NCBI RefSeq assembly: GCF_000018865.1
Contig: NC_010175.1
Coordinates: forward strand, 3,038,001 to 3,102,000
From: Chloroflexus aurantiacus J-10-fl
Lineage (GTDB): Bacteria > Chloroflexota > Chloroflexia > Chloroflexales > Chloroflexaceae
Length of the DNA stretch: 64,000 nt
Reading direction: 5' to 3'
Part shown: in pieces, positions 1 to 64,000 of the stretch
How positions within the stretch are numbered: position 1 is the first letter of the stretch
Layout: the number at the start of each line of letters is the position of its first letter
Translations under genes and position numbers: made by a program
The notes under the pieces: generated by a model
What the model was told of the DNA's origin: nothing
The model's database searches: none
What the model saw: the letters and a program-made list of their open reading frames with translations, nothing else

Positions 1-1124
1 AGATTGCCGGTGATGGTGATATTCCCCATCCCGGTATTGGGCGGGCCCGCCGGATGCAGGTGCCACGACCTGCCGAACAGCATAACGTGATGATCGAGGC
101 GGTCGAAAACCACATGCCGGAAGTGATCGTCATTGATGAGATCGGTACTGAGCTGGAGGCGGCAGCAGCCCGTACTATCGCTGAGCGCGGCGTTCAGTTG
201 GTCGGGACAGCGCACGGGAATACACTTGATAATCTTATGGTCAATCCAACGCTGTCCGACCTGGTCGGTGGTATTCAGGCAGTGACCCTGGGTGATGAAG
301 AGGCCCGGCGCCGTGGCACGCAGAAGACGGTGTTAGAGCGGAAGGCGCCACCGACCTTCAGCATTCTGGTTGAGATTCAGTCCTGGGATAGGGTGATGGT
401 CTATCCCGATGTTGCGGCAGCCGTCGATGCGATTTTGCGCGGTGAAGACCCTCCCTGCGAACAGCGCTTCCGTGATGCAAACGGTGTGGTCCACCGGGAA
501 CCGGTGCGACGGGCGCCAATTGATGCCCCGGCATTTGGTCTGCGGCGCGGTCGTGGTGGCCGTGAACAAGGCCAGATGGGTGGTAGCGGTCCCCGCTTAC
601 GTGATCGCAATGGCTCCGCTTCCTCCACACTAACAATGCCACCACAGCGCATCTTTCCATTCGGCGTCAGTCGTAACCGGTTGCAAAGCGCGATTGAACG
701 CCTGCGAGTGCCGGCGGTGATTGTACGTGATTTGAAAGAGGCTACTCTGGTCATGACGCTGAAAAACTACTACCGGCAAAGTTCGCAACAGTTGCGGCAG
801 GCGGAAGAGCAGGGTGTGCCGGTCTATGTGTTGCGCAATAATACGATTACCCAGATGGAACGACAGCTCGCCCAGGTCTTCCAGTTACGCGAGCTGGTTG
901 ACGATGAACCAGCGCCCTTTGGCAACGATTCGGTGGTTGAAGAGGCGTTGCTGGAAACGGAGCAGGCGATTACGCAGGTGATTAATGGCGAGCGGAACGC
1001 AGTAGAGTTAACGCCGCGCAGCAGCTATATTCGTCGCTTGCAACATCAGATGGCTGATCGGTATAATCTGCGCTCGGAGAGTCGGGGTGATGATCCTAAC
1101 CGACGGGTGAAGATCTTCCGGTAG
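1..1124 (+). CDS. R3H domain / AAA-type ATPase (5' partial)
   Basis: The reading frame is open from base 3, so the N-terminus with the Walker A loop lies outside the window. What remains has a Walker B-like strand (EVIVIDEIGTE) followed by the sensor-like GTAHGNTL segment. This is the arrangement of the P-loop ATPase related to SpoIIIAA and plastid Ycf45. After a proline- and arginine-rich linker, the last residues (YNLRSESRGDDPNRRVKIF) form the end of an R3H single-stranded nucleic acid binding domain. The family is widespread in Chloroflexi and cyanobacteria, and its substrate is unknown. The first in-frame ATG at 54 is internal and is not the true start. tmk follows 70 bases downstream on the same strand. 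Confidence 0.85.
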   Translation, partial: IAGDGDIPHPGIGRARRMQVPRPAEQHNVMIEAVENHMPEVIVIDEIGTELEAAAARTIAERGVQLVGTAHGNTLDNLMVNPTLSDLVGGIQAVTLGDEEARRRGTQKTVLERKAPPTFSILVEIQSWDRVMVYPDVAAAVDAILRGEDPPCEQRFRDANGVVHREPVRRAPIDAPAFGLRRGRGGREQGQMGGSGPRLRDRNGSASSTLTMPPQRIFPFGVSRNRLQSAIERLRVPAVIVRDLKEATLVMTLKNYYRQSSQQLRQAEEQGVPVYVLRNNTITQMERQLAQVFQLRELVDDEPAPFGNDSVVEEALLETEQAITQVINGERNAVELTPRSSYIRRLQHQMADRYNLRSESRGDDPNRRVKIFR

Positions 1125-1194
1125 CAGATCGACAGATTGCTGAAGATCGGCTATCCTTAACGAAGGTTAAACCGTCATTGCTGGTAGCGATTTC

Positions 1195-1875
1195 ATGAAA
1201 CAAGGGTTCTTTATCACATTTGAAGGGCCGGAAGGAGCCGGGAAAAGCACACAGGCTCGACGATTGTATGAGCGATTACAGTCTATCGGCTACCCTACAA
1301 TTTTGACTCGTGAGCCAGGTGGTACTCGCATCAGTGAATTGATTCGGCGCATTCTGGTGGATCTCCGCCATACCGAGATGGCACCAACAACCGAGATACT
1401 GCTGTTCTCGGCAGCCCGGGCCCAATTGGTGAGCGAGTTGATCCGGCCATACCTGGCAACCGGTGGTATCGTGGTGTGTGATCGCTACGCCGACTCGACG
1501 TTTGCCTATCAGGGGTACGGTCTGGGTCGCGATCTTGAAGAGTTACGGACGATTACCGATATTGCTACCGGTGGTTTGAAACCCGACCTGACCCTGTATT
1601 TGCGAATTGATGTTGAAGTCGGTTTGCAGCGTAAACGCGCCAGTCGTGAACGAATTGAACCTGGCAGTGTGCAACCACCGGAATGGAATCGACTCGATGC
1701 TCGTGATCTGGCGTACCATCAACGGGTAGCTCAGGGCTTCAACGAGTTGATGGCGCAAGAGCCTGAGCGCTGGTATGCGTTGGATGCCGATCAACCGGTA
1801 GATGAGTTAGCCGAACAGATCTGGCAGGTTGTGATGGCCCGGTTAGCGCAGGTGATGCCGCTTGCTGCGCAATGA
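1195..1875 (+). CDS. tmk: thymidylate kinase
   Basis: Phosphorylates dTMP to dTDP with ATP in cytosolic dTTP synthesis. At 226 residues it has normal family length. The P-loop is near the N-terminus (FEGPEGAGKST), followed by the TREPGGT motif and the DRYADSTFAYQGYGLG segment that binds the nucleotide base and LID region. The lid is arginine-rich (KRASRERIEPG). The gene begins 70 bases after the R3H ATPase gene and is followed 34 bases later by a cyclic-di-AMP receptor-like gene. That tmk/receptor pairing is also seen in Firmicutes, where darA (yaaQ) lies next to tmk. Confidence 0.97.
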   Translation: MKQGFFITFEGPEGAGKSTQARRLYERLQSIGYPTILTREPGGTRISELIRRILVDLRHTEMAPTTEILLFSAARAQLVSELIRPYLATGGIVVCDRYADSTFAYQGYGLGRDLEELRTITDIATGGLKPDLTLYLRIDVEVGLQRKRASRERIEPGSVQPPEWNRLDARDLAYHQRVAQGFNELMAQEPERWYALDADQPVDELAEQIWQVVMARLAQVMPLAAQ

Positions 1876-1909
1876 TGCGTGTATTGCATAGCATATAAGG
1901 GTGAAGATC

Positions 1910-2236
1910 ATGCGCCTCATTCTTGCTGTTGTTCAGTCTCAAGACGCAACAAATCTGGTAGAAGCGCTAACCGAGCACGGCTATCGGGTAACACGCCTGA
2001 GCAGCCAGGGTGGGTTTTTGCGCGAGGGCAATGTGACGCTGTTACTTAGTGTAGAAGATCAGCAGGTAAACCCGGTAATCAGTATTATTCGGGAGCACTG
2101 TTCGACCCGTACCCGCTATGTTTCACCCATGCCACCCATTGCGGAGTCGGGTGAATTTTATCCACCGGCACCGCTTGAAGTGCAGGTCGGTGGGGCGACG
2201 GTGTTTGTGTTACGCGCCGAGACACGTAAGCTATAA
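1910..2236 (+). CDS. cyclic-di-AMP receptor-like PII-type protein (DarA/PstA/YaaQ family)
   Basis: Small PII-like signalling protein of about 108 residues. The sequence begins with an RLILAVVQ strand and has the family loop QGGFLREGNVTLLLSVEDQQV, which in characterised homologues contributes to cyclic-di-AMP binding. The C-terminal half returns to beta strands (EVQVGGATVFVL). ATG 1910 is preferred over GTG 1901 because AAGG at about 1897 is well spaced only for 1910. Its position right after tmk is the same as for darA/yaaQ in Bacillus-like genomes. Ligand binding is inferred from family; a shorter paralogue is encoded at 32618-32860. Confidence 0.88.
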   Translation: MRLILAVVQSQDATNLVEALTEHGYRVTRLSSQGGFLREGNVTLLLSVEDQQVNPVISIIREHCSTRTRYVSPMPPIAESGEFYPPAPLEVQVGGATVFVLRAETRKL

Positions 2237-2249
2237 TGGCGATATTATT

Positions 2250-2762
2250 ATGGAAGCAATACAAGAGTTTTTAGCCAATATCTTACCGCTTATTCGCCTG
2301 GGAGCAATTTTTCTAGGCGCATATGCGGTTTTACTATGGGCAGCATCGGTCCTGTGGGCCTATCGCGATATTCGTCGGCGTACCGAAGATGTCTCGGTGC
2401 AAGTGCTGGCGGTTGGGATCGTGTTGTTGTTGCCTTTTTTGGGCATCCCGTTGCATTTGATCCTGCGCCCTCCTCAAACGCTGGCCGAGAAGTATGAGCG
2501 GACGTTGGAAGAAGAATTTCTGCGCCGCGATCTCGAAGAACAGTTTGTTTGTCCCGAATGTCAACGGCCTATTGAACCAGATTATCTGTTCTGCCCGCAT
2601 TGCCATACGCAATTGCGCCGGCGCTGCGATGCATGTCAGAAAGTTGTTGACCTCACGTGGCGAATTTGTCCGTACTGTGGTCACTCCCAGACGGGCAGCG
2701 CACCAACGGTACGGGCCGAGGCTTATGCGGTTGCACCGCCAGTAGAGGTGACTCAACGATGA
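2250..2762 (+). CDS. membrane-anchored double zinc-ribbon protein
   Basis: Starts at ATG 2250, giving 170 residues. A longer open frame back to 2118 only reads through the end of the previous gene. Two membrane segments come first (about residues 13-33 and 48-68). Then follow a charged helical stretch and two zinc ribbons built from CPEC...CPHC and CDAC...CPYC pairs. This is the DZANK/zinc-ribbon pattern found in many uncharacterised bacterial membrane proteins. The stop codon overlaps the start of the downstream peptidase gene as ATGA, so the two are probably translationally coupled. The biochemical role is unknown. Confidence 0.8.
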   Translation: MEAIQEFLANILPLIRLGAIFLGAYAVLLWAASVLWAYRDIRRRTEDVSVQVLAVGIVLLLPFLGIPLHLILRPPQTLAEKYERTLEEEFLRRDLEEQFVCPECQRPIEPDYLFCPHCHTQLRRRCDACQKVVDLTWRICPYCGHSQTGSAPTVRAEAYAVAPPVEVTQR

Positions 2763-3721
2763 TTATTCCAGCAATCACGGCTGTTCAAGGTGTCCTGGTT
2801 GGTCAGGTTGCCGACCAGGATGCGCTTACCGGGGTGACAGTTGTGCTCACGCCTAATGGAGCAACCGCTGGTGTTGATGTGCGCGGTGGCGCACCGGGAA
2901 CACGCGAGACCGATTTGCTCAATCCGGTGAATCTGGTGCAACAGGTGCATGCTGTGGTGCTGACAGGTGGGAGTGCCTTTGGTCTCGCGGCAGCGACAGG
3001 GGTTGTATCGTGGCTCCACGAGCGTGGCTACGGTTTTGATGTTGGCCTGACGAAGGTGCCGATTGTGCCGGCGGCAGTTATCTTTGACCTGGGCATTGGC
3101 CGGTCTGACGTCTGGCCGGATGCTACGATGGGTTATGCGGCTTGTATGGCAGCGGAAGCCGCTGTTGCAGAGGGGAGTGTTGGCGCCGGTATTGGCGCGA
3201 CCGTCGGTAAGGTTGGCGGTATGGCAACCGCAATGCGAGGCGGTGTTGGTAGCTGGAGCGAAACACTCGCTGATGGCGTAACGGTAGGTGCGCTGGCGGT
3301 GGTGAATGCGTTTGGTGATGTCGTAGATGACCATGGGCGTATCATTGCCGGTGCGCGCGCTCCCGATCAATCGCTGATCGGTACCAGTGCGTTACTGCGC
3401 AGTGGATTGAGTCGCCGCTCGTTTGCCGATACCACCGGACAGAATACAACGATTGCGGTTGTGGCAACCGATGCCCGGCTTGACAAGGCGGCTGCAACCA
3501 GACTGGCAATGATGGCCCAGGATGGCCTGGCGCGGGCGATTCGTCCGGCGCATTCACCTTTCGATGGTGATACCGTTTTTGCGCTGGCGACGGGTGTCTA
3601 TGAAGCACCACCACTGGTGACGTTGGGTGCGGTTGCGGCTGATGTGCTGGCAACTGCAATTATGCGAGCCGTTCAGGCTGCCACAGCAGCGGCTGGCGTA
3701 CCGGCAGCACGCGATCTGTAA
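2759..3721 (+). CDS. P1 family (S58/DmpA-like) peptidase
   Basis: 320-residue member of the self-processing P1 peptidase family, which includes DmpA aminopeptidase and the nylon oligomer hydrolase NylC. Visible family features are the glycine-rich HAVVLTGGSAFGLAAA segment, the TVGALAVVNAFGDV strand and the C-terminal DGDTVFALATG block. Members cleave themselves into two chains to expose an N-terminal Ser or Thr nucleophile. The cleavage point cannot be fixed from sequence reading alone. The ATG overlaps the stop of the zinc-ribbon gene (ATGA), which sets the start at 2759. There is no signal peptide, so it is probably cytosolic. Substrate unknown. Confidence 0.9.
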   Translation: MIIPAITAVQGVLVGQVADQDALTGVTVVLTPNGATAGVDVRGGAPGTRETDLLNPVNLVQQVHAVVLTGGSAFGLAAATGVVSWLHERGYGFDVGLTKVPIVPAAVIFDLGIGRSDVWPDATMGYAACMAAEAAVAEGSVGAGIGATVGKVGGMATAMRGGVGSWSETLADGVTVGALAVVNAFGDVVDDHGRIIAGARAPDQSLIGTSALLRSGLSRRSFADTTGQNTTIAVVATDARLDKAAATRLAMMAQDGLARAIRPAHSPFDGDTVFALATGVYEAPPLVTLGAVAADVLATAIMRAVQAATAAAGVPAARDL

Positions 3722-3963
3722 GTCTCAGGTTTCGCGTGTTGATCCATCCGGCTTCATTTTCCTGTTCCCCTGATGCACAGATAGTGGTATCATCGAAATA
3801 CAGGTTATAACGTTAGCAGTAGCTGTCTGCCCGTTAGGTCTTGCACTCTTTCCCCGGTTAATGTGCAGTCGTATCCATCCGGCAACGTCGCATTCGTTCA
3901 TCAAGAACGTACCCACATGCGGTAAGGCAGGTAGTTACTCGGTACAATAGAAAAGATTACGCC

Positions 3964-5739
3964 ATGAAGCGTTTTATAACATCATTGATCGCCAAGTTTG
4001 CGTTGATGGTGCTGGTGAGCTGCACGATTGTTGTCGATGTGCCGACACCCACTCCGTTTGTGAGTACGGCGCTTCCAGAATCAACACCAACGGTAGTAAG
4101 AGAACAGGTGTTGCGCATCGGGATGGTGACCGAACCACCCGATCTGCTGCCGTATCACAGTAATCCCACCGATGAGCGTTTAACATCGCCACTGACTGAG
4201 TTGATCTTCCCATCACCTATGCTGGCAGTTGATTTCAAACTGCAACCAACCGGCGTGTTAACCCGCCTGCCCGCCTTCGCAAATGGTGATGTAATGACAG
4301 CAACCGTGACGGTCTTTCGTGATGCGTTGGGACAAATCTCGGAAACACCCACCGAAACGACCGATAATGTCACTCAGGTGAGCGTGACGTTTCACTGGAA
4401 CCCCAATCTGCGCTGGGCTGATGGGACACCGGTGACCGCAGCCGATTCGGTATTTGCCTACGAATTGGCACAACAGATCGACCTCGGTCAGGCGGCGAAT
4501 AGTCGGCTGGCAATGACAGAACGCTACGAGCAGATCGACGAATACACCACGCGAGCGGTGTTGCGCCCTGATGTTACCGATCCGGCGTATATCACCAGTT
4601 TTTGGACGCCATTGCCGCGCCATCTGTTGGCCGATCTGGATGCACAGCAGATTGGTCAGAGTGAATTTGTCCGCCGTCCGCTGGGGTATGGGCCATACAC
4701 GATCAAAAGCTTTGAGGGGGGAACGCTCGAATTAGTCCGTAATCCGTTTTATTGGGGCGAGGCAGCGCCGTTCGATACCATTGTTATTGCTTTTCGCAGT
4801 GAACCCGGTCAGTTGGTAGACCTGGTGCGTGGTGGCGGATTAGATCTGGCATTCATTGAGCAGCCAACACCGGCTTTGCTCGAGCAATTGCTGGCCCGTG
4901 CCGATCAACAAGAACTTCAGCTCAGTACCTCGCCGAATACGATCTGGGAGCACCTCGATTTCAATCTTGATGTGCCATTGCTGCAAGATATTCGGGTTCG
5001 CCGGGCCATTGCCCATGCCATCAATCGTTCGGCGCTCGTTGAACAGCTCCTCGGCGGGCGGAGCAATGTGTTGGAGAGCTGGATTCTACCAGGACAGCTC
5101 GGCGAACCGCCTCTCGACCAGATTACGCGCTATGCTTACAATCCCGACGAGGCCCGGCGTTTGCTCGATGAAGCGGGGTTGTTTGATACCGATGGTGATA
5201 GCTGGCGTGAATATGAAGGTTTGCCAATTGTGCTGTCGTTGGTGACCACGGCCAATTCGCCATTGCGCGAAGCGGTGGCAAGCCAGATTGCGAATGATCT
5301 GGCTCAAGTTGGTTTGAATATTGAGGTCGTACCATTGCCGCCGGGCGAGTTGTACAGCACTGAAGGGCCGTTGTATCAGCGAACGTTCCAGTTAGCGCTG
5401 TTTGGCTGGATTGCCGGTGCGCATCCGCGGGGTTGGGAGTTGTGGAGTTGCAGCGGGGTGCCGGGTGAAGCAAACAACTGGACGGGAAATAATTTTGCCG
5501 GTTGGTGCTTCTTCGAGGCGAATGAGGCCATTAATACGGCGACGACGGCGCTTGATCCCAATGAGCAGATTGCTGCCTACCTCCGCCAGCAACAGCTCTT
5601 CACGCAGGAGGTACCGGTGTTGCCACTCTTTCAGCGGATTGATGCGCTGATTGCCCGTCCTGGTTTGAGCGGCTGGCGGCTCAATCCAACGGCACCGTTC
5701 ACGTGGAATATCCAGGAGTGGCGGTTTGCCGGTGAGTAA
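3964..5739 (+). CDS. peptide/nickel ABC transporter substrate-binding lipoprotein (SBP family 5)
   Basis: 591-residue solute-binding protein. The N-terminus is a lipoprotein signal ending in a lipobox (MVLVSC, Cys20), followed by a Thr/Pro-rich spacer, so the mature protein should be anchored outside the membrane. The body shows family 5 signatures: LRIGMVTEPPDLLPY, FHWNPNLRWADGTPVTAADSVFAYE, RPLGYGPYTIKSFEGG and the RRAIAHAINR segment. The ligand is likely an oligopeptide or similar. No permease or ATPase gene is adjacent; the only ABC ATPases in the window are 32 kb away at 37.9-40.1 kb. A -10-like TACAAT lies at 3943-3948. Confidence 0.92.
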   Translation: MKRFITSLIAKFALMVLVSCTIVVDVPTPTPFVSTALPESTPTVVREQVLRIGMVTEPPDLLPYHSNPTDERLTSPLTELIFPSPMLAVDFKLQPTGVLTRLPAFANGDVMTATVTVFRDALGQISETPTETTDNVTQVSVTFHWNPNLRWADGTPVTAADSVFAYELAQQIDLGQAANSRLAMTERYEQIDEYTTRAVLRPDVTDPAYITSFWTPLPRHLLADLDAQQIGQSEFVRRPLGYGPYTIKSFEGGTLELVRNPFYWGEAAPFDTIVIAFRSEPGQLVDLVRGGGLDLAFIEQPTPALLEQLLARADQQELQLSTSPNTIWEHLDFNLDVPLLQDIRVRRAIAHAINRSALVEQLLGGRSNVLESWILPGQLGEPPLDQITRYAYNPDEARRLLDEAGLFDTDGDSWREYEGLPIVLSLVTTANSPLREAVASQIANDLAQVGLNIEVVPLPPGELYSTEGPLYQRTFQLALFGWIAGAHPRGWELWSCSGVPGEANNWTGNNFAGWCFFEANEAINTATTALDPNEQIAAYLRQQQLFTQEVPVLPLFQRIDALIARPGLSGWRLNPTAPFTWNIQEWRFAGE

Positions 5740-5778
5740 GATCATATCTTGATGGATAACCCAGATTGCTCCCTTTGT

Positions 5779-5981
5779 CACCACAGAGACACGGAGGACA
5801 CAGAGAATGCGGATAACCCGGGTGGCTACCGTGAGGCGTGATGGAGCGCGTACATAGGAATTGGCTACTCCCCACATCGTTTATGCGGTTACGCCACACG
5901 GTGTTGCGGGCAACGTCGTGCTGTTCATCCTGGCAGTCAGCCGCCATGGCCTGCTCGCAGCATAGATGGCAACTTGAGTTA
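5779..5981. repeat. dispersed repeat, copy 1 (matches 18221-18423)
   Basis: This 203-base stretch aligns without gaps to 18221-18423, with roughly four of five bases identical by eye. Both copies begin CACCACAGAGACACGGAGG and end GGCAACTTGAGTTA. At 18 kb the match runs on into the inverted-repeat end of a TA-flanked element; here that end is missing, so this is probably a decayed or truncated copy. The rest of the 5740-6268 gap holds no open frame I would support. Confidence 0.75.
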
Positions 5982-6268
5982 ATGGATACAGTGTGTCCTG
6001 GTTGAGGACACCGTGCGTGCATACGCTTCACGGCGTTCTGCTGCGATGTCGCTCCTCGTAGGGCAGGTTTCCCGCCCCAACTCATCCATCCCTGTTACCA
6101 GGGTGACGTACCGGCACGGGTACGCGCTACACCCCGCATCTACCGTTGCGCACCGGCGGATGCGGAAGCGTGGCTTTGTCTCCGGGCAATCCCGTCTGGA
6201 AACTGTACCACGCTTTCTCTCCTGCCAGATGTGTACCGCATCGGCCTCCAGCACACAGGTCGTCGCGG

Positions 6269-7669
6269 TTACGCTTCCCAAAAGGGTTTGGCCCAACCGC
6301 GGCGACTGATTTCGCTCCGTAAATCGAGCATGGCGGTATAGGTAGGCAGAACGGCAAGTGTTTCACCGGGTGGCAGTCTGGATAGTGCGGCATCCAGGGC
6401 AGCAGGGAGATCATCGATGACGGTGATAACCTCACCGGCCACACCGGCGTAGTCGAGACGCAGGGCCATATCGGCAGCGCGGGTGCCACTGACGGTGACG
6501 TGGGCAACCCGCTGTGCCAGCGGTTCAAAATCGGCGTCCCACAACCACGAGACATCGGTGCCGTCGGCGAAACGGTCGTTGATGGCAATCAAAAGATGCA
6601 GGGGTTGGTCGGTGGCCGTCGTAAACATCCGTACCGTCTCGGAAGCACCGACCGGGTTTTTGATCAACGCGATCAAGAGCGGTGGCCCATTCGGGCCGGC
6701 AGTAATTCGTTCAATCCGACCAAAAGCGGCCTGAAAGTTCTGGAGGGCACTGCTAATAGTCGCAGGGGTTATACCTAACGCCAGCGTCGCTGCTGTGGCT
6801 GCCAGAGCGTTCTGGGCATTGTAGAGGCCGGGTAGTGGTAAACGGAACTGGACTGTACCGCCGGGATGTGTGATCTGAAGGTCACTCCCATCAAGTCCGC
6901 GTGGTTCAAGCACGGTGAGGGCAATGTCAGGTTCAGGACGGTGCTGACCGCACTGCGGGCAGGCATAGTGACCGATGTGGGCGTAGAACACGTGCTGGTA
7001 GTGATAGCGATGGCCGCAGACATGACAGAACTGTGAGTCGGCGATGTGCAGCGCCGCTCCGGTGGCCTGGCGAACATCTGCCAGGCCAAAGGCGATAATC
7101 TGAGCCGATAACCCTTGCACGATGCTGGCCAGTGCCGGATCGTCGGCATTGAAGACGACGGTGCTGGTTGGGGGAAGCGTTTGCAGCGCTGTGCGCCAAT
7201 GGCTGGCGATGGTGTCGATCTCACCGTAGCGATCAAGCTGATCGCGAAACAGGTTCAGCAGCACAACCAGGCGTGGTCGTGTCTCGGCGATGGCCTGGGG
7301 CAGCGCCGCTTCATCCGTCTCGAAGAGTGCCTGGTGTGCGTGTGGCCGTCCACGCCAGTCGGCATCGGCAATGGCGACTGTGGTCAGGCCGGGCAACAGG
7401 TTCGCGCCGGCGCGATTGTGCAGCAGTGGTTTGCCAGCCTGCTCAAGAATTGTAGCGACCATGCGACTGGTGGTCGTCTTGCCATTGGTACCGGCGATCA
7501 ACGCCACACCTTCGGGCAAAGCGGTGCAGAAGTTGGTCAGAATGGTCGGATCGAGGATGCGCGCGACCTGGCCGGGAAGGCTGGTACCACCACCTAATCC
7601 CAACCGTCGCGAGAGGGTGCCGGCAGTGCGAGCGAGTGCGAGTGCTGCGGTTGTGCGGAGACGGTACAT
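6269..7669 (-). CDS. murT: Mur ligase family protein, MurT-like (lipid II isoglutaminyl synthase subunit)
   Basis: In Gram-positive bacteria MurT activates the alpha-carboxyl of D-Glu in lipid II, and GatD supplies ammonia for amidation. This 466-residue protein has the ligase P-loop (GTNGKTTTSR), the NLFRDQLDRYGE motif, a zinc ribbon inserted in the middle domain (CHVCGH...CPQCGQ) and the C-terminal DUF1727 part. That part includes AINDRFADGTDVSWLWD, the region that holds the catalytic Asp in characterised MurT. No gatD neighbour is visible. Immediately downstream on this strand is the repeat-bearing gap at 5.7-6.3 kb. The upstream nuclease-like gene ends 5 bases before the start. Confidence 0.9.
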   Translation of the reverse strand: MYRLRTTAALALARTAGTLSRRLGLGGGTSLPGQVARILDPTILTNFCTALPEGVALIAGTNGKTTTSRMVATILEQAGKPLLHNRAGANLLPGLTTVAIADADWRGRPHAHQALFETDEAALPQAIAETRPRLVVLLNLFRDQLDRYGEIDTIASHWRTALQTLPPTSTVVFNADDPALASIVQGLSAQIIAFGLADVRQATGAALHIADSQFCHVCGHRYHYQHVFYAHIGHYACPQCGQHRPEPDIALTVLEPRGLDGSDLQITHPGGTVQFRLPLPGLYNAQNALAATAATLALGITPATISSALQNFQAAFGRIERITAGPNGPPLLIALIKNPVGASETVRMFTTATDQPLHLLIAINDRFADGTDVSWLWDADFEPLAQRVAHVTVSGTRAADMALRLDYAGVAGEVITVIDDLPAALDAALSRLPPGETLAVLPTYTAMLDLRSEISRRGWAKPFWEA

Positions 7670-7674
7670 AGCTT

Positions 7675-8448
7675 TTAACTCAAGCCTGCTTTGCGCAGAG
7701 CAGCAGCCAGCGGATTGTCATCGTCGTCATCGTCATCGCCACTGCTGGCAAAGAGCGATGCTGATGGGGGTGTCTCAACCTCTTCATCGAAGAGATCATC
7801 TTCTTCCCAATCCAATGCCAGGTTTTCGGCACCGACCAGCGCAATAATATCATCGACACTGAACAACATCAGGTTGACCTGATCATCCGCTGCGGAGCGG
7901 AGGGACAGGTCGTCAATCAGGTGCAGTTGTGGCAGGGCGGCAAGCACTTCGGCGAGCGGTTCTGGTCGGCGGGGTGGCGGATGATCACTTGCCATCAGCG
8001 CATCGGCGGCAGCGCTATCAGCCGGTATACCGGTGTCAACCAGCAAAATCGTGATGCCCACCCGATGAAAGAGCAAACGCAGAATCTGGCGGGTCTCGTT
8101 AAGCTGGGCAACTGCCCGGCGCAGGGCACTGGCAGTACGGCTGGCTTTGATCTCGAACACCCAGGCTGTGCCATCAACAATTGCCAGGGCATCCAGCTCG
8201 CGATACTTAATCTGGGCCGTCCGGTTGCGACGCTCTTCGTACTCAAGAATCCGGCGTTCGTCGAGGGTCAGGTGAGTAGCCAGCCAATCGCGCAACGCAG
8301 CTTCAGCCTGTCCACCAAAAATATCGCGCTGGCGTGGTGGACGAATCGCTTTCTGATTTTTGCGTTGCAGCTTGAACTGCTCGACAAAGGCCCGGTAGCG
8401 ACGGTCGTCTTCGGTTGTTAAGCGCGCCCGCGCGTAGCTCACCGCCAT
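7675..8448 (-). CDS. putative PD-(D/E)XK nuclease-fold protein
   Basis: 257 residues, no characterised family recognised with certainty. Residues 83-102 read RELDALAIVDGTAWVFEIKA. This is the D-x(n)-E-x-K arrangement of the restriction-endonuclease fold (D86, E99, K101), preceded by a Gln-Ala-Glu helix (about 47-55) that could supply the extra acidic residue. The rest of the protein is helical, followed by an aspartate-rich tail (GDDDDDDDN). It abuts proC with no gap, so it is probably cotranscribed with proC and murT. Nuclease activity is inferred from these residues only. Confidence 0.6.
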   Translation of the reverse strand: MAVSYARARLTTEDDRRYRAFVEQFKLQRKNQKAIRPPRQRDIFGGQAEAALRDWLATHLTLDERRILEYEERRNRTAQIKYRELDALAIVDGTAWVFEIKASRTASALRRAVAQLNETRQILRLLFHRVGITILLVDTGIPADSAAADALMASDHPPPRRPEPLAEVLAALPQLHLIDDLSLRSAADDQVNLMLFSVDDIIALVGAENLALDWEEDDLFDEEVETPPSASLFASSGDDDDDDDNPLAAALRKAGLS

Positions 8449-9267
8449 CTAACCATTCCTTCCCAATTCAACCGACCGCCGATAAGCCGCCCAAATGGCA
8501 TCGGCCAGGACAGTGCGCAGACCACCGCGCTCAAGCTCACTCAACGCGGCGGCGCTGGTGCCACCGGGAGAGGTGACCGCATTGCGCAACTGTGCCGGAT
8601 GCAAACCGCTCTGAATGGCGTATTGCACCGAGCCGAGCATCGTCTGTTGTACCAGCTCTTCGGCAATCCGCCGCGACAGGCCAAGGTGAACACCGGCATC
8701 GATCATCGCTTCCATCATCAGGAAGACATACGCCGGCCCGGTGCCATTGATCGCGGTTGCCATATCGAGATAGGTCTCGTTATCGACAAACAATTCACGA
8801 CCGAGCGCACCCAACACAGTGGCTGCCCAGCCGCGCTGACGCTCATTCACTGCCGGTGCCGCAGTCCACACCGTCATTCCACAACCGATTTGGGCGGGAG
8901 TGTTGGGCATACTGCGCACAACGGCCTGATGGTCAAGCGCCTCGGCAAACGAGGCGATGGTAGCGCCGGCGATGACCGAAATCGCCAGATCGTCGTCGCG
9001 CAGGGCGCCGCGCAGTGGTGGCAGCACCCGGCGTAACTGTTGCGGCTTGACGGCGAAGATGACCACCCGTCCCCATTGGGCAGCGGCCAGATTATCGTGC
9101 GTGGTCTGAATGCCGTAGTGATGGCTCAGTTCGCGCCGGCGGTCTTCGCGGGGATGGCTGGCTAAAATCTGATCGGCGGCAACCAGCTCGTTGCGCAACA
9201 GGCCACCGATAATTGCTTCGCCCATCGCGCCGGCCCCAATAACGGCAATTGGTAAATCTGAGAGCAT
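8449..9267 (-). CDS. proC: pyrroline-5-carboxylate reductase
   Basis: Last step of proline synthesis: reduces 1-pyrroline-5-carboxylate with NAD(P)H. The 272-residue protein opens with the dinucleotide-binding strand-turn (IAVIGAGAMGEAIIGGL). It has the IFAVKPQ segment and VVRSMPNTPAQIGCGMTVW, and ends with the ProC signature around AVTSPGGTSAAALSELE. The ATG at 9267 is chosen because the Rossmann motif starts right after it; the upstream extension to 9348 does not look like protein. The stop codon directly abuts the start of the next gene at 8448. Confidence 0.96.
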   Translation of the reverse strand: MLSDLPIAVIGAGAMGEAIIGGLLRNELVAADQILASHPREDRRRELSHHYGIQTTHDNLAAAQWGRVVIFAVKPQQLRRVLPPLRGALRDDDLAISVIAGATIASFAEALDHQAVVRSMPNTPAQIGCGMTVWTAAPAVNERQRGWAATVLGALGRELFVDNETYLDMATAINGTGPAYVFLMMEAMIDAGVHLGLSRRIAEELVQQTMLGSVQYAIQSGLHPAQLRNAVTSPGGTSAAALSELERGGLRTVLADAIWAAYRRSVELGRNG

Positions 9268-9417
9268 AGTTGTTGTACCTGTAGCTAGTGCTTTACCTGT
9301 TTGCCGTTGGACGGCAAACCATGTCTGTTCTGGGGAATATGATACCACGGGATGGATGGGGAAGAGGAAGTGTAGATTGAGGCAGGTGAGTCAGATGTTG
9401 TTGGAACGCTATCGTTG

Positions 9418-9458
9418 AGGTTTTGGGTACTGAAGCCAGACTTCAGTACCCAAAACCT
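9418..9458 (-). terminator. perfect 18-bp stem-loop after the delta-60 repeat gene
   Basis: AGGTTTTGGGTACTGAAG at 9418-9435 is the exact reverse complement of 9441-9458, with a 5-base loop (CCAGA). It lies 16 bases beyond the stop of the minus-strand gene at 9475. There is no clear T-run, so it may act as an RNA stabiliser or be a small repeat instead of a classical terminator. Confidence 0.55.
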
Positions 9459-9474
9459 GCATCTCTGGTGCTGA

Positions 9475-11766
9475 TTATCTGATGATCTGGGGGAGAAAGA
9501 CCTGACTGCGCAGGGGGGCATATCTGGCCAGCCCGTAAAATGGTTTTCCATCAATCAGGCTGAACGTCCCACTTACCCAGGTCAAACCGTTGGCGTCGCA
9601 CAGCAGCTTGTGGATTGCGCCATCAAAGTAGTGAGCAGCTTGATAAGTATTTGGAAAGGTAGTGGGCATGATCTGCCCGTTGCGATCAAGATGAGTGAGA
9701 AACGGGTGACGCCCATATGTGTTCGCTATCCCACCGACCCATAGTGACCCATCTCCTGCCAGACACGTGGATTGTACAGTATGAAAACTGGTTGGGGAAG
9801 AGAAGCCAGTGTCTACTGTTCCGTCATTATTCAAACGAACCAGATTTGGACGTTCTTCGCCATCGACCGTTTTAAAGTATCCGCCCACTATTAAATCACC
9901 ATCAGGTAGTGGTGTGATGCTGTACAGAGAACCGATCTGGGAATATTCAGTCTGAAATGCCGGGGGCGTGAATGTGTCGTCAATATTGCCATCGCTATTG
10001 AGGCGAACCAGGCCGGGTACGTTGACTCCGTTGTAGCTGCTGAAATCGCCGGCCACAACAATCTTGTTCCCTTGCACAGCAAGCGCATAGACTGACCCGT
10101 TGACATTACCAATCGTGAAGGTCGGATCCGTATCTGAAACATCAGCGTTCAGTCGTCTTAGCCACCCCCACGATCCGACTAACACTTTATTGTCACTTTG
10201 AATCGCTAATGCAGTCACAGAACGATAATCATTCAAGGCGGAGATATTGGTGAGGTTGCCGTTCGTTCCAACCAGGAAAAGTTGATTAGACCTAAACCCT
10301 GTAAGTGCGCTGCCATTGGGTAACACGAGCGTAGGGAGACTGTATCCACCAGGATCGTTCGCAAATGGATGTAAGTCTGGATCGAGGGTGCCATTGGCGA
10401 GGAGACGGGCCAGGCCAAAGTGGGGAGAACCGTTGACGTGGCTGAAATTACCGGCGATCAGGAGTTTGCCATCTGCATAACGGCTGATGCTGTAGATAGT
10501 TGCTTCGTCTCCAACCAGCGGGTGGAATGCAGGTACTCTCTCTAAACCATTGTAGGCAGGATTAAGCAGCGCCAATCCATCGAAGATGCCGATCTCGCTT
10601 GAACGTACAGGCAAGCCTTTCCCACCAACGACAACGTGACCATCACTGCGGACTGCGAGGGCCAGAATATCTGAGTTGTCGCCAAAACTGACCATTGTTC
10701 TAAATGTGCCATCAGCGGTATACCGCCATACCTCGCCCTGATGTTGCGTTGGGAAACCATTGATACATACTGCTGAATACCAGCCCCCGATCAAGAACCC
10801 ACCATCGGGCAGTGCTACTAAGGCGGTAATCGATGCAAGCCAGTTTGGATCGGGATCGAGATCGAGAGGCATGCGTTTGAGCACACCATCTGGCGTGTAC
10901 CACGCAAATGAACTATCACCGCAAATGTCCTCGCGGCCAACGACGACCGAATTATCGCGTAACACGGCTACTCGTTTACTCACCATCGAACCGCCGCGCA
11001 CAAATCCGGTATCGAGCACACCATTGGTTCCCAGACGAGCGATACCAGTTTGAGGGGTGTTGTTCACCTGAGTAAAGTCACCAACGATGATATATTTGCC
11101 GTCTTGTTGTCTGGCAATATCTCGTACAGTATCGTTGGGGCCACTGCCTGTACCGTTAAAGGTAGAGTCAGCCGTTCCGTCAGGATTCAGACGGGCAACA
11201 TACGGAGTTGGTTGATAAAAAGCTCCACCAATCACTACCTTGCTTCCATCAATCAGTACGGCAAGAACCGGTCCACCGATGCCTACGGTGTTGAATGTTT
11301 CGTCCAACAGTCCATTCGGGTAAAGGCGCAAGAGGAAATAGGTGAGTATTGACGGTGATACTATAAATCTACCGGCAATGATGATCTTGCCATCGGTCTG
11401 GACGGCAGCTTCATAGACGTCTAGCACTGTAAGGCGGCTGTCAACCTGAAAGGTAGTGTCAACAGTTCCATCACTTTTGAGGATGGCCAGACTACGTGGA
11501 GTCGGCTGCCCACTAATACTGACGAAACGTCCACCAATTAACATTCGACCATCGCTTAGCGGAACCAGTGTGTTAACGGTTCCTGGTGAGGTAAAGATGG
11601 CCGGGTTCATTGTAAATAACGTATCGGTAGTACTTGTGGTGGGAATAGCCTGATCCCCGTATGACTCGGGTCGGGCAAGGGAGGTGTCGGTTGTCGGTGT
11701 GATGAGCGCAAATAGCAATAGCCCCGTCAGAAGCCATCCTGTCAGGTGGGATGCAATGGTGTTCAT
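9475..11766 (-). CDS. secreted delta-60 repeat (beta-propeller-like) protein
   Basis: 763 residues with an N-terminal signal peptide (hydrophobic stretch at about 8-24, then a processing region near SLARPES). The body is a series of about 55-60-residue repeats of the form (LxPDGxxDxxFxxxxGxxxxVxxxAxQxDGKIxVGGxF). These are delta-60 repeats, thought to form beta-propellers. At least nine are visible, for example LNPDGTADSTFNGTG and LNSDGNIDDTF. The last residues, QVFLPQIIR, form a short hydrophobic-aromatic tail with a terminal Arg that resembles tails I recall on other secreted Chloroflexus proteins. Function unknown; probably cell-surface or extracellular. Confidence 0.85.
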   Translation of the reverse strand: MNTIASHLTGWLLTGLLLFALITPTTDTSLARPESYGDQAIPTTSTTDTLFTMNPAIFTSPGTVNTLVPLSDGRMLIGGRFVSISGQPTPRSLAILKSDGTVDTTFQVDSRLTVLDVYEAAVQTDGKIIIAGRFIVSPSILTYFLLRLYPNGLLDETFNTVGIGGPVLAVLIDGSKVVIGGAFYQPTPYVARLNPDGTADSTFNGTGSGPNDTVRDIARQQDGKYIIVGDFTQVNNTPQTGIARLGTNGVLDTGFVRGGSMVSKRVAVLRDNSVVVGREDICGDSSFAWYTPDGVLKRMPLDLDPDPNWLASITALVALPDGGFLIGGWYSAVCINGFPTQHQGEVWRYTADGTFRTMVSFGDNSDILALAVRSDGHVVVGGKGLPVRSSEIGIFDGLALLNPAYNGLERVPAFHPLVGDEATIYSISRYADGKLLIAGNFSHVNGSPHFGLARLLANGTLDPDLHPFANDPGGYSLPTLVLPNGSALTGFRSNQLFLVGTNGNLTNISALNDYRSVTALAIQSDNKVLVGSWGWLRRLNADVSDTDPTFTIGNVNGSVYALAVQGNKIVVAGDFSSYNGVNVPGLVRLNSDGNIDDTFTPPAFQTEYSQIGSLYSITPLPDGDLIVGGYFKTVDGEERPNLVRLNNDGTVDTGFSSPTSFHTVQSTCLAGDGSLWVGGIANTYGRHPFLTHLDRNGQIMPTTFPNTYQAAHYFDGAIHKLLCDANGLTWVSGTFSLIDGKPFYGLARYAPLRSQVFLPQIIR

Positions 11767-12282
11767 AGGTGGTCCTTCGTTTCTGTAAGCGGTTTTGTTG
11801 GTGTTGAGTGAACCGTGGGGATAGGTCTAAACGTTGAGCAGAAATTGTTACAGCGTTATCATAACAATAACGCTGTCTTTTTCTTTAACAACGTGCGAAT
11901 CCTCTATTTGGTGTGAAGGGTTGGTAACTGCTCATGATGATCTTGTAAAGCTTATCAACCATCGACGAATGTATCAATTTTCAGGTCAATATGTTTTGTC
12001 AATCTGCAAAAACACCTGAATCCATGCAGTTGTTGATTTAATGGGATTGATATCTGTGATTCTATACGCAATGTTACGGTTGTCTTTCGGTTGTACCCAT
12101 TGACGGTTATAGCTTCAGGAGCAAAACTTGTTTCCGTGTATCATGACTATGCGTGGTACGATGCTGCTACAAGCAGGCGCAGTAGTGGTGCTACGGTTAG
12201 CAAGATAATTGCATTGTGTTGTACGATGTGATTCGTGTGTATCGCTTCGAGATCGTTTTGAATGCTGTCAGGTGTAAAACAT
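11767..12282. other. AT-richer intergenic gap with a 10-bp inverted repeat
   Basis: No supported gene lies in this gap between the divergent delta-60 repeat and PIG-L genes. At 11850-11876 ACAGCGTTAT and ATAACGCTGT form a perfect 10-bp inverted repeat around a 7-base loop. On the plus strand it is followed by a T-rich run. It could be an operator or transcript end. A 61-codon open frame at 11834-12019 has no recognisable features and is not called. Confidence 0.5.
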
Positions 12283-13188
12283 ATGACCCTTACTCACGAA
12301 GAGACGATAGTCTTACGCCCGGCAGTGGCGGTTGGTATGCGACCGACGCTACTGGCGGTGTTTGCGCATCCTGATGATGAGAGTTTTGGACCGGGTGGAA
12401 CGCTCGCCCGTTATGCCTGGTCGGGTGCTGCCGTGCATTTGATTTGTGCAACCGGTGGCGAAGAGGGAACGGTTGATGCCGAACTGTTGCAAGGGTACGA
12501 GTCGGTGGCGGCGTTGCGACGGGCAGAGTTGCTGCGCGCTGCCGAGGCGTTGGGGTTGAGTAGTGTAACGCTGCTTGGGTATCGCGATTCGGGTATGGCC
12601 GGTAGCGCAGCCAATCAGCACCCGGCGGCTCTTATAAATCAGCCACGTGAGCAGGTGGTTGAGCAGTTGGTGCGTCTGATCCGGCACTTCCGGCCACAGG
12701 TGGTGATCACGTTTGATCCCATCGGTGGTTACCGGCATCCCGATCACATTGCTATTCACGAGGCAACGGTTGCCGCATTTCACGCGGCGGGTGATCCGGC
12801 AGCCTTTCCGGCAGCCGGTGCGCCGTATGCGCCACAAAAGCTCTATTACACGACCTTCTCGCGGCGCCTGTTGCGTTTGCTGGTCAGGCTGATGCCGCTC
12901 TTCGGGCGTGATCCAAAGGCTTTTGGTCGTAATCGGGACGTTGATTTGACTCAGCTCGCCAATGTTGAGTTTCCGACCCATGCCCGGATTGATACGACCG
13001 CGGTGCAGGCCCAGGCGCGAGCCGCGGCGCTGGCTCACGTCAGCCAGGGAGCCGGTGGGCCACTGACCCGTGGCCCGCTGAGTAAGGTGTTGAGTTTGCT
13101 GGGGCGGACAGATACGTTTATGCGTGCCTATCCGCCGGCGACGCCCGATGTGCGTGAAGACGATCTGTTTGCCGGTGTTACGTGGTGA
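12283..13188 (+). CDS. PIG-L / LmbE family deacetylase
   Basis: Zinc-dependent N-deacetylase of the family that acts on N-acetylglucosaminyl conjugates (GlcNAc-PI, mycothiol and bacillithiol precursors). The metal and catalytic motif is FAHPDDESFGPGGTLA, and the second His motif is FDPIGGYRHPDHIAIHEA. ATG 12283 is preferred because AGGTG stands about 10 bases upstream; ATG 12262 would add seven residues. About 301 residues, no signal peptide. Its 3' end overlaps the 3' end of the convergent phosphoesterase gene by 61 bases. The specific substrate cannot be told from the neighbourhood. Confidence 0.9.
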   Translation: MTLTHEETIVLRPAVAVGMRPTLLAVFAHPDDESFGPGGTLARYAWSGAAVHLICATGGEEGTVDAELLQGYESVAALRRAELLRAAEALGLSSVTLLGYRDSGMAGSAANQHPAALINQPREQVVEQLVRLIRHFRPQVVITFDPIGGYRHPDHIAIHEATVAAFHAAGDPAAFPAAGAPYAPQKLYYTTFSRRLLRLLVRLMPLFGRDPKAFGRNRDVDLTQLANVEFPTHARIDTTAVQAQARAAALAHVSQGAGGPLTRGPLSKVLSLLGRTDTFMRAYPPATPDVREDDLFAGVTW

Positions 13189-14015
13189 TGATCGCTGCCG
13201 GTGGTGTTGGGACGCGGTAGCCAGTGTTCGGCGACCGGTTGGAAGCCGGTGCTGCGTTGATCAAAACGGAGGTGCTGGACACGGGCGCCATCAGCCTCGA
13301 TAGTGATTAGATTGCAGGTATTCGCGCCGTGCTCGTCGCCGTAGCCGCGGCGCGATGTTGTTGTACCGCTCTGTACGATGTAGGTGCCATGCCGGAGTTC
13401 GGGTAGAAAATCACGGGTATTGCCGACAAAGCTTAGATGGAGATGCCCACACAGCAACAGATCGACGGCAAATTCGGCGAGAAGTTGCATCGCTTCGCCG
13501 GCATTGGCAACCAGGGGGCGTTTGCGCTGGTACGCAGGCGGAAAGCCAACCGGATGATGCCAGACCACAACTTTGTAGGTGTCGGCAGCGAGACCGGCAA
13601 GCTGGCTGCGTAGTGTCTGCATCTGGTCGCGATTGAGCCTGCCGCCGTCAATCGTCCAGCCATGCGCGGTGCATGCCCCAATCACGGCGATGCCGGGTGC
13701 GGTGAAGACCGGGTTCAGATCAGGCGTGATATAGCGACGATAGCGGTCGAATGGTCTGAACAGCCGCTCGTGGAGCAGGAAGAGGGGGACATCGTGATTG
13801 CCGGCCACGACCAGTTGTGGCTGCGGTAGACGACGGCGTAGCTCACAGGCGGCCTGCCATTGGCGAGAGAAATCGGCGCGTTGCACAAAATCCCCTGAGA
13901 TAACGAGGAGATCGGGGTTTAGTGCGTGAGCGTCGGCGATCAGCCGTTCAGCGGCAGCGGGATTGAACGGTGGGCCGGTATGGATGTCGGAGATGTGGAG
14001 AATGCGAAATGGCAT
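13128..14015 (-). CDS. calcineurin-like metallophosphoesterase
   Basis: 295 residues with the metal-binding blocks of the superfamily in order: LHISDIHTG (D-x-H), VISGDFV (GD), VVAGNHD (GNHD), VVWHHPVG and LLCGHLHLS (GHxH). These coordinate two metals for phosphoester cleavage. Length and motifs fit the small cytosolic 3',5'-cyclic nucleotide phosphodiesterase-like group, not SbcD/Mre11, although sbcC lies close by. The C-terminal tail of about 40 residues is low-complexity and overlaps the end of the PIG-L gene on the other strand. It starts 3 bases after the stop of a tiny membrane-protein gene. Confidence 0.88.
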   Translation of the reverse strand: MPFRILHISDIHTGPPFNPAAAERLIADAHALNPDLLVISGDFVQRADFSRQWQAACELRRRLPQPQLVVAGNHDVPLFLLHERLFRPFDRYRRYITPDLNPVFTAPGIAVIGACTAHGWTIDGGRLNRDQMQTLRSQLAGLAADTYKVVVWHHPVGFPPAYQRKRPLVANAGEAMQLLAEFAVDLLLCGHLHLSFVGNTRDFLPELRHGTYIVQSGTTTSRRGYGDEHGANTCNLITIEADGARVQHLRFDQRSTGFQPVAEHWLPRPNTTGSDHHHVTPANRSSSRTSGVAGG

Positions 14016-14018
14016 AGT

Positions 14019-14162
14019 TTACTCTCCGCTGGTTGAGGATGTGGTATCGCCGGCACGAGCCTTCTCGCGAGCAAGACGGACAATGGCGCGCACGATGAGC
14101 AGGAGTTCGATTGCGACTGCCAGTACGAAGCCATACTTGAGTAGCGTTGGTATGATCTCCAC
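14019..14162 (-). CDS. small single-span membrane protein (47 aa)
   Basis: A GTG-started frame of 47 residues (VEIIPTLLKYGFVLAVAIELL...), with one membrane helix at about 8-28 followed by a basic stretch (RAIVRLAREKARA). The support is a good ribosome site: AGAAAGGAA lies six to seven bases before the GTG. It also sits neatly between sbcC and the phosphoesterase gene on the same strand. The basic flank after the helix suggests an outside N-terminus and a cytoplasmic C-terminus. No homologue recognised; it may be a membrane adaptor or simply a chance frame. Confidence 0.5.
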   Translation of the reverse strand: MEIIPTLLKYGFVLAVAIELLLIVRAIVRLAREKARAGDTTSSTSGE

Positions 14163-14217
14163 GGCGGTTCCTTTCTTCTTGGGCAGAGCAGGTTAGTTCA
14201 ACTTCAGGAGTGTCTCT

Positions 14218-17200
14218 CTATCCACGCAGTTCCCAGCGGCTACCGAGCGGCGTTTTGCGAATTTCGAGCGTCGCCGGGAAGCGATCCTTCAAATCATCAA
14301 TATGCGTGATCACGATGATGCGAGCAAAATCGCGTTGCACAGCGGTAATTGCTTCGACCATGCGTTCACGACCATCGGCATCGAGCACGCCAAACCCTTC
14401 GTCAATCACGAGGGTTTCGAGCCGGGCACCGGCCCGGTGGGCGAGTAGTCGTGAAAGGGCCATCCGAATAGCAAAATTGACCCGCATCGCTTCACCACCG
14501 CTAAACGCGGCGTAATCACGGGTGCCCAGGGCATCGGCGATCCGTACCTCCAGCGTCTCTACCGTGTCCCCTTTTTTGGTGTCACGCTGCATCTCGAAGC
14601 GCAGATGCATCTGCCCATCGGTCAGGCGGGCCAGCAGCCGGTTAGCTTCGTCTTCGAGTTGGGGAATGGCCGTTTCGATCAGCATGGCCTGAACGCCCTT
14701 TTTGCCGAAGGCTTCCGCCAGCTCGGCAAAGAGGGCGGTGCGTTCGCTAAGCTGACGCTCCTGGGTCTGAAGCGACTCAACCTCGGCTGCCGCCGATTCG
14801 GCCTGCCTGTAGTAGGCTTGCTTTTCGGCCAGATCGCGTCCGGCGGCCTGAAGTGCCTGTTCGTTCGCGCTGAGTTGCTGTTTTACCTGATTGACCGTTG
14901 CCTGGACGGTCGGTAAGACTCGTAGCTGATGGGCCAGGGCTTCAGCTTCGGCGTGCAGGGTTTGCCGTTCGCGTTCGGCGTGATCGCAGAGCTGTTGGGT
15001 CTGCTCGCGTAGTTTGAGGTCGGTGGCGTAGCGTTGCTCGGCCAGGAGTAGATCGCGTTCTGCCTGTTCCCAGCGGGTGAGGCTGCGTACCAGGGCACGT
15101 GTCGCTTCGAGGTCTTCCGGTCGGTAGTTGAGGGATTCAAGTTCGGCAACCACCTGGCGTCCGGCAACCCGAATCTCGTGGCCAAAGTCATTTTCGGCGA
15201 TCTGGCGTTGCAATTCGGCTACGGTCGCTTCGGCAGCGGGAAGATCACGCAGTGCATGCTCGATGCGTTCAATGTCGTTCTGGCAGGTACTCAATTCGCC
15301 TTCGAGCCGGCTGTGTTCGCGCAACTGCTGCTCAAGTGTCATCATCTCGTCGTTGAGCATGCGGAGGTCGCGTTGCACACTCTCAATGTCACCCGCCGCC
15401 TCCAGGTCGGTGATCAGGGTGTCCAGTTCGGCCTGTACCGCGGGATTGATGGAGCCGGTGGTCAGTTGCCCGGTAAGGGTGGCAATGCGCTGCGCCAGTT
15501 GGTCACGTTCGGTTTGCCAGGTGGCAGCCTGATTGAGCTGGTGGTGCAGGGATTCAATGGTTGCAGCCTGTTGGCGGAGTCTGGTGAGTTCCTGTTCTGT
15601 GCTGGTCAGGGTGCTGCGAATCTGTTTCAGTTCTTGTTCGGCGGCCTGGATCGCTGCTTTCGCCTGGGTCTCCTGGGCTTGCAGCCGTTCCAGTTCTTGC
15701 CGGTAATGGGCGTACACGTGGTCGGCTTCGTTGGCGGCCAGGTGACGCCGACAGACCGGGCATTCCCCTTTGCCGGTGGCGAGTAATGCCTGGTTGGTCT
15801 GCAATGTCTCGATGTCGCGGCGGGCTTGAGCAGCCTCCGCCCGTGCTGCACTCAAGCGATCCAGCACGACTTGCTCTTGTTGACGCCGGTTAAGCTGTTC
15901 GGCTTCAAGGATTTGGACGCGAGCCTGGGCATCCTGGGCCGCACGCAACGCATTTCGCCAGGTTTCAACATCGCTGAGCTGGCGGTCGAGGCGGGCAAGT
16001 TCCTGATGCGAACGGTTTAGCTCACTTTGCAGCGTATTCCGCTGTTGTTCGAGTTGATTCTGGAGAAGGCGCTGTCGCATGACCAGGTCACGAATGTGGT
16101 TCAGATGTTGTTCAAGCGCAGTGCGCTGGTGCTGACACTGTACCAGCCGTTCGTGAACCGGTGCCAGTTCGCGGAGGCGCTGGCGAATCGCTGCTACCCG
16201 TTGTTGCAATCCAACAAGGCGTTGAGCTTCGGCGTACAGCCGATCAAGTTGCTGAATGGCGTGTGACAACCGCTCGTTGAGCAGGTTGAGTTCAGCCTTC
16301 AATTCCTGTTGTAGCTCGCGTTTGCGGGCCATTAGTTCGTCGTAGCGGGTACGAAGCTGCTCAAGCCGTTCCAGGTCGGCACGGGCTGCGTGCAATTCGG
16401 CCAGACCGGCCTCGATGAGCGGACGTTGGGCGATGGTCTGTTCAGCCTGGGCAATGCGTGCGTTCAGCTCACGTAGCTCATTGCTGTAGCGTTGGATTTC
16501 ACCGGTCAGGATGGCAATGCGGTTCTGGACTTCGCGTTGCCGATGCGCTTCTTGCTCCAGGTGACGCAGCTTTTCGGATGCCTGGGTGAACTCTGCTTCC
16601 AGCGCTGTGCGTTGCTGTTGGAGTGTGTGCTGTCGTTGTTCGGCTTCAGCGACGGCTTGCTGCCAGAATGGTACCTGATTGGCTATTGGTTGGAGTGTTT
16701 CGAGCTGGCCGCGTACCCGAATCAGATCGGCTTCGAGCAGACGCACCCGTTCACGGGCACGGCGTTCGAGTTCGGCGTATTCGGCCAGATCGAGGATTTC
16801 GGCCAGTACCTCTTTGCGTTCGGCTGGGGTTTTGCTGGTGAACTCGTCAGCTCTGCCCTGCAACAGGAAGGAAGCGTTGACAAAGGTGGTATACGACATG
16901 CGCAACAGTTCAGTAATTTTACGCTGGGTCTCGCGGATGGTGTTTTCGCCGATGGGGCGCCAGGTGGTACCGTCAAACTGTTGCAGATCAAGCCAGGTTT
17001 TGCCGGCGCCTGTGCCGCGTCCACTGCTCCGCCCGCGTTGACGCTGGCGAATCACCCGGTATTTGCGTCCGTCGAGGGCAAAGACCAGTTCCACCATCAT
17101 TTCTGTCTCGCCCTGGGTGATCAGATCGTCGTCGGGTCGGCGCGCTTCGCCCCATAATGCCCAGGTGATCGCGTCGAGCAAGGTGGATTTCCCGGCCCCA

Positions 17201-17316
17201 TTTTCGCCCGATAAGCAAAGGACGTGCAGGCCGTCGAGGTCGAGGCGGAGCGGATCACCATTTTCGGTGGCGCGGTAGCACATAAAGTTGCGCAGGGCCA
17301 GTTGTAGAGGGATCAT
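14218..17316 (-). CDS. sbcC: SbcC/Rad50-like SMC-type ATPase
   Basis: 1032 residues. Order of parts: Walker A (GENGAGKST, about 37-45), Q-loop region (NASFLLQGRADEF), long coiled coil, zinc hook CPVC near residue 520, second coiled coil, then ABC signature (FSGGEAMRVN) and Walker B (LVIDEGFGVLD). These are all the parts needed for a Rad50-type DNA-end tethering ATPase. Members work with the SbcD/Mre11 nuclease on hairpins and double-strand ends. No sbcD gene is adjacent; the nearby phosphoesterase lacks its length and motif spacing. It is the longest continuous coiled-coil gene in the window and shows no interruption. Confidence 0.93.
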   Translation of the reverse strand: MIPLQLALRNFMCYRATENGDPLRLDLDGLHVLCLSGENGAGKSTLLDAITWALWGEARRPDDDLITQGETEMMVELVFALDGRKYRVIRQRQRGRSSGRGTGAGKTWLDLQQFDGTTWRPIGENTIRETQRKITELLRMSYTTFVNASFLLQGRADEFTSKTPAERKEVLAEILDLAEYAELERRARERVRLLEADLIRVRGQLETLQPIANQVPFWQQAVAEAEQRQHTLQQQRTALEAEFTQASEKLRHLEQEAHRQREVQNRIAILTGEIQRYSNELRELNARIAQAEQTIAQRPLIEAGLAELHAARADLERLEQLRTRYDELMARKRELQQELKAELNLLNERLSHAIQQLDRLYAEAQRLVGLQQRVAAIRQRLRELAPVHERLVQCQHQRTALEQHLNHIRDLVMRQRLLQNQLEQQRNTLQSELNRSHQELARLDRQLSDVETWRNALRAAQDAQARVQILEAEQLNRRQQEQVVLDRLSAARAEAAQARRDIETLQTNQALLATGKGECPVCRRHLAANEADHVYAHYRQELERLQAQETQAKAAIQAAEQELKQIRSTLTSTEQELTRLRQQAATIESLHHQLNQAATWQTERDQLAQRIATLTGQLTTGSINPAVQAELDTLITDLEAAGDIESVQRDLRMLNDEMMTLEQQLREHSRLEGELSTCQNDIERIEHALRDLPAAEATVAELQRQIAENDFGHEIRVAGRQVVAELESLNYRPEDLEATRALVRSLTRWEQAERDLLLAEQRYATDLKLREQTQQLCDHAERERQTLHAEAEALAHQLRVLPTVQATVNQVKQQLSANEQALQAAGRDLAEKQAYYRQAESAAAEVESLQTQERQLSERTALFAELAEAFGKKGVQAMLIETAIPQLEDEANRLLARLTDGQMHLRFEMQRDTKKGDTVETLEVRIADALGTRDYAAFSGGEAMRVNFAIRMALSRLLAHRAGARLETLVIDEGFGVLDADGRERMVEAITAVQRDFARIIVITHIDDLKDRFPATLEIRKTPLGSRWELRG

Positions 17317-17346
17317 AGCGTGACTTCAGTATTGTCATGCCGGGCG

Positions 17347-17847
17347 CTATCTGCGCCCGCCAGGCTTCTCCGGGATCAGTTCTGGCTCGACGTTCAGGGC
17401 TTCGGCGATGCGGCGAATGCCCTGATCGCTGAAGCTAATCAGATAAAATGGGGCCAGCGGTAAGCGTTCTCCCGAACGAAGGGCCAGGAGCAGCCGATAT
17501 TGTGCCCGGCGCAAGACGCGAACTTCTAACCCCTTGACATCGGTGAGCTGACGTTCCTGGTGCCTGCGTCCGAGTAGCCCATACGAGGTAACTGTCACCA
17601 GTTTGCGACGATAGTCAATCTGGCAAATCCCCAACTGACCACCGGTGATCAGGGCAAAGAATGCCATGCCAACGAGCAGAGCAACGGCGATGGCAGTACC
17701 GCTGGTCAATGGTTGGTTGCCAGCAACGATTGACTGCACGATGGTGCCTACACCGTAAGCCACCAGGCCAACAAAACTCCAGGTTAGCCAGGGAATAAAG
17801 TGAATGGTCAGACGTTCGGGATTACGCTGCGCTAACTGCCAGGTCAT
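17347..17847 (-). CDS. small membrane protein with PH-like (bPH) domain
   Basis: About 166 residues. Two membrane segments near the N-terminus (about 22-42 and 53-73) are followed by a beta-rich cytoplasmic part (QIDYRRKLVTVTSYGLLGRRHQERQLTDVKGLEVRV in order, then LLALRSGERLPLAPF). This fits the DUF304/bacterial PH-like membrane proteins. ATG 17847 is preferred over GTG 17856 because AGG lies 8 bases upstream. A CGGGCGC/GCGCCCG hairpin overlaps the stop codon (17341-17359). No function is known; it follows no obvious pathway partner. Confidence 0.65.
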   Translation of the reverse strand: MTWQLAQRNPERLTIHFIPWLTWSFVGLVAYGVGTIVQSIVAGNQPLTSGTAIAVALLVGMAFFALITGGQLGICQIDYRRKLVTVTSYGLLGRRHQERQLTDVKGLEVRVLRRAQYRLLLALRSGERLPLAPFYLISFSDQGIRRIAEALNVEPELIPEKPGGRR

Positions 17848-17891
17848 ACTGTTCACCTATGTGTACTGTCGCTATTGCCATTATATCAGGT

Positions 17892-18437
17892 TAGAAGTTA
17901 TCTCATTCATTACTGACCGTCTCCATGATCGTGACCATCACACAGCATTCCCGTGACCAGTATTGTCAACGGCGTGCCACACGCCGGATTGTGAGCACGG
18001 CTGCTGCGGCAGCATGGCTGCCGCACTCCAAACTCCGCGACACGCGCATGGCGAACGGGCAAGGCAACCAATTCAGCGAGTTGATAACACGCCCGAAGCT
18101 GCACTCTGCTAACGGGCCAGGAGCGGTAGGCTGTCTTTGATGATTGGCAAACGTGCATGCGCCTGTGCGATGGTTGGGTAGCACAACAGCACGGCTTTTT
18201 ATGAAAGTTGCTACCTTATTCACCACAGAGACACGGAGGACACAGAGTATGTAGATACCTCGGGTTGCTTCCGTGAGATGTGACGTAGTACGTCCACAGG
18301 AACTTGTTGCTCCCCATATCGTTCGTGCAGTTACGCCATACAGTGTTGCGTGCAATGTCGTGCTGGTCATCCGGGCAGTCAGCCTCGCTGGCCTGCTCAC
18401 AGCATAGGTGGCAACTTGAGTTATGAAATAAGTTCTA
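17892..18437. mobile_element. TA-flanked composite inverted-repeat element (MITE-like)
   Basis: Bounded by TA-GAAGTTATCTCATTCAT on the left (17892-17910) and ATGAAATAAGTTC-TA on the right (18423-18437). The ends are imperfect inverted repeats, each next to a TA dinucleotide. Inside, in order, are: a GCGGCAGCATGGCTGCCGC module (17953-18085) shared with 37.3 and 62.9 kb; a segment at about 18139-18200 shared in reverse with 61.75-61.82 kb; and the 203-base module shared with 5.8 kb. No transposase frame is present. TA flanks suggest IS630/Tc1-mariner-type mobilisation in trans. Confidence 0.65.
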
Positions 18438-18525
18438 GTGATCGCTTATTGACCGGGCTATTGGCGAGTGCTACTATTAGCGCAATGTGCAATTCCTTTC
18501 AGCACACGGAAGGTACAAGAAGGTT

Positions 18526-19281
18526 ATGGAAGCTATCTTTTCGGTCGAAAATCTGTTGGCGCTGGTAACGTTGACGATGATGGAGATTGTGCTTGGCGTT
18601 GATAATATCATCTTCATCAGCATTCTGGCGGGCAAATTGCCCACTGCGCAGCAACGTCCGGCGCGGCAGATCGGTCTGGCCCTGGCGCTGATCACCCGAC
18701 TCCTGTTGTTACTCTCGATTAGCTGGATTGCCGGTCTCACCCAGCCGCTCTTTGAGATCGGGCCGTGGCATGTTACCGGTCGTAGCCTGATTATGCTCGG
18801 TGGTGGTCTGTTCCTTATCTACAAGGCAACGACTGAAATCCACGAGAAGCTGGAGGGGGCTGAGCATACCGAACAATCAGCGGCGGCGACAACGATGCAG
18901 GCGGTGGTCTTTCAGATCATCTTGCTGGACATCGTCTTCTCGCTCGACTCGGTCATTACAGCGGTTGGTATGGCGAATGCGCTGTGGGTGATGATGACTG
19001 CGGTGATCATTGCGGTGGGGGTGATGCTCTTTCTGGCCGAAGGGATTGCAAAGTTTGTCAGCGATCATCCCACGATCAAGATGCTGGCGCTCAGCTTCCT
19101 GTTACTCATCGGTTTTTCGCTGGTTGCCGAAGGCTTTGAACTGCACATTCCGAAGGGGTATATCTACTTCGCGATGGGCTTTTCGGTGATGGTCGAGTTG
19201 CTGAATCTGCGGGTCGCAGCCAGGGCGCGCCAGCCGGTGCAGTTGCATCAACGCTACGACACAACCAAACTGAGCCATTGA
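18526..19281 (+). CDS. terC: TerC family integral membrane protein
   Basis: About 251 residues with seven predicted membrane helices. It carries the TerC family acidic motifs: MEIVLGVDNIIFISILAGKLP in helix 1 and LLDIVFSLDSVITAVGMA in helix 4. Conserved Asp/Asn residues within the membrane are typical of this metal-exporter-like family (TerC, Alx, YceF), which is linked to manganese efflux and tellurite resistance. ATG 18526 is chosen because the conserved region begins there; an upstream ATG at 18487 adds 13 unlikely residues. The 18.5 kb element ends about 90 bases upstream. A lysR gene follows after 4 bases. Confidence 0.9.
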   Translation: MEAIFSVENLLALVTLTMMEIVLGVDNIIFISILAGKLPTAQQRPARQIGLALALITRLLLLLSISWIAGLTQPLFEIGPWHVTGRSLIMLGGGLFLIYKATTEIHEKLEGAEHTEQSAAATTMQAVVFQIILLDIVFSLDSVITAVGMANALWVMMTAVIIAVGVMLFLAEGIAKFVSDHPTIKMLALSFLLLIGFSLVAEGFELHIPKGYIYFAMGFSVMVELLNLRVAARARQPVQLHQRYDTTKLSH

Positions 19282-19285
19282 TCGT

Positions 19286-20212
19286 ATGCTGAATACCGTC
19301 TACTTGCAAACCTTTCTTGCCGTCGTCGAGACGGGTTCGTTTTCAGCCGCCGCCAAGCGACTGCACCTCTCACAACCGGCGGTGAGTCAGCAAATTCGGG
19401 CGTTAGAGGAGCAGGTTGGCGGTGTCCGGCTGTTTCGGCGGAGTGGACAACAGATGGTGCTGACGCTGGCCGGTGAGCAGTTGCTGACCAGCGCCCGTGA
19501 AATGGTAGCCCTGGCCGAACGCACGGTACAGGCGGTCAGTGCGTTGCGCGGTCAGGTTGGTGGGCGGGTGGCGATTGGTTGTCTCGCCGGGGGAGTTGAG
19601 GCATTTCTGCCACATCTGTTGACGATTGTGCAGCGTCAGTATCCGGCGTTGACGGTAGATATCGAGTTGCAGCAGGCTGAGCGTTTGTTTGAAGGACTGG
19701 CCGAGCGGCGCTTTGATCTGGCAATTTTGAGCGATGCACCGCGACGACGTGGTTTCGAGACGCGCTTACTGGCCGGTGAACGGCTGGCATTGACGGCGGT
19801 AATTGGGCATGACCTGTTGCAGCAGGAACAGGTACCAGTCGGTGTGCTTCGTGACTATCCCCTGGCCCTGCCACGTGTCGGCCATCCGTTGCGCCGTTCT
19901 ATCGAAGATGGTCTGCGACGGCGTGGCCTTTCGGTTGGCGAATTGCGTGTTGTCTGTGAAACCGATAGTCCGTTGTTGCTGCGGGCAGCAGTAGAGGCCG
20001 GCCAGGCGCTGGCCTTTTTGCCGGTCAGTGTGCTGCCCACACGTCTGGATCGGCTGGGGGTGGTGGCGTTAGCCGGTCAGCCACTGGTACAGGAGTGGTA
20101 TCTAATACGGTTGCGTGAACGAACGACGGCCCGGATTGTTGATCTGTTGGTCGAATGCCTGTTGGGTGAAGAGGCACGGTCAACGCTCCTGCGCCTGGGC
20201 TTGTCGGCGTGA
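19286..20212 (+). CDS. LysR family transcriptional regulator
   Basis: 308 residues. The N-terminal winged helix-turn-helix is typical (FLAVVETGSFSAAAKRLHLSQPAVSQQIRALEEQVGGVRLFRR). It is followed by a periplasmic-binding-like effector domain (about 90-300) beginning RVAIGCLAGG. LysR regulators usually control a neighbouring gene and themselves. Here the 4-base gap to terC suggests cotranscription with terC. The 121-bp repeat array separates it from the amine oxidase gene. The effector cannot be guessed from the sequence. The related regulators CbbR/CysB share this layout, but no specific assignment is made. Confidence 0.93.
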   Translation: MLNTVYLQTFLAVVETGSFSAAAKRLHLSQPAVSQQIRALEEQVGGVRLFRRSGQQMVLTLAGEQLLTSAREMVALAERTVQAVSALRGQVGGRVAIGCLAGGVEAFLPHLLTIVQRQYPALTVDIELQQAERLFEGLAERRFDLAILSDAPRRRGFETRLLAGERLALTAVIGHDLLQQEQVPVGVLRDYPLALPRVGHPLRRSIEDGLRRRGLSVGELRVVCETDSPLLLRAAVEAGQALAFLPVSVLPTRLDRLGVVALAGQPLVQEWYLIRLRERTTARIVDLLVECLLGEEARSTLLRLGLSA

Positions 20213-20223
20213 CGACGAGAGTC

Positions 20224-20708
20224 TGATCGGCGTGCGTACACGCTCTCGCCAATGAAGGCAGGGCGGGTAGCAGCGGCACAGGCTGTAGCGCCTGGGGTGC
20301 AACCACGGATTGAATGTCGTCAAACCCATAGCCAGATGTACTGGTGATCGGCGTGCGTACACGCTCTCGCCAATGAAGGCAGGGCGGGTAGCAGCGGCAC
20401 AGGCTGTAGCGCCTGGGGTGCAACCACGGGTTGAATGTCGTTACACCCATAGCCAGATGTACTGGTGATCGGCGTGCGTACACGCTTTCGTCTGTGAAGG
20501 CAGGACGGGTAGCAGCGGCGCAGGCTGTAGCGCCTGGGGTGCAACCACGGGTTGAATGCCGTCAAGCCCATAGCCAGATGTACTGGTGATCGGCGTGCGT
20601 ACACGCTCTCGCCAATGAAGGCAGGACGGGTAGCAGCGGCGCAGGCTGTAGCGCCTGGGGTGCAACCACGGATTGAATGTCGTCAAATCCATATCCGGTG
20701 GAGTTGTT
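20224..20708. repeat. four tandem copies of a 121-122 bp unit
   Basis: The landmark GATCGGCGTGCGTACACGCT recurs at 20224, 20346, 20467 and 20588, giving periods of 122, 121 and 121. Copies differ at only a few positions. Each unit junction carries GATGTACTGGTGATCGG. This nearly equals the start of the following amine oxidase gene (GATGTACTGGTGATTGG, from about 20715), so one end of the unit probably derives from that gene's 5' end. Minus-strand frames through the array repeat the same peptide and are by-products. Confidence 0.9.
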
Positions 20709-21926
20709 ATGTACGATGTACTGGTGATTGGAGCGGGTATTGCCGGTTTAGCCGCTGCCCATGCGTTGCAGGCTGCCGGTTTGCAGGTGCTCGTGGTTGA
20801 GGCACGGCAGCGGATTGGCGGTCGTATTTGGACGGATACGCGCTACGGGCCGGTTGAATGTGGGGCTGAGTTTATTCACGGGCAGCGGGCGGCAACCTGG
20901 GAGTTGGTGCGGCGGGCCGGTTTGCCGACTTCGCGGTGGGGCCGTGATCGTCTGTTCGTGGTCGGTGGCCGGATTCTGGTAGACCATTCGTTTGGGCGGT
21001 CGGTGATCGCGCTCTATCAGCATATCTGCGATTATCGTGGCCCTGAGTTGAGTGTTGCCGAACTGATTGAGCAGTCAGCCGCGCCGCCAGAGGTGAAGGT
21101 GCTGGTTGGGCGCTGGCTGGCCAATATTGAAGGCGCTGATCTCAATCGGTTGAGTGCGACCGCGCTGGCCCGTGAACGGCGTTTGAGTACTATCGGCGAA
21201 GATAATTTTCATATCGATTGCGGGTACGAGCGTCTGCTGACGCCGCTCAGCGTCGGTCTGCGGATTGAGCTGGGGGTAGCGGTAACGCTGGTGCGTTGGG
21301 ATGGCGATCAGGTTGAGGTCGAGCTGGCCGATGGGCGACGGCTTCAGGCGCGCTATCTGGTGGTGACGGTGCCCGTTTCATTGCTGCAAGCCGGTATTCC
21401 GGCCTTTGAGCCGCCGCTGCCGGCAGAGAAACAGGTGGCGATAAACGCGATTCCGATGGGGCATGTGACCAAACTGGTGATCTGGTTTGACCGCCAGTTT
21501 TGGCCGGATTTTACGGTGCTGAGCACGGATGGCGTGATTGCGACCTGGTGGCCGGTGCTGAGCGCCCACACGCCCACGCTGATGGGCTATATGGGTGGGC
21601 GGCAGGCATTGACGGTGGCCGATTTGGGGCAAGATGAGGCGATCAGTGTTGCGTTGGGTGAGTTGCAGCACCTGTTTGGGGTGGATGTGAGGCCGTACTA
21701 TCGGGATGGGCGTCTGGTTGACTGGTCGCGCGACCCGTGGAGTCGGGGGGCGTACAGTTACAGTGCAGCCAATACGCCGGCTGCGCGTGTCGCGTTAGCA
21801 GCACCACTCGGTCCCATTCATTTTGCCGGTGAAGCAACGGTGACCGGTGCGGAGATTGCGACGGTGCATGGCGCTTTTGAGAGTGGGCGCCGGGCGGCGC
21901 GGGCGATCCTGCTGGCCCAGAGGTAG
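20709..21926 (+). CDS. flavin-containing amine oxidase family protein
   Basis: 405 residues, FAD-dependent oxidoreductase of the monoamine oxidase/polyamine oxidase/phytoene desaturase-like group. The Rossmann FAD motif is at the N-terminus (VLVIGAGIAGLAAAHALQ), followed by the VVEARQRIGGRIWTD GG-doublet. The C-terminal FAD-contacting block is PIHFAGEATVTGAEIATVHGAFESGRRAA, the typical amine-oxidase ending. ATG 20709 is chosen because the Rossmann strand begins immediately after it. The 121-bp tandem array ends just upstream and may affect its promoter. No signal peptide; the substrate amine is unknown. Confidence 0.9.
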   Translation: MYDVLVIGAGIAGLAAAHALQAAGLQVLVVEARQRIGGRIWTDTRYGPVECGAEFIHGQRAATWELVRRAGLPTSRWGRDRLFVVGGRILVDHSFGRSVIALYQHICDYRGPELSVAELIEQSAAPPEVKVLVGRWLANIEGADLNRLSATALARERRLSTIGEDNFHIDCGYERLLTPLSVGLRIELGVAVTLVRWDGDQVEVELADGRRLQARYLVVTVPVSLLQAGIPAFEPPLPAEKQVAINAIPMGHVTKLVIWFDRQFWPDFTVLSTDGVIATWWPVLSAHTPTLMGYMGGRQALTVADLGQDEAISVALGELQHLFGVDVRPYYRDGRLVDWSRDPWSRGAYSYSAANTPAARVALAAPLGPIHFAGEATVTGAEIATVHGAFESGRRAARAILLAQR

Positions 21927-22045
21927 CAGATTCAAACACACCTCTAACATACCGCTAGTGTATCGTTGGTAGAAAACAGGTACACTACACACAGATACAA
22001 AAGCCCGCAGGGGACACAACAACGTTGCAATGGGAGGCCAGTAAT

Positions 22046-23920
22046 ATGGGCAAGATTGTAGGAATTGACCTTGGCACGACGAACTCGTGCATTGCAGTTA
22101 TGGAAGGTGGCGATGTGGTCGTCATTCCGAACGCGGAAGGCAACCGCACGACGCCATCGGTGGTAGCGTTCGCCAAGAATGGTGAGCGGCTGGTGGGTTT
22201 GACCGCCAAGCGACAGGCGACCATCAACCCAGAAAATACACTGTATTCCGTGAAGCGCTTTATCGGGCGTTCGTTCGACGAAGTGACCGAAGAGCGTGAG
22301 CGTGTGCCGTTCAAAGTGGTGAAGGGGCCACGCAACGATGTACGGATTTACGTACCACAGACGAACAAAGAGTATGCGCCGCAAGAGATCTCGGCAATGG
22401 TCTTGCAGAAGCTGAAAGCCGATGCCGAGGCATTTTTGGGCGAGCCGGTAACGCAGGCCGTGATCACGGTGCCGGCCTACTTCAACGACAGTCAGCGCCA
22501 GGCAACGAAGGATGCCGGTAAGATTGCCGGTCTGGAAGTGCTGCGTATTATCAACGAGCCAACGGCGGCTGCGCTGGCGTATGGCCTGGATAAGAAGAAA
22601 GACGAGACCATCCTGGTCTTCGACCTCGGTGGTGGTACCTTCGACGTGAGCATCCTTGAAGTTGGTGATGGTGTGATCGAGGTCAAGGCGACCAGTGGTG
22701 ATACTCACCTCGGTGGTGATGACTACGACGCAGCCATCGTCAACTGGATCATCGAGGAGTTCCGCAAGGATCAGGGTATTGATCTGAGCAAAGACCGCCA
22801 GGCGCTGCAACGCTTGAAAGAGGCGGCTGAGAAGGCCAAGATGGAACTCAGCTCGATGATGGAGACTGAGATCAACCTGCCCTTCATCACTGCCGATGCG
22901 AGCGGGCCGAAGCATCTGGCGATGAAGCTGACACGGGCGAAGTTCGAGCAGTTGACGGCACACCTGACCGAACGGCTGCGCGAGCCGGTGTTGCGGGCGT
23001 TGAAGGATGCCGGTCTGCAACCCAGCCAGATCGATGAGGTGGTGCTGGTCGGTGGTTCGACCCGGATGCCGGTTGTGCAGGAACTGGTACGCAAGATGCT
23101 CGGCAAGGAGCCGAACAAGAGCGTGAACCCGGACGAGGTGGTCGCGGTCGGTGCGGCAATCCAGGCCGGTGTGTTGGGTGGTGAAGTCAAGGATGTGCTC
23201 TTGCTTGACGTAACGCCGCTCTCGCTCGGTGTCGAGACGCTCGGTGGGGTGATGACGAAGCTGATTGAGCGCAACACGACCATCCCCACCCGCAAGACCG
23301 AGATCTTCTCGACGGCGGCTGATGGGCAGACGGCGGTTGACATTCACATCTTGCAGGGTGAGCGCGAGATGGCAGCCGACAACATCACGTTGGGTCGGTT
23401 CCGCCTCGAAGGAATTCCGCCGGCGCCGCGTGGCGTGCCGCAAATTGAGGTGACCTTCGATATTGACGCGAACGGTATCTTGAACGTGAGCGCACGCGAC
23501 AAAGCGACCGGTAAGGAGCAGCGGATCACGATTACGGCCAGCACGAACCTCTCGAAAGAAGAGGTCGAGCGCATGATCCGCGATGCCCAGGCTCACGCTG
23601 CTGAAGACAAGGCTCGCCGTGAGCTGGTTGAGCTGAAGAACCAGGCCGATAGCCTGGCGTATCAGGCCGAGAAGTCGCTCAAGGAGTTGGGTGATAAGGT
23701 TGACAGCATCGAGCGTGGTCGCATCGAGGGGCTGATCAAGGATCTGCGCGAAGCGATTGCGCAAGAGGATCGCAACCGCATTCAGAAACTCTCGAACGAC
23801 TTGCAGCAGGCGATGTTTAAGGTCTCGCAGGCGGCCTACGGTGATGGCGCTGCGCCGGGTGCCGGTAGCAGTGGTCGCAAAGACGATGGCGTGGTAGAGG
23901 GTGAGTATACCGTGAACTAA
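22046..23920 (+). CDS. dnaK: chaperone protein DnaK (Hsp70)
   Basis: 624 residues, full-length Hsp70. It has the nucleotide-binding domain signatures [10 protein letters not shown]-type start ([16 protein letters not shown]), [14 protein letters not shown] and [12 protein letters not shown], then a substrate domain beginning [18 protein letters not shown]. The C-terminal helical lid ends in a Gly/Ser-rich, acidic tail. ATG 22046 is set by a GGGAGG ribosome site 8 bases upstream. No grpE or dnaJ neighbour is visible, and no CIRCE inverted repeat (TTAGCACTC-N9-GAGTGCTAA) occurs upstream. It is followed by a strong terminator. Confidence 0.98.
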
Positions 23921-23944
23921 GCGCTCCTATCACCCGTGACTTGC

Positions 23945-23976
23945 AAGTGCGGCAGCTTTTGCTGCCGCACTTTTAC
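23945..23976 (+). terminator. intrinsic terminator of dnaK
   Basis: AAGTGCGGCAGC (23945-23956), loop TTTT and GCTGCCGCACTT (23961-23972) form a perfect 12-bp stem followed by more T residues, 25 bases after the dnaK stop codon. Confidence 0.88.
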
Positions 23977-24383
23977 ATGGGCGATCATGGGTGAGGGGGA
24001 GGCAGGGTTGAGGTCAAATCTTATCTGACACTATTGCCGCATTCATCCGGGTTGTGCCGATGATCGCCACGGAGTGTCAGGGATCACAGCGTATCCGGTG
24101 CCAGACTGTGATGTACCAGGTCGCGTATGATGTGTGATGAGCGAACATTATCTGTCAAGGCGCTCCATGTTTTGCGTGTCGGGATCCAGGCGTACCGCGG
24201 TACCTCCGGTGCATCCGGTCAGGCGTAGGGGCGGGTTCTGAACCCGCCCCTACCAACCGGTTTGGAGATGTAACACCTCTTTCTTGCGCACCGAAGTGGA
24301 ATGCTTGAGGGTGTAGCACGAAGGTGACGGTAGATAGTGTGTCTTGACTTCTGTTAAATGTGATATCAGACCCACTCCTACCC
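23977..24383. other. gap with a GGGGCGGGTT palindrome
   Basis: No gene is supported here. At 24226-24254 the sequence GTAGGGGCGGGTTC...GAACCCGCCCCTAC forms a 14-bp inverted repeat with almost no loop. The same palindrome half, GGGGCGGGTT, makes up the 21-bp tandem array at 36927-37120. The same GAACCCGCCCCTAC end closes that array, so the two sites share an origin. The remainder shows no structure I can name. Confidence 0.55.
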
Positions 24384-27300
24384 TCATCTGCCGCTATCAT
24401 CGCGTAGTGCCAGCGGGAACAGCAGTCCAACCTGCCAGCGAATCAGGCGCGCCATCCAGCGTTGCTTCGGTGAAAGCGGCATAGTGAGCAAAGCCCGATA
24501 ACTACGGATCAGATACAGGGCCGGGGGAGGGGCACCGTTTATCTGCTGAAGGGCTTGCACGGCCAGCTCGTGGGCCTGCCGGGTTTCACCGCTCATCAGC
24601 GCGATACGAGCGGCCAGAACGGTATGCCAGATCTGATCGGCACGGCTGATTCGGTTCGCATCGGTAAACAAATTACTCGCGGCCTGCCATTCGCTCACCG
24701 CTGCGGCAACATCACCGTTCGCCAGATAGAACTCGGCAGCGCTTAAACGACCCCATACCTGCACCTGATGATCGCGGCTACGTTCGCTGCGCATGGCAAT
24801 CTCGCCGGCACCTGCCAATGCTTCAGGTACATCACCGAGTCGTAACTGTACCATTGCCAGCAAAGCACGACATTCGAGCCAGCGGCGAGTTTCGCCGGTT
24901 TGCTGAGCAATGCTCATGCCGAACTGAAGGGCCGCCTGGGCCTGACGCCATTCACTACGGATAAGTGCGGCCAGACCTTGCATCTGGGCTACCCAGGCCA
25001 TTGTCGAGGGATCGTTCAGGCGTTTGGCCAGTCTCATCGCTTTACGGCGGTACAATCGGGCCAGCATTGGTAAGCGATTCAGCGCTATTTCCATACTGGC
25101 GTATGAACGCGCCTGGATTGTCGGTAAGCGGGTGGTTTCGGCCAGATTCATTGCAAACAATAATCTGTAGAGCATCGTCAGCGGGTCGTGCTGGTAATAA
25201 TCGATCTGTACCAGTAGATGAGCAGCGCGGGCAATCTCTACTGCATTCTTGCCTGCCGGTAGGTCTCGTTTGGGGATACCCAGCAGGATGAGAATCTGTT
25301 GAATGACCTCGATGAATAACGACCAGATCAACCTGCGCCGTCTAACAGGTAGGTGGTACCCCAGGTGACGAAGTGCACTCTGTAACAGCCGATAACTCTC
25401 GGCAAGGCGCCCCTGACCGTAGTAGGCCTCTGCCAGCAGTCGTTCCCGGCGCCCAATAACCGATGCTTCTTCGTCGATACCTATCTGGTGAGCCTTGCTC
25501 AGCAGATCAATTGCATTGGCATAATCACCGGTATGTAGTGCCAGTTCTCCCGCCTGTTCGAGAAACGGTTTAGCGCGCAGCGTTTCGCCGGCTGCCTGCC
25601 AGTGGTGAGCAATCGTGATGGCACGTAGAGGGTCGTGTCCAGTATGTTGTTCGAGGTATGCTGCGAGGCGAGCGTGTAGTTGACGGCGCTGGGCAAAACT
25701 CATTAGATTGTAAATGGCTTCGGCAATCGCTGCCGGGCGGAAGGCGTATTGCAGGTGTGGTTCAAAGCGTTCCAGAACAATCAACCCGGCCTGTTGGAGC
25801 GCGAAGAGCTGGCCGGTCAATTGGGCCTCGCTTAGCCCGGATGGGTGAATCGCCGCCAGTGTCGTCGGATCAAATTCGGCGCCGATAATACTGGCTGCTT
25901 TCAGGGTCAGTTGCTGGTCGAGGGTTAACTGATCGAAGCGGCTCGTGATCAATCCCTGTACTGTTGCCGGTAAACGCACCATCTGGAGGGCCGTTTTCGT
26001 TGCTCCTGGCACAAAACGACACATCTGATGCTGGCGCATTAACAGACCGGCATCGCGTAGTGCCTTAGCCAGTTCGAGGCTGAAGAATGGATGCCCTTGG
26101 GTCTGATCGGCAATCATGCGCCAGATTGCTTCATCAACCTGACTGACATCCAGCGCATGGGCGATCAAATCGTGGATCTCTGGCGGACTCAGGCCCTGGA
26201 GCTTGATATGGTCAACCAGGGGGTGATACAGGAAGCGACGCTGCTCCTCGGTCTGGTTGAGTGGTGGTCTTCCGGTCACGATCAGCAAGATGGGGACTGG
26301 CTGTTCGAGCAGATTGATCAGCAAGCTCCAGGTTGGTTCATCGAGCCACTGTACGTCTTCAATTGCGATCATCAGCGGTGCGTGCTCGGCGGCTTTGCTC
26401 AAGACCGCAATTAATCCATCGTGGACACGCCCGGCGTAACCCTGGTCAGGTGACGCTGTGGGGTTAGCTATCGTGGTCAGGTTCGTGGGCCACAACTGAC
26501 GGCTAATATGGTAAATGTCATCGCTGAGGACGGCCAGCCGTACATCGTTGAGTAATTCGAGTAAACCGCTACGAATAGTATGGTAAGGGCTACGGTCGAT
26601 AGCGCGCGCAGTTGCAGAGAGGATAACCGTATTCTGGGCACGGGCCTGATTGAGAAACTCCTGTACCAGGTGTGATTTGCCGATACCGGCTTCGCCGCTG
26701 ATCATCACACCGCCACTCTGCCCGCGTTGCAAGCGGTCGAGGCGGTCGAGCAGCAAAGCCATCTCACTGGTGCGCCCGACAAAAGCGTGGTTGTAACGTG
26801 CCTTGCTGATAAGCTGGCGGTTGGTATCATCAGTGATGTTGAGCACCGGCTGGAAGACGGTTACCGGATCGCTAATGCCGCGCAGGTGTAATGGCGGCAG
26901 GGCGTTGAAGGTGATCCGCTCGCGACAGGCTGCGGCGGTTTCGCCATCGCAGAGGAGCGGTATCTGCTGTTGGCGGGCTGCCTGCATCAGACGGGCGGCG
27001 CGGTTGACAACCGAACCCATCATGGTGTATTCGCGCCGCTCCAGACCGCCCACCGAGCTACAGAGTGCCGGCCCACTCGTCAGGCCGATTGTGCAGGAAA
27101 AACCCAGATTCGAGAGCGTATTGACAATATCGTGAGCAGCTAACACCCCACGTAGTGCATCGTCTTCGTGGGCAAAGGGAGGAAGGCCAAATGCCGCTAA
27201 CAACGTTGGCCCCTTGTTGTCGATGCCCAGACGATTGATACTGCCTTCATAGCGGTAGAGGCAGGTCTGCAGGGCGCGTACTGCCGCTTGCGCTGCCGGT

Positions 27301-28145
27301 AATGGGGTGGTGGCATTCAGATCACCGAGATGGGCAAAGAGTACGGTGACATAACGTTGTTCGGCCAGCCATGCGCTTTGACCGGCATCGATACGGCTCA
27401 AGATCGCTTTCGGAACATACGAGCGTAATAATTCGATTTGCTCCTGATCGATAACCGGTGTGGTGAATGCGCGCAGCGGCACATCGTCGAGTAGGGCGGT
27501 CAAGCGCCAGTGGCTGTCAGATAGAGGCTCGGCCTCGCACCATGGCTGCGCCAGCTCCCAGGCATTGGCGGTAAGGGCAACTTCTCCCGGTGGTGCGGCA
27601 GCTTCGGCTGCACCGGCTGCGCGTACTGCATCACCAACGATCAGGAGTTCCCAGCGGTCGTAGATGCCGCCAAGATGCATCAGGGTGACATCGCCGGCCC
27701 CGATTCCGACACGGGCGCGTAGTCGTCGTGCTGCCTCGTCGATGACTTCCGTGCTCCAGACCGCAGGCGACATCATCATCTGAATTGCCAGACCGCATTG
27801 GATTGCCCGGCGAGTCAATACGGGTAATGGTTCATCACCGTACCAGAGCGCGATCAATCCATCACCGGAAAACTTGATCACATCACCACCGTGGACGGTC
27901 ACGATCCGCACCAGATGACCAAAATAGAGATCGAGAATCTGCGTCAGCTCCTCGGTACCAGCCGGATTGGTGTGGGTCAGATGTTCGGTCAGCGCGGTGA
28001 ATCCTGAGAGGTCGGCAAACAGGATGGCTGCCGGAAACGTCTCTTTTGCCGCTTCAAGGCGGCCATCAGCCCCGATATTTTGTAGCCGTCGCCGGATCAG
28101 GCCGGGAAGGTAGCAGGCCAGTTCAGCGAGATTTGCGAGCATCAT
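24384..28145 (-). CDS. tandem class III cyclase / AAA ATPase / TPR signalling protein
   Basis: About 1250 residues. Residues roughly 35-230 form a class III nucleotidyl cyclase domain with both metal aspartates (FADLSGFTALTEHL and IKFSGDGLIALWY). A second cyclase-like domain follows (about 275-440) in which these positions are changed (FAHLGDL, DNKGPTLLAAFG), so it is probably a non-catalytic partner. Next is a P-loop ATPase (GEAGIGKSHLVQEF) and a long helical repeat region of TPR type. The layout resembles mammalian soluble adenylyl cyclase. ATG 28145 is chosen; a GTG at 28199 would add 18 residues. Likely makes cAMP in response to an unknown cytosolic signal. Confidence 0.87.
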   Translation of the reverse strand: MMLANLAELACYLPGLIRRRLQNIGADGRLEAAKETFPAAILFADLSGFTALTEHLTHTNPAGTEELTQILDLYFGHLVRIVTVHGGDVIKFSGDGLIALWYGDEPLPVLTRRAIQCGLAIQMMMSPAVWSTEVIDEAARRLRARVGIGAGDVTLMHLGGIYDRWELLIVGDAVRAAGAAEAAAPPGEVALTANAWELAQPWCEAEPLSDSHWRLTALLDDVPLRAFTTPVIDQEQIELLRSYVPKAILSRIDAGQSAWLAEQRYVTVLFAHLGDLNATTPLPAAQAAVRALQTCLYRYEGSINRLGIDNKGPTLLAAFGLPPFAHEDDALRGVLAAHDIVNTLSNLGFSCTIGLTSGPALCSSVGGLERREYTMMGSVVNRAARLMQAARQQQIPLLCDGETAAACRERITFNALPPLHLRGISDPVTVFQPVLNITDDTNRQLISKARYNHAFVGRTSEMALLLDRLDRLQRGQSGGVMISGEAGIGKSHLVQEFLNQARAQNTVILSATARAIDRSPYHTIRSGLLELLNDVRLAVLSDDIYHISRQLWPTNLTTIANPTASPDQGYAGRVHDGLIAVLSKAAEHAPLMIAIEDVQWLDEPTWSLLINLLEQPVPILLIVTGRPPLNQTEEQRRFLYHPLVDHIKLQGLSPPEIHDLIAHALDVSQVDEAIWRMIADQTQGHPFFSLELAKALRDAGLLMRQHQMCRFVPGATKTALQMVRLPATVQGLITSRFDQLTLDQQLTLKAASIIGAEFDPTTLAAIHPSGLSEAQLTGQLFALQQAGLIVLERFEPHLQYAFRPAAIAEAIYNLMSFAQRRQLHARLAAYLEQHTGHDPLRAITIAHHWQAAGETLRAKPFLEQAGELALHTGDYANAIDLLSKAHQIGIDEEASVIGRRERLLAEAYYGQGRLAESYRLLQSALRHLGYHLPVRRRRLIWSLFIEVIQQILILLGIPKRDLPAGKNAVEIARAAHLLVQIDYYQHDPLTMLYRLLFAMNLAETTRLPTIQARSYASMEIALNRLPMLARLYRRKAMRLAKRLNDPSTMAWVAQMQGLAALIRSEWRQAQAALQFGMSIAQQTGETRRWLECRALLAMVQLRLGDVPEALAGAGEIAMRSERSRDHQVQVWGRLSAAEFYLANGDVAAAVSEWQAASNLFTDANRISRADQIWHTVLAARIALMSGETRQAHELAVQALQQINGAPPPALYLIRSYRALLTMPLSPKQRWMARLIRWQVGLLFPLALRDDSGR

Positions 28146-28199
28146 GACAAGCGTCCATCGGTGGTTTGATAGCCAACCGCTGCGTCTTGGAATGTCCAC

Positions 28200-28507
28200 G
28201 ATGATATTATTATAGCTGATACAGATTGTTGAGCGATTATTGATCAGCTTTCGGTGTTGTGCAAGTTTTGTTGAATGTATTGCTATTCACAATGTTTCTG
28301 AAGTGTGGCGATGTTCTGTAAGCAAGTGACTTGCGTTAAGGAGAAGCTGAGCCGCGGGTCTTGACCAGAAGCTTATCCAGATCGTCTATTTGGATGCCAG
28401 GTGAAGGTATTGCCTTTACCTGGCTCAGATTTTTCGGATGGGTTGCTGATCAAAGTTGCGAAAACCATTGAGTGTCGATGTGCTGACACAAGGGCAGAGG
28501 GGTTTGA
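28200..28507. other. intergenic gap with an 11-bp stem-loop
   Basis: No gene is seen between the cyclase/ATPase gene and the 28.5 kb hypothetical gene. CCAGGTGAAGG (28397-28407) pairs with CCTTTACCTGG (28413-28423) through one G-T wobble around a 5-base loop. On the plus strand it is followed by a short T-run at 28430-28434. It may mark the end of transcription for the minus-strand module at 28.5-29.7 kb. Confidence 0.4.
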
Positions 28508-28930
28508 TCAATCTAAAGGGTAGTACCAAATCTCAAAGCACCTGGCTATTTCTTCAACAAACAAACGCTGCAAAGTTGTAGTTGACCGCTGTTGTGGTTT
28601 CTTGCCCTGACGGTATTTCTGGAAGCGTTCAAGGGCAATACTCAAGGCTTGCGAGATATACGCGAAGAACTCGGTTTCCGAAACACTGACTTCCCGAAGC
28701 CTGATAACGCAATAGCGAATTCGCCTCTCAAATCGCTCATTATCCAAAATATCCCCAAAGAATGAAGAATTCCGCCAGTCGCCTTCATCAACGGAAATAC
28801 TCTGCCTCTCCACATTCTCGAAGATGTAACGCCTTAGTTTTACTAAAAGATCGTGGTTGGGCGTAACGTAAACGGCTGGATTGTCGCCTGAAGTGTCAAT
28901 GCTCCGAAGTGTATGTTTTAAGTTATTCAC
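28508..28930 (-). CDS. hypothetical protein (140 aa)
   Basis: I do not recognise this protein. It is mostly helical, with a middle region rich in Arg/Glu (DNERFERRIRYCVIRLREV), an aromatic C-terminus (CFEIWYYPLD) and no signal peptide or membrane segment. The base composition is more AT-rich than in neighbouring housekeeping genes, as is true of the following toxin-antitoxin genes, so the stretch 28.5-29.7 kb looks acquired. A GC-rich, hairpin-prone spacer of about 90 bases separates it from the PIN-domain gene. Function unknown; a defence or mobile-element cargo role is only a guess from position. Confidence 0.55.
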   Translation of the reverse strand: MNNLKHTLRSIDTSGDNPAVYVTPNHDLLVKLRRYIFENVERQSISVDEGDWRNSSFFGDILDNERFERRIRYCVIRLREVSVSETEFFAYISQALSIALERFQKYRQGKKPQQRSTTTLQRLFVEEIARCFEIWYYPLD

Positions 28931-28969
28931 AAACTTTATGGCTTCTATATCTAAACCTATGACTCGTTA

Positions 28970-29054
28970 GCGCCGCGGGTCAGCGGCCTGCGCTTTACTG
29001 GTGCCGCGCAGTGCAGCGAAGCGGCGTCAGATGAACGCTGGTTGCGCGGCGTTT
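28970..29054. other. GC-rich hairpin spacer between hypothetical gene and toxin gene
   Basis: Sharply more GC-rich than the flanking AT-rich genes. It holds GCCGC-GGGTCA-GCGGC (small hairpin) and a second GCCGC/GCGGC pair, and ends GCGCGGCGTTTAC. Such spacers sit next to gene cassettes in integron-like arrays, but no exact attC core sites (RYYYAAC/GTTRRRY) were found. Confidence 0.35.
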
Positions 29055-29060
29055 ACGTAT

Positions 29061-29453
29061 TCATCCAATTGTTACCACGTGCGGATACTGCAATATCTTC
29101 TCATCAGATGTTACCAGTGGACATCCGTAAATTCTTGCGGTTGCAACAATGATCTGGTCTGCTGGATCGCGATGGAATGGGGTTGGTAAGCGCGTTGACT
29201 CGATAGCAATCTCTGGCGTTAGTGCAAGAAGCTGCATCCCAGGATAGCTCAATGCCTGTTCAAACCACTCTTCTAAAGGCAAGGGCAATTCCAGACGTTT
29301 GTATTCCACAAGTTTAGCAACTTCCCAGCATGAAATGGCACTGATACCAATCAGTTCCGTTTCGTTATTCGTAATCGCTTCAATTTGCGCCTGTGTGAGT
29401 TGCGACGGGTCATGCACCCACCAAATCCAGATGTGAGTATCAAGTACAATCAC
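29061..29453 (-). CDS. vapC: PIN domain toxin (VapC-like)
   Basis: 130-residue PIN-fold ribonuclease, the usual VapC length. Acidic active-site positions are visible: D5 in VLDTHIWIWW, the Glu in SAISCWEVAKLVEY and the Asp pair in HRDPADQIIVATA, followed by LVTSDEKI. VapC toxins cut initiator tRNA or rRNA when freed from their antitoxin. The start codon overlaps the stop of the upstream antitoxin gene as ATGA, so the pair is cotranscribed and coupled. This is a type II toxin-antitoxin module. Confidence 0.9.
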   Translation of the reverse strand: MIVLDTHIWIWWVHDPSQLTQAQIEAITNNETELIGISAISCWEVAKLVEYKRLELPLPLEEWFEQALSYPGMQLLALTPEIAIESTRLPTPFHRDPADQIIVATARIYGCPLVTSDEKILQYPHVVTIG

Positions 29454-29665
29454 TGCAATGCATCCCAGTCATTGTGTGCAACACTATCAAATGGGTCGAT
29501 ATAGCGAATCGGCTTGCCACGCAGGGGATATCGCTCGACGCCTGCTCGTTGGATAGGCGGGCTAAGAATAATTACTTCTACTTTTTCTCCAGCGTAGAAA
29601 GGCACCCCCCTTACGATAAGAACGCCGTTTTGGTGAAGAACGGTCTCAGTTCGAAAAGCCTTCAT
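29450..29665 (-). CDS. vapB: antitoxin of the PIN-domain module
   Basis: 71 residues. The N-terminal part (ETVLHQNGVLIVRGVPFYAGEKVEVIIL) has the short beta-strand pattern of AbrB/MazE-like or DUF2281-like antitoxins. The C-terminus (RYIDPFDSVAHNDWDALQ) is the type of flexible tail that wraps the toxin. ATG 29665 is preferred because AAAGGAA stands about 10 bases upstream; the earlier TTG at 29674 would be too close to it. It overlaps vapC by four bases. The complex is expected to repress its own promoter, which would lie at 29666-29720. Confidence 0.8.
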   Translation of the reverse strand: MKAFRTETVLHQNGVLIVRGVPFYAGEKVEVIILSPPIQRAGVERYPLRGKPIRYIDPFDSVAHNDWDALQ

Positions 29666-29901
29666 TGTATGCAATTCCTTTCTTTACGACTGAATTGCTG
29701 CCACATCTAGCATATTCACACACCCCCGCCTTCAATCTGCGCAACGGATAGTTCCGTGCAGCCCTGATTCATCCATCAGCGTCAGGAAGGGCGCAACAAA
29801 CGTCCACATCGCGCCAGAACTATCACTCGGATGGTTGTTCGTGTCATACCTCAATGTTATACGATCAGAACTCAAAAGTCCATAACAGGTTCTAGCGAAT
29901 A

Positions 29902-31215
29902 TCATTCATGTTCAGGCTCTGCCTGGCAGGCTGATGGTTCGGCATTGGTGAGATGGGTGGTTTCGGAGAATACATAGACCTGTAAGGGGTTTTTCTTTCC
30001 TTTGACGGTAATAATATCTGGCGTAATTCGATAACATCCTTCGTTAATGGCTTGATATGCACGGCTAGAGACCAGGATTTCACCTTTGCGAGCGACGCTT
30101 TCCAGGCGTTTCGCAGTATTAACCGTATCTCCGATCACATCATAAAACCTGACCCCACGGCTACCTAACAGTCCTTCAACGACGGGGCCGTGATGGATAC
30201 CGATTCCAACACCCAACTGCTCGTGGTCGAGCAACGGTTGAATATGTGACCGAATCATAATGGCAGCCTGAATGGCTGTCGTCGGGTCGGGGAAAATGGC
30301 CATTGCCTCATCGGCTGATAGTTTGTACTTGATAACTTGATAGCCAGAAAATACCTGTTCAATAATCTGATAATACGAATTGAGTAATTGCACAACTTCT
30401 TCGGGCGTTCTGTGTTCACTCCATGTCGTAAAACCGCGAATATCCATGAACAATATACTGCGTTCACGACGTTGTAGGGTTAATTGATCTGGATTTGTTA
30501 GCGAGAGATGTAGTAGTTTACGACCGAGCAACCATTCAGCGAACCTGTTGAATTGTCTGATTGTTTTAGTGAGCAGACGTAAGTGCCATTCACTGTACGC
30601 ATGGGTCAGCCCGGCAATGGTGCCGAGCAACAGGATGAGAAATGTGATTATTTGATGATCAGGGTTGTTGAAAAATTGCTGAATGGATAGGTGCTGATTG
30701 AACGGTTGATCTTCTTGAAAAGTGTAAAACAAGAAGAGGATGATGCTGGTGCGAATGATATTTTCACTAATGATCACGATAGGATTGATGGCTGTCAGAG
30801 CAATTTGGGCGCGTAGAAATTGGAGTATAGCAATCGTGAGGGCAAAACCCCAATACGCAAAATGTAAGAGATGAAACCAGAAATGAGGGCCTTCGTAAAT
30901 ATAACCACCGATACTGTAGAGGATTGGGCCAATCAGGTTCCCTGTTAGGCGATGCCATGACGAGTTGTTGGCGTAGATGCTCAAGTAGCAGGTCTGTAAC
31001 AGGCCGGCTGTGATCAGAATATAGGGTAGGGCGGAAGAAAAATAGACACCGGGTGATACCGTAACTGCTTCGCATCCAACCGCAGCTAAGGGGAAAAAGA
31101 GTGAATTCGTGGCGCATTCAGAAACGAATCGTAGACCCGGCGAACCTCGCCCCTGGTCTTCAGTTATAGAGGCTGTATCATTTACACTCGTCGGTTGTCT
31201 GAGTGAGTAGTGCAT
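29902..31215 (-). CDS. membrane-bound class III adenylate/guanylate cyclase
   Basis: 437 residues. The N-terminal 230 residues contain about six hydrophobic segments. The cyclase domain follows, with LFMDIRGFTTWSE (first metal Asp), YKLSADEAMAIF (second metal Asp in an atypical SADE context in place of the usual GD) and FYDVIGDTVNTAKRLES (Asn/Arg transition-state residues). The last part, ITVKGKKNPLQVYVF, is the standard domain end. The protein should make cAMP at the membrane. ATG 31215 has AGGAAT upstream. It stands alone: no neighbour within 200 bases, on an AT-richer stretch than the rest. Confidence 0.88.
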   Translation of the reverse strand: MHYSLRQPTSVNDTASITEDQGRGSPGLRFVSECATNSLFFPLAAVGCEAVTVSPGVYFSSALPYILITAGLLQTCYLSIYANNSSWHRLTGNLIGPILYSIGGYIYEGPHFWFHLLHFAYWGFALTIAILQFLRAQIALTAINPIVIISENIIRTSIILFLFYTFQEDQPFNQHLSIQQFFNNPDHQIITFLILLLGTIAGLTHAYSEWHLRLLTKTIRQFNRFAEWLLGRKLLHLSLTNPDQLTLQRRERSILFMDIRGFTTWSEHRTPEEVVQLLNSYYQIIEQVFSGYQVIKYKLSADEAMAIFPDPTTAIQAAIMIRSHIQPLLDHEQLGVGIGIHHGPVVEGLLGSRGVRFYDVIGDTVNTAKRLESVARKGEILVSSRAYQAINEGCYRITPDIITVKGKKNPLQVYVFSETTHLTNAEPSACQAEPEHE

Positions 31216-31435
31216 ATGGTATTCCTGTTCGTTAGTACAGTGGTTTGATTCATATCTACACCCATAAGGGTTGTATCAACATCTTAAAAAAAGATTCTGA
31301 AGACATGCTGAAGCGAAGATTGAAACATGTTGGAGAGGTCTGATAGAAGGTATCGCATGCTCGTGCCGGGCACGCTGCTGGCCTGTTCTATTGATTTCCA
31401 GTTCCAGGAGATTGCTGAGTTGGAAGCGTGAACGG

Positions 31436-32611
31436 CTATCTGTGCCGATGCTGTACAAGGGTCAGTGCAATCCGCTCCAGTTCAGCACAATGCCGTTGCC
31501 ACGAGAATTCGGCAACCACGCGCTCGCGGGCACGACGGCCCATGGCAAATGCTGCCTGTGGATCGCTCAGTACGCGCTCGATTGCTGCGGCCAGATCGAC
31601 GATGTCGCCTTCCCGAAACAAGGCACCTTCCTGACCTTCCCGGATCACGTCGGTGAGTGGATGAATGGCAGCGGTGACAACCGGCAGCCCGGCGGCCATG
31701 TACTCGTAGATTTTGAGTGGTGACCAGAAAAATCCGGCGGTACGCAGTGCCGGATGGGGGGCGGTGTTGAATGGGGCCACACCGAGGTGGGCCTGAGCCA
31801 GGAGTTGGGGTAGGCGTTCGTAGGCGACGGCGCCGGTAAATGTGAAGCGATCAGCATATTCTGCGGCGAGAGCCTCTGCCGTAGCTCGTTCAGGGCCATC
31901 GCCGATCAGGGTAAAGCGATAGTTGTGCCCGCGCTCGATCAACAGACGAGCTGCACGCACGAAATCACTTACGCCGTGCCAGGGACGAAAGGTTCCCATA
32001 AAGATGATATTGGGTGGGCCGGGCACCGGTGCGGCTGGCGGTTTGAATGCCTCAACGTTGGCACCCCACGGTAATTCGACGATCTTGTCACGAGGGATGG
32101 CGGGTGGTACGGTGGTGTGCAGTGGCGTGACGATCCGATCTGCCCAGTGACATTGCTGTTCCGCCCAGTGCCGGAAAGGACTACCGAAGGCGTCATCAAG
32201 GCGGCGCTTGAGGACTGTCGGCGGATCGACGATCAGAGCATTTACTTCGAGAATAGTTGGAATCTGCAAACGGTGCGCGGCAATCATCCCGGCGCCGGCA
32301 AAGTTGTAGTAGCGCTCCATGATCAGATCGGGACGAAGCTGACGTGCCAGCCTGATCACAGCCGCAGCACCGAGCAGGCTCAATGCCTTGGGGATATCTT
32401 GATGATAAAGCGTAAACCCGGCGTATGGCCGGGCTGTAAGCCTGAACAGTGGTCTCAGGCGAAGATGATGCAGCGGTAGTTCGCGACTGGCTGCAACCAC
32501 GTGGACATCATGGCCGAGATGGGCCAGTCCACGCGCCACCTCCAGGGTATGGATACTGCCGCCTACCGTACCTGGTGTCGGGATGCCGGAAGCAATGTAC
32601 AGGATGCGCAC
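31436..32611 (-). CDS. glycosyltransferase family 4 protein
   Basis: 391 residues, GT-B fold. The N-terminal GTG start gives MRILYIASGIPTPGTVGGSIHTLEVARGLA, with the usual Gly-rich donor-side loop (GTVGGS). The C-terminal half carries the retaining-transferase motif region (IFMGTFRPWHGVSDFVRAARLL, then LKIYEYMAAGLPVVTAAIHPLTDVI), in which the E-x7-E pair (KIYEYMAAGLP) contacts the nucleotide sugar. Likely transfers a sugar to a cell-envelope glycan or glycolipid. AGGA precedes the GTG by four to five bases. The short PII-like gene ends 6 bases upstream, so both are probably one transcript. Confidence 0.92.
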   Translation of the reverse strand: MRILYIASGIPTPGTVGGSIHTLEVARGLAHLGHDVHVVAASRELPLHHLRLRPLFRLTARPYAGFTLYHQDIPKALSLLGAAAVIRLARQLRPDLIMERYYNFAGAGMIAAHRLQIPTILEVNALIVDPPTVLKRRLDDAFGSPFRHWAEQQCHWADRIVTPLHTTVPPAIPRDKIVELPWGANVEAFKPPAAPVPGPPNIIFMGTFRPWHGVSDFVRAARLLIERGHNYRFTLIGDGPERATAEALAAEYADRFTFTGAVAYERLPQLLAQAHLGVAPFNTAPHPALRTAGFFWSPLKIYEYMAAGLPVVTAAIHPLTDVIREGQEGALFREGDIVDLAAAIERVLSDPQAAFAMGRRARERVVAEFSWQRHCAELERIALTLVQHRHR

Positions 32612-32617
32612 GATATC

Positions 32618-32860
32618 CTATAACCGTTCGTATCGCTCAAGATCCATCGTGATTGCCAGCGTTCCTGGCGCGGCGCGCTGAATGATCTCGTGTGCCCGAT
32701 CAACCTGATTGTCTTCAACCCCAACCAGCAACGTTGTATTGCCACGGCGCAGGAAGCCACCCGTTGTCGCCAGCCGTGTCACCCGAAAACCGGCGGCAAC
32801 GAGAGCATCAACGCCGGCATCCGCATGTGCATCCTCGGTTACGAAGATGATTAACTTCAT
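32618..32860 (-). CDS. short cyclic-di-AMP receptor-like (DarA-type) protein
   Basis: 80 residues; clearly a paralogue of the 1910-2236 gene. The shared block is FRVTRLATTGGFLRRGNTTLLVGVEDNQVDRAHEII against YRVTRLSSQGGFLREGNVTLLLSVEDQQVNPVISII in the longer protein. It lacks the C-terminal 30 residues (the last beta strands) of the usual family length. GAAAGGG stands five bases before ATG 32860. It is followed 6 bases later by the glycosyltransferase gene. Whether the shortened form still binds a nucleotide is open. Confidence 0.8.
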   Translation of the reverse strand: MKLIIFVTEDAHADAGVDALVAAGFRVTRLATTGGFLRRGNTTLLVGVEDNQVDRAHEIIQRAAPGTLAITMDLERYERL

Positions 32861-33082
32861 ACTCGCCCTTTCGTGATCTCGTAACTGTTGCTGCCGAGAT
32901 TATACGGAGAGCAGCCCCGCTCGTCAATCTTTCACTATTGTTGGTGAACAATTGGTGTGCTATGATTCGTGTAACGTGATGATCTGCGTTGATAGGCAGG
33001 TACTGGATTGATGCCTGCCTGCCGTAGTAATAGCTGGTATTCATCGCGCAGTGAGATCGTCCGTTCCCTTGAGGAGGCTCCT

Positions 33083-33772
33083 ATGCCGGTACCAGCGAGT
33101 TTCCTTCGCTTCACGGATCGCCGTGCAGCCGGACGGGCACTGGCCTGGAGTATGAGCCATTATGCCGAACGTCCTGCGCTCCAGGTGTTGGCCTTACCAC
33201 GAGGTGGTGTGCCGGTGGCATACGAGGTCGCCAGGGCACTGTCGGCACCGCTCGATGTCTTGCTGGTACGCAAGCTGGGTGTGCCTGGTCAGGTCGAACT
33301 GGCGATGGGGGCCATTGCTGAAGGTGGGGTGCGGGTGCTGAATCACGAGATTATCGCCGAGTTACGGATTCCGGCGTATGTGATTGAAGAGGTGGCTGCC
33401 CTTGAGCAGGTTGAAATTGAGCGGCGTGCCCGGAGTTATCGCGGACAACGTCCGCCACCTGAGTTGCGGGATAAGACGGTTATCATTGTGGATGATGGTC
33501 TGGCAACCGGTGCGACCATGCACGCCGCAGTGGATTGTGTCCGCTTGCAACACCCACGCTGGATCGCGGTTGCGGTGCCGGTCGCCAGTAAAGAATCGGT
33601 GCAGATACTGCGGTCGGTTGCCGATGATGTTGTGGCAGTACTGGTTGTTGAACCGTTTTATGCGCTGAGTTACTGGTACAATGACTTTCGACAGACCAGT
33701 GATGACGAGGTGCGGCAGTTACTGCAAGCCGCTCAAGCAGATCACGCTGTAACCAACCACGAGGATACATGA
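33083..33772 (+). CDS. phosphoribosyltransferase family protein
   Basis: 229 residues of the type I PRTase fold. The N-terminal FTDRRAAGRALA and VLALPRGGVPVAYEVARAL segments and the PRPP loop (VIIVDDGLATGATMHAAV, about 135-152) are clear. This subgroup (LPRGGVPV type) is common in bacteria and often lies beside hydrolases; its base or substrate is not established. ATG 33083 is fixed by GAGGAGG six bases upstream, and the earlier frame to 33008 is non-coding. The stop overlaps the next gene's start as ATGA. Confidence 0.9.
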   Translation: MPVPASFLRFTDRRAAGRALAWSMSHYAERPALQVLALPRGGVPVAYEVARALSAPLDVLLVRKLGVPGQVELAMGAIAEGGVRVLNHEIIAELRIPAYVIEEVAALEQVEIERRARSYRGQRPPPELRDKTVIIVDDGLATGATMHAAVDCVRLQHPRWIAVAVPVASKESVQILRSVADDVVAVLVVEPFYALSYWYNDFRQTSDDEVRQLLQAAQADHAVTNHEDT

Positions 33773-36700
33773 TAGTTGTTCAGCTCTTAGGGCCACCGCG
33801 CATTGTGGTTGCCGATCACGCGGTTACATTGCCGCGGCGACGGAGCCGGGCTTTGCTCTACTACCTGGCAGCTCATTCCCAACCGGTGCAACGCGAGCAG
33901 GTGCTATCTCTCTTCTGGCCTGATCACGAGCGGAGTGCGGCGCAGCAGCTTCTTCGCTCTACCCTCTACGCTATCCGTAAGACGGTTGGGGATGCGTTGG
34001 TGGCAGATGAAGAGTGGCTATCACTGGTAGCCACGGTCGATCTGCGCCAGATACAGGCGCTCATCACCGATCCACAGGTCGATGTGGCTGCATTGACGGC
34101 TGCGCTGCCGGTTGACCAGGTTGAGTTGCTGGCCGGTTTTGACCTTCCCGACTGCGAGCCGTTTCAGACCTGGCTTGAAGCTGAACGTGAGCGAACACGC
34201 CTGCTGCTTGGGCGTGGCTGGCTACGCCTTGCGCGTCTCCACGAACAGCGTGGTGCGATGACAGCAGCACTTGCCGCGCTCGATCATGCCCTGACCATTG
34301 ATCCGTTGCAGGAAGATGTACAGCGCGATGCAATGCGTCTGGCGTATCTCAGTGGTGATCGGGTAGGGGCGATTCGTCGGTTTGAGCGTTTGCGCGATCT
34401 GCTTGATCAAGAGCTGGGTGTCCCACCGATGCGCGAAACGCAGGCGCTCTACGATGCAATTATTACCGATACGATTGTAACACCTACCCTGTCACCAGCC
34501 CCTGTTCGCCCGGCGTTCTCCAACGGCCCCCTGCCTTTCAGCGGGCGCGAGGCTGAATTGGCGACGTTGTACGGCGAAGTCAAACCCGGTCGGTTGGTCT
34601 TGATCGAAGGGGTGCCCGGTATTGGCAAGACACGCCTCGCAGAAGAGTTTCTGACGCAGCGCGGTGGCCTGGTCATTACCGGTGCTGCTCGTGAGCTAGA
34701 GCAGACCCTTCCCTACTTCTCCATCAACGCAGCGCTACACGCCCTGATTGCCCACCCTGAGTGGCCGCAGCTTCGCACTCAGGTGCAGCTTATGCCGATC
34801 TGGTGGAACGAATTAGGTCGTTTGTTGCCCGATCTGGCCCCGCCACCTGCTGATCCACCCAATGAAGCACGGCTCTGGGAAGCGGTAACCCGCCTGTTGA
34901 TGGAACTGGCCCGTCAGACCCGCGTAAGCCTGTTGCTGGATGATCTGCAATGGGCCGATACGAGTACACTGGGGCTGCTTGGCTACCTGTTACGACGCAG
35001 TGCCGATGTCGATCTGGTTGTACTGGCAACCAGTCGTCCGCCCGAGCCGCGGAGTGCACTGGCCGGTCTGATCCGTGCGCTGGTGCGGGAAGATCGCTTC
35101 TTCCGCCTGGCGATTGATCGTCTCCCTACAACGGCAGTACTGGCGATTGCCCGTCATTTGAGTGGGCCTTTTGCCCATCCACTGGCCGATTGGTTGGAAC
35201 AAAGTACTGAAGGTAATCCCTACATGATCGCCGAGCTGGTACGCTATGCGCGCACGAGTGGCTGGCTCACAGCCGACGGTATGGTTGATCTTAGAGCGTT
35301 ATCATCGCAGCCGGTGGTACCGCAGACGGTGTACCATCTGATTGAAACGCGCCTGAACCGGCTTTCCGAACCGGCACGGCGGGTGCTGGATGCAGCGGTG
35401 GTGGTGGGGCGGGATTTTGATTTTAACGTGGTGGCAAAGGCCGCAGCTCTATCAGAAGAAGCGGCATTGGATGCCCTCGATGAATTGCTGGCAGCTCGCC
35501 TGGTCGTACCGCTCTCGGCTACCTGGTTTCGCTTCGACCACAGCCTGACGATGGAGGTGGTGGGGCGTGATGTTGGTGATCTACGCCGACGCATGCTACA
35601 CCGGCGCGTGGGTGAAGCTATCGAGGCGCTCTACCGTGATCGGATTGATGATGTGGCCGGGCAGATTGCTTTTCATTTTGCCAGGTCTGGTTTGGTTGAA
35701 CGGGCGGCGACGTATGCGCTTCGCGCTGCGGAACGCTCGGTGACCCTGGCAGCGTGGCCAGAGGCGGCAGAGTTTTATGCCCAGGCCCTGGCAGGTCTGC
35801 CCGCGAGCCAGCGTTCGGCGACACTGGTCAGGCTTGGCGAGGCACGTTTACAGGCCGGTGCACCGGCAGCCGCAGTTGATGCTTTTCGTGATGCGATTGC
35901 GGCGGCGCAGAACCCGCAGGAAGCACTCGCGGCCCGTCTGGCGCTGGCACGGGCCTTGATCCCGCAGGGACGCTACGCTGAAGTGATTGCGCTGGTCAGT
36001 CAGATTGAACCAACTGCACACCCGCACGATCAGGCCACGGCACTCTTTCTATGGGGAACAGCCCTCTCGCTTGAAGGTGCCGACCTTGCCGCAGCCACCG
36101 AACGGCTCGTGGCTGCCGCGCAGATACTGGGTGATGAGTCGACTGTTCAGCGGGCGGCACTGGCACAGGTGACGTTTGAACTCGGCAATATTGCGGCTCA
36201 GCAAGGCGATCTCGATACCGCCATTGCCCGTTACAAGCGTGCGCAGGAAATTGCAGATCAGGCCGGCGACGAGGGGATTACCTGGCGTATCCTGGCACGT
36301 AATAATCAGGCGTATCATCGCCTGCTCCGTGGGGAAGTCGATGCAGCAGCCACGATCATCAGCGAGGCCATGGCTCTCGCCGAAGAGCGGGGTATGCTGT
36401 CGTTGCAACCATACCTGCTTTCGACTGCCGGTGAGGTGGCGCTGGCCCAGAATGATCTGGAAACGGCATCTGCCCGGTTCCAACAAGGGTTGGCTTTAGC
36501 GACGCAGTTGAATATTCCCGAACGAGTGGCTGGTATCACGGCGAATGTGGGTCTGGTCGCCTTGCGGCGCGGTGAAACAACGTGCGCTGTACACTACCTT
36601 TCGTCGGCGCTGGCGCAGGCCGATACGTTAGGGGCGCGTCATCTGGCAGCCCAGATTCGGATCTGGCTGGCACCACTGCTACCTCCCGCCGAAGCGCGGG

Positions 36701-36822
36701 TGATACTCGCCGAAGCGCAAGAGATTGCCGAGGTTGGTGGCCGGCGTCGCTTGCTGGCGGCCATCAAAGAAGTTCGGGCACGGATGGTGGAAGAAGTCAT
36801 GGCTCACGGGCGAGGTGATTGA
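33769..36822 (+). CDS. BTAD / AAA / TPR transcriptional regulator (SARP-like)
   Basis: 1017 residues. The N-terminal OmpR-type DNA-binding and bacterial transcription activation domain (BTAD) region reads MIVVQLLGPPRIVV...TLPRRRSRALLYYLAAH, then LRSTLYAIRKTVGDALV and GDRVGAIRRFERLRDLLDQELGVPPMRET. Next comes a P-loop ATPase (VLIEGVPGIGKTRLAEEFL) with a Walker B (VSLLLDDLQWADT). The C-terminal half is tetratricopeptide repeats (about residues 640-1000). This is the AfsR/SARP and MalT-like STAND architecture for signal-gated activation. It is translationally coupled to the phosphoribosyltransferase gene. The target genes are unknown. Confidence 0.9.
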   Translation: MIVVQLLGPPRIVVADHAVTLPRRRSRALLYYLAAHSQPVQREQVLSLFWPDHERSAAQQLLRSTLYAIRKTVGDALVADEEWLSLVATVDLRQIQALITDPQVDVAALTAALPVDQVELLAGFDLPDCEPFQTWLEAERERTRLLLGRGWLRLARLHEQRGAMTAALAALDHALTIDPLQEDVQRDAMRLAYLSGDRVGAIRRFERLRDLLDQELGVPPMRETQALYDAIITDTIVTPTLSPAPVRPAFSNGPLPFSGREAELATLYGEVKPGRLVLIEGVPGIGKTRLAEEFLTQRGGLVITGAARELEQTLPYFSINAALHALIAHPEWPQLRTQVQLMPIWWNELGRLLPDLAPPPADPPNEARLWEAVTRLLMELARQTRVSLLLDDLQWADTSTLGLLGYLLRRSADVDLVVLATSRPPEPRSALAGLIRALVREDRFFRLAIDRLPTTAVLAIARHLSGPFAHPLADWLEQSTEGNPYMIAELVRYARTSGWLTADGMVDLRALSSQPVVPQTVYHLIETRLNRLSEPARRVLDAAVVVGRDFDFNVVAKAAALSEEAALDALDELLAARLVVPLSATWFRFDHSLTMEVVGRDVGDLRRRMLHRRVGEAIEALYRDRIDDVAGQIAFHFARSGLVERAATYALRAAERSVTLAAWPEAAEFYAQALAGLPASQRSATLVRLGEARLQAGAPAAAVDAFRDAIAAAQNPQEALAARLALARALIPQGRYAEVIALVSQIEPTAHPHDQATALFLWGTALSLEGADLAAATERLVAAAQILGDESTVQRAALAQVTFELGNIAAQQGDLDTAIARYKRAQEIADQAGDEGITWRILARNNQAYHRLLRGEVDAAATIISEAMALAEERGMLSLQPYLLSTAGEVALAQNDLETASARFQQGLALATQLNIPERVAGITANVGLVALRRGETTCAVHYLSSALAQADTLGARHLAAQIRIWLAPLLPPAEARVILAEAQEIAEVGGRRRLLAAIKEVRARMVEEVMAHGRGD

Positions 36823-36926
36823 CATAATGTTGCATCTAATAATGCATGGCACGTGATCCAGGATGTACCCTTGCGCCATACCCTTGCCGCTTCCCTCGTA
36901 TAGCAATGTGAACGGGCAGATGTATC

Positions 36927-37120
36927 GGGGCGGGTTGGGCACCGGTCGGGGCGGGTTGGGCACCGGTCGGGGCGGGTTGGGCACCGGTCGGGGCGGGTTG
37001 GGTACCGGTCGGGGCGGGTTGGGTACCGGTCGGGGCGGGTTGGGTACCGGTCGGGGCGGGTTGGGTACCGGTCGGGGCGGGTTGGGTACCGGTCGGGGCG
37101 GGTTTGGAACCCGCCCCTAC
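36927..37120. repeat. 21-bp tandem repeat with a palindromic end
   Basis: Eight exact-length 21-base units (GGGGCGGGTTGGGYACCGGTC, Y shifting from C in the first three to T in the last five) occupy 36927-37094. A ninth, altered unit ends in GAACCCGCCCCTAC at 37107-37120, which is the inverted complement of the GGGGCGGGTT core. The region codes for a Gly-rich repeat in one frame, but no start signal supports a gene. The same palindrome occurs singly at 24226-24254. Confidence 0.9.
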
Positions 37121-37256
37121 TGGTGGTCATATGCGACATGTCCCACTTTCACCTGCACCCGGTGGGTGTGAGAACTGGCGGTGCCGGATGATTCCCGCTG
37201 GCGCGAGCTGAACTGGGTTCAGTGGTGAGCGCACCGGAGGCGCACGCTCCCAGGTT

Positions 37257-37980
37257 TGATAACACCGACGATGGTCGTCAAGGCACGTTTAATGCTCGTG
37301 CGAGATGCTCTTCACCTTGCCGGCATCGGCAGCAATGCGTGCGGCCGTCAGGGTCAACAGCGTGCCACGTGCCTGGCACGAAGCACGGCTGGTGCGGCAG
37401 CATGGCTGCCGCACTCCAAACGCTACGACACGCGCATAACGAGCGGGTAAGGCAACCAATCCAGTGCGTGATGACACCGACGATGGTTGTCAATGCACGT
37501 TTAATGCTCGTGCGAGATGCTCTTCACCTTGCCGGCATCGGCAGCAATGCGTGTGGCCGGCAGGGTCAACAGCGTGCCACGCGCCTGGCACGAAGCACGG
37601 CTGTGCGGCAGCATGGCTGCCGCACTCCAAACGCTGCGACACGCGCATAACGAGCGGGTAAGGCAACCAATCCAGTGCGTGATGACACCGACGATGGTTG
37701 TCAATGCACGTTTAATGCTCGTGCGAGATGCTCTTCACCTTGCCGGCATCGGCAGCAATGCGTGTGGCCGGCAGGGTCAACAGCGTGCCACGCGCCTGGC
37801 ACGAAGCACGGCTGGTGCGGCAGCATGGCTGCCGCACTCCAAACGCTGCGACACGCGCATAACGAGCGGGTAAGGCAACCAATCCAGTGCGTGATGACAC
37901 CGATGATGGTCGTCAATGCACGTTTAATGCTCGTGCGAGATGCTCTTCACCTTGCCGGCATCGGCAGCAATGCGTGCGGC
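37257..37980. repeat. 212-bp tandem array that includes the end of the oppF-like gene
   Basis: Three full copies of a 211-212-base unit and a partial fourth. The landmark CGATGGT recurs at 37269, 37481 and 37692, and as TGATGGT at 37904. Bases 37924-37980 of the last copy are the stop and final 18 codons of the minus-strand ATPase gene, so each upstream copy carries a duplicated gene end. Every unit also contains the GCGGCAGCATGGCTGCCGC hairpin module found in elements at 17.9 and 62.9 kb. Confidence 0.9.
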
Positions 37981-39027
37981 GACGGCCTCGGCTTGCTTGC
38001 GTGCCACTTCCGGCATCAGCGTGATACTTTCGCGTGCACGCCAGCATGCGGCAAAATGGCCATTTCCGTAATCCACGAAGGGCGGTTCTTCTTCTTTGCA
38101 CTTTTGAATGGCAATCGGGCAGCGGGTGTGAAAATGGCATCCAGGTGGCGGATTGAGCGGACTGGGTACGTCACCCTCAAGAATGATCCGGCGTCGCTGC
38201 TTTTCCACTTTCGGGTCGGGAATTGGTACCGCCGAGAGCAGTGCCTGGGTGTATGGATGGAGTGGCATCGAATAGAGCTTTGGCCCTTCGGCCAGTTCGA
38301 CCACCTTACCCAGGTACATCACCGCTACCCGGTCAGAGATATGGTTGACCACACTCAAGTCGTGGGCGATGAAGAGGTACGTCAGACCGAGTTTGTCCTG
38401 CAATTCTTCCAGCAAATTGACCACCTGGGCCTGGATGGAGACATCGAGCGCGGATACCGGCTCGTCACAGACCACAAAGTCTGGTTCGACGGCCAGCGCA
38501 CGGGCAATACCAATCCGTTGACGTTGCCCACCGGAGAATTCGTGTGGGTAGCGATTCGCGAAGGCGGGGTTTAAGCCAACCAGATGCAGCAATTCTTCGA
38601 CCCGTTCACGCACGGCGCGCCCTTCGCGTAGTTTGTGAACCCGGATCGGTTCGGCAATAATATCACCAACCGTCATGCGCGGGTTGAGCGAGGCGTAGGG
38701 GTCCTGGAAGATCATCTGCACCCGACGCCGCATCTGGCGTAGCGCATTTCCCTTCAGTTTGGTTAGATCGGTACCTTCAAACAACACTTGACCGCTGGTT
38801 GGTCGGTACAATTGCAGAATTGCACGTCCGGTTGTACTCTTGCCACATCCCGACTCGCCGACCAGACCGAGCGTTTCGCCGCGTTTGATACTAAAGCTCA
38901 CCCCATCGACCGCCTTGACCGTACCAACCCGTCGTTGGAAGATAATTCCGCGCGTTACCGGGAAGTACATACGGAGATCTTTGATCTCGATGAGGTATTC
39001 ACCGGATGATTGTTTCAGCGTAGTCAT
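37924..39027 (-). CDS. dipeptide/oligopeptide ABC transporter ATP-binding protein (OppF/DppF-like)
   Basis: 367 residues. Walker A ([17 protein letters not shown]), Q-loop, signature ([15 protein letters not shown]) and Walker B ([13 protein letters not shown]) are intact. The C-terminal oligopeptide-transporter extension with conserved Cys ([19 protein letters not shown]) is present. ATG 39027 is preferred because GAGG lies six bases upstream. The last 18 residues fall inside the 212-bp tandem array, so the native C-terminus may have been replaced. The partner ATPase gene lies 15 bases upstream. No permease genes are near. Confidence 0.93.
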
Positions 39028-39042
39028 GCATCGCCTCATCTA

Positions 39043-40059
39043 TCAAGCCGCCACATCGGTGGTCATCGTTCGCGGAACAGGTGTCTCTAGCGTAATGTCG
39101 AAATGACAGGCCGCTCGATGATCGGTGCCAACGCTGCGTAATTCCGGCACGCTTGCCAGGCACTCTTCACGTGCATAATCACAGCGTGGACTGAAGGGGC
39201 AAATAGGGGGAAGGTCGATCAAATTGGGTGGAAGACCCCGAATGGGTGTCAGGCGACGACCACGCTCTTCATCGAGCCGCGGAATTGAACGGAGCAATCC
39301 AATCGTGTATGGCATCCGTGGATTGGCAAAGATCTCGCTCGTTGGTCCCTCTTCGACCACCTTGCCGGCATACATTACCGTGACACGGTCAGTCATACCG
39401 GCGACCACGCCGAGATCGTGGGTGATCAGAATAACCGCTGTCTCAAGCTCTTCACGCAGGCGGTTGATCAACTCAAGGATTTGGGCCTGGATCGTCACAT
39501 CGAGGGCAGTGGTAGGCTCGTCGGCAATGAGTAATTCAGGATTGCACGACAGCGCCATTGCAATCATCACCCGTTGCCGCATGCCACCCGAAAACTGATG
39601 CGGATAATTGTCGAGGCGCTTGCTGGCCGAGGGAATCCCGACCATATCAAGCAACTCAATGGCCCGGTCACGTGCCTCTTTTTTGCTCAACTTGAGATGC
39701 AATTCAAGCGACTCGGTAATCTGACGCCCTACCGTCAAGACAGGATTGAGTGATGTCATGGGGTCTTGAAAGATCATCGCGATCCGATTCCCGCGGATGT
39801 GGCGCATCTCCTCTTCGCTGGCCTGGAGCAGGTCTTCGCCGTCAAATAAAATTTGCCCGCCGACAATCTTGCCCGGCGGACTGGGAATCAGGCGCATAAT
39901 GGAGAGCGATGTAACCGACTTACCGCACCCCGACTCGCCCACGATGCCGAGGGTTTCGCCGCGATTGACATAAAAAGAAACACCGTCAACTGCTTTGACG
40001 ATGCCGTCCTGCGTGTGAAAATAGGTGCGCAGGTCACGAACTTCTAGCAATGGAGCCAT
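39043..40059 (-). CDS. dipeptide/oligopeptide ABC transporter ATP-binding protein (OppD/DppD-like)
   Basis: 338 residues with complete ABC ATPase motifs: [17 protein letters not shown] (Walker A), [16 protein letters not shown] (signature) and [17 protein letters not shown] (Walker B). It also has the OppD-type C-terminal region with cysteines that may bind an iron-sulfur cluster or zinc ([17 protein letters not shown]). It pairs with the OppF-like protein as the two-ATPase motor of a peptide importer. The partner permeases and binding protein are not adjacent, although a family 5 binding protein is encoded at 4.0-5.7 kb. Transcription probably starts in the 40060-40200 gap, away from the tRNA operon. 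Confidence 0.94.
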
Positions 40060-40200
40060 ACATTAATCCTCTGTTACGGTGTCGCACTGAATTTCTGGCG
40101 AACGTGACCATGCCTCTGCTTTGTTATGTTTACCTTTTCCTGTGCGGATGTTGGGGATAGTACCACAAGAAACCGGTTACTGTCAAGGATTTCGCATGAC

Positions 40201-40229
40201 TTGACATGATCCCCAGGCTGTGCTATACT
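40201..40229 (+). promoter_or_regulatory. sigma-70-type promoter of the tRNA pair
   Basis: TTGACA (40201-40206) and TATACT (40224-40229) are separated by exactly 17 bases and lie 15 bases before the tRNA-Ile gene, which is nearly the ideal consensus. Confidence 0.9.
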
Positions 40230-40243
40230 CTTCGGCGTTGTGA

Positions 40244-40320
<77 letters not shown>

Positions 40321-40325
40321 ACCAG

Positions 40326-40356
40326 GAGAGAATAGAGAATGTCTCTCTATTCTCTC
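40326..40356 (+). other. 13-bp hairpin between the two tRNA genes
   Basis: GAGAGAATAGAGA (40326-40338) pairs perfectly with TCTCTATTCTCTC (40344-40356) across a 5-base loop. It sits between tRNA-Ile and tRNA-Ala, 7 bases before the latter, and may guide RNase cleavage of the joint transcript or attenuate it. Confidence 0.7.
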
Positions 40357-40363
40357 TTATTTT

Positions 40364-40439
<76 letters not shown>

Positions 40440-40468
40440 CAATTCATCTCCCCCCTCCTGCTGTGCTG

Positions 40469-40503
40469 AAGGTCGTGGTTATGCCACGGCCTTTGGTTTT
40501 TTT
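40469..40503 (+). terminator. intrinsic terminator of the tRNA operon
   Basis: AAGGTCGTGG (40469-40478) and CCACGGCCTT (40484-40493) form a 10-bp stem with one T-G pair and a 5-base loop. Seven T residues follow (40497-40503). Confidence 0.9.
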
Positions 40504-40519
40504 GACGCAGCATACGCTC

Positions 40520-41164
40520 TCAGCCGGCAAACTGCTGCAAGTACGCCAGTACCTCGCTCACGCTGACCACATCACCGTATTTGCCATCGATGTCGAAGAG
40601 GTTGGCGAGGTGGGGTTCCGGAGCGCGATCACCGACACACTCACGGGGTACAATGACCCGAAATCCGTGTTGCATGCCGTCAACTGCACTGGCCCGAATG
40701 CAGCCACTGGTCGAACAGCCGATCATGATCAGTGTGTCAATCCGTAATGCGGTTAACGTTGCGGCAAGATGGGTACCGAAGAAGGCGCTGGCATACTTCT
40801 TTTCGATCACCAGATCATCTGGTTGCGGCGCAAGTTCATCGACGATGGCGATAAGCGGTGATTCGTGGGTGAGCTGGCGGAGTGCCGGTACTTTCTGGAC
40901 GAAGATACCACCATCACGGCCATCACTGGCGTAAGCGACCGTGGTGTAGATGATGGGGATCGCCGCTGCACGAGCTGCTGCCAGCAGTGGTTGACTGGCC
41001 CGCACCGCGTCGGGTACGCCTGGCGCAGCGTAGAGGGGCGATCCGGGCGTGGTGTAGGCTTTGATGAAGTCGATAACCAGTAAAGCCGGCGAGGTGCCAA
41101 AGCCGACCCGTCCGGCCAGGCCGTGCCGGCGGTAGTCGGCGGTGAGATGATCGTAATCGGCCAT
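40520..41164 (-). CDS. cysteine hydrolase, isochorismatase / N-carbamoylsarcosine amidase family
   Basis: 214 residues. Catalytic triad positions of the family are visible: Asp in LLVIDFIKAYT, Lys in VIEKKYASAFFGT and Cys in MIGCSTSGCIRASAVDG, with the cis-peptide IxGxxxSGC pattern. The N-terminal extension (LTADYRRHGLAGRVGFGTSPALL) is typical of N-carbamoylsarcosine amidase-like members. ATG 41164 is chosen because AAGGAGG lies 9-10 bases upstream. It follows the hydantoinase genes on the same strand. N-carbamoylsarcosine would be the product of N-methylhydantoin hydrolysis, which makes this substrate plausible but unproven. Confidence 0.85.
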   Translation of the reverse strand: MADYDHLTADYRRHGLAGRVGFGTSPALLVIDFIKAYTTPGSPLYAAPGVPDAVRASQPLLAAARAAAIPIIYTTVAYASDGRDGGIFVQKVPALRQLTHESPLIAIVDELAPQPDDLVIEKKYASAFFGTHLAATLTALRIDTLIMIGCSTSGCIRASAVDGMQHGFRVIVPRECVGDRAPEPHLANLFDIDGKYGDVVSVSEVLAYLQQFAG

Positions 41165-41267
41165 GAACAATATCCTCCTTCCGCCAGATACGGGGGAGAG
41201 GGTGCAGGAAATAATTGCTTGAACCGCTGTGAAAGCTCTCTAGTTATGCTGCCGAACAGCAGAGGCT

Positions 41268-41320
41268 GGGGTGACAGGCAGCGGGATGGTACCATCCCCT
41301 GGTGGATATCCTGTCACCCC
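41268..41320. other. nested inverted repeats after hyuB
   Basis: GGGGTGACAGG (41268-41278) pairs with CCTGTCACCCC (41310-41320). Inside them the 16-base palindrome GGGATGGTACCATCCC occupies 41283-41298. The structure begins 18 bases beyond the hyuB stop, so it probably separates the gntR operon transcript from the amidase gene as a terminator or attenuator; there is no T-run. Confidence 0.6.
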
Positions 41321-41337
41321 CATAATTCTGGCAACTA

Positions 41338-43272
41338 TCAGTCGGCAGTTACAGCCTGCTGCTGCGCCGACGCCATTCGCTCGCGGCGAGCGGCGCGAGC
41401 CATGGCCCAGCGTACCGGTTGCGGCTTGCGCGGTGCCGGGAGACCGGTTTCGGCTTCGGCATTGGCCAGCAATTCTTCCAGCGGTGGCCCGAAGTCAAAG
41501 CCTTTAATTTCGCCGCGTGCTGCTGCCAGTTCGGCGCGTTTGGCTTCGGTAGCTGCCTCGTCAATCGTGAGATCGTCGCGGAGGACGACGCCGTAATCGT
41601 TCAGCGCCTTTTCGCGGCTTACCAATCCGTAACGCACGTCGCGCTGTACTGCCTCTGGTGGCCGGGTGAGCGGGTCTTTCCAGCCGCCACCACCGGCAGT
41701 CCGATACACCAGTTGATCTCCCGGCTCGACCGCGATCTGGTCGCACTTGCTGGGCAAGACCTGGCGGGTGCCGTCGGTGCGGATCAGCAGCTTGCTCGAA
41801 CGACTCCCCGGCTTGCCGCCGACGTTGCCCCACGGTGGCGTCAGCCAGCGGTCATCGTGGATCGAAATCTCACCCGGTTCAAGGAAGGTGTAAATCTTCT
41901 CGATCCCGTTTCCTCCGCGATGGAAACCGGCACCGCCTGAGTCCATGATGCTGGTGTAACGCTCGATACGGATCGGGTAGTAGCTCTCCAGATATTCGGT
42001 GGGGATGTTGGTGAACAACGGCCACCACGAGTGTCCGTCCATACCGTCGCCAATTGGGCGACCGGGAATCCCACCGTAGTTGATCTCCATCAGATAGAAG
42101 AACTCGCCATCCTTATCATAGCCTGAGTAGAGCAGGTAGGGTGAGGTGCCATAACCGGCGGCGGTTGTGAATTCAGGCGCTCGCTTGGCCAGCGCACCGC
42201 CGAGCACATCGAACAGGCGTGTCAAGGCGTGGGTACGACAGCCGAGTGCTGCCGGGAATTCGGGCTGGATCAGGCTGCCCTTCGGCATGGTGACGTGCAG
42301 CAGCGGGTAGAAGCCGTCGTTGAACAGGATTTGAGGGTCGAAGACCATGATCAGGTAGACGCCGATGAACATCTTGAACATCGACTCGTTGAGGTAGAAG
42401 TTGATCGGCCCCATCGCCTGGGGATCGGTGCCTGTCCAGTCGAAGTAGGCTTCGTGGCCTTCACGCCAGATGGTTAGCTTCATCTTGAACGGCCCATTAC
42501 CGAGACCGTCGTCGTCAACGTAATCTTCAAACGACTGTGGCTCTTCGGGCAGGTTGCGCACGATCAGTTCCTTCATCGCCCGGTAGGTGCGGTCGAGGAG
42601 CGCCTGCGTAGCCGCCAGATAGACATCTTTACCGAAGCGATTGCACAGCTCGATCACGCGCTTCTCGGCGGTGCGGCAACTGGCAATAATCGCCATCAGG
42701 TCGGCGCGATTCATTTCAGGCTGGCGAACGTTGTTGAGCATAATGTCGAGGACTGCCCGGTTGAGCTTCCCGCGCTCGTAGATTTTGACCGGCGGCAGCC
42801 GCAAACCTTCGCCGAAGATGGTCGTCGCCGTAGTCGGCAGTGAGCCGGGCAATGGCCCGCCGACATCCTGGGCATGGCCGAACATGCTTGCCCAGCCGAC
42901 CAGTTCCCGCTCATCGCCTTCGCCGTAGAAGATGGGCAGCATCACCAGCAAATCGTTGATATGGCTGATGGCACCACCACAGAGGTATGGATCGGAGAGC
43001 AGAATAACATCGCCCGGTTCGATGGTCTGATCCCAGTTGTCGAGCAGGCCGGCGATGTACGAGCCGAATTGACCAACGACCATCCGCCCGTGCGGATCGG
43101 TGATCATCGGAAACTGATCGTGCTGTTCGCGGATCACCGGACTCATTGCTGTGCGGTAAAGCACAGCATCCATCTCATAGCGCGTATTCTTGAGCGCATT
43201 CTCGATAATATCGAGCGTCACCGGATCGATCTCGATCTGGGGGATCGTCGCAATTTTGAGATTGGTCGCCAT
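41338..43272 (-). CDS. hyuB: hydantoinase B / oxoprolinase family protein
   Basis: 644 residues, the B-type subunit of ATP-dependent hydantoinase/5-oxoprolinase-like and acetone carboxylase-like enzymes. Family features: DPVTLDIIENALKNTRYEMDAVLYRTAMSPVIREQHD at the N-terminus, GDVILLSDPYLCGGAISHINDLLVM, and the C-terminal SGGAGFHRGGNGIEK and LPSKCDQIAVEPGDQLVYRTAGGGGWKDPLTR blocks. It works with HyuA, encoded 22 bases upstream. The substrate could be a hydantoin, 5-oxoproline or another cyclic amide or ketone. As the last gene of the operon it is followed by a nested hairpin. Confidence 0.93.
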   Translation of the reverse strand: MATNLKIATIPQIEIDPVTLDIIENALKNTRYEMDAVLYRTAMSPVIREQHDQFPMITDPHGRMVVGQFGSYIAGLLDNWDQTIEPGDVILLSDPYLCGGAISHINDLLVMLPIFYGEGDERELVGWASMFGHAQDVGGPLPGSLPTTATTIFGEGLRLPPVKIYERGKLNRAVLDIMLNNVRQPEMNRADLMAIIASCRTAEKRVIELCNRFGKDVYLAATQALLDRTYRAMKELIVRNLPEEPQSFEDYVDDDGLGNGPFKMKLTIWREGHEAYFDWTGTDPQAMGPINFYLNESMFKMFIGVYLIMVFDPQILFNDGFYPLLHVTMPKGSLIQPEFPAALGCRTHALTRLFDVLGGALAKRAPEFTTAAGYGTSPYLLYSGYDKDGEFFYLMEINYGGIPGRPIGDGMDGHSWWPLFTNIPTEYLESYYPIRIERYTSIMDSGGAGFHRGGNGIEKIYTFLEPGEISIHDDRWLTPPWGNVGGKPGSRSSKLLIRTDGTRQVLPSKCDQIAVEPGDQLVYRTAGGGGWKDPLTRPPEAVQRDVRYGLVSREKALNDYGVVLRDDLTIDEAATEAKRAELAAARGEIKGFDFGPPLEELLANAEAETGLPAPRKPQPVRWAMARAARRERMASAQQQAVTAD

Positions 43273-43294
43273 AGATTCTCCTCGCTGTAGCAGT

Positions 43295-45340
43295 TTAACT
43301 GCGGTTGATCAGAAGGTTGAAGTAGCGATCAACGGTTGCCGTATGGCCGGGTAGTACCACCGTAGTGCTGTCAACCTCGGTAATAATCGCCGGCCCCTCG
43401 ACCTGCATTCCCGGACGCAGCTTGTTGCGGTCGTAGAGTTTTGCCGTGATCCATTCACCGTGGCGGTAGATTTGATGATCGCCGCTGTAAGCACTGCTGG
43501 CATCTGGGTCACCCGGTTCGGCTTCGGGCAGCTCAACTTTCGTCACGCGCCCAATCCCGACTGCGCGCAGGTTCACAATTTCCACGTTGCTGTCGAGCAT
43601 AAAACCGTAGGTGCGGTCGTGCAGTTCGTTGAAGCGTTGCACCAGGATCGGGATCAGGTCTTGATCGAATTCGGCTTCGCTGACGGCAATCGGCATCTCG
43701 TAGCCCTGTCGGTAGTAGCGCATATCAACGAAGTAGCGAATCTCCTGGCGGGATGGCGGGATCGCCTCTTCACTCAGCATTGCCTGCGCTTCACGCCCCA
43801 GATCGCGCAGCATACCGACCATCTCTTCCTGGTCAACCCTATCAACGGTGCGGATGTAGGTGCGGGCAAACTCATCACGGTAATCGGCGCTCAGGTCTCC
43901 GAGGGCGCAGAGCAGACCGGGTGCGGGTGGCACAATCACCGGATAACAACCGAGGAGTTCGGCCAGGGCGTTGCCGTGGAGTGGCCCGGCGCCACCGAAG
44001 GCCATCAGCGCAAACTGGCGCGGATCAAACCCGCGCTGCACACTGACCAGGCGGAGGGCACCGAACATATTTTCGTTCACGATGCGCAGAATCCCTTCGG
44101 CTGCGGCCATCAGACTCAACCCGGTGGCATCGGCGATCTTCTGAACGGCAGCCCTGGCTGCGGCGACATCGAGCTGCATTGCCCCGCCGAGAATGCTCGG
44201 TGGCAAATACCCACAGACCAGATTGGCATCGGTCACCGTCGGTTCGGTACCACCTTTTCCGTAGCAGGCCGGACCGGGCACCGCTCCGGCGCTCTGTGGT
44301 CCAACCCGCAACGCTCGCGTCAGGGCAGGCACGTGAGCAATCGAACCGCCACCGGCACCAACCGAGCGCACATCAACCGAAGGAACTTTTACCGGAAAGT
44401 AGCCGAGCACCGTCTCGCGGGCGATATTGGGTTCCCCCATACAGAGCGAAACGTCGGTTGACGTACCACCCATATCGAAGGTCAGAATATTGGGATACCC
44501 GGCGCGCAACGCGATATGCAACGCTCCGGCTACACCACCGGAAGGACCGGAGAGAAGGGTATAGACCGGATTCTCCTCGGTCGTTTCGGCAGTCATCAAA
44601 CCGGCATCGGAGCGCAGAATATTGAGTTTCGCCTGCACGCCCTGTTGGCGCAGGTGCTGATCGAGATTGTGGACGTAGGTTTTGACCTTGGGTTTGACAT
44701 ACGCATTCATGGTCGCGGTAAGCGTGCGCTCGTACTCGCGAAACTCCGGCAGTACATCGTAAGAGATGGTAACCGGGAGCTGGGGGGCAATGCGTTGCGC
44801 AATCGCTTTCAGGCGACGCTCGTGGTCGGGGTTGGCATACGAATTGATCAGCGAGATGGTCAGTGACTCGATACCGGAAGCGACCAGTTCGCGGATCACC
44901 TCTTCGGCCTGGGCTTCGTCAAGGGGGCGAACCACCTCGCCACGGGCACTCATGCGTTCGCGTACCTCGCGGGTGTCGGCAAGGGTTGCCGGTGGTTCGG
45001 GCTTGATCATAATCATCCAGCCGGCAAGTGGGCCGGGCGTTTGTGAGCGGGCAAGATGCAGGATTTGCTTAAACCCTTCGGTAGTGATCAGTCCAACTCG
45101 TGCGCCTTTGCCTTCGAGAATAACATTGGTCGCGACGGTTGTGCCGTGCATGATCTGCGCTACCTGCGACGGAGCAATCCCGGCTTGCTGGCAAATCGCC
45201 GCGATCCCGGACAGCACCGCCTCTGACGGATCGTGCGGTGTGGATGGGGTCTTGTAGCGCCAGTAGCGTCCGCTCTCCTCATCGAAGAGCATCAGGTCGG
45301 TGAACGTTCCACCAACATCGACTCCAATGCGATAACTCAT
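43295..45340 (-). CDS. hyuA: hydantoinase A / oxoprolinase family protein
   Basis: 681 residues, ASKHA-fold ATP-binding subunit. The phosphate loops are visible: YRIGVDVGGTFTDLMLFDEESG at the N-terminus and ILTFDMGGTSTDVSLC in the middle, with GATVATNVILEGKGARVGLITTEGF-type sequence (HGTTVATNVILEGKGA) between. The region FALMAFGGAGPLHGNALAELLG follows. It pairs with HyuB to hydrolyse a cyclic amide using ATP. Spacing (45 bases to ccl, 22 to hyuB) indicates one transcript with the citramalate genes. The physiological substrate in this setting is not known. Confidence 0.94.
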   Translation of the reverse strand: MSYRIGVDVGGTFTDLMLFDEESGRYWRYKTPSTPHDPSEAVLSGIAAICQQAGIAPSQVAQIMHGTTVATNVILEGKGARVGLITTEGFKQILHLARSQTPGPLAGWMIMIKPEPPATLADTREVRERMSARGEVVRPLDEAQAEEVIRELVASGIESLTISLINSYANPDHERRLKAIAQRIAPQLPVTISYDVLPEFREYERTLTATMNAYVKPKVKTYVHNLDQHLRQQGVQAKLNILRSDAGLMTAETTEENPVYTLLSGPSGGVAGALHIALRAGYPNILTFDMGGTSTDVSLCMGEPNIARETVLGYFPVKVPSVDVRSVGAGGGSIAHVPALTRALRVGPQSAGAVPGPACYGKGGTEPTVTDANLVCGYLPPSILGGAMQLDVAAARAAVQKIADATGLSLMAAAEGILRIVNENMFGALRLVSVQRGFDPRQFALMAFGGAGPLHGNALAELLGCYPVIVPPAPGLLCALGDLSADYRDEFARTYIRTVDRVDQEEMVGMLRDLGREAQAMLSEEAIPPSRQEIRYFVDMRYYRQGYEMPIAVSEAEFDQDLIPILVQRFNELHDRTYGFMLDSNVEIVNLRAVGIGRVTKVELPEAEPGDPDASSAYSGDHQIYRHGEWITAKLYDRNKLRPGMQVEGPAIITEVDSTTVVLPGHTATVDRYFNLLINRS

Positions 45341-45385
45341 GTCTCCATTCCTCCCGATAAAACCACGTACTCCCCGGACAGTAGC

Positions 45386-46339
45386 TTATGACAGGTAGGG
45401 TGCCATTGACACCACCTGCGGATAGACCGGCCCGGCCTTCCCGACCAGTGCCGGCAAGGGGCGGCCAAGTGTGGCACTGAGCCAGTCGGATGCAGCAATG
45501 AGCGCCGACAGATCGATCCCGGTTGGTACCCCAAGACCGTTGAAGAGATGCACCAGGTCCTCGCTGGCGATATTGCCTACTGCGCGCGGTGCGAATGGGC
45601 AGCCGCCGATCCCACCGAGCGCAGCATCGAACGAACGAATACCGACCTGCCAGGCGGCGAAGGCGTTAGCATAACCGGTATTGCGCGTATTGTGCAGATG
45701 GAGCGTCACTGTGACATCGGGGATGCGATCTAGAATCGTCCGACACAATGCCGCAACCTGTGTCGGTACTGCCATCCCGGTCGTATCGGCCAGAATGATC
45801 TCGCCGGCACCAATATCGACAGCGTGTTCGGCAATCGCACGAACCCGTTCGGGTGAAACATAGCCATCGAACGGACACCCAAAGGCGGCACCAATTGCCA
45901 CCCCGAACGTGAGACCATCACGTCGAATATTGAGCGCGAAGCGGCTGAATTCAATCAGCGACTCGGCGGTTGTGCGCTTAAAGTTTGCCCGATTCAGACC
46001 ATCACTGGCGGCCAGCACCAGCCGCACGTGGCGTAGTCCGGCGGCAGCGGCCAGTTCATAGCCGCGCTGGTTGGGGACAAGGGCGGTAAAACGGAAGAGA
46101 TCATTCGTGGTACGGGCAGCCAGATTATGACCACGTTCAATCAACATCCGTGCAATCTGATCAATTCCGGCCATCTGCGGCACCTGACGCGGGTTAACAA
46201 ACGAACCGATCTCGATCCGTGGCACACCGGCTGCGAGCAGGCGCTCGATCAACTCAACCCGGGTGGCCGGCTCTAACACGTCAGGCTCGTTCTGCAACCC
46301 ATCACGGGGTGCGACGTCAACAATCGTTACTGCTTCCAT
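45386..46339 (-). CDS. ccl: citramalyl-CoA lyase (HMG-CoA lyase-like)
   Basis: 317 residues, DRE-TIM metallolyase fold. The N-terminus reads VTIVDVAPRDGLQNEPDVL, with the Arg-Asp-Gly metal/substrate loop of HMG-CoA lyases, and the His-x-His metal site lies in VTLHLHNTRNTGYANA. The GGIGGCPFAPRAVGNIASEDLV region supplies the cysteine loop. In Chloroflexus aurantiacus the enzyme of this family encoded beside the succinyl-CoA:D-citramalate CoA-transferase splits (R)-citramalyl-CoA into acetyl-CoA and pyruvate. The ATG overlaps the sct stop (TGATG), so the two are translationally coupled. Assignment relies on this gene context. Confidence 0.85.
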   Translation of the reverse strand: MEAVTIVDVAPRDGLQNEPDVLEPATRVELIERLLAAGVPRIEIGSFVNPRQVPQMAGIDQIARMLIERGHNLAARTTNDLFRFTALVPNQRGYELAAAAGLRHVRLVLAASDGLNRANFKRTTAESLIEFSRFALNIRRDGLTFGVAIGAAFGCPFDGYVSPERVRAIAEHAVDIGAGEIILADTTGMAVPTQVAALCRTILDRIPDVTVTLHLHNTRNTGYANAFAAWQVGIRSFDAALGGIGGCPFAPRAVGNIASEDLVHLFNGLGVPTGIDLSALIAASDWLSATLGRPLPALVGKAGPVYPQVVSMAPYLS

Positions 46340-47547
46340 CAAATCACCCGCTTCGCTTGCAGCATTGCCAGATCATCCTCCGTCAGACCAAGCAGATCGG
46401 TAAAGATTTCGCGATTGTGCTGACCGAGCGCAGGACCGGTCCAATCCACTCCGCCGGGGGTGGCTGACAGCCGTGGTACCACATTCTGCATCTTGATCTC
46501 GCCCAAATCGGGATCGTGGACGCCGATAATTGATTGGCGAGCGATAAAATGCGGATCGGAGAGCATCTCTTTCGCGGTGTAGATGCGACCGGCAGGGACG
46601 CCGTATTCGTCCATCATGACCTGCAACTGGTCGGCGGTATAGTTCAACGTCCAGGCTGCAATCAGATCATCAAGTTCGGCCTGATGCTCACCCCGTGCCT
46701 GGTGAGTTGCGAAGCGCGGATCGGTAGCCAGTTCGGGCTGGCCCATAGCCTGGGCGAGACGGGTGAAGATGGTATCGGCGTTCGCCCCAATCACAAACCA
46801 GCTTCCATCAGCCGTTGGGTAGATGTTTGAGGGGGCAACATTAGGGAGAATGTTCCCGGTGCGCTCACGGATATGGCCGGTCAATTGATACTCAGGGATC
46901 ATACTCTCCATCAGGGCCAGCACACCCTCGTAGATACCAATATCAACCACCTGCCCCTGTCCACTGCGTTGACGCTGATGCAGCGCAACCAGGGCACCCA
47001 GCGCAGCAAACGTAGCCGCCAGCGAGTCGCCGATACTGATCCCGATCCGGGTGGGCGGACGATCCGGAAAGCCCGTAATCGCCCGAATCCCCCCCATTGC
47101 CTCGCCAATCGAACCGAAGCCGGCCTTATCGCGGTAAGGACCGGTCTGACCAAACCCGCTCACCCGGATCATAATCAGACCGGGATTGAGCGCGTGTAAC
47201 TCTTCCCATCCCAGCCCCCACTCTTCAAGCGTACCGGGGCGAAAATTCTCCAGCACCATATCCACGTGGGGCACCAGGCGCTTGACCAACGCCTGTCCTT
47301 CGGGTGTGCGCAAATCAATCGTAATCGACTTCTTATTACGGGCTAACACCGGCCACCAGAGCGTGCGCCCTTTGTAGCGGTGGCGCCCCCATTCGCGCAT
47401 CGGATCACCCTTGCCGGGAGGTTCGACCTTGATCACTTCAGCGCCGAAATCGGCCAGCAACTGACCACAGAACGGCCCGGCCAGAAATGCACCCAATTCC
47501 AGCACCCGAACATCATCGAGTGGTCGTGGTGGACGTTGGGAACTCAC
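46339..47547 (-). CDS. sct: succinyl-CoA:D-citramalate CoA-transferase (class III, CaiB/BaiF)
   Basis: 402 residues (about 44 kDa, the size published for the Chloroflexus aurantiacus enzyme). Class III signatures: VRVLELGAFLAGPFCGQLLADFGAEVIKVE at the N-terminus, the central AGFGSIGEAMGGI loop and the catalytic Asp in ISIGDSLAATFAA (D174), which forms the aspartyl-CoA thioester. It moves CoA from succinyl-CoA to D-citramalate, feeding the coupled lyase. gntR lies 6 bases upstream. The known side activities with D-malate and itaconate leave room for a role outside glyoxylate assimilation. Confidence 0.85.
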   Translation of the reverse strand: MSSQRPPRPLDDVRVLELGAFLAGPFCGQLLADFGAEVIKVEPPGKGDPMREWGRHRYKGRTLWWPVLARNKKSITIDLRTPEGQALVKRLVPHVDMVLENFRPGTLEEWGLGWEELHALNPGLIMIRVSGFGQTGPYRDKAGFGSIGEAMGGIRAITGFPDRPPTRIGISIGDSLAATFAALGALVALHQRQRSGQGQVVDIGIYEGVLALMESMIPEYQLTGHIRERTGNILPNVAPSNIYPTADGSWFVIGANADTIFTRLAQAMGQPELATDPRFATHQARGEHQAELDDLIAAWTLNYTADQLQVMMDEYGVPAGRIYTAKEMLSDPHFIARQSIIGVHDPDLGEIKMQNVVPRLSATPGGVDWTGPALGQHNREIFTDLLGLTEDDLAMLQAKRVI

Positions 47548-47553
47548 GATAGC

Positions 47554-48255
47554 TTACTCCTCGCCGGACGCGGCCGTCTCTTCCGCACTCCGGCTCTGCA
47601 ACAGAACATCTCGACCGTAAAAAATGTGTTCGCGCATCATTGCGCGGGCGCGGTCACCATCACCGAGTCGCAGCGCATTGAGGATACTGCGGTGAAAGAA
47701 ATTGGAAATCTGGCGCTGATCAGGCTGATACCAGTAGAACGAGCGAAACTGCAACGGAACCGCCACAATCTGGTTGAGCATCGTGATCAGGCGCTGATTC
47801 CCGGCAGCCTCGGCAATGGTCTGGTGAAAAACAGCATTGTGTTCGACCAGAAAATGCACTTCGTCCTGACGCCGCTCGAAAGTCAGCGTAAGTGACTGTT
47901 CGAGAGCGGTTGCCGCCATCTCCATCCGGGCAAGCTGTTCGGCGGTAATCCGCCGGGCAGCCAGATAGGCTGCGTGCCCCTCAAGCAAGGCGCGCAAATC
48001 ATACATTTCGATCAAGTCATCAACGGTAAAACTACGCGCCACAGCGCCACGATTGGGAAAAATCTGCACCAGCCCTTCGGCGGCGGCGCGCACCAATGCC
48101 TGCCGCACCGGCGTCCGACTCACGCCAAGGTCTTGCGCCAGCCGTTCTTCGATCAGGCGCGAGCCGGGAGGATAATGCCCCTCTATTAACAGTCGGCGTA
48201 GCCGCTGGTAGACCTGGTCGGCAGAAGTTTCATCAGTTGTATACAATTTGTTCAT
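47554..48255 (-). CDS. GntR family (FadR/FCD type) transcriptional regulator
   Basis: 233 residues. The N-terminal winged helix (VYQRLRRLLIEGHYPPGSRLIEERLAQDLGVSRTPVRQALVRAAAEGLV) is textbook GntR. The C-terminal FCD domain is all-helical with Asp/His metal positions (YDLRALLEGHAAYLAA, HNAVFHQTIAEAAGN). First gene of the sct-ccl-hyuAB operon, so it probably controls its own transcript in response to an organic acid or CoA ester. GTATAC-centred palindromes lie in its codons 4-7 and upstream (48237-48427). Divergent from the family 2 glycosyltransferase gene. Confidence 0.94.
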   Translation of the reverse strand: MNKLYTTDETSADQVYQRLRRLLIEGHYPPGSRLIEERLAQDLGVSRTPVRQALVRAAAEGLVQIFPNRGAVARSFTVDDLIEMYDLRALLEGHAAYLAARRITAEQLARMEMAATALEQSLTLTFERRQDEVHFLVEHNAVFHQTIAEAAGNQRLITMLNQIVAVPLQFRSFYWYQPDQRQISNFFHRSILNALRLGDGDRARAMMREHIFYGRDVLLQSRSAEETAASGEE

Positions 48256-48427
48256 TACAATAGATTGTAGTAGTATGCCGTAAAAGATGGCCGTCGCTAA
48301 TGAGCAAAGATAGCCCTTCGCAATCGGGTAAAAGCTATGCTAAACAGTTATAATATCTATGCCGTTAGAGGATTGTATACAATATAGCAGAATAGCCGTG
48401 CCCTGTCAAGCGATGATCGTATACAAC
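48237..48427. promoter_or_regulatory. cluster of GTATAC palindromes, likely GntR operators
   Basis: Three sites: TTGTATACAA (48237-48246, within gntR codons 4-7), ATTGTATACAAT (48372-48383, perfect 12-base palindrome) and CGTATACAAC (48418-48427). Their centres are 136 and 44 bases apart. A further palindrome TACAAT-AG-ATTGTA (48256-48269) abuts the gntR start. FadR-subfamily GntR proteins commonly bind such TNGTATACNA sequences. Confidence 0.75.
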
Positions 48428-48491
48428 ATCGGTCGTTTGATTGGTATAATGCGGGGCAGCACGCAACCATCGCAACCCGACGAGCGCATCT

Positions 48492-49493
48492 ATGAGTCAT
48501 ACCCGTCCGCCGATTGCCGTTGTCATTCCAACCTATCACGCACTACGCTTTCTTCCGGCATGCCTGAGCGCTATCCAGGCTCAAATGCTTCCCCACGATG
48601 AGATCGTGCTGGTTGACAATCGTTCGCGTGATCGGGCCGGGGATTGGGTACGCAGCTATTTTCCGACCGTCCGCGTCATTGCATTGCCGTACAACGCCGG
48701 CTTTGCCGGTGGGGTCAATGCAGGGATTGCGGCAACCCAGACCGATCTGATAATGCTGATCAATGACGATGCGTTGGCTGAGCCGGGTTGTGTTGATGCG
48801 CTCTGGGCAGCCCTGCGTGATCATCCGCAGGCGGGATGGGCAGCGGGAGTGTTGACCTTCAGCCGCCGGCCACAGATCGTTGCCGGTGCCGGGATTCGGT
48901 TCCACGCCGATGGGATTGCTACCGACTATGCCCTTGGTATGGCTGTAACCCAACTGCCGACCAATCCTCAACCCATCTTCGGTGCCAGTGGCGGGCTTGC
49001 CCTGCTACGGCGGACGATGATCACCGATACCGGCCTGTTTGCCGATTTCTTCAGTTACCTGGAAGATGCCGATCTGGCCTGGCGCGCCCGTCTGCGGGGC
49101 TGGGAGTGTGTGCTGGCCCCTACCGCCCGTGCCCGCCATGTCTACTCGGCGACTGCCGGCATGTTCAGCCCGCTCAAACAGCGCCTGCTGGGCCGCAACC
49201 GGCTGCGCATGGTGATCCGCTGCCTGCCCACGCCACTCCTCCTTGCCTGCCTGCCGTCGATCCTGGCCTACGACGTGCTGGCGGTCACCTATGCCGTGCT
49301 GCGTCGGCAACCCGACATGCTGGCCGGCAGACTCATGGCGCTGGCTGAATGGCCACAGCTTCTGCACCAGCGCCGACACATTCAAGCGCGCCGCACGGCA
49401 CCGCTCGGTGAACTGGCACGCTGGATCGAACCGCCGCTGGGTCTCGTCGGTACGTGGCGGGTGCGGCGGCAGTTGGGGGGAGGGAGGAGATAG
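48492..49493 (+). CDS. glycosyltransferase family 2 protein
   Basis: 333 residues, GT-A fold. The N-terminal strand IAVVIPTYHALRFLPACLSAIQAQ leads to VLVDNRSRDRAGDWV, and the metal-binding DxD equivalent is LIMLINDDALAEPG. FGASGGLALLRRTMI and YLEDADLAWRARLRGW (the ED catalytic loop) follow. This matches rhamnosyltransferase-like members that build cell-surface polysaccharide. C-terminal hydrophobic stretch (PLLLACLPSILAYDVLAVTYAVL) suggests membrane association. Its stop codon already lies within the start of the GATAGGA tandem repeat. Confidence 0.92.
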   Translation: MSHTRPPIAVVIPTYHALRFLPACLSAIQAQMLPHDEIVLVDNRSRDRAGDWVRSYFPTVRVIALPYNAGFAGGVNAGIAATQTDLIMLINDDALAEPGCVDALWAALRDHPQAGWAAGVLTFSRRPQIVAGAGIRFHADGIATDYALGMAVTQLPTNPQPIFGASGGLALLRRTMITDTGLFADFFSYLEDADLAWRARLRGWECVLAPTARARHVYSATAGMFSPLKQRLLGRNRLRMVIRCLPTPLLLACLPSILAYDVLAVTYAVLRRQPDMLAGRLMALAEWPQLLHQRRHIQARRTAPLGELARWIEPPLGLVGTWRVRRQLGGGRR

Positions 49494-49640
49494 GAGATAG
49501 AAGATAGGAGATAGGAGATAGGAGATAGGGGATAGGAGATAGGAGATAGGGGATAGGAGATAGGGGATAGGAGATAGGGGATAGGGGATAGGAGAGAGAT
49601 TAGGAGAGAGATTAGGAGAGAGGAGGGAGGGGAGAGGAGT
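49487..49640. repeat. GATAGGA/GATAGGG heptad tandem repeat and purine-rich tract
   Basis: About fifteen 7-base units (GGAGATA, GGGGATA variants) run from 49487 to about 49593 and continue as a purine-rich GAGAGATTAG tract to about 49640. One strand is almost free of C throughout. The GT2 stop codon is TAG from the first units. No gene is supported in the rest of 49641-49817. Confidence 0.9.
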
Positions 49641-49817
49641 GTTGTTGAGGATGTTTTTGTTGCCGCGAGGTGTTTTGGGGGTGGGTGGCAAGGAGCGATA
49701 GGGCGTGCCGTGTGGCTCTACACCGGCAGCATATACGCTGGCGACGTAGCAGGTTGCCCGTTGATGGATAGGACATACCTGCCATCGCACAGCTTTACAC
49801 GGTGTATGAGCTACCTT

Positions 49818-50972
49818 CTAATCAAGCACAACCTGGATACTATTGCCGGGGCGATAATCCTCGCATCGACTAAAGATAATGACGCTGTTAGGATTGAGTT
49901 GTGGCTGAATAACTGCCAGCCACGGATGTTCATGGTAGGTTACGATCAGGCTGGTGAGCAGCCAGAAGGGCAATTTACCGCTCACTACTACTCCCCGTTG
50001 TGGATCAAGCCGCGGCACCGTCAGGGCAGACAAATCATCGTAATCGAGATACGGTTCTAACAGATGTGCTTTCAGCAGGGTATAATCCTGCTCTTCTCTG
50101 GTCTGCCAGCGAATAACATCAGCCACAGGTTGTGGCACACGCCGCAGGGATTGGGCCTGCGCCCAACCGAGCCGGGGATCGAAGAGGGAGAATGGCGCAG
50201 GGGCAGTGTGGCCTGCCAGTGCTGCATAGAGCCAGTTTGGGCCACGTCCATAGATAGCAAGGGGCGTTTTTGCCGGAATACTATCCAGAATCTGTGGAAG
50301 ATCAGGTGGTATCCATCTACGCTGCGTGGCCTCTACCCACATCTGCCTGGCAAGCCGATCAAGATCAACCACGAGTTCCGCAGGCGCTCGCTGCAAATGC
50401 TGCTGTACCAGTTCAGCCTGGTCGTAATGCATCAGGCGGGCAAGCCGGTTGGCCAATGCCTCTACTACTATCCCACCGGTCGGGGCATTCCGTTCAAGAC
50501 CACTAATCACCCCACGCAGCACCGGTTTTTCAACCTCAATCTGATCGCTCCCGTGCAATTCTGAGTGCAATTCTGCAACAATAATCAATCCATATTGCTC
50601 AACACGGTTACGCCATTCGTCCATTCCCTGCGGGGTGGCTGAAAGTACAATGGCGTGTGTGCACCTCTGGATAATCCGTTCCTGATCGAGCGTAGGCCGT
50701 CCTCCTACATCCACCAGCAGCGGCAAATGGCGCTGTTCTATATCGCGACAAACCCGATCAACAAACGTCCGATCAAATGCCCCTTTCTGCCGTAGCAAGC
50801 GCACCAGATCGGGTGTTGACTCCTGGCTCCAGTCACCTTCACCATCAGGACATGCACGCAAAACATAATGTTCGATGCCTCGCTGACGAAGGTACTGCGT
50901 GAGCAGGTACGTCAAAACAGATTTGCCGCTGTGTGGAGGGCCGCCGATCAGCACTGCAGGAAACGTGTTCAT
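49818..50972 (-). CDS. csx3: AAA ATPase-Csx3 fusion protein (CRISPR ancillary)
   Basis: 384 residues from ATG 50972. The N-terminal P-loop (VLIGGPPHSGKSVLTYLL) begins an ATPase-like domain of about 190 residues. After a linker, the C-terminal 90 residues (GVVVSGKLPFWLLTSLIVTYHEHPWLAVIQPQLNPNSVIIFSRC) match Csx3, a ring nuclease (Crn3) that degrades cyclic tetra-adenylate made by Cas10; Csx3-AAA fusions are a known arrangement. The conserved His of Csx3 sits in YHEHPW. It is transcribed away from the effector operon, with only 67 bases between the two starts. It is expected to switch off or tune the signal. Confidence 0.88.
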   Translation of the reverse strand: MNTFPAVLIGGPPHSGKSVLTYLLTQYLRQRGIEHYVLRACPDGEGDWSQESTPDLVRLLRQKGAFDRTFVDRVCRDIEQRHLPLLVDVGGRPTLDQERIIQRCTHAIVLSATPQGMDEWRNRVEQYGLIIVAELHSELHGSDQIEVEKPVLRGVISGLERNAPTGGIVVEALANRLARLMHYDQAELVQQHLQRAPAELVVDLDRLARQMWVEATQRRWIPPDLPQILDSIPAKTPLAIYGRGPNWLYAALAGHTAPAPFSLFDPRLGWAQAQSLRRVPQPVADVIRWQTREEQDYTLLKAHLLEPYLDYDDLSALTVPRLDPQRGVVVSGKLPFWLLTSLIVTYHEHPWLAVIQPQLNPNSVIIFSRCEDYRPGNSIQVVLD

Positions 50973-51002
50973 CTTTCCATCCAAACCCAAAGAATGATGC
51001 TA

Positions 51003-51023
51003 CAATAATCAACATCATTATTG
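51003..51023. promoter_or_regulatory. dyad CAATAAT-N7-ATTATTG between csx3 and CARF-HTH genes
   Basis: CAATAAT (51003-51009) and ATTATTG (51017-51023) are perfect inverted halves centred in the 67-base divergent gap. A wider AATGATG...CATCATT pair (50993-50999 and about 51013-51019) overlaps it. LuxR-type HTH proteins bind dyads of this size, so this is a candidate operator for the CARF-LuxR protein beside it. Confidence 0.5.
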
Positions 51024-51039
51024 CCGATATTTAATAGAT

Positions 51040-51924
51040 ATGCCAGACATTGTTTTGCCAACAGACCCATCGGCTGTGCTTGTAGCCACCCTCGGTGGAC
51101 AACCGCAAGTTGTCACCTTTGCTCTGGATGCGCTCCTCGCCCGCGGTGAACCCATTCAGGAAGTCTACATCCTTCACCTTGCACTCACCAACGAACGCAC
51201 CCGTCAGGCTTGGCAGCGGCTACAACGAGAATTTGTCGATGATTACTACGCTGGTCGACGTTGTCGGCTGCGGCAAGTACCTATTGGTGCAAACGGTAGC
51301 GAATTAACCGACATCCGTACCACAACCGATGTCGAAATCGCCTTTCAGGCCATTCGCCAACTCATCGTTGATCTGAAAACGAACGGACGACGGCTCCATC
51401 TCTGCCTGAGTGGTGGTCGGCGCATGATGGCGCTCCTGGCAACCTCAATTGCAGCACTCTACTGTGACCACCAGGATCGACTCTGGCATATGCACACCCC
51501 CGAAACCACGTTACAGCGTGTCAAAGACGGTGCCCAGATGCACGTTCAGCCCGCAGATGGGGTGTCACTGATTCAGATTCCGCTCACACCCTGGGGAGCC
51601 TACTTTCCCGGCCTCCGCCTGCTGGCCCAACCCGACTCTCGCTCGATCCAAGATCAGCTACAACGCTTCCTTAGTGACGATCCACGCTGTCAGCAGGTCT
51701 GGGATCGTCTCACAACCCGCCAGCGCGATGTCTTGCGAGCGTTTGCGAAGGGATTACGTCCGGATCAGGTTGCCGATCAGCTCTCGATCTCATTGAGCAC
51801 CGTGAATTCCCACAAAACCGCCATCCTGGCAGAATGCCGCATTGCCTGGCATATCTCCGATGCAGAATCCCTCGACTACCGGTTTCTCCGCGATCACTTT
51901 GCCGGCTTCGTGGAACGAGTATAG
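51040..51924 (+). CDS. CARF-domain protein (NE0113/Csm6-ring-nuclease type) fused to a LuxR-type HTH
   Basis: 294 residues. Residues about 10-200 are the CRISPR-associated NE0113-like family: VLVATLGGQPQVVTFALDALLARGEP, EVYILHLAL, LHLCLSGGRRMMALLATSIAALY. This is a Rossmann-type cyclic oligoadenylate sensor or ring-nuclease fold. Residues about 228-275 form a GerE/LuxR helix-turn-helix: LTTRQRDVLRAFAKGLRPDQVADQLSISLSTVNSHKTAIL. The combination predicts a transcription factor that reads the second messenger made by Cas10. It opens the plus-strand CRISPR cluster; an imperfect stem-loop (51941-51963) with a T-run follows, so the main operon may have its own promoter. Confidence 0.85.
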   Translation: MPDIVLPTDPSAVLVATLGGQPQVVTFALDALLARGEPIQEVYILHLALTNERTRQAWQRLQREFVDDYYAGRRCRLRQVPIGANGSELTDIRTTTDVEIAFQAIRQLIVDLKTNGRRLHLCLSGGRRMMALLATSIAALYCDHQDRLWHMHTPETTLQRVKDGAQMHVQPADGVSLIQIPLTPWGAYFPGLRLLAQPDSRSIQDQLQRFLSDDPRCQQVWDRLTTRQRDVLRAFAKGLRPDQVADQLSISLSTVNSHKTAILAECRIAWHISDAESLDYRFLRDHFAGFVERV

Positions 51925-51940
51925 CAGAGCGTGTGCGATG

Positions 51941-51968
51941 AATAATCACAAGAGGTGATGATTGTTTT
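51941..51968 (+). terminator. stem-loop with T-run after the CARF-LuxR gene
   Basis: AATAATCAC (51941-51949) pairs with GTGATGATT (51955-51963), one mismatch, with a 5-base loop, then GTTTTT. It looks like a weak terminator between the sensor gene and the CARF-nuclease gene. Confidence 0.55.
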
Positions 51969-52064
51969 TCAGTAGCAGTGGTGAGGTGGATGCAGGGTGG
52001 AAGGGGTAGGATGGGGGGGAGGGGGGAAAGCGCATCAGATGCCGTTTTCTACACGGGGGAGATA

Positions 52065-53336
52065 GTGACAACTCAACCTGCCATTCAGGATCGTTATAAG
52101 AGCGATCATTTGTTTTTGCTGGTCGGTACCAACCCCTTGCCAAATTTCGTAGCAGCGACGCTCATGTTAAGGTCGCAGGGGCAACTCTATCTGGTTCACT
52201 CCGACAAAACCAGGACTGTGGCAGAACGTCTGGCGCGCTACTGGGCTGAACATCACCGGCAACCGCAGTTTGTATGTGTCAATGAGTCGGATGGTGCTGA
52301 CATTCGCCGGCACATTGAGCATGCGCTGAAACACATTGGAGACAAGCACGTTGGTCTCAACTATACGGGTGGCACCAAAATGATGGCGGTGCACGCAACT
52401 CAGGTGATACGAGACTACCAGAAACCCCAACGACCGGTAACCTTGAGTTATCTGGACGCACGCACGAACAGGATGTATATCGAGCATGGTAATGAGCCGG
52501 CGTTTATGACTGAGCCGTTGCTCTACGAAGTGCAACCCTCTATTCAGGACATTGTCAAATTGCATGCGTTCAGGCTTCAAGACTCGATTGCCAGGGCAGT
52601 GCAGCTTTCCGAACTGGCTACCGTTCTTGCCGGCGTTCACCAAAACCCTGATGCAATTAAGGCGTGGCGAACGTGGTGCGACGAGGTTTTGCGCAAAAAC
52701 ACCCGTACCCAGAAATTCCACGAATGGGATAAGGAAAACCGGCTTCAAAACCTGCACATTGAGTTGCCGACAGATAAATCTCTGGAAACGGTCGCCAGGC
52801 AGATGAGTACCTCTTTTGCCACGAGTGACAGTAACTTTCGACTGCTAGAGGCAACGAAACGGTCTGGTTTTGCGAGGATCAAACACCTGTGTGAATGGCT
52901 GGACGGTAAGTGGCTGGAACACTATGTATTCGATGTTTTGAGCCAGATACGCGCGCAGCGACCTGAAAGTCGAATCCATGACATCGGTATGGGCATCCGT
53001 CCGCAGAGCGAATCGGACAGTCCGGAATACGACATTGATATAGGCGTGATGCAGGGATACAGGCTCTACGCCATTTCATGCACAACCGACACGAATCCCG
53101 GAATGTGCAAACTGAAACTCTTTGAAGCGTATATCCGCGCCCGTAATATGGCCGGCGATGAGGCGTGTGTGGGTCTGGTCTGCATGGTAGATACACCCGA
53201 AAACCTGCAACGCCAGATTGTACGCTCGTGGGATGCGGAAGGCAAGGTGCGCGTGTTTGGCCGTCGGGATATGCCAGATCTGATCAACCGTATGGCCGAG
53301 TGGTTTCTCATCACAGGGGAAGGAAGGCACGCATGA
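52065..53336 (+). CDS. Card1/Can2-like CARF-nuclease fold protein
   Basis: About 423 residues from GTG 52065; ATGs at 51990 and 52011 and a GTG at 51978 are alternatives, but they lie in low-complexity G-rich DNA. The N-terminal CARF domain has the ligand-loop LLVGTNPLPNFVAATLM and the NYTGGTKMMAVHA motif. A helical middle leads to a C-terminal restriction-endonuclease-like fold (WLEHYVFDVL at about 283, YDIDIGVMQGYRLYAISCTT at about 322-341). Card1/Can2 effectors cut DNA or RNA when bound to cyclic tetra-adenylate. Here the usual E-x-K reads S-C-T, so catalysis may be altered. It overlaps cas10 by ATGA. Confidence 0.85.
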   Translation: MTTQPAIQDRYKSDHLFLLVGTNPLPNFVAATLMLRSQGQLYLVHSDKTRTVAERLARYWAEHHRQPQFVCVNESDGADIRRHIEHALKHIGDKHVGLNYTGGTKMMAVHATQVIRDYQKPQRPVTLSYLDARTNRMYIEHGNEPAFMTEPLLYEVQPSIQDIVKLHAFRLQDSIARAVQLSELATVLAGVHQNPDAIKAWRTWCDEVLRKNTRTQKFHEWDKENRLQNLHIELPTDKSLETVARQMSTSFATSDSNFRLLEATKRSGFARIKHLCEWLDGKWLEHYVFDVLSQIRAQRPESRIHDIGMGIRPQSESDSPEYDIDIGVMQGYRLYAISCTTDTNPGMCKLKLFEAYIRARNMAGDEACVGLVCMVDTPENLQRQIVRSWDAEGKVRVFGRRDMPDLINRMAEWFLITGEGRHA

Positions 53337-54955
53337 CCGAATATATTCTGACCGCTATCGATACCACCCAAATCCAGGGGTATATCTTTGGCAGCAACAG
53401 GCTGCAAGAGAATATCGGCGGTTCTGAGCTGGTCGAACGGGCAACGCATCAATGGGTGTACGAGGCGCTCCCTGCTGCTCACAACGTGGTGGATGTGGCT
53501 ACAGGCAAACTTGATAATAACCGTACCATCGACACCCTGGACGCAGAGGTTATCTACGCTGGTGGTGGCAATACGGTGATCCTGTTCAAGACCATGGATC
53601 TGGCACGCGCATTTACTAGTCGATGGACGCGGCGGGTTCTGCGCGAAGCCCCTGGTCTGGAAGTTGTAGTGGCGCACCGTCGTTTTGATTGGACGAAGGA
53701 AGCCCTATCACAGGTTGTCAGTACGACGTTAGGTGTTGATCTGGCGCGCAAAAAACATCATCGGACTCCCTCAATGCCACTGCTGGGGCTGGGTGTGACG
53801 GTGCCTTGCGCTTCGACCGGACTGGTCGCATCCCGAATCGTTGAAAAAAAGCCGGTATCGCTGGAAATCAGGGCAAAAAGTGATGCAAAGGTCCAAAATC
53901 AGAGTGTGGAACGCCTGAAAGCCAGATTGCCGCAGATAGAGCAGGGAAACTGGGAAATTCCGCGCGATTTTGATGATTTAGGTCGAGTTAAGGGTGAAGA
54001 AAGTTATATTGCGGTTGTTCATGCTGATGGTAATGGGATTGGGCGGCGGGTGGAAGCCATTGCCCGTCGCTACGGCACCCCTCAGCAGAACCGGGCGTAT
54101 ATTGAAGCAATCCGCAACTTCTCGCACAGTCTTGAGCACGCTGCTACTCAGGCTCTGAATAGCGTCGTTGACCTGATGGCAGCAGCCTTTATTGCCGACG
54201 ATGAACTTGCCAACCGTCATCGCCAGAAATTTCCTATTCGTCCCATCGTGTTTGGTGGTGATGATGTGACGTTTGTCTGCCACGGCAGTTACGGTCTATC
54301 ACTGGCAGTGCGTTATCTGGAAGCATTTGAGGCTGCAACGAAAAATGAACCGGCTTTCGAGGGTAAACCAGCGTATGCATGTGCCGGCGTCGCCATTGTC
54401 AAGACGCACTATCCTTTTGCCCGTGCCTACCGTTTAAGTGAGCAGCTCTGCCGTTCCGCCAAACAGATGCTCAAACAGGCAGGGATCGATGGCTCGGCCC
54501 TGGACTGGCACATCGCAATGAGTGGTATTACCGGTTCGTTAGATGAGATTCGTCTGCGTGAATACACGATCAGGCGCGGCTCGCTCTCTATGCGTCCGGT
54601 ATTGCTTGACGATTCTAAACAAACCTGGCGTAGCTGGCCGGTCTTCAAAACGTTGCTGGACCAATTCATCGATGAACACGGCGAATGGTTTGACCGCCGC
54701 AATAAAGTGAAAAGCCTCCGCGAAGCCTTACGTGCAGGACCTGACAAAGTACGGGAATTTCTCCATACATATCAACTCGGGCAACTGCCCGTTTCCCATT
54801 CGCTCAATGTTTTGGGTTACGAACAAAGCGGTTGGGCAGGTGATCGTTGCGTGTACTTTGACGCCATTGAGATGATGGATTTTTTTGTAGACCTGCAAAA
54901 GATCGTTGCGGATTCTCTCGGGGAACAGGAGGAGGCCGCACATGCCGGCGTATAA
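53333..54955 (+). CDS. cas10: type III Cas10 subunit without HD domain, GGDD cyclase motif intact
   Basis: 540 residues, much shorter than the 750-900 of HD-containing Cas10. The N-terminus (MTEYILTAIDTTQIQGYIFGSNRLQENIGGSELVE) is the Cas10 palm entry. Two palm parts follow: VVHADGNGIG at about 226-235 and the catalytic GGDD at about 308-311 (IVFGGDDVTFVCHG). The last 130 residues are helical (domain D4-like). No HD nuclease motif is present. GGDD predicts synthesis of cyclic oligoadenylates from ATP when target RNA is bound. Those feed the CARF proteins encoded just upstream. The start overlaps the previous stop as ATGA. Confidence 0.92.
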   Translation: MTEYILTAIDTTQIQGYIFGSNRLQENIGGSELVERATHQWVYEALPAAHNVVDVATGKLDNNRTIDTLDAEVIYAGGGNTVILFKTMDLARAFTSRWTRRVLREAPGLEVVVAHRRFDWTKEALSQVVSTTLGVDLARKKHHRTPSMPLLGLGVTVPCASTGLVASRIVEKKPVSLEIRAKSDAKVQNQSVERLKARLPQIEQGNWEIPRDFDDLGRVKGEESYIAVVHADGNGIGRRVEAIARRYGTPQQNRAYIEAIRNFSHSLEHAATQALNSVVDLMAAAFIADDELANRHRQKFPIRPIVFGGDDVTFVCHGSYGLSLAVRYLEAFEAATKNEPAFEGKPAYACAGVAIVKTHYPFARAYRLSEQLCRSAKQMLKQAGIDGSALDWHIAMSGITGSLDEIRLREYTIRRGSLSMRPVLLDDSKQTWRSWPVFKTLLDQFIDEHGEWFDRRNKVKSLREALRAGPDKVREFLHTYQLGQLPVSHSLNVLGYEQSGWAGDRCVYFDAIEMMDFFVDLQKIVADSLGEQEEAAHAGV

Positions 54956-55604
54956 ACTTCAATTCGATCTGCGTTCTGCCGCTACCTTTGGGCGTGGTGA
55001 TGGTGTTGCCGGTCTGGTCGACGAAGAGGTAGAGCACGATGCTGATGGATTACCATTTTTGCGTGGCCGCACGTTGAAAGGCTTGCTGGCGGAAGAGTGT
55101 GCCAACATTCTGTACGCCCTTGGGGTACAGCAGCGTGCCGACCAATGGCGTCAGACGGCTTATCGTCTGTTTGGATGTCCAGGGAGCACTATCGCAGACA
55201 CCGGGATGCTTCGAGTTAGCGATGCGCGTCTGCCTGATGCGCTGCGGACTGCTATCAAGATGGCAGTACGCAATGGTGAGTTGTCGGCTGATGAGGTTCT
55301 GGAATCGCTGACGGCCATTCGTCGCCAGACCTCGATGAATGAGTACGGCGCTCCTGAACGAGGTAGCCTGCGCTCGCTGCGCGTTGTGTTGCCTGGTACG
55401 ATGTTTGAAGCGACCCTTGAGTTTGCGGCAGAGCCAGATGCGCAAACACTGGCACTGCTGGTAGCCTGCATTCTGGCGTGGCGACGTGCCGGCACTGGGC
55501 GTAATCGAGGGCGCGGTCGCCTGCAAGCACGGTTGATTGACAGCGACGGTGTAGACATTACTGAGCGGTACTTTCGCGTGTTTGCCGGGGAGGTGGGACA
55601 ATGA
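54942..55604 (+). CDS. RAMP (Cas7-like, Csm3/Cmr4 type) subunit
   Basis: 220 residues from ATG 54942, set by GGAGGAGG seven bases upstream; it overlaps the end of cas10 by 14 bases. Cas7 fold features are visible: DLRSAATFGRGDGVAGLVDEEVEHDADGLPFLRGRTLKGLLAEEC and the C-terminal glycine-rich GRNRGRGRLQARL loop. Asp27 (in GLVDEEV) aligns with the RNA-cutting Asp of Csm3, so it should cleave target RNA in the backbone of the complex. ATGA overlap with csx10 follows. Confidence 0.85.
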   Translation: MPAYKLQFDLRSAATFGRGDGVAGLVDEEVEHDADGLPFLRGRTLKGLLAEECANILYALGVQQRADQWRQTAYRLFGCPGSTIADTGMLRVSDARLPDALRTAIKMAVRNGELSADEVLESLTAIRRQTSMNEYGAPERGSLRSLRVVLPGTMFEATLEFAAEPDAQTLALLVACILAWRRAGTGRNRGRGRLQARLIDSDGVDITERYFRVFAGEVGQ

Positions 55605-57229
55605 ACATCATACCCTACCGTGTGACATTACTGGAACCGCTACTGGCGACACGCATTGCTGGCGATCCTAACAGTGGTGTCTCCTATCCGTATGTGCCCG
55701 GCAGTCTGGTGCGTGGTGCAGCAGTAGCTATGTATGCGCGGAACAAGGGCATCGTTGCCGTTGATGCGCGTGAAGAGGAAGCCCGACGCCTCTTCTTCGA
55801 TGGACGCACCCGCTACCTCAACGCCTATCCTGCCGATGCCAGCGGCAGAAGAACACTCCCAACACCTCGATCATTATTCCATGTCGAGGGTGAGGAGTCG
55901 CCTATCTATGACTTTGCGCTTGAGGTTATCGATGCCGTGAATGAGGAGACGGTACAGTTTGTCGGGGCGGCAAGGGACTCGCAACCTTTCTGTCGGATAG
56001 ACGATAGCAATATCTTCTTCATATCCCCGAAACGCCGCATCAATGTGCATACGCAGCGTGATCGTGTAAAAGGTCGTGCGACCGAAGTGAGTGGTGCCGT
56101 TTTTCAGTACGATGCGCTGGAAGAGGGGCAAACATTTGCCGGTTGGGTTCTGGTTGATAAAGATGACGACGTTGAACTGCTGTCCTCACTGCTCCGACAC
56201 ATCTATCGTCTTGGTGGATCGAGTAACAGCGGCTATGGACGGGTTACCGTTGCAGTGGATGCACCACAGAATATTCAGGTGTGGCGAGAGATACCCAAAC
56301 AGATCGTCCCAATCGATGCCGGCGAGACGTTCGTTGTCACCCTGTTAAGCGACACTCTGGTACGCGATCCGAATACCGGTCAATATACCTGGGATCTGCG
56401 ACCGGCACTGCAACAATTGCTCAGCGTCGAAATTGAGCACATTCACCCGATTGCCGGCGAGGAAGAGCAGCGCAGCGTCTGGCGACTGGATGAAGTGGGT
56501 GGGTTCAATCGCGCTTGGGGCTTACCGTTACCACAAGCACAGGCAATTGCCGGGGGCAGCGTCTTTGTCTTTCGCGCCAGATCACCCATCCCGGCCCAAA
56601 CTATTGCCGGTGCTGAATGGGATGGTATTGGCGAGCGACGGGCTGAGGGTTTTGGTCGTCTCGCATTCAACTGGCAGACTGAGACGGAGCTGATCAGAGT
56701 GGATCCTCCGGTGGTGAGTCTGATTGATCAACTAGTGCCGAACCTTGATGGCCCGGCACGCAATATTGCACAGCAGATGGCTATGCGTATGTTGCGTCGA
56801 GAGCTGGATGCTAAACTTCGCAAGGCAATCAACGATATTCGCCCCAAACATCTATCCATTTCTAATACTCAGCTATCAAGATTGCGGATTATCGCCCGCG
56901 AAGCGTTACCCAACGGCGATCTCGCACGGTTGCAGAAATATCTGGACGAGAACATTAAAACACGGCGTTCGGTCAGAGATCAGTTTGACCGAACACGTCT
57001 CGGTTCGGAGGAACGGCTGTCGCAATGGCTGGAAGAGCGTCTGAGTCAGCCAGAGACCGTCTGGGACAAGATCGGTGCTCAGACTCTATCCAAACGCATC
57101 GGTGCCAATGTGCTGGTTAGTACCAGGGACGATACAGAGTTGGCCCGTGAGTACACGATCCGCCTGATCGACGGTGTTCTCGCCAGACTGGCAAAAGAGC
57201 GCCGCAGGGAAGATGGAGGCCGTCAATGA
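55601..57229 (+). CDS. csx10: Csx10 (Cas5-like RAMP of type III-D) with long helical C-terminus
   Basis: 542 residues. The N-terminal RAMP part reads MNIIPYRVTLLEPLLATRIAGDPNSGVSYPYVPGSLVRGAAVAMY, typical of Csx10, the Cas5-like subunit that caps the crRNA 5' end in type III-D. A second glycine-rich region (GGSSNSGYGRVTV) closes a RAMP fold. From about residue 365 the protein is predicted all-helical (NIAQQMAMRMLRRELDAKLRKAIND and so on to the end), which is a good size for a fused Cas11-like small subunit. No separate small-subunit gene exists here. Coupled by ATGA overlaps on both sides. Confidence 0.87.
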   Translation: MNIIPYRVTLLEPLLATRIAGDPNSGVSYPYVPGSLVRGAAVAMYARNKGIVAVDAREEEARRLFFDGRTRYLNAYPADASGRRTLPTPRSLFHVEGEESPIYDFALEVIDAVNEETVQFVGAARDSQPFCRIDDSNIFFISPKRRINVHTQRDRVKGRATEVSGAVFQYDALEEGQTFAGWVLVDKDDDVELLSSLLRHIYRLGGSSNSGYGRVTVAVDAPQNIQVWREIPKQIVPIDAGETFVVTLLSDTLVRDPNTGQYTWDLRPALQQLLSVEIEHIHPIAGEEEQRSVWRLDEVGGFNRAWGLPLPQAQAIAGGSVFVFRARSPIPAQTIAGAEWDGIGERRAEGFGRLAFNWQTETELIRVDPPVVSLIDQLVPNLDGPARNIAQQMAMRMLRRELDAKLRKAINDIRPKHLSISNTQLSRLRIIAREALPNGDLARLQKYLDENIKTRRSVRDQFDRTRLGSEERLSQWLEERLSQPETVWDKIGAQTLSKRIGANVLVSTRDDTELAREYTIRLIDGVLARLAKERRREDGGRQ

Positions 57230-58701
57230 GTACGCATCCCCTGGCAACATCTCGCCAGATCAGCGAACGCTGGATCATCGAGGGTGATCTGGTGTTGCAG
57301 ACCCCAACCCACCTGGGCAATGGTGATACTGATGGCATTGTGGATATGCCACTGTTGCTGGACGAAGTGACCGGAAAAGCACTGCTACCGGGCACGTCGC
57401 TGGCGGGTGCGCTGCGCAACTATTTATATGAGCGCTGCCACGGTTTTGAGAAACAGGCATCGGACCCATGGATTGAAGCGCTTTTCGGTGGGCAGAAGGG
57501 CAACGACGATGGTGATCAGAGCGCATTGATTATCGATGATGCCCTGGGTGAGGCATCAAAGATCGAGCTGCGTGATGGGGTGCGCATTGATCCGATAACG
57601 CGCACTGCGAAAGTTGATTTCGATAATGGTGTTCCGCGTGGTTACAAGTACGATCTTCAGCTCCTGGAAGCCGGTACGACTTTCCCTATTCGGATGGAAC
57701 TGCTTCTCAGTCAGGGTAACAATCAGCAGCAGGTAAAACAAATGCTTGTCCTCGCTCTTCAGGGGCTTGAGGCAGGTGAGATAGCCATCGGGCTACGGAA
57801 GCGACGCGGTTTTGGCGTGTGTCGGGTTACGCAATGGCGTGTTACCCGTTACGATCTCACAAAGCCTGCCGGTTTGCTGGCCTGGTTAGCAGAAGATCAT
57901 CCTGACTGGAAATACGCCACCGGTAGTGAACGGCGATCTGGTCAGAGCATTGCCGGTCTCCTGAATGTGACTCTCGCGGATAGTAGCGACAAGCGTAGCT
58001 TTTGCCGGATTCGGGCACAGTTCGTCGTTGACGGTTCCATCCTGATCCGTGCCGGGTTCGATGAACAGGATCGTGGCCCGGATACCGTACACCTGCATAG
58101 CGCCCGGCCAGGTGGAACACGCAAGCCGGTTCTTTCAGGTACCAGCCTGGCGGGCGCGTTACGCCATCGTGCCGGGCGCATTCTGCGCACAATTGCCGAT
58201 GATAAGCAGGCCCAGACCATGATTGACAGTATCTTCGGCCCTGCCGAGATCACTGGCGACAAAAAACAAAAGGCTCGCTCCAGTCGCCTCGTTGTCAACG
58301 AAACGGTGATCGAGAACCCGGTGAATCTGGTACAGAACCGTATTCGCATTGACCGTTTTACCGGCAGCGTCCATGGAACGGGTTTATTCAATGAACAGCC
58401 GGTCTTTGGTAAGAACGACACCCTTGTCACCGTTGATCTGACGCTCCGCAACCCTGAAAATGCCGAAATCGGATTGTTGCTGTTACTGCTCAAAGATCTG
58501 TGGACCGGTGACTTACCGCTGGGAGGTGAAGCCGGCATCGGTCGCGGACGATTGAAGGGTGTAAGTGCAGAGATTGAAACACCGCAGCACAAAGGTAAGC
58601 CACTCACAATCAGCCTTGCAGACGGCAAACGTCTGATTCCGAGTGACCGTGATGCTCTTGAGCATTACGTTGCAGCCTTGCACGCGGAGGTAAAGCGATG
58701 A
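57226..58701 (+). CDS. double Cas7 (RAMP-RAMP) fusion, Cas7-2x type
   Basis: 491 residues with two Cas7-like repeats. Repeat 1 (about 15-215): LVLQTPTHLGNGDTDGIVDMPLLLDEVTGKALLPGTSLAGALR, with Asp40 in IVDMP at the Csm3 catalytic position, and a GLRKRRGFGVCRV glycine loop. Repeat 2 (about 255-460): GSILIRAGFDEQDRGPDTVHLHS...PVLSGTSLAGALRHR, then GGEAGIGRGRLKGV. In repeat 2 the Asp-x-Pro context is lost, so this half may hold RNA without cutting. Tandem Cas7 subunits are known from type III-Dv complexes. Stop overlaps csx19 start (ATGA). Confidence 0.86.
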   Translation: MSTHPLATSRQISERWIIEGDLVLQTPTHLGNGDTDGIVDMPLLLDEVTGKALLPGTSLAGALRNYLYERCHGFEKQASDPWIEALFGGQKGNDDGDQSALIIDDALGEASKIELRDGVRIDPITRTAKVDFDNGVPRGYKYDLQLLEAGTTFPIRMELLLSQGNNQQQVKQMLVLALQGLEAGEIAIGLRKRRGFGVCRVTQWRVTRYDLTKPAGLLAWLAEDHPDWKYATGSERRSGQSIAGLLNVTLADSSDKRSFCRIRAQFVVDGSILIRAGFDEQDRGPDTVHLHSARPGGTRKPVLSGTSLAGALRHRAGRILRTIADDKQAQTMIDSIFGPAEITGDKKQKARSSRLVVNETVIENPVNLVQNRIRIDRFTGSVHGTGLFNEQPVFGKNDTLVTVDLTLRNPENAEIGLLLLLLKDLWTGDLPLGGEAGIGRGRLKGVSAEIETPQHKGKPLTISLADGKRLIPSDRDALEHYVAALHAEVKR

Positions 58702-59258
58702 CGAAGATCTCCTACCAGCTTACCGGTGTTCCTGTGGACGATGAATTCAACACCGATCCGGCTGCCTGGATGGTGAAACATGCGCAGCAGTATAACCTGC
58801 GCTACCTGCTCGCCCATGCCGACGACGGCGTGATCTGGGGTCGTATCGATAATAGTGAGCTGCATACGTCGCATGGCATCGCTCCGGCATCTCCATCGCT
58901 ACATCCCTCAACCCTGCAACAGGCGCGCCTGTTCAGCCCGGCGGGAGAGCTGTTGCTCTGGCGCGACGATAATGGCTGGCGCGCCCGCCTGGTTGTCGAT
59001 GTTCCGGGTAACGATGATGACATCATTGACGAAGATCAGATTCTGTGGGGTGATACCGTGGACGCCACCTCGAACGGTTTCACGCTATTGCGTGAGGGGT
59101 CTCAGGGTATGCGTCACGCAGTTCCGATTGTTGTAACGCCCACACAGCTCAAGCACCACCAGCTACGCTTGCGCGTGCGTCACTACATCAGCGAAAACGA
59201 GGACGGCGAAGCCAGCATTACGCTGAGCCGTCTGGTTCAGCTTCTGCCGGAAGCATAA
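58698..59258 (+). CDS. csx19: Csx19 (TIGR03984 family CRISPR-associated protein)
   Basis: 186 residues. The conserved block YLLAHADDGVIWGRIDNSEL (about 36-55) and the C-terminal RHYISENEDGEASITLSRLV are hallmarks of this small type III-D-specific family. In the type III-Dv complex Csx19 is a structural subunit near Cas10. The mid-part (LRYLLAHADDGVIWG to TLLREGSQGMRHAVPI) is beta-rich. Start is fixed by the 4-base overlap with the previous gene. An AAGGAGATTCTT leader (10 bases) separates it from the following gene. Confidence 0.87.
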   Translation: MTKISYQLTGVPVDDEFNTDPAAWMVKHAQQYNLRYLLAHADDGVIWGRIDNSELHTSHGIAPASPSLHPSTLQQARLFSPAGELLLWRDDNGWRARLVVDVPGNDDDIIDEDQILWGDTVDATSNGFTLLREGSQGMRHAVPIVVTPTQLKHHQLRLRVRHYISENEDGEASITLSRLVQLLPEA

Positions 59259-59268
59259 GGAGATTCTT

Positions 59269-61596
59269 ATGAACATTCCCAGGCACGTAAACCCAACCAA
59301 AGAGATTGCCAGAGCACCCTATAATTTTGTGCCGCTGCCGGAGAAGATCGTTACCATCGATCCGGATACGCTGCCGGACCAGGATCGTTACGATCCTGAA
59401 CGGCATAGCGGCACTATTGAGTGTGTGATTACCACCGCTTCGCCGATCTACGTGCGTGCACCGCTGACTCCTGAAGAGTTTGAGCGCCAGGAACGTGGCG
59501 AGGATGATCAGGCGCCCTGGCGTGAACGAGTGCGCAACAAGCCAGATTTCTTCTCCATCGACCCGGATAAAACCCCACGCATTCCGGGCAGCAGTCTGCG
59601 CGGAATGTTACGTCAGCTTGTAGAGATCATCAGCTACAGCAAAGTGCAGTGGGTCTCGGAGCAATTACTGGTTTACCGGGCGGTCGGCGATACCACCACT
59701 CATGGCAAAAAATACCGTGAACGCATCATGCGTGAAGATGAGCAGCGTCCCAATCGCAATAAAAAAATGGCCTGGCACTACACGCCGCTGGTCAGAGCCG
59801 GGTATATTAAGGAAGATCGCGGCGAGTTCTTCATCCGCCCTGCCCGAGAGATCGGTGGAACTACCTTTGCCCGTATTCGGAGCGACAGCATTCCTGCACA
59901 TCTCTCGCAGATTCCTGGTTGCAAGAACGCATCGAAGATCTATTTCCAGACTGGTCCATATGACTACCAGGATGTGCGTGGCGGCTTCCTGCGCATCAAA
60001 TACGCCAGAGTAATCCGGGCCTCGGCCAAGCCAGCCGATGGGCTGATCGAGGGTGCACTGGTGCGGAGCGGACCGATGGCTTCAAAACGCAGTGAGGCTG
60101 TCATCTATCCGCCAGACGATCAGGCTGAACTAATTCGCATCCCTGATGATCTGATTGCAGCGTACAGGGATCAAATCAGCCAGGAGCAGGAAAGCCTGTT
60201 GGGGAAAGGCGGCGTCTTGCGCGACGGCCAACCTGTATTCTATCTGATGGAAAACGGCCAACTCGTTTTCTTTGGTCACACCATGATGATGCGTCTGCCC
60301 TATCAGCATAAGCCAATCAATTTCGTGCCAAACGAGCTACGCCGCGAAGAAGATCTCGATCTTGCCGAAGCGATCTTCGGCTACAGCAAATCCCAGGGTG
60401 AAGGTAAAGCACGTGCCTACGCCAGCCGTATCTTTGTGTGCGATGCGTTGCTCGAGCCGGGTCAGTCCGATATCTGGCTGGCAGCCGAGCCGGTTGTACC
60501 CAAAATCCTGGGCAGTCCCAAGCCAACTACCTTCCAGCACTACCTGACTCAGCGCACACCCGATCCACAGGAACAGGAACGTGACCGCAATGGCAACCCC
60601 AAACTGGTAAGGGAGCGTAATGACTACACCGATCCAACGACAAGTGTTATTCGTGGTCACAAACTCTACTGGCATAAGGGTGAGATTACTGTCGCCGATG
60701 TCCAGGAGGCGCTGGACAAGTTGCATGATGAGCGTGGGCGTGAAAAAGAACACGATACACAACACACACAGATGCGTCCGGTTGCCGCCGGTGTGCGCTT
60801 CCGCTGGCGCATCCACTTCGAGAATCTCTCTATGGAAGAATTAGGTGCGTTGTTGTGGGCCTTGACTTTGCCCGGTGAAGCGGGAAGAGAGTACCGTCAC
60901 AGCATCGGTATGGGTAAACCCTACGGTATGGGCGCTATCAAGATTGATGTTAACCTTCTGCTTGAAAATCGAAAGCAACGTTATCAGCAACTCTTCGATG
61001 GTGAGAACTGGCAGGAAGGGAAGACAACAGCCACAGATCGTATTCCAGCGTTCGTTGATGCATTCGATCTCTTTATTCGCAGCCGGATTGGGGCAGTACA
61101 ACATAAGAGTCTGGTCGAGGTTGAGCGCATTCAAATGTTACTATGCCTGTTGGAATGGCCCGGCCCGGACAAAGCTCTGACACGCTATATGGAGATCGAG
61201 CGCCAGGACCCCAATATCAGACGGGGCAAGATCAATGAATATAAGGATCGTCCGGTTCTGCCCGACCCGCTGCATGTCGATCCCGCCGGTCGAACCCGTT
61301 CATCGCCTGCCAGGCGTCCATCGGCGGCAAAGGGAGCTGAGTTAAGCCGGCCTGCCTCTATTGATGAAGTGAGCGAAGGCATGTATCTGGAAGGCAAAGT
61401 CGTGCGCGTCGAACCAGGCCGGGTCGTGGTTGAGATCCTCGGTCATGAAGCATCAATCACTCGTGATCGTCTGAATCCGCCTGCGCGAGACCTTGCCAAC
61501 ATGGAGGCACGTTTTCCGGTCGGGAAGACCATTCGGGCCTGGGTTGTTGGCTTCAATAAACAGGGACGCCTGCAACTTACTATGAGGAAACAATAA
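59269..61596 (+). CDS. large RAMP (TIGR03986, Cas7-insertion type) with C-terminal S1 domain
   Basis: 775 residues. The N-terminus APYNFVPLPEKIV and the block FFSIDPDKTPRIPGSSLRGMLRQLVEI are signatures of TIGR03986 RAMPs of type III-D. Long insertions separate the RAMP strands, with a final IGMGKPYGMGAIKI glycine loop at about 546. Residues about 705-775 (GMYLEGKVVRVEPGRVVVEILGHEASITRDRL...IRAWVVGFNKQGRLQLTMRK) form an S1-type OB fold that would bind single-stranded RNA. AAGGAG seven bases upstream fixes the ATG. The ATPase remnant begins one base after its stop. Confidence 0.87.
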   Translation: MNIPRHVNPTKEIARAPYNFVPLPEKIVTIDPDTLPDQDRYDPERHSGTIECVITTASPIYVRAPLTPEEFERQERGEDDQAPWRERVRNKPDFFSIDPDKTPRIPGSSLRGMLRQLVEIISYSKVQWVSEQLLVYRAVGDTTTHGKKYRERIMREDEQRPNRNKKMAWHYTPLVRAGYIKEDRGEFFIRPAREIGGTTFARIRSDSIPAHLSQIPGCKNASKIYFQTGPYDYQDVRGGFLRIKYARVIRASAKPADGLIEGALVRSGPMASKRSEAVIYPPDDQAELIRIPDDLIAAYRDQISQEQESLLGKGGVLRDGQPVFYLMENGQLVFFGHTMMMRLPYQHKPINFVPNELRREEDLDLAEAIFGYSKSQGEGKARAYASRIFVCDALLEPGQSDIWLAAEPVVPKILGSPKPTTFQHYLTQRTPDPQEQERDRNGNPKLVRERNDYTDPTTSVIRGHKLYWHKGEITVADVQEALDKLHDERGREKEHDTQHTQMRPVAAGVRFRWRIHFENLSMEELGALLWALTLPGEAGREYRHSIGMGKPYGMGAIKIDVNLLLENRKQRYQQLFDGENWQEGKTTATDRIPAFVDAFDLFIRSRIGAVQHKSLVEVERIQMLLCLLEWPGPDKALTRYMEIERQDPNIRRGKINEYKDRPVLPDPLHVDPAGRTRSSPARRPSAAKGAELSRPASIDEVSEGMYLEGKVVRVEPGRVVVEILGHEASITRDRLNPPARDLANMEARFPVGKTIRAWVVGFNKQGRLQLTMRKQ

Positions 61597-61597
61597 G

Positions 61598-61741
61598 ATG
61601 ACCGTTACAGCTTTTCGCATACAGAACTTCATGGGTTTTGAAGATAGTGGATGGGTCGAATTGCGGCCAATTACGCTGCTATTTGGACGTAATTCGAGTG
61701 GGAAGAGTGCGCTGATTCGGGCACTACTGCTCTTGCATTAG
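61598..61741 (+). pseudogene. AAA ATPase gene truncated after 47 codons
   Basis: Reads MTVTAFRIQNFMGFEDSGW...LLFGRNSSGKSALIRALLLL: the start of an AAA/SMC-like ATPase with an intact Walker A (GRNSSGKS), of the kind often coded at the end of type III-D operons. The frame stops at TAG (61739-61741), which is the TA plus first base of the TAGAACTTATTTCAT repeat end. No continuation is found before 62000, so the gene was cut by the element or by recombination at it. Confidence 0.85.
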
Positions 61742-61890
61742 AACTTATTTCATAAAAACTATGCCGTCGTGCTACCAAACTGTAGCACAGGCGCATAAAC
61801 GCCTGCCAATCGCCAACGACAGCATATTCTGCGTCCAGTCTACCGGTATGGAAGTGAGGAGAGCTAACGACCATCTTCACTTCCATAGTT
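61739..61890. mobile_element. left end of a TA-GAACTTATTTCAT element, right end not found
   Basis: TAGAACTTATTTCATAAAAA (61739-61758) is identical over 20 bases to 62874-62893. The next 65 bases (to about 61822) match 18139-18203 in reverse complement. No convincing matching right end was found before 62000, so this is probably a damaged copy or one half of a rearrangement. The segment has no gene; bases 61891-62000 are not assigned. Confidence 0.6.
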
Positions 61891-61982
61891 TATTTGAGTA
61901 AACATTCATCAGTAAACCCATCTCTGGTAACAATCTGGAAATAGTCATCATATATCATACGTACTACCAGTCCCGTGCATAA

Positions 61983-62873
<891 letters not shown>

Positions 62874-62876
<3 letters not shown>

Positions 62877-63151
62877 AACTTATTTCATAAAAAGTTGTAC
62901 TGTCGCGCTCGAATAACCATCTCCGGTACCATCACGTGCTGGATTGGTTGCCTTGCTCGCTCCTCATCCGCGTGTGGCGTCGTTTGGAGTGCGGCAGCCA
63001 TGCTGCCGCGCCAGCCGTACACACGATCTGGCGCGTGTAACGTCGTTGACCCGGCTGGTCACGCGGAGGCCAGGTGTGCTCGTCACGAACATGGAATCGA
63101 GCGGCAATGAAGAAGATACCTTCTCGTAGATGTTTTTTGAAATAGGTTCTA
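62874..63151. mobile_element. TA-flanked MITE-like element, complete copy of about 274 bp
   Basis: Left end TA-GAACTTATTTCATAAAAA (62874-62893). Right end TTTTTTGAAATAGGTTC-TA (63133-63151). The terminal inverted repeats agree at about 15 of 18 positions, and each end abuts TA. The interior holds the GCGGCAGCCATGCTGCCGC module in reverse orientation (62932-63064). No transposase frame is present. This is the best-defined copy of the family in the window. Confidence 0.72.
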
Positions 63152-63290
63152 ACCTCTCTGTCATGTCTGGCCGCCGGGACTGGTACAGCCTGCCTGATTG
63201 CGCACCCGGCTGGACGCGACGGTCATTTGTCTTCATCAACTTGCAAAGATATGCTGACCAGTGTTGACAGATATGCTGTCGAATTTCACC

Positions 63291-63572
63291 TCATTCGCCG
63301 GGTTCTTCCCGTTTTAGATGATCTCCCCGGCGCAAACGGGCTAATTTGGCCTGGATGCGCCGACGAGCAGCATCGGTTGCTTCCGGGTCGAGTTCAATCG
63401 CGGTTATTTGATCCGCTAGCCATTGAATGCGCAGCCAGTCGCCTTCACGGGCATTTGGCGGGAGCATGGTGCGCATCACATCGTGCGGTCGCTGGGTTTG
63501 ACCGATCAGGATCACTGCGTATTCACCTTCAAAGCGATCAATGACGCCCTGCTCATACCGAACCTCTTCCAT
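63291..63572 (-). CDS. DUF3006 family protein
   Basis: 93 residues. The sequence QGVIDRFEGEYAVILIGQTQRPHDVMRTMLPPNAREGDWLRIQW is characteristic of DUF3006. A short basic C-terminal helix follows (TDAARRRIQAKLARLRRGDHLKREE). Members are small beta-barrel-like proteins, commonly encoded next to ComEC-like metallo-hydrolases, as here (20 bases from the 63.6 kb gene on the same strand). The function is not established. No signal peptide. Confidence 0.85.
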   Translation of the reverse strand: MEEVRYEQGVIDRFEGEYAVILIGQTQRPHDVMRTMLPPNAREGDWLRIQWLADQITAIELDPEATDAARRRIQAKLARLRRGDHLKREEPGE

Positions 63573-63592
63573 ACCGCAGTTCCTTTCATGTT

Positions 63593-64000
63593 TTAAGGGA
63601 GGCTTTCACAGGCAATTCCATCGTCGTCACCGTCTAACCGGTGTGGATCGCGGGCCGGACCGCCGTTGGCGAGGAAAAATGCCTGGGCTTCGGCCTGGGT
63701 CGCAAAATTTCTGCAATCACGATCACCCTGGGTCGTGTTGTTGGATGAAGGAGCAGTACCGGGCATTTCCGGTGCAGCAGTCGGTGGCCGATCATACCCG
63801 GTTTGAATCTGGTAGTCAACGCCGTCGGTGACAATAACGATAGTGCCGTGTTCATCCGTGCCGTACACTTCGGCCCCTATTTGCTGCAGGGCTTGAATGG
63901 TTTCGCGGTGTGGATGACCGTAATTGTTGTCGCGTCCAGCCGAGTAGACGGCAATCCTCGGCTGGACTGCCGCCAGAAACCCGGCTGTTGAAGAGGTGCG
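63593..64000 (-). CDS. ComEC-like metallo-beta-lactamase fold protein with excalibur domain (5' partial)
   Basis: Only the last 135 residues are in the window; the frame is open at base 64000. It begins [53 protein letters not shown], the end of the competence-related (ComEC C-terminal) metallo-hydrolase domain. The final 45 residues ([22 protein letters not shown]...[10 protein letters not shown]) are an excalibur calcium-binding domain with a DxDxDG-type loop. Such proteins are extracellular and may act as nucleases or hydrolases. GTG 63868 is internal, not the start. The 3' end lies 20 bases upstream of DUF3006. Confidence 0.85.

Follow-up and report, generated by a model that had tools for sequence, protein, structure and literature searches.

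A type III-D CRISPR effector and signalling locus of Chloroflexus aurantiacus with an S1-tailed Cas7-insertion and a truncated 3′ end

Between positions 49818 and 61596 of the window (the whole 64,000-nucleotide stretch analysed here, from the hot-spring bacterium Chloroflexus aurantiacus J-10-fl), nine genes encode AAA-Csx3, a CARF-LuxR protein, a CARF nuclease, Cas10, Cas7, Csx10, a double Cas7 (Cas7-2x), Csx19 and a TIGR03986 RAMP that corresponds to Cas7-insertion (Table 1). Each is one intact open reading frame identified by NCBIfam and PADLOC profile searches, and all nine lie where an earlier note, made from the sequence alone, had placed them. That note described the genes as mostly joined by ATGA overlaps, which holds for four joints of 4 bp (CARF nuclease/cas10, cas7/csx10, csx10/cas7-2x and cas7-2x/csx19); cas10 and cas7 overlap by 14 bp and a 10-bp gap separates csx19 from the Cas7-insertion gene. 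As the note had claimed, no cas6, cas1 or array is found within the window or 20 kb on each side, and a cas6 with an array just outside the window in the same operon was looked for and is absent. A search for degenerate repeats near the locus gave nothing better than 8/28 or 15/37 mismatches.

Table 1. Features of the locus, in window positions, with their supporting matches.
Feature	Position	Strand	Evidence
AAA-Csx3, 390 aa	49818..50990	-	PADLOC AAA-Csx3 E 2e-220; TIGR02579 above cut-off
CARF + LuxR-type helix-turn-helix, 294 aa	51040..51924	+	Cas_NE0113 E 3e-64; GerE E 6e-10
CARF-PDDEXK nuclease, Card1-like, 452 aa	51978..53336	+	PADLOC CARF_PDDEXK E 3e-149; Card1_endonuc E 2e-5
Cas10 (III-D type), 540 aa	53333..54955	+	Cas10d E 5e-141; III-Dv Cas10 8s9t_C E 1e-38
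Cas7, single domain, 220 aa	54942..55604	+	Cas7_IIId E 6e-74
Csx10, Cas5-Cas11 fusion, 542 aa	55601..57229	+	TIGR02674 E 4e-142, above cut-off
Cas7-2x, two fused Cas7 domains, 491 aa	57226..58701	+	PADLOC Cas7_IIId E 5e-134; 8s9t_D Cas7-2x E 1e-23
Csx19, 186 aa	58698..59258	+	TIGR03984 E 3e-36, above cut-off
Cas7-insertion (TIGR03986), 775 aa	59269..61596	+	TIGR03986 E 2e-165
S1 (OB-fold) domain, Cas7-insertion C-terminus, residues ~698-773	61360..61587	+	Pfam S1 E 2e-5, above cut-off
AAA_15 ATPase stub, 47 codons, 46 homologous	61598..61741	+	AAA_15 E 7e-8
Dispersed MITE-like repeat, partial copy at truncation point	61739..61876		Many genome copies

AAA-Csx3 combines a P-loop domain with a C-terminal Crn3/Csx3 ring-nuclease domain and is a predicted off-switch for cyclic tetra-adenylate. 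The gene for the CARF-LuxR protein, predicted to be a cOA-responsive regulator, is divergent from it, an arrangement of the pair also seen in relatives. A conserved operator in the 49-bp gap between them was considered and rejected, given a single 7-bp inverted repeat in the window and none in relatives. In most of the CARF-PDDEXK family the ExK of the motif is replaced by S-C-T (conservation over 59 sequences). Effector genes seem to have been swapped at this site under a constant csx3/CARF-LuxR signalling header.

By all profile searches the nine-gene locus is type III-D, as the earlier note had proposed. The Csx10 and Csx19 models are matched above their cut-offs, and Cas10 is of the III-D kind on the basis of its profile match, Pfam finding only the second palm domain. 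Csx19 is often found in type III-D, and the III-D Cas10 usually lacks an HD domain; here profile searches gave no match to an HD domain, and the GGDD cyclase motif (residues 308-311) is conserved. All NCBIfam Csm and Cmr models fall below their cut-offs, which argues against a III-A or III-B placement. Type III-E consists of a single gRAMP/Cas7-11 effector and no Cas10, whereas here the subunits are separate, a Cas10 gene is present and the gRAMP models score far below cut-off. A second III-D effector operon (locus B, L019:586-10548) lies 21 kb downstream. It shares Csx10, Csx19, a TIGR03986-like RAMP, Cas10 and CARF effectors with the present locus, but its Cas11 is encoded by a small gene of its own, two unfused Cas7 genes take the place that Cas7-2x has here, Csx10 reaches only 400 aa, and the TIGR03986-like protein is short (322 aa).

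The subunit architecture is close to that of type III-Dv, in which each subunit is present in a single copy around a fixed 37-nt crRNA. Csx10 is built from a Cas5 domain (approximately residues 1-370) and a helical Cas11 domain (approximately residues 384-539, nt 56750-57217); its profile matches the Cas7-Cas5-Cas11 protein of III-Dv (8s9t_A) over 88-518 with E 1.4e-36, and its AlphaFold2 model (pLDDT 90.8) matches 8s9t_A by Foldseek (E 4e-30). The likeness of the double Cas7 and the insertion RAMP to III-Dv subunits, already stated in the earlier note, is borne out by the match of Cas7-2x to 8s9t_D and by that of Cas7-insertion to 8s9t_E in both sequence (E 2e-14) and fold (E 9e-30). The predicted catalytic Asp27 of Cas7 is Asp in 78/79 rows of the alignment (the remaining row is a gap), while Asp40 and Asp286 of Cas7-2x are kept in 80/85 and 85/85. 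The type III-Dv complex of Synechocystis (PDB 8s9t; PMC11026444) likewise has three Cas7 catalytic aspartates, a Cas10 without a working HD domain, a fused Cas5-Cas11, Cas7-2x, Csx19 and Cas7-insertion in the same order. It differs from the locus described here, where Cas7 is a separate protein not joined to Cas5-Cas11, Cas7-insertion bears a C-terminal S1 domain, and local cas6, adaptation genes and array are absent. Only the Cas7-Cas5 joint of the III-Dv fusion set is unfused here, and cas7 and csx10 are likewise unfused in 101/101 loci searched. The same six-gene order recurs in 76 of these 101 related loci, spread over several phyla; these are all of the complete loci, and none of the 76 has a separate cas11 gene. 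The mixture of III-D and III-Dv features described earlier is thus correct as anatomy but is no oddity, being common to 76/76 complete loci.

The core of the Cas7-insertion model extends to approximately residue 670 and is followed by a disordered linker (674-695) and the S1 domain, which has a modest Pfam match and is modeled with the five-strand S1 topology at a block pLDDT of mostly 84-94. In relatives, the end of Cas7-insertion bears a cold-shock domain, an S1 domain or another probable OB fold, on scattered branches of the tree, whereas the Pfam control on Csx10 found S1 or CSD in 0/66. Because hhalign matches between tail groups were weak (best probability 64%), only Pfam-supported groups are named S1 or CSD, and tail labels such as OBx are provisional. 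Among the open-access papers searched, none dealt with OB-fold tails in TIGR03986 proteins, and the tethered S1 domain that ends Cas7-insertion is new here. We tentatively propose, at somewhat short of even odds, that this end is a recurrent dock at which OB-fold RNA-binding domains (S1, cold-shock or others, in some cases a tandem pair) are exchanged and would tune target RNA capture in III-D, in some lineages together with an operon-linked AAA ATPase.

Downstream of the S1 domain, the operon is broken off. In 14 relatives cas7-insertion is followed by an ATPase gene, mostly of full length, and the operons of relatives run on into this gene and often into cas6. Here only a stub is left, and its in-frame TAG is formed by the first three bases of the dispersed repeat; a complete copy of this MITE-like element, with inverted ends (TAGAACTTATTTCATAAAAA ... 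TTTTTTGAAATAGGTTCTA), lies at 62874-63151. The break in the ATPase gene at this repeat would account for the missing guide genes. The compact locus without Cas6 or array of the earlier note, although right about the absence, is better read as a 3′-truncated operon.

The genome search for arrays and cas6 that the earlier note had called for returned three cas6 genes, all of them with cas1 and an array next to them (the search covered arrays near cas genes and arrays of known repeat). One such module, at 4.523-4.540 Mb and 1.4 Mb from the locus, contains cas6, CARF-HEPN, WYL, CARF-TM, RNase H-like, RT, cas1 and cas2 genes and an array (repeat tag TTTGAAAC), with no effector genes within the 40 kb read. 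About half of RT-Cas1 type III adaptation modules are without effector genes (PMC5513706), and the present module is likewise an RT, cas1, cas2, cas6 and array unit of this sort; here, however, a congener (G052) has the orthologous set of eight genes next to a III-Dv operon, which suggests the module's former partner. Parts of the module adjoin III-D in other relatives, and its repeat agrees with those of arrays beside III-D in relatives of the same family at 29, 25 and 24 of 37 positions, where shuffles reach 19. The effector-less module is the most likely source of crRNAs. With three cas6 genes beside arrays, one of them in a module that lacks an effector, the complex probably borrows its crRNAs from another array and Cas6, as suggested earlier. 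Against this particular module, the complex of locus B could be its partner instead.

We consider the locus to be a functional, 3′-truncated III-D effector and signalling operon, supplied with crRNA in trans and aided in target capture by its S1 domain, with a probability of about 0.7. Gene content, homology, predicted folds, catalytic residues, conserved order, the truncation, and which genes the trans modules hold and how these are related to genes elsewhere, were established directly; assembly, RNA cleavage, cOA signalling, crRNA source and loading, and S1 function we infer. Cas10, Cas7, Csx10, Cas7-2x, Csx19 and Cas7-insertion would assemble, one copy each, round the trans-supplied crRNA, and target RNA would be cut at up to three sites, one in Cas7 and two in Cas7-2x. 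Target binding would switch on the Cas10 cyclase, and the cyclic oligoadenylate would activate the CARF nuclease and the CARF-LuxR regulator until AAA-Csx3 ended the signal. In III-Dv, Cas7-insertion cradles the 3′ seed of the crRNA; the S1 domain tethered to this subunit here probably catches single-stranded target RNA or keeps it in place. The ATPase and whatever came after it would have been lost where the dispersed repeat inserted or recombined.

The main rival retains this complex but draws its crRNAs from the III-A array and Cas6 at 0.710-0.734 Mb, which may be an alternative or second source and which we regard as a serious, if less probable, contender. The nearest cassettes (L078, L093, L080, L058, L081) adjoin cas6 of the III-A kind, and the III-D-linked repeat of L058 agrees with the III-A repeat at 24/36 positions and ends CGAGGGGATTGAAAC, much like the III-A repeat here; together these suggest that this large array (279 repeats, 0.710-0.731 Mb, repeat tag ATTGAAA) may be the donor. 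Cas6 kind does not track the cassette tree, on which it requires 7 changes versus 8.2 when shuffled. The III-A array, however, is already served by a III-A effector of its own; no effector accompanies the 4.52 Mb array, whose orthologues in genus and family stand next to III-D and III-Dv effectors. A stray copy of the III-A repeat on the other strand proved to be the degenerate end of the array.

That the S1 domain serves assembly or docking (for instance on ribosomes, on RNases or, in ancestors, on the operon ATPase) rather than targeting seems less likely to us: the tail does sit on a flexible linker, and CSD/S1 tails co-occur with the operon ATPase (12/16 vs 3/65, Fisher 1e-8), but no significance remains when independent pairs of the tree are compared, and many OB-like tails are present without the ATPase. 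More improbable still is a decaying, nonworking remnant that has lost its guide source. Such decay would fit the truncation in the ATPase and the interrupted cas10 frame of the copy at the same site in a congener (G126); against it, the nine genes are all open with conserved catalytic residues, and the ATPase occurs in only 14 relatives, so the complex generally does without it.

Type III-D is regarded as the link between multi-subunit type III complexes and single-protein Cas7-11 tools. The locus described here shows a widespread, stable stage in which Cas5-Cas11 and Cas7-2x are already fused and Cas7 is free; its genome also holds an unfused III-D, and congeners have III-Dv in fully fused form. 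An OB-fold tail that can be exchanged points to a simple means of tuning RNA capture, and the named arrays make crRNA sharing in trans testable. The Cas11 domain of Csx10, the S1 domain, the ATPase stub and the second III-D operon downstream had been overlooked in the earlier reading of the sequence.

The window (C1:3038001-3102000 in a closed genome of 5,258,541 bp) carries a type III-D locus of nine genes, all intact, which Pfam, NCBIfam and PADLOC name as AAA-Csx3, CARF-LuxR, CARF-PDDEXK, Cas10d, III-D Cas7, Csx10, double Cas7 (Cas7-2x), Csx19 and TIGR03986 (Cas7-insertion). None of the NCBIfam models for Csm and Cmr, run on the locus proteins, reached its own cut-off, and the nine-gene III-D locus described in the earlier note is real. 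The lack of an adaptation module, Cas6 and array was confirmed: the window and 20 kb on each side hold no array-like repeats, cas6 or cas1, and only simple 7-bp tandem repeats were seen between 44 and 64 kb of the window. Stray copies of the three array repeats read in the genome were not recognisable near the locus. The locus encodes a genuine effector whose class, III-D, is known and whose semi-fused anatomy is common.

This anatomy was defined by comparison with the Synechocystis type III-Dv complex (8s9t; PMC11026444). A 66-protein Csx10 profile matched chain A (Cas7-Cas5-Cas11) over positions 88-518 (E 1.4e-36), covering the Cas11 part; the AlphaFold2 model (pLDDT 90.8) places a helical bundle (384-539) behind a Cas5-like body, and the best four Foldseek matches are III-Dv chains. 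The window's Csx10 is thus a Cas5-Cas11 fusion. Cas10, Cas7-2x and Cas7-insertion have their counterparts in chains C, D and E. In III-Dv proper, found in congeners G052, G198 and G230, Cas7-Cas5-Cas11 form one protein of 784-817 residues, whereas cas7 is unfused to csx10 in the locus, with no cas7-csx10 fusion among 101 loci.

In III-Dv, Cas10 makes cyclic oligoadenylate and the target RNA is cut by aspartates D26, D33 and D246 (PMC11026444). The family alignment retains GGDD in Cas10. Single-Cas7 Asp27 (26 in alignment numbering, where the start Met is absent) is kept in 78 of 79 rows; in Cas7-2x, Asp40 is conserved in 80 of 85 rows and Asp286 in all 85. Judged by position and motif, Asp27 and Asp40 probably correspond to D26 and D33; a pairwise search of Cas7-2x against 8s9t chain D did not align Asp286 to D246. 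The CARF nuclease family found beside III-D has Ser-Cys-Thr at the ExK position of PD-(D/E)xK (Ser in 56/59), which may mean a rearranged active site or an altered activity.

The earlier note had read the locus as a mixture of III-D and III-Dv. The anatomy is real (Cas5-Cas11 fused, Cas7 free), but it is not peculiar to this locus. A TIGR03986 relative is encoded in 32 of 400 Chloroflexota genomes, and among 84,980 species scanned 389 loci turned up, the best 80 of which were read. In the combined set (n = 101, sampled by similarity to the window Cas7-insertion and not a census), 76 loci have all six genes, invariably ordered cas10-cas7-csx10-cas7x2-csx19-cas7ins, and none of these has a separate Cas11 gene like that of locus B. 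The loci span Chloroflexota, Cyanobacteriota, Bacillota, Methanosarcina, Acidobacteriota and others; with one gene order across several phyla, the "mixed" anatomy represents a stable III-D stage. Locus B, the second III-D operon of the genome, is unfused: Cas11 has its own gene, the Cas7 genes are single, and the operon also encodes a CARF protein and a CARF-PDDEXK nuclease. Neither cas6 nor an array lies near it.

Coordinates of features in the window, elsewhere in the genome and in relatives
Feature	Position	Remark
Nine-gene III-D locus	window 49818-61596	
CARF nuclease	window 51978-53336	
7-bp tandem repeats	window 49479-49622	GGAGATA type
Truncated ATPase frame	window, from 61598	
Dispersed repeat, ~278 bp	window 61739-61876 and 62874-63151	inverted ends TAGAACTTATTTCA...
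HTH regulator	window 62001-62876	
Locus B	L019:586-10548 (genome 3,120,586-3,130,548)	21 kb downstream
Array site 3	4.523-4.540 Mb	cas6, CARF-HEPN, WYL, CARF-TM, RNase H-like, RT, cas1, cas2, array of ~83 repeats
Operon-linked AAA_15/AAA_21 ATPases	L078:6875-8302, L064:2966-4483, L135:12734-14314	some with DUF3696 match
Split cas10, congener G126	L064:11154-12788	

The locus is secondarily truncated. Directly past the cas7-insertion stop, the first 46 codons of a frame match the beginning of an AAA_15 ATPase (E 7e-8), a gene directly 3' of cas7-insertion in 14 relatives and full length in most. The frame ends at a TAG formed by the opening three bases of a dispersed repeat, which has ~75 BLAST matches in the genome and, with the same query, none in seven congeners; the HTH regulator sits between two copies. 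No second close copy of the ATPase start was found. The simplest reading is that the distal part of the operon was deleted at the repeat. In the nearest relative (L078) cas6 lies ~4 kb past the ATPase, and we infer that cas6 was within the lost part.

The supposition that the complex borrows crRNAs from elsewhere is partly borne out: the genome has three cas6-cas1-array sites, one of them effector-less in the 40 kb read (site 3). Site 1 (~279 repeats) is III-A-like in gene order, in sequence and in its RAMP matches, and site 2 adjoins cas3-like and other type I-like genes. The site 3 array is the likelier source. Counterparts of all eight module genes stand directly 3' of the III-Dv operon in congener G052 (55-78% identity); among other relatives, the III-D cassette at L071/L134 and L138 has orthologues of RNase H, RT, cas1 and cas2 next to it, and that at L065, L066, L071/L134 and L141 a cas6 orthologue. 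The site 3 repeat matches those of L134, L065 and L063 at 29, 25 and 24 of 37 positions (shuffles, at most 19). About half of RT-cas loci are known to be effector-less, possibly working in trans (PMC5513706). Supply from the III-A-like site, behind site 3 in likelihood, is favoured by the cassettes nearest to the window's, which adjoin III-A-like Cas6.

Past its conserved core, the window Cas7-insertion continues through a disordered linker (674-695) into an S1 fold. Among 62 tails of at least 60 residues, including this one, Pfam recognised 11 with a cold-shock domain, 7 with S1 and 5 with the RNase B OB domain (the counts overlap); almost all remaining matches were also OB-type, and the same domains were absent from 66 Csx10 control proteins. 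Home-made profiles found a cold-shock and a second probable OB domain in five tails. On the core tree S1 changes three times and cold-shock nine, gains and losses being indistinguishable, which argues that tails were repeatedly gained, lost or swapped. In III-Dv the insertion domain of Cas7-insertion keeps the crRNA 3' seed open (PMC11026444), and an RNA-binding tail there would plausibly aid target capture. We found no report of an exchangeable OB-fold tail on Cas7-insertion. III-D-linked ATPases co-occur with cold-shock/S1 tails (12/16 versus 3/65; not significant on independent pairs).

Congener G126, with a cold-shock domain at the S1 spot (E 2.7e-18), has its locus at the same chromosomal site, the flanking glycosyltransferase just past csx3 being 79% identical. 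AAA-Csx3 and CARF-LuxR are 63% and 74% identical to the window's, CARF-nuclease through Cas7-insertion only 34-54%, and the Cas7-insertions of the two loci belong to supported clades that lie far apart on the tree. A III-Dv operon follows this regulator pair in G198 (identities of 58 and 67%). It thus appears that the effector part was exchanged while the regulator header above it stayed constant. The G126 cas10 is split by a stop into frames of 423 and 121 residues. The tandem repeats of the window lie in the glycosyltransferase-csx3 interval, and like sequence occurs at L027, past the 4.53 Mb array of site 3.

Follow-up and report, generated by a model that had tools for sequence, protein, structure and literature searches.

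A putative CARF-LuxR transcription factor paired with csx3-AAA at a type III-D CRISPR locus of Chloroflexus aurantiacus

Organization of the type III-D locus

The DNA analysed here (the window) is a stretch of 64,000 nucleotides from Chloroflexus aurantiacus J-10-fl (NC_010175.1, positions 3,038,001 to 3,102,000). In it, csx3-AAA on the minus strand is followed by the gene of a protein that we call CARF-LuxR, a Card1/Can2-like nuclease gene, cas10 and the remaining III-D genes (Table 1). The joint presence of Cas10, Csx10, Csx19 and Cas7 genes in the window identifies the system as type III-D. The frame of the nuclease is open from 51978, with GTG at 52065 as the likely start, and the gene overlaps cas10 by ATGA. 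The cas10 translation contains an intact GGDD motif and gave no match to an HD domain. A repeat search revealed no CRISPR array in the window or in the following 38 kb, and the cas1 genes of the same genome lie at 0.73, 3.96 and 4.53 Mb, none near the III-D locus; the guide RNAs of this locus must therefore come from elsewhere.

Table 1 Features of the locus in window coordinates.
Feature	Position	Strand	Basis
csx3-AAA: N-terminal P-loop ATPase and two Csx3-like repeats	49818..50972	-	PADLOC C3a67 AAA-Csx3 2.4e-220; PF09620
Divergent intergenic region, 67 bp, predicted regulatory target	50973..51039		Start codons from family conservation
Extended -10 element TGCTACAAT, for CARF-LuxR gene	50998..51006	+	TGNTAYNAT pattern
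Inverted repeat CAATAAT-N7-ATTATTG	51003..51023		Not supported as operator
CARF-LuxR protein, 294 aa	51040..51924	+	Stop-free open frame; PF09623 and PF00196; PADLOC PDLC01855
NE0113-type CARF domain, residues 12-212	51073..51675	+	PF09623; structural match to Sso2081, Cad1-CARF
CARF motif I TLGGQPQVV, residues 17-25	51088..51114	+	Alignment to 7ygh; family residues
CARF motif II LSGGRRMM, residues 123-130	51406..51429	+	Alignment to 7ygh; family residues
LuxR/GerE helix-turn-helix, residues 222-266	51703..51837	+	PF00196; family alignment; pLDDT; NarL profile match
Card1/Can2-like CARF-PD-(D/E)xK nuclease	52065..53336	+	PADLOC CARF4--CARF_PDDEXK 2.8e-149; PF09002, PF23400 weak
cas10, III-D type	53333..54955	+	PADLOC Cas10d 5.2e-141; PF22335; start codon
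Type III-D effector genes, whole block	54906..61596	+	NCBIfam TIGR02674, TIGR03984, TIGR03986; RAMP matches
cas7	54906-55604	+	III-D effector block
csx10	55601-57229	+	III-D effector block
Double cas7	57226-58701	+	III-D effector block
csx19	58698-59258	+	III-D effector block
cas7-S1 fusion	59269-61596	+	III-D effector block

Several other elements lie in the surroundings. A gene for an MmyB-type HTH regulator (PF17765; 62001-62876, plus strand) is found just past the III-D operon. Between a glycosyltransferase-like gene and csx3-AAA is an array of 7-base repeats (49479-49639; GGAGATA type, about 16-23 copies), and longer tandem repeats, 93-97% alike, occupy 20224-20693 (121 bp, 3.9 copies) and 37257-37980 (212 bp, 3.4 copies). 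About 30 kb away in the same genome (contig positions 3121001-3130600), a second type III locus holds cas10, csx10-like and csx19-like genes and a PIN protein, as well as an NE0113 CARF protein (PADLOC CARF5, motif I TLGTAPAV) and a Card1-type CARF protein.

Domain architecture of CARF-LuxR

The first-pass annotation had described the product of 51040-51924, from its motifs, as a CARF sensor fused to a LuxR-type helix-turn-helix (HTH), and profile searches bear this out. In hmmscan, PF09623 (Cas_NE0113) covered residues 21-212 (3.4e-64; 216.9 bits against a curated cut-off of 23) and PF00196 (GerE) covered residues 223-263 (6e-10; 39 bits against 23.5), and the two motifs named at that stage, TLGGQPQVV and LSGGRRMM, indeed occupy residues 17-25 and 123-130. 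The HTH had been called complete; its core is present, but the match spans profile positions 2-42 of 57, the last quarter (the usual fourth-helix region) having diverged. The PADLOC model PDLC01855 (CARF3--CARF) extends over residues 9-293 (1.1e-150). The HTH matches GerE and not the winged-HTH families, and PF22662, the Csa3_N-type CARF, found no match in CARF-LuxR at 0.01 and weak ones in two of 40 relatives. A family profile built from 40 relatives matched both the solved NarL DNA-binding domain (2.4e-9) and the ring nuclease Sso2081 (1.5e-6).

An AlphaFold2 model, built on a four-sequence alignment and of medium confidence in its CARF part, had a mean pLDDT of 72, with about 70-80 in the CARF core and less than 50 in the linker (residues 184-211), which was modelled as disordered. 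The C-terminus was predicted to be a helix-turn-helix, in keeping with the earlier claim, at a pLDDT of at least 90 over most of the HTH (94, 90, 92, 93 and 91 in successive blocks from residue 221 to 270). Searching the PDB with this model using Foldseek returned Sso2081 as the top match, and also Cad1-CARF, Csa3 and LuxR-type response regulators. With a CARF sensor and a DNA-binding HTH both predicted, and both inside a CRISPR locus, the protein falls by architecture into the class of CARF-HTH regulators.

Distribution and conservation of the family

Relatives of CARF-LuxR, matched over most of their length, occur in about 55 of 400 sampled Chloroflexota genomes, roughly one in seven. All 40 relatives that were scanned contain PF09623 and 38 of them GerE (E 0.01 or better). 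Across 58 aligned members, Q23, T26, D30, G126, D146 and H168 of the CARF part are invariant, as is Thr254 of the recognition helix; H46, H120 and H150 are nearly so, H258 is kept in 55 members, and W270, just past the HTH, in 56. The ratio pN/pS among ten close relatives was 0.22 for the HTH, 0.32 for the CARF domain and 0.47 for the linker; at the sequence level, the HTH is under purifying selection. Together, the family alignment and these ratios rule out a one-off fusion or an annotation artefact.

The genomic setting of the family is usually, and not always, that of a type III system. In 42 of 61 places cas10 lies within 1.2-6.9 kb of the CARF-LuxR gene, and the gene directly downstream varies (49 loci), being Cas10 in about 20, CARF-HEPN in about nine and CARF-PDDEXK in about seven. 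At four loci, each in a different genome, the csx3-AAA and CARF-LuxR pair is 190-370 kb from the nearest Cas10 match. At one of these, genes for a CARF-PDDEXK nuclease and Csx15 (3.7e-39) come after CARF-LuxR, an arrangement suggestive of a cassette that stands alone and signals in trans. A distant relative (about 29% identity), whose HTH matches other models (HTH_38) and not GerE, is encoded on two plasmids of Rhodothermus marinus, immediately in front of csm1-5; on one of them, pRMAR01, no csx3-AAA is annotated beside this CARF-HTH gene. No viral homologues of CARF-LuxR were found in phage records (tblastn) or in viral contigs, and a viral structure library gave a weak match only.

The divergent partner csx3-AAA

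The csx3-AAA gene was present in 47 of the 400 genomes, and its association with CARF-LuxR is strict. CARF-LuxR is immediately divergent from it in 48 of 52 match places, and in 48 of the 48 whose upstream side is on the contig; the four unpaired places (three copies) are at contig ends, where the upstream side is cut off. A median of 68 nt separates the two matches. Seen from CARF-LuxR, 48 of its 62 places have csx3-AAA as this partner, and most of those without it belong to the distant group or lie at contig ends. A Mantel test over 48 loci showed that the two proteins diverge in step (r = 0.83 between their pairwise distances; none of 999 permutations as high). At the 16 loci with an alignable cas10, a subset defined by detection with the III-D query, CARF-LuxR distances correlated at 0.88 with csx3-AAA and at 0.55 with cas10. 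This co-divergence, like that with cas10, owes partly to shared species phylogeny.

Foldseek located the AfCsx3 fold inside AAA-Csx3 (TM-score 0.86, normalised to AfCsx3), and we compared its residues with those of Crn3/AfCsx3 (PMC7371418). In the alignment to AfCsx3, repeat 2 of the window protein keeps H60 and lacks H57, D69, R71 and H80, and repeat 1 keeps D69-R71 (FDPRLG) and not the histidines; of the Crn3 histidines, H57 and H80 are missing, and H60 is not conserved in 48 relatives, whereas the D69-R71 face of repeat 1 is kept. Because these catalytic residues are missing or not conserved, ring-nuclease activity of AAA-Csx3 appears doubtful, and degradation of cA4 by this protein is weakened as a candidate off-switch of the locus. 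To judge from its residues, AAA-Csx3 may read rather than clear cA4, possibly as a cA4-reading ATPase.

The intergenic region between the two genes had first been placed at 50991-51039. The start of csx3-AAA is more likely the ATG at 50972, which opens the family-conserved MN.FPA, than the TTG at 50990, and the shared region is therefore about 50973-51039, or 67 bp. In all seven Chloroflexus copies found, an extended -10 promoter element (TGNTAYNAT) precedes the CARF-LuxR start by 38-52 nt; it occurs in none of 31 others, and the chance expectation is about 0.03 per 120 nt. The inverted repeat CAATAAT-N7-ATTATTG was considered as an operator and rejected, since it is not conserved and palindromes in this intergenic region do not exceed shuffles (p 0.32). 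Likewise, no conserved palindromic operator emerged from 38 intergenic regions, whose palindromes did not outscore those of dinucleotide shuffles (mean p 0.64).

Motif residues and alternative readings

Motif I has been treated as a signature of cleaving CARF domains, and in Crn1 (Sso2081) Thr10, Ser11, Arg105 and Lys106 bind or cleave cA4, Ser11 being required (PMC10018336). By alignment, these positions correspond to Gly20, Gln21, Arg127 and Arg128 of CARF-LuxR. None of the 58 members has Ser at position 21, where Q, K, E or N stands instead, and the Lys106 position is Arg in 52. The suggestion that the protein might also degrade the messenger is weakened by this replacement of the Thr10-Ser11 pair by Gly-Gln. 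Since the Thr-Ser pair of motif I is replaced here and its Ser in all 58 members, CARF-LuxR is expected, by analogy, to bind cyclic oligoadenylate without efficient cleavage, as does Csa3a, which binds cA4 and does not cleave it (PMC8699464). H46, H120, D146, H150 and H168 could support another cleavage chemistry.

These residues bear most directly on the possibility, which we rate as unlikely, that CARF-LuxR is mainly a ring nuclease of the Crn1/Csx14 kind that clears cyclic oligoadenylate, its HTH serving dimerisation, localisation or weak regulation. Such a role would agree with Sso2081 as the best fold match and with the matches to the Csx14 (TIGR03642) and NE0113 ring-nuclease profiles, though at 49.8 and 35.5 bits these fall below the cut-offs of 90.35 and 80.65, respectively. 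RefSeq names the Rhodothermus relative a 'CRISPR-associated ring nuclease', and weak ring-nuclease activity is known for the CARF-wHTH protein Sso1393 (PMC8699464). D146 and H168 are invariant, with H46, H120 and H150 nearly so, and the locus is otherwise without an obvious ring nuclease, AAA-Csx3 apparently lacking the Crn3 catalytic residues. The replacement of the Thr-Ser pair by Gly-Gln, the lack of Ser at that position in every member and the Arg at the Lys106 position argue the other way, and strong selection on the HTH would be left unexplained.

Two further alternatives retain DNA binding. CARF-LuxR might be a transcription factor for another ligand (SAM-AMP, or a linear or mixed nucleotide), or might sense through contact with AAA-Csx3; the conserved CARF residues Q23, T26, D30, D146 and H168 differ from those characterised in Crn1, and the pairing and co-divergence fit a physical partnership. 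We regard this as quite improbable: binding of cA4 is known for both CARF and Csx3 domains (PMC7371418, PMC10018336), the neighbouring nuclease is of the cA4-activated Card1/Can2 kind (PMC9704534), and neither CorA nor a SAM-AMP lyase was seen in the locus. The chances seem slimmest for an effector that, once activated by cyclic oligoadenylate, binds DNA broadly and shuts down transcription or replication during infection without promoter specificity. The non-specific DNA binding of Csa3a in vitro (PMC8699464) and the failure to find a conserved operator palindrome in the 38 intergenic regions are consistent with it, but the LuxR-type fold is normally sequence-specific, and local regulators typically have such a fixed divergent position.

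Proposed mechanism and significance

We consider it likely that CARF-LuxR acts in type III CRISPR signalling as a one-component transcription factor responsive to cyclic oligoadenylate. Of the two activities first proposed for the protein, a transcriptional response and degradation of the messenger, the former stands by inference, because its HTH is conserved and under selection, because its gene opens a type III operon whose Cas10 has an intact GGDD, and because the divergent promoter arrangement is conserved; the latter is weakened by the motif I residues. Ligand binding, dimerisation and the DNA target are likewise what we infer, the ligand from family and locus. In the proposed sequence of events, the III-D complex would find its target RNA and Cas10 would make cyclic oligoadenylate, most likely cA4. 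The CARF domains, presumably dimerised as in other CARF proteins, would bind the ring between motifs I and II and would not cleave it efficiently. Binding would alter how the two LuxR-type HTH domains are spaced or oriented and, through this shift, would affect transcription from the 67-bp region, which would drive csx3-AAA in one direction and the operon of CARF-LuxR, the CARF nuclease and cas10 in the other.

Most LuxR/NarL-type regulators are activators, and we therefore lean slightly towards activation of transcription upon ligand binding. A CARF-HTH architecture need not mean ligand-gated DNA binding, because cA4 left the DNA binding of Csa3a, which was non-specific, unchanged in vitro (PMC8699464). 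More tentatively, AAA-Csx3 and CARF-LuxR could form a fixed back-to-back cassette that has persisted throughout the evolution of Chloroflexota and been combined with various type III modules. In some genomes it would stand apart, over 190 kb away from any detected Cas10 and accompanied by no more than a CARF nuclease and Csx15. Such a cassette would turn cyclic oligoadenylate into a transcriptional programme, with AAA-Csx3 as a cA4-reading ATPase that is the partner or the target of the regulator; we hold this to be possible rather than probable.

To our knowledge, few transcription-acting outputs of type III systems have been characterised, namely Csa3 in archaea and the CalpL-CalpS sigma-factor route in bacteria. 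As read from its domains and its surroundings, CARF-LuxR probably senses the type III alarm molecule and switches nearby defence genes through its LuxR-type domain. If so, a bacterial type III system could use the messenger it produces to adjust its own expression, and the 67-bp divergent region is predicted to be a small promoter target of this regulation. The widespread family and its strict pairing with csx3-AAA go beyond the first-pass annotation, and 'ring nuclease' names for proteins of this family are probably misleading.

Comparison with known systems

The Csa3 and NE0113 families were predicted to regulate transcription in 2014 by Makarova (PMC4012209), and transcriptional regulators appear among the outputs of type III systems named in the 2025 classification (PMC12669027). 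In the literature apart from the main 2020 CARF classification, we found no description of a LuxR-type HTH on a CARF domain or of the pairing with csx3-AAA, and a search joining CARF, Chloroflexus and type III returned nothing. The family is already in a database, as the PADLOC model PDLC01855, one of two CARF3--CARF models (with PDLC01851), spans residues 9-293; the model name gives CARF only and specifies neither a function nor the type of HTH.

Among characterised proteins, the ring nucleases Crn1/Csx14 (Sso2081, Sis0455) have the same CARF fold, motif I (TLG..P) and motif II (GGR), whereas CARF-LuxR is without the catalytic Thr-Ser pair, carries an additional HTH and scores below the Csx14 cut-off. 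The CARF domain of Cad1, which has been solved with cA4 and cA6 (PDB titles), is structurally close, but there the effector domain is an adenosine deaminase. The DNA-binding domain is shared with LuxR/NarL-type regulators such as NarL, VraR and EL222 by profile, fold and key residues; their sensors are receiver, PAS or autoinducer domains in place of CARF, and the fourth-helix region of CARF-LuxR has diverged.

The closest parallel is Csa3, the archaeal CARF-winged-HTH protein of type I-A/III loci, which likewise combines an N-terminal CARF with a C-terminal HTH in a CRISPR locus, is matched by Foldseek (2wte, 6wxq) and, as Csa3a, does not cleave cA4 (PMC8699464). CARF-LuxR differs in having a LuxR/GerE rather than a winged HTH and a PF09623 rather than a Csa3_N CARF, and in being bacterial and linked to type III operons and csx3-AAA. 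On the best reading of this comparison, CARF-LuxR would be a counterpart of archaeal Csa3 in which a LuxR-type domain takes the role of the winged helix.
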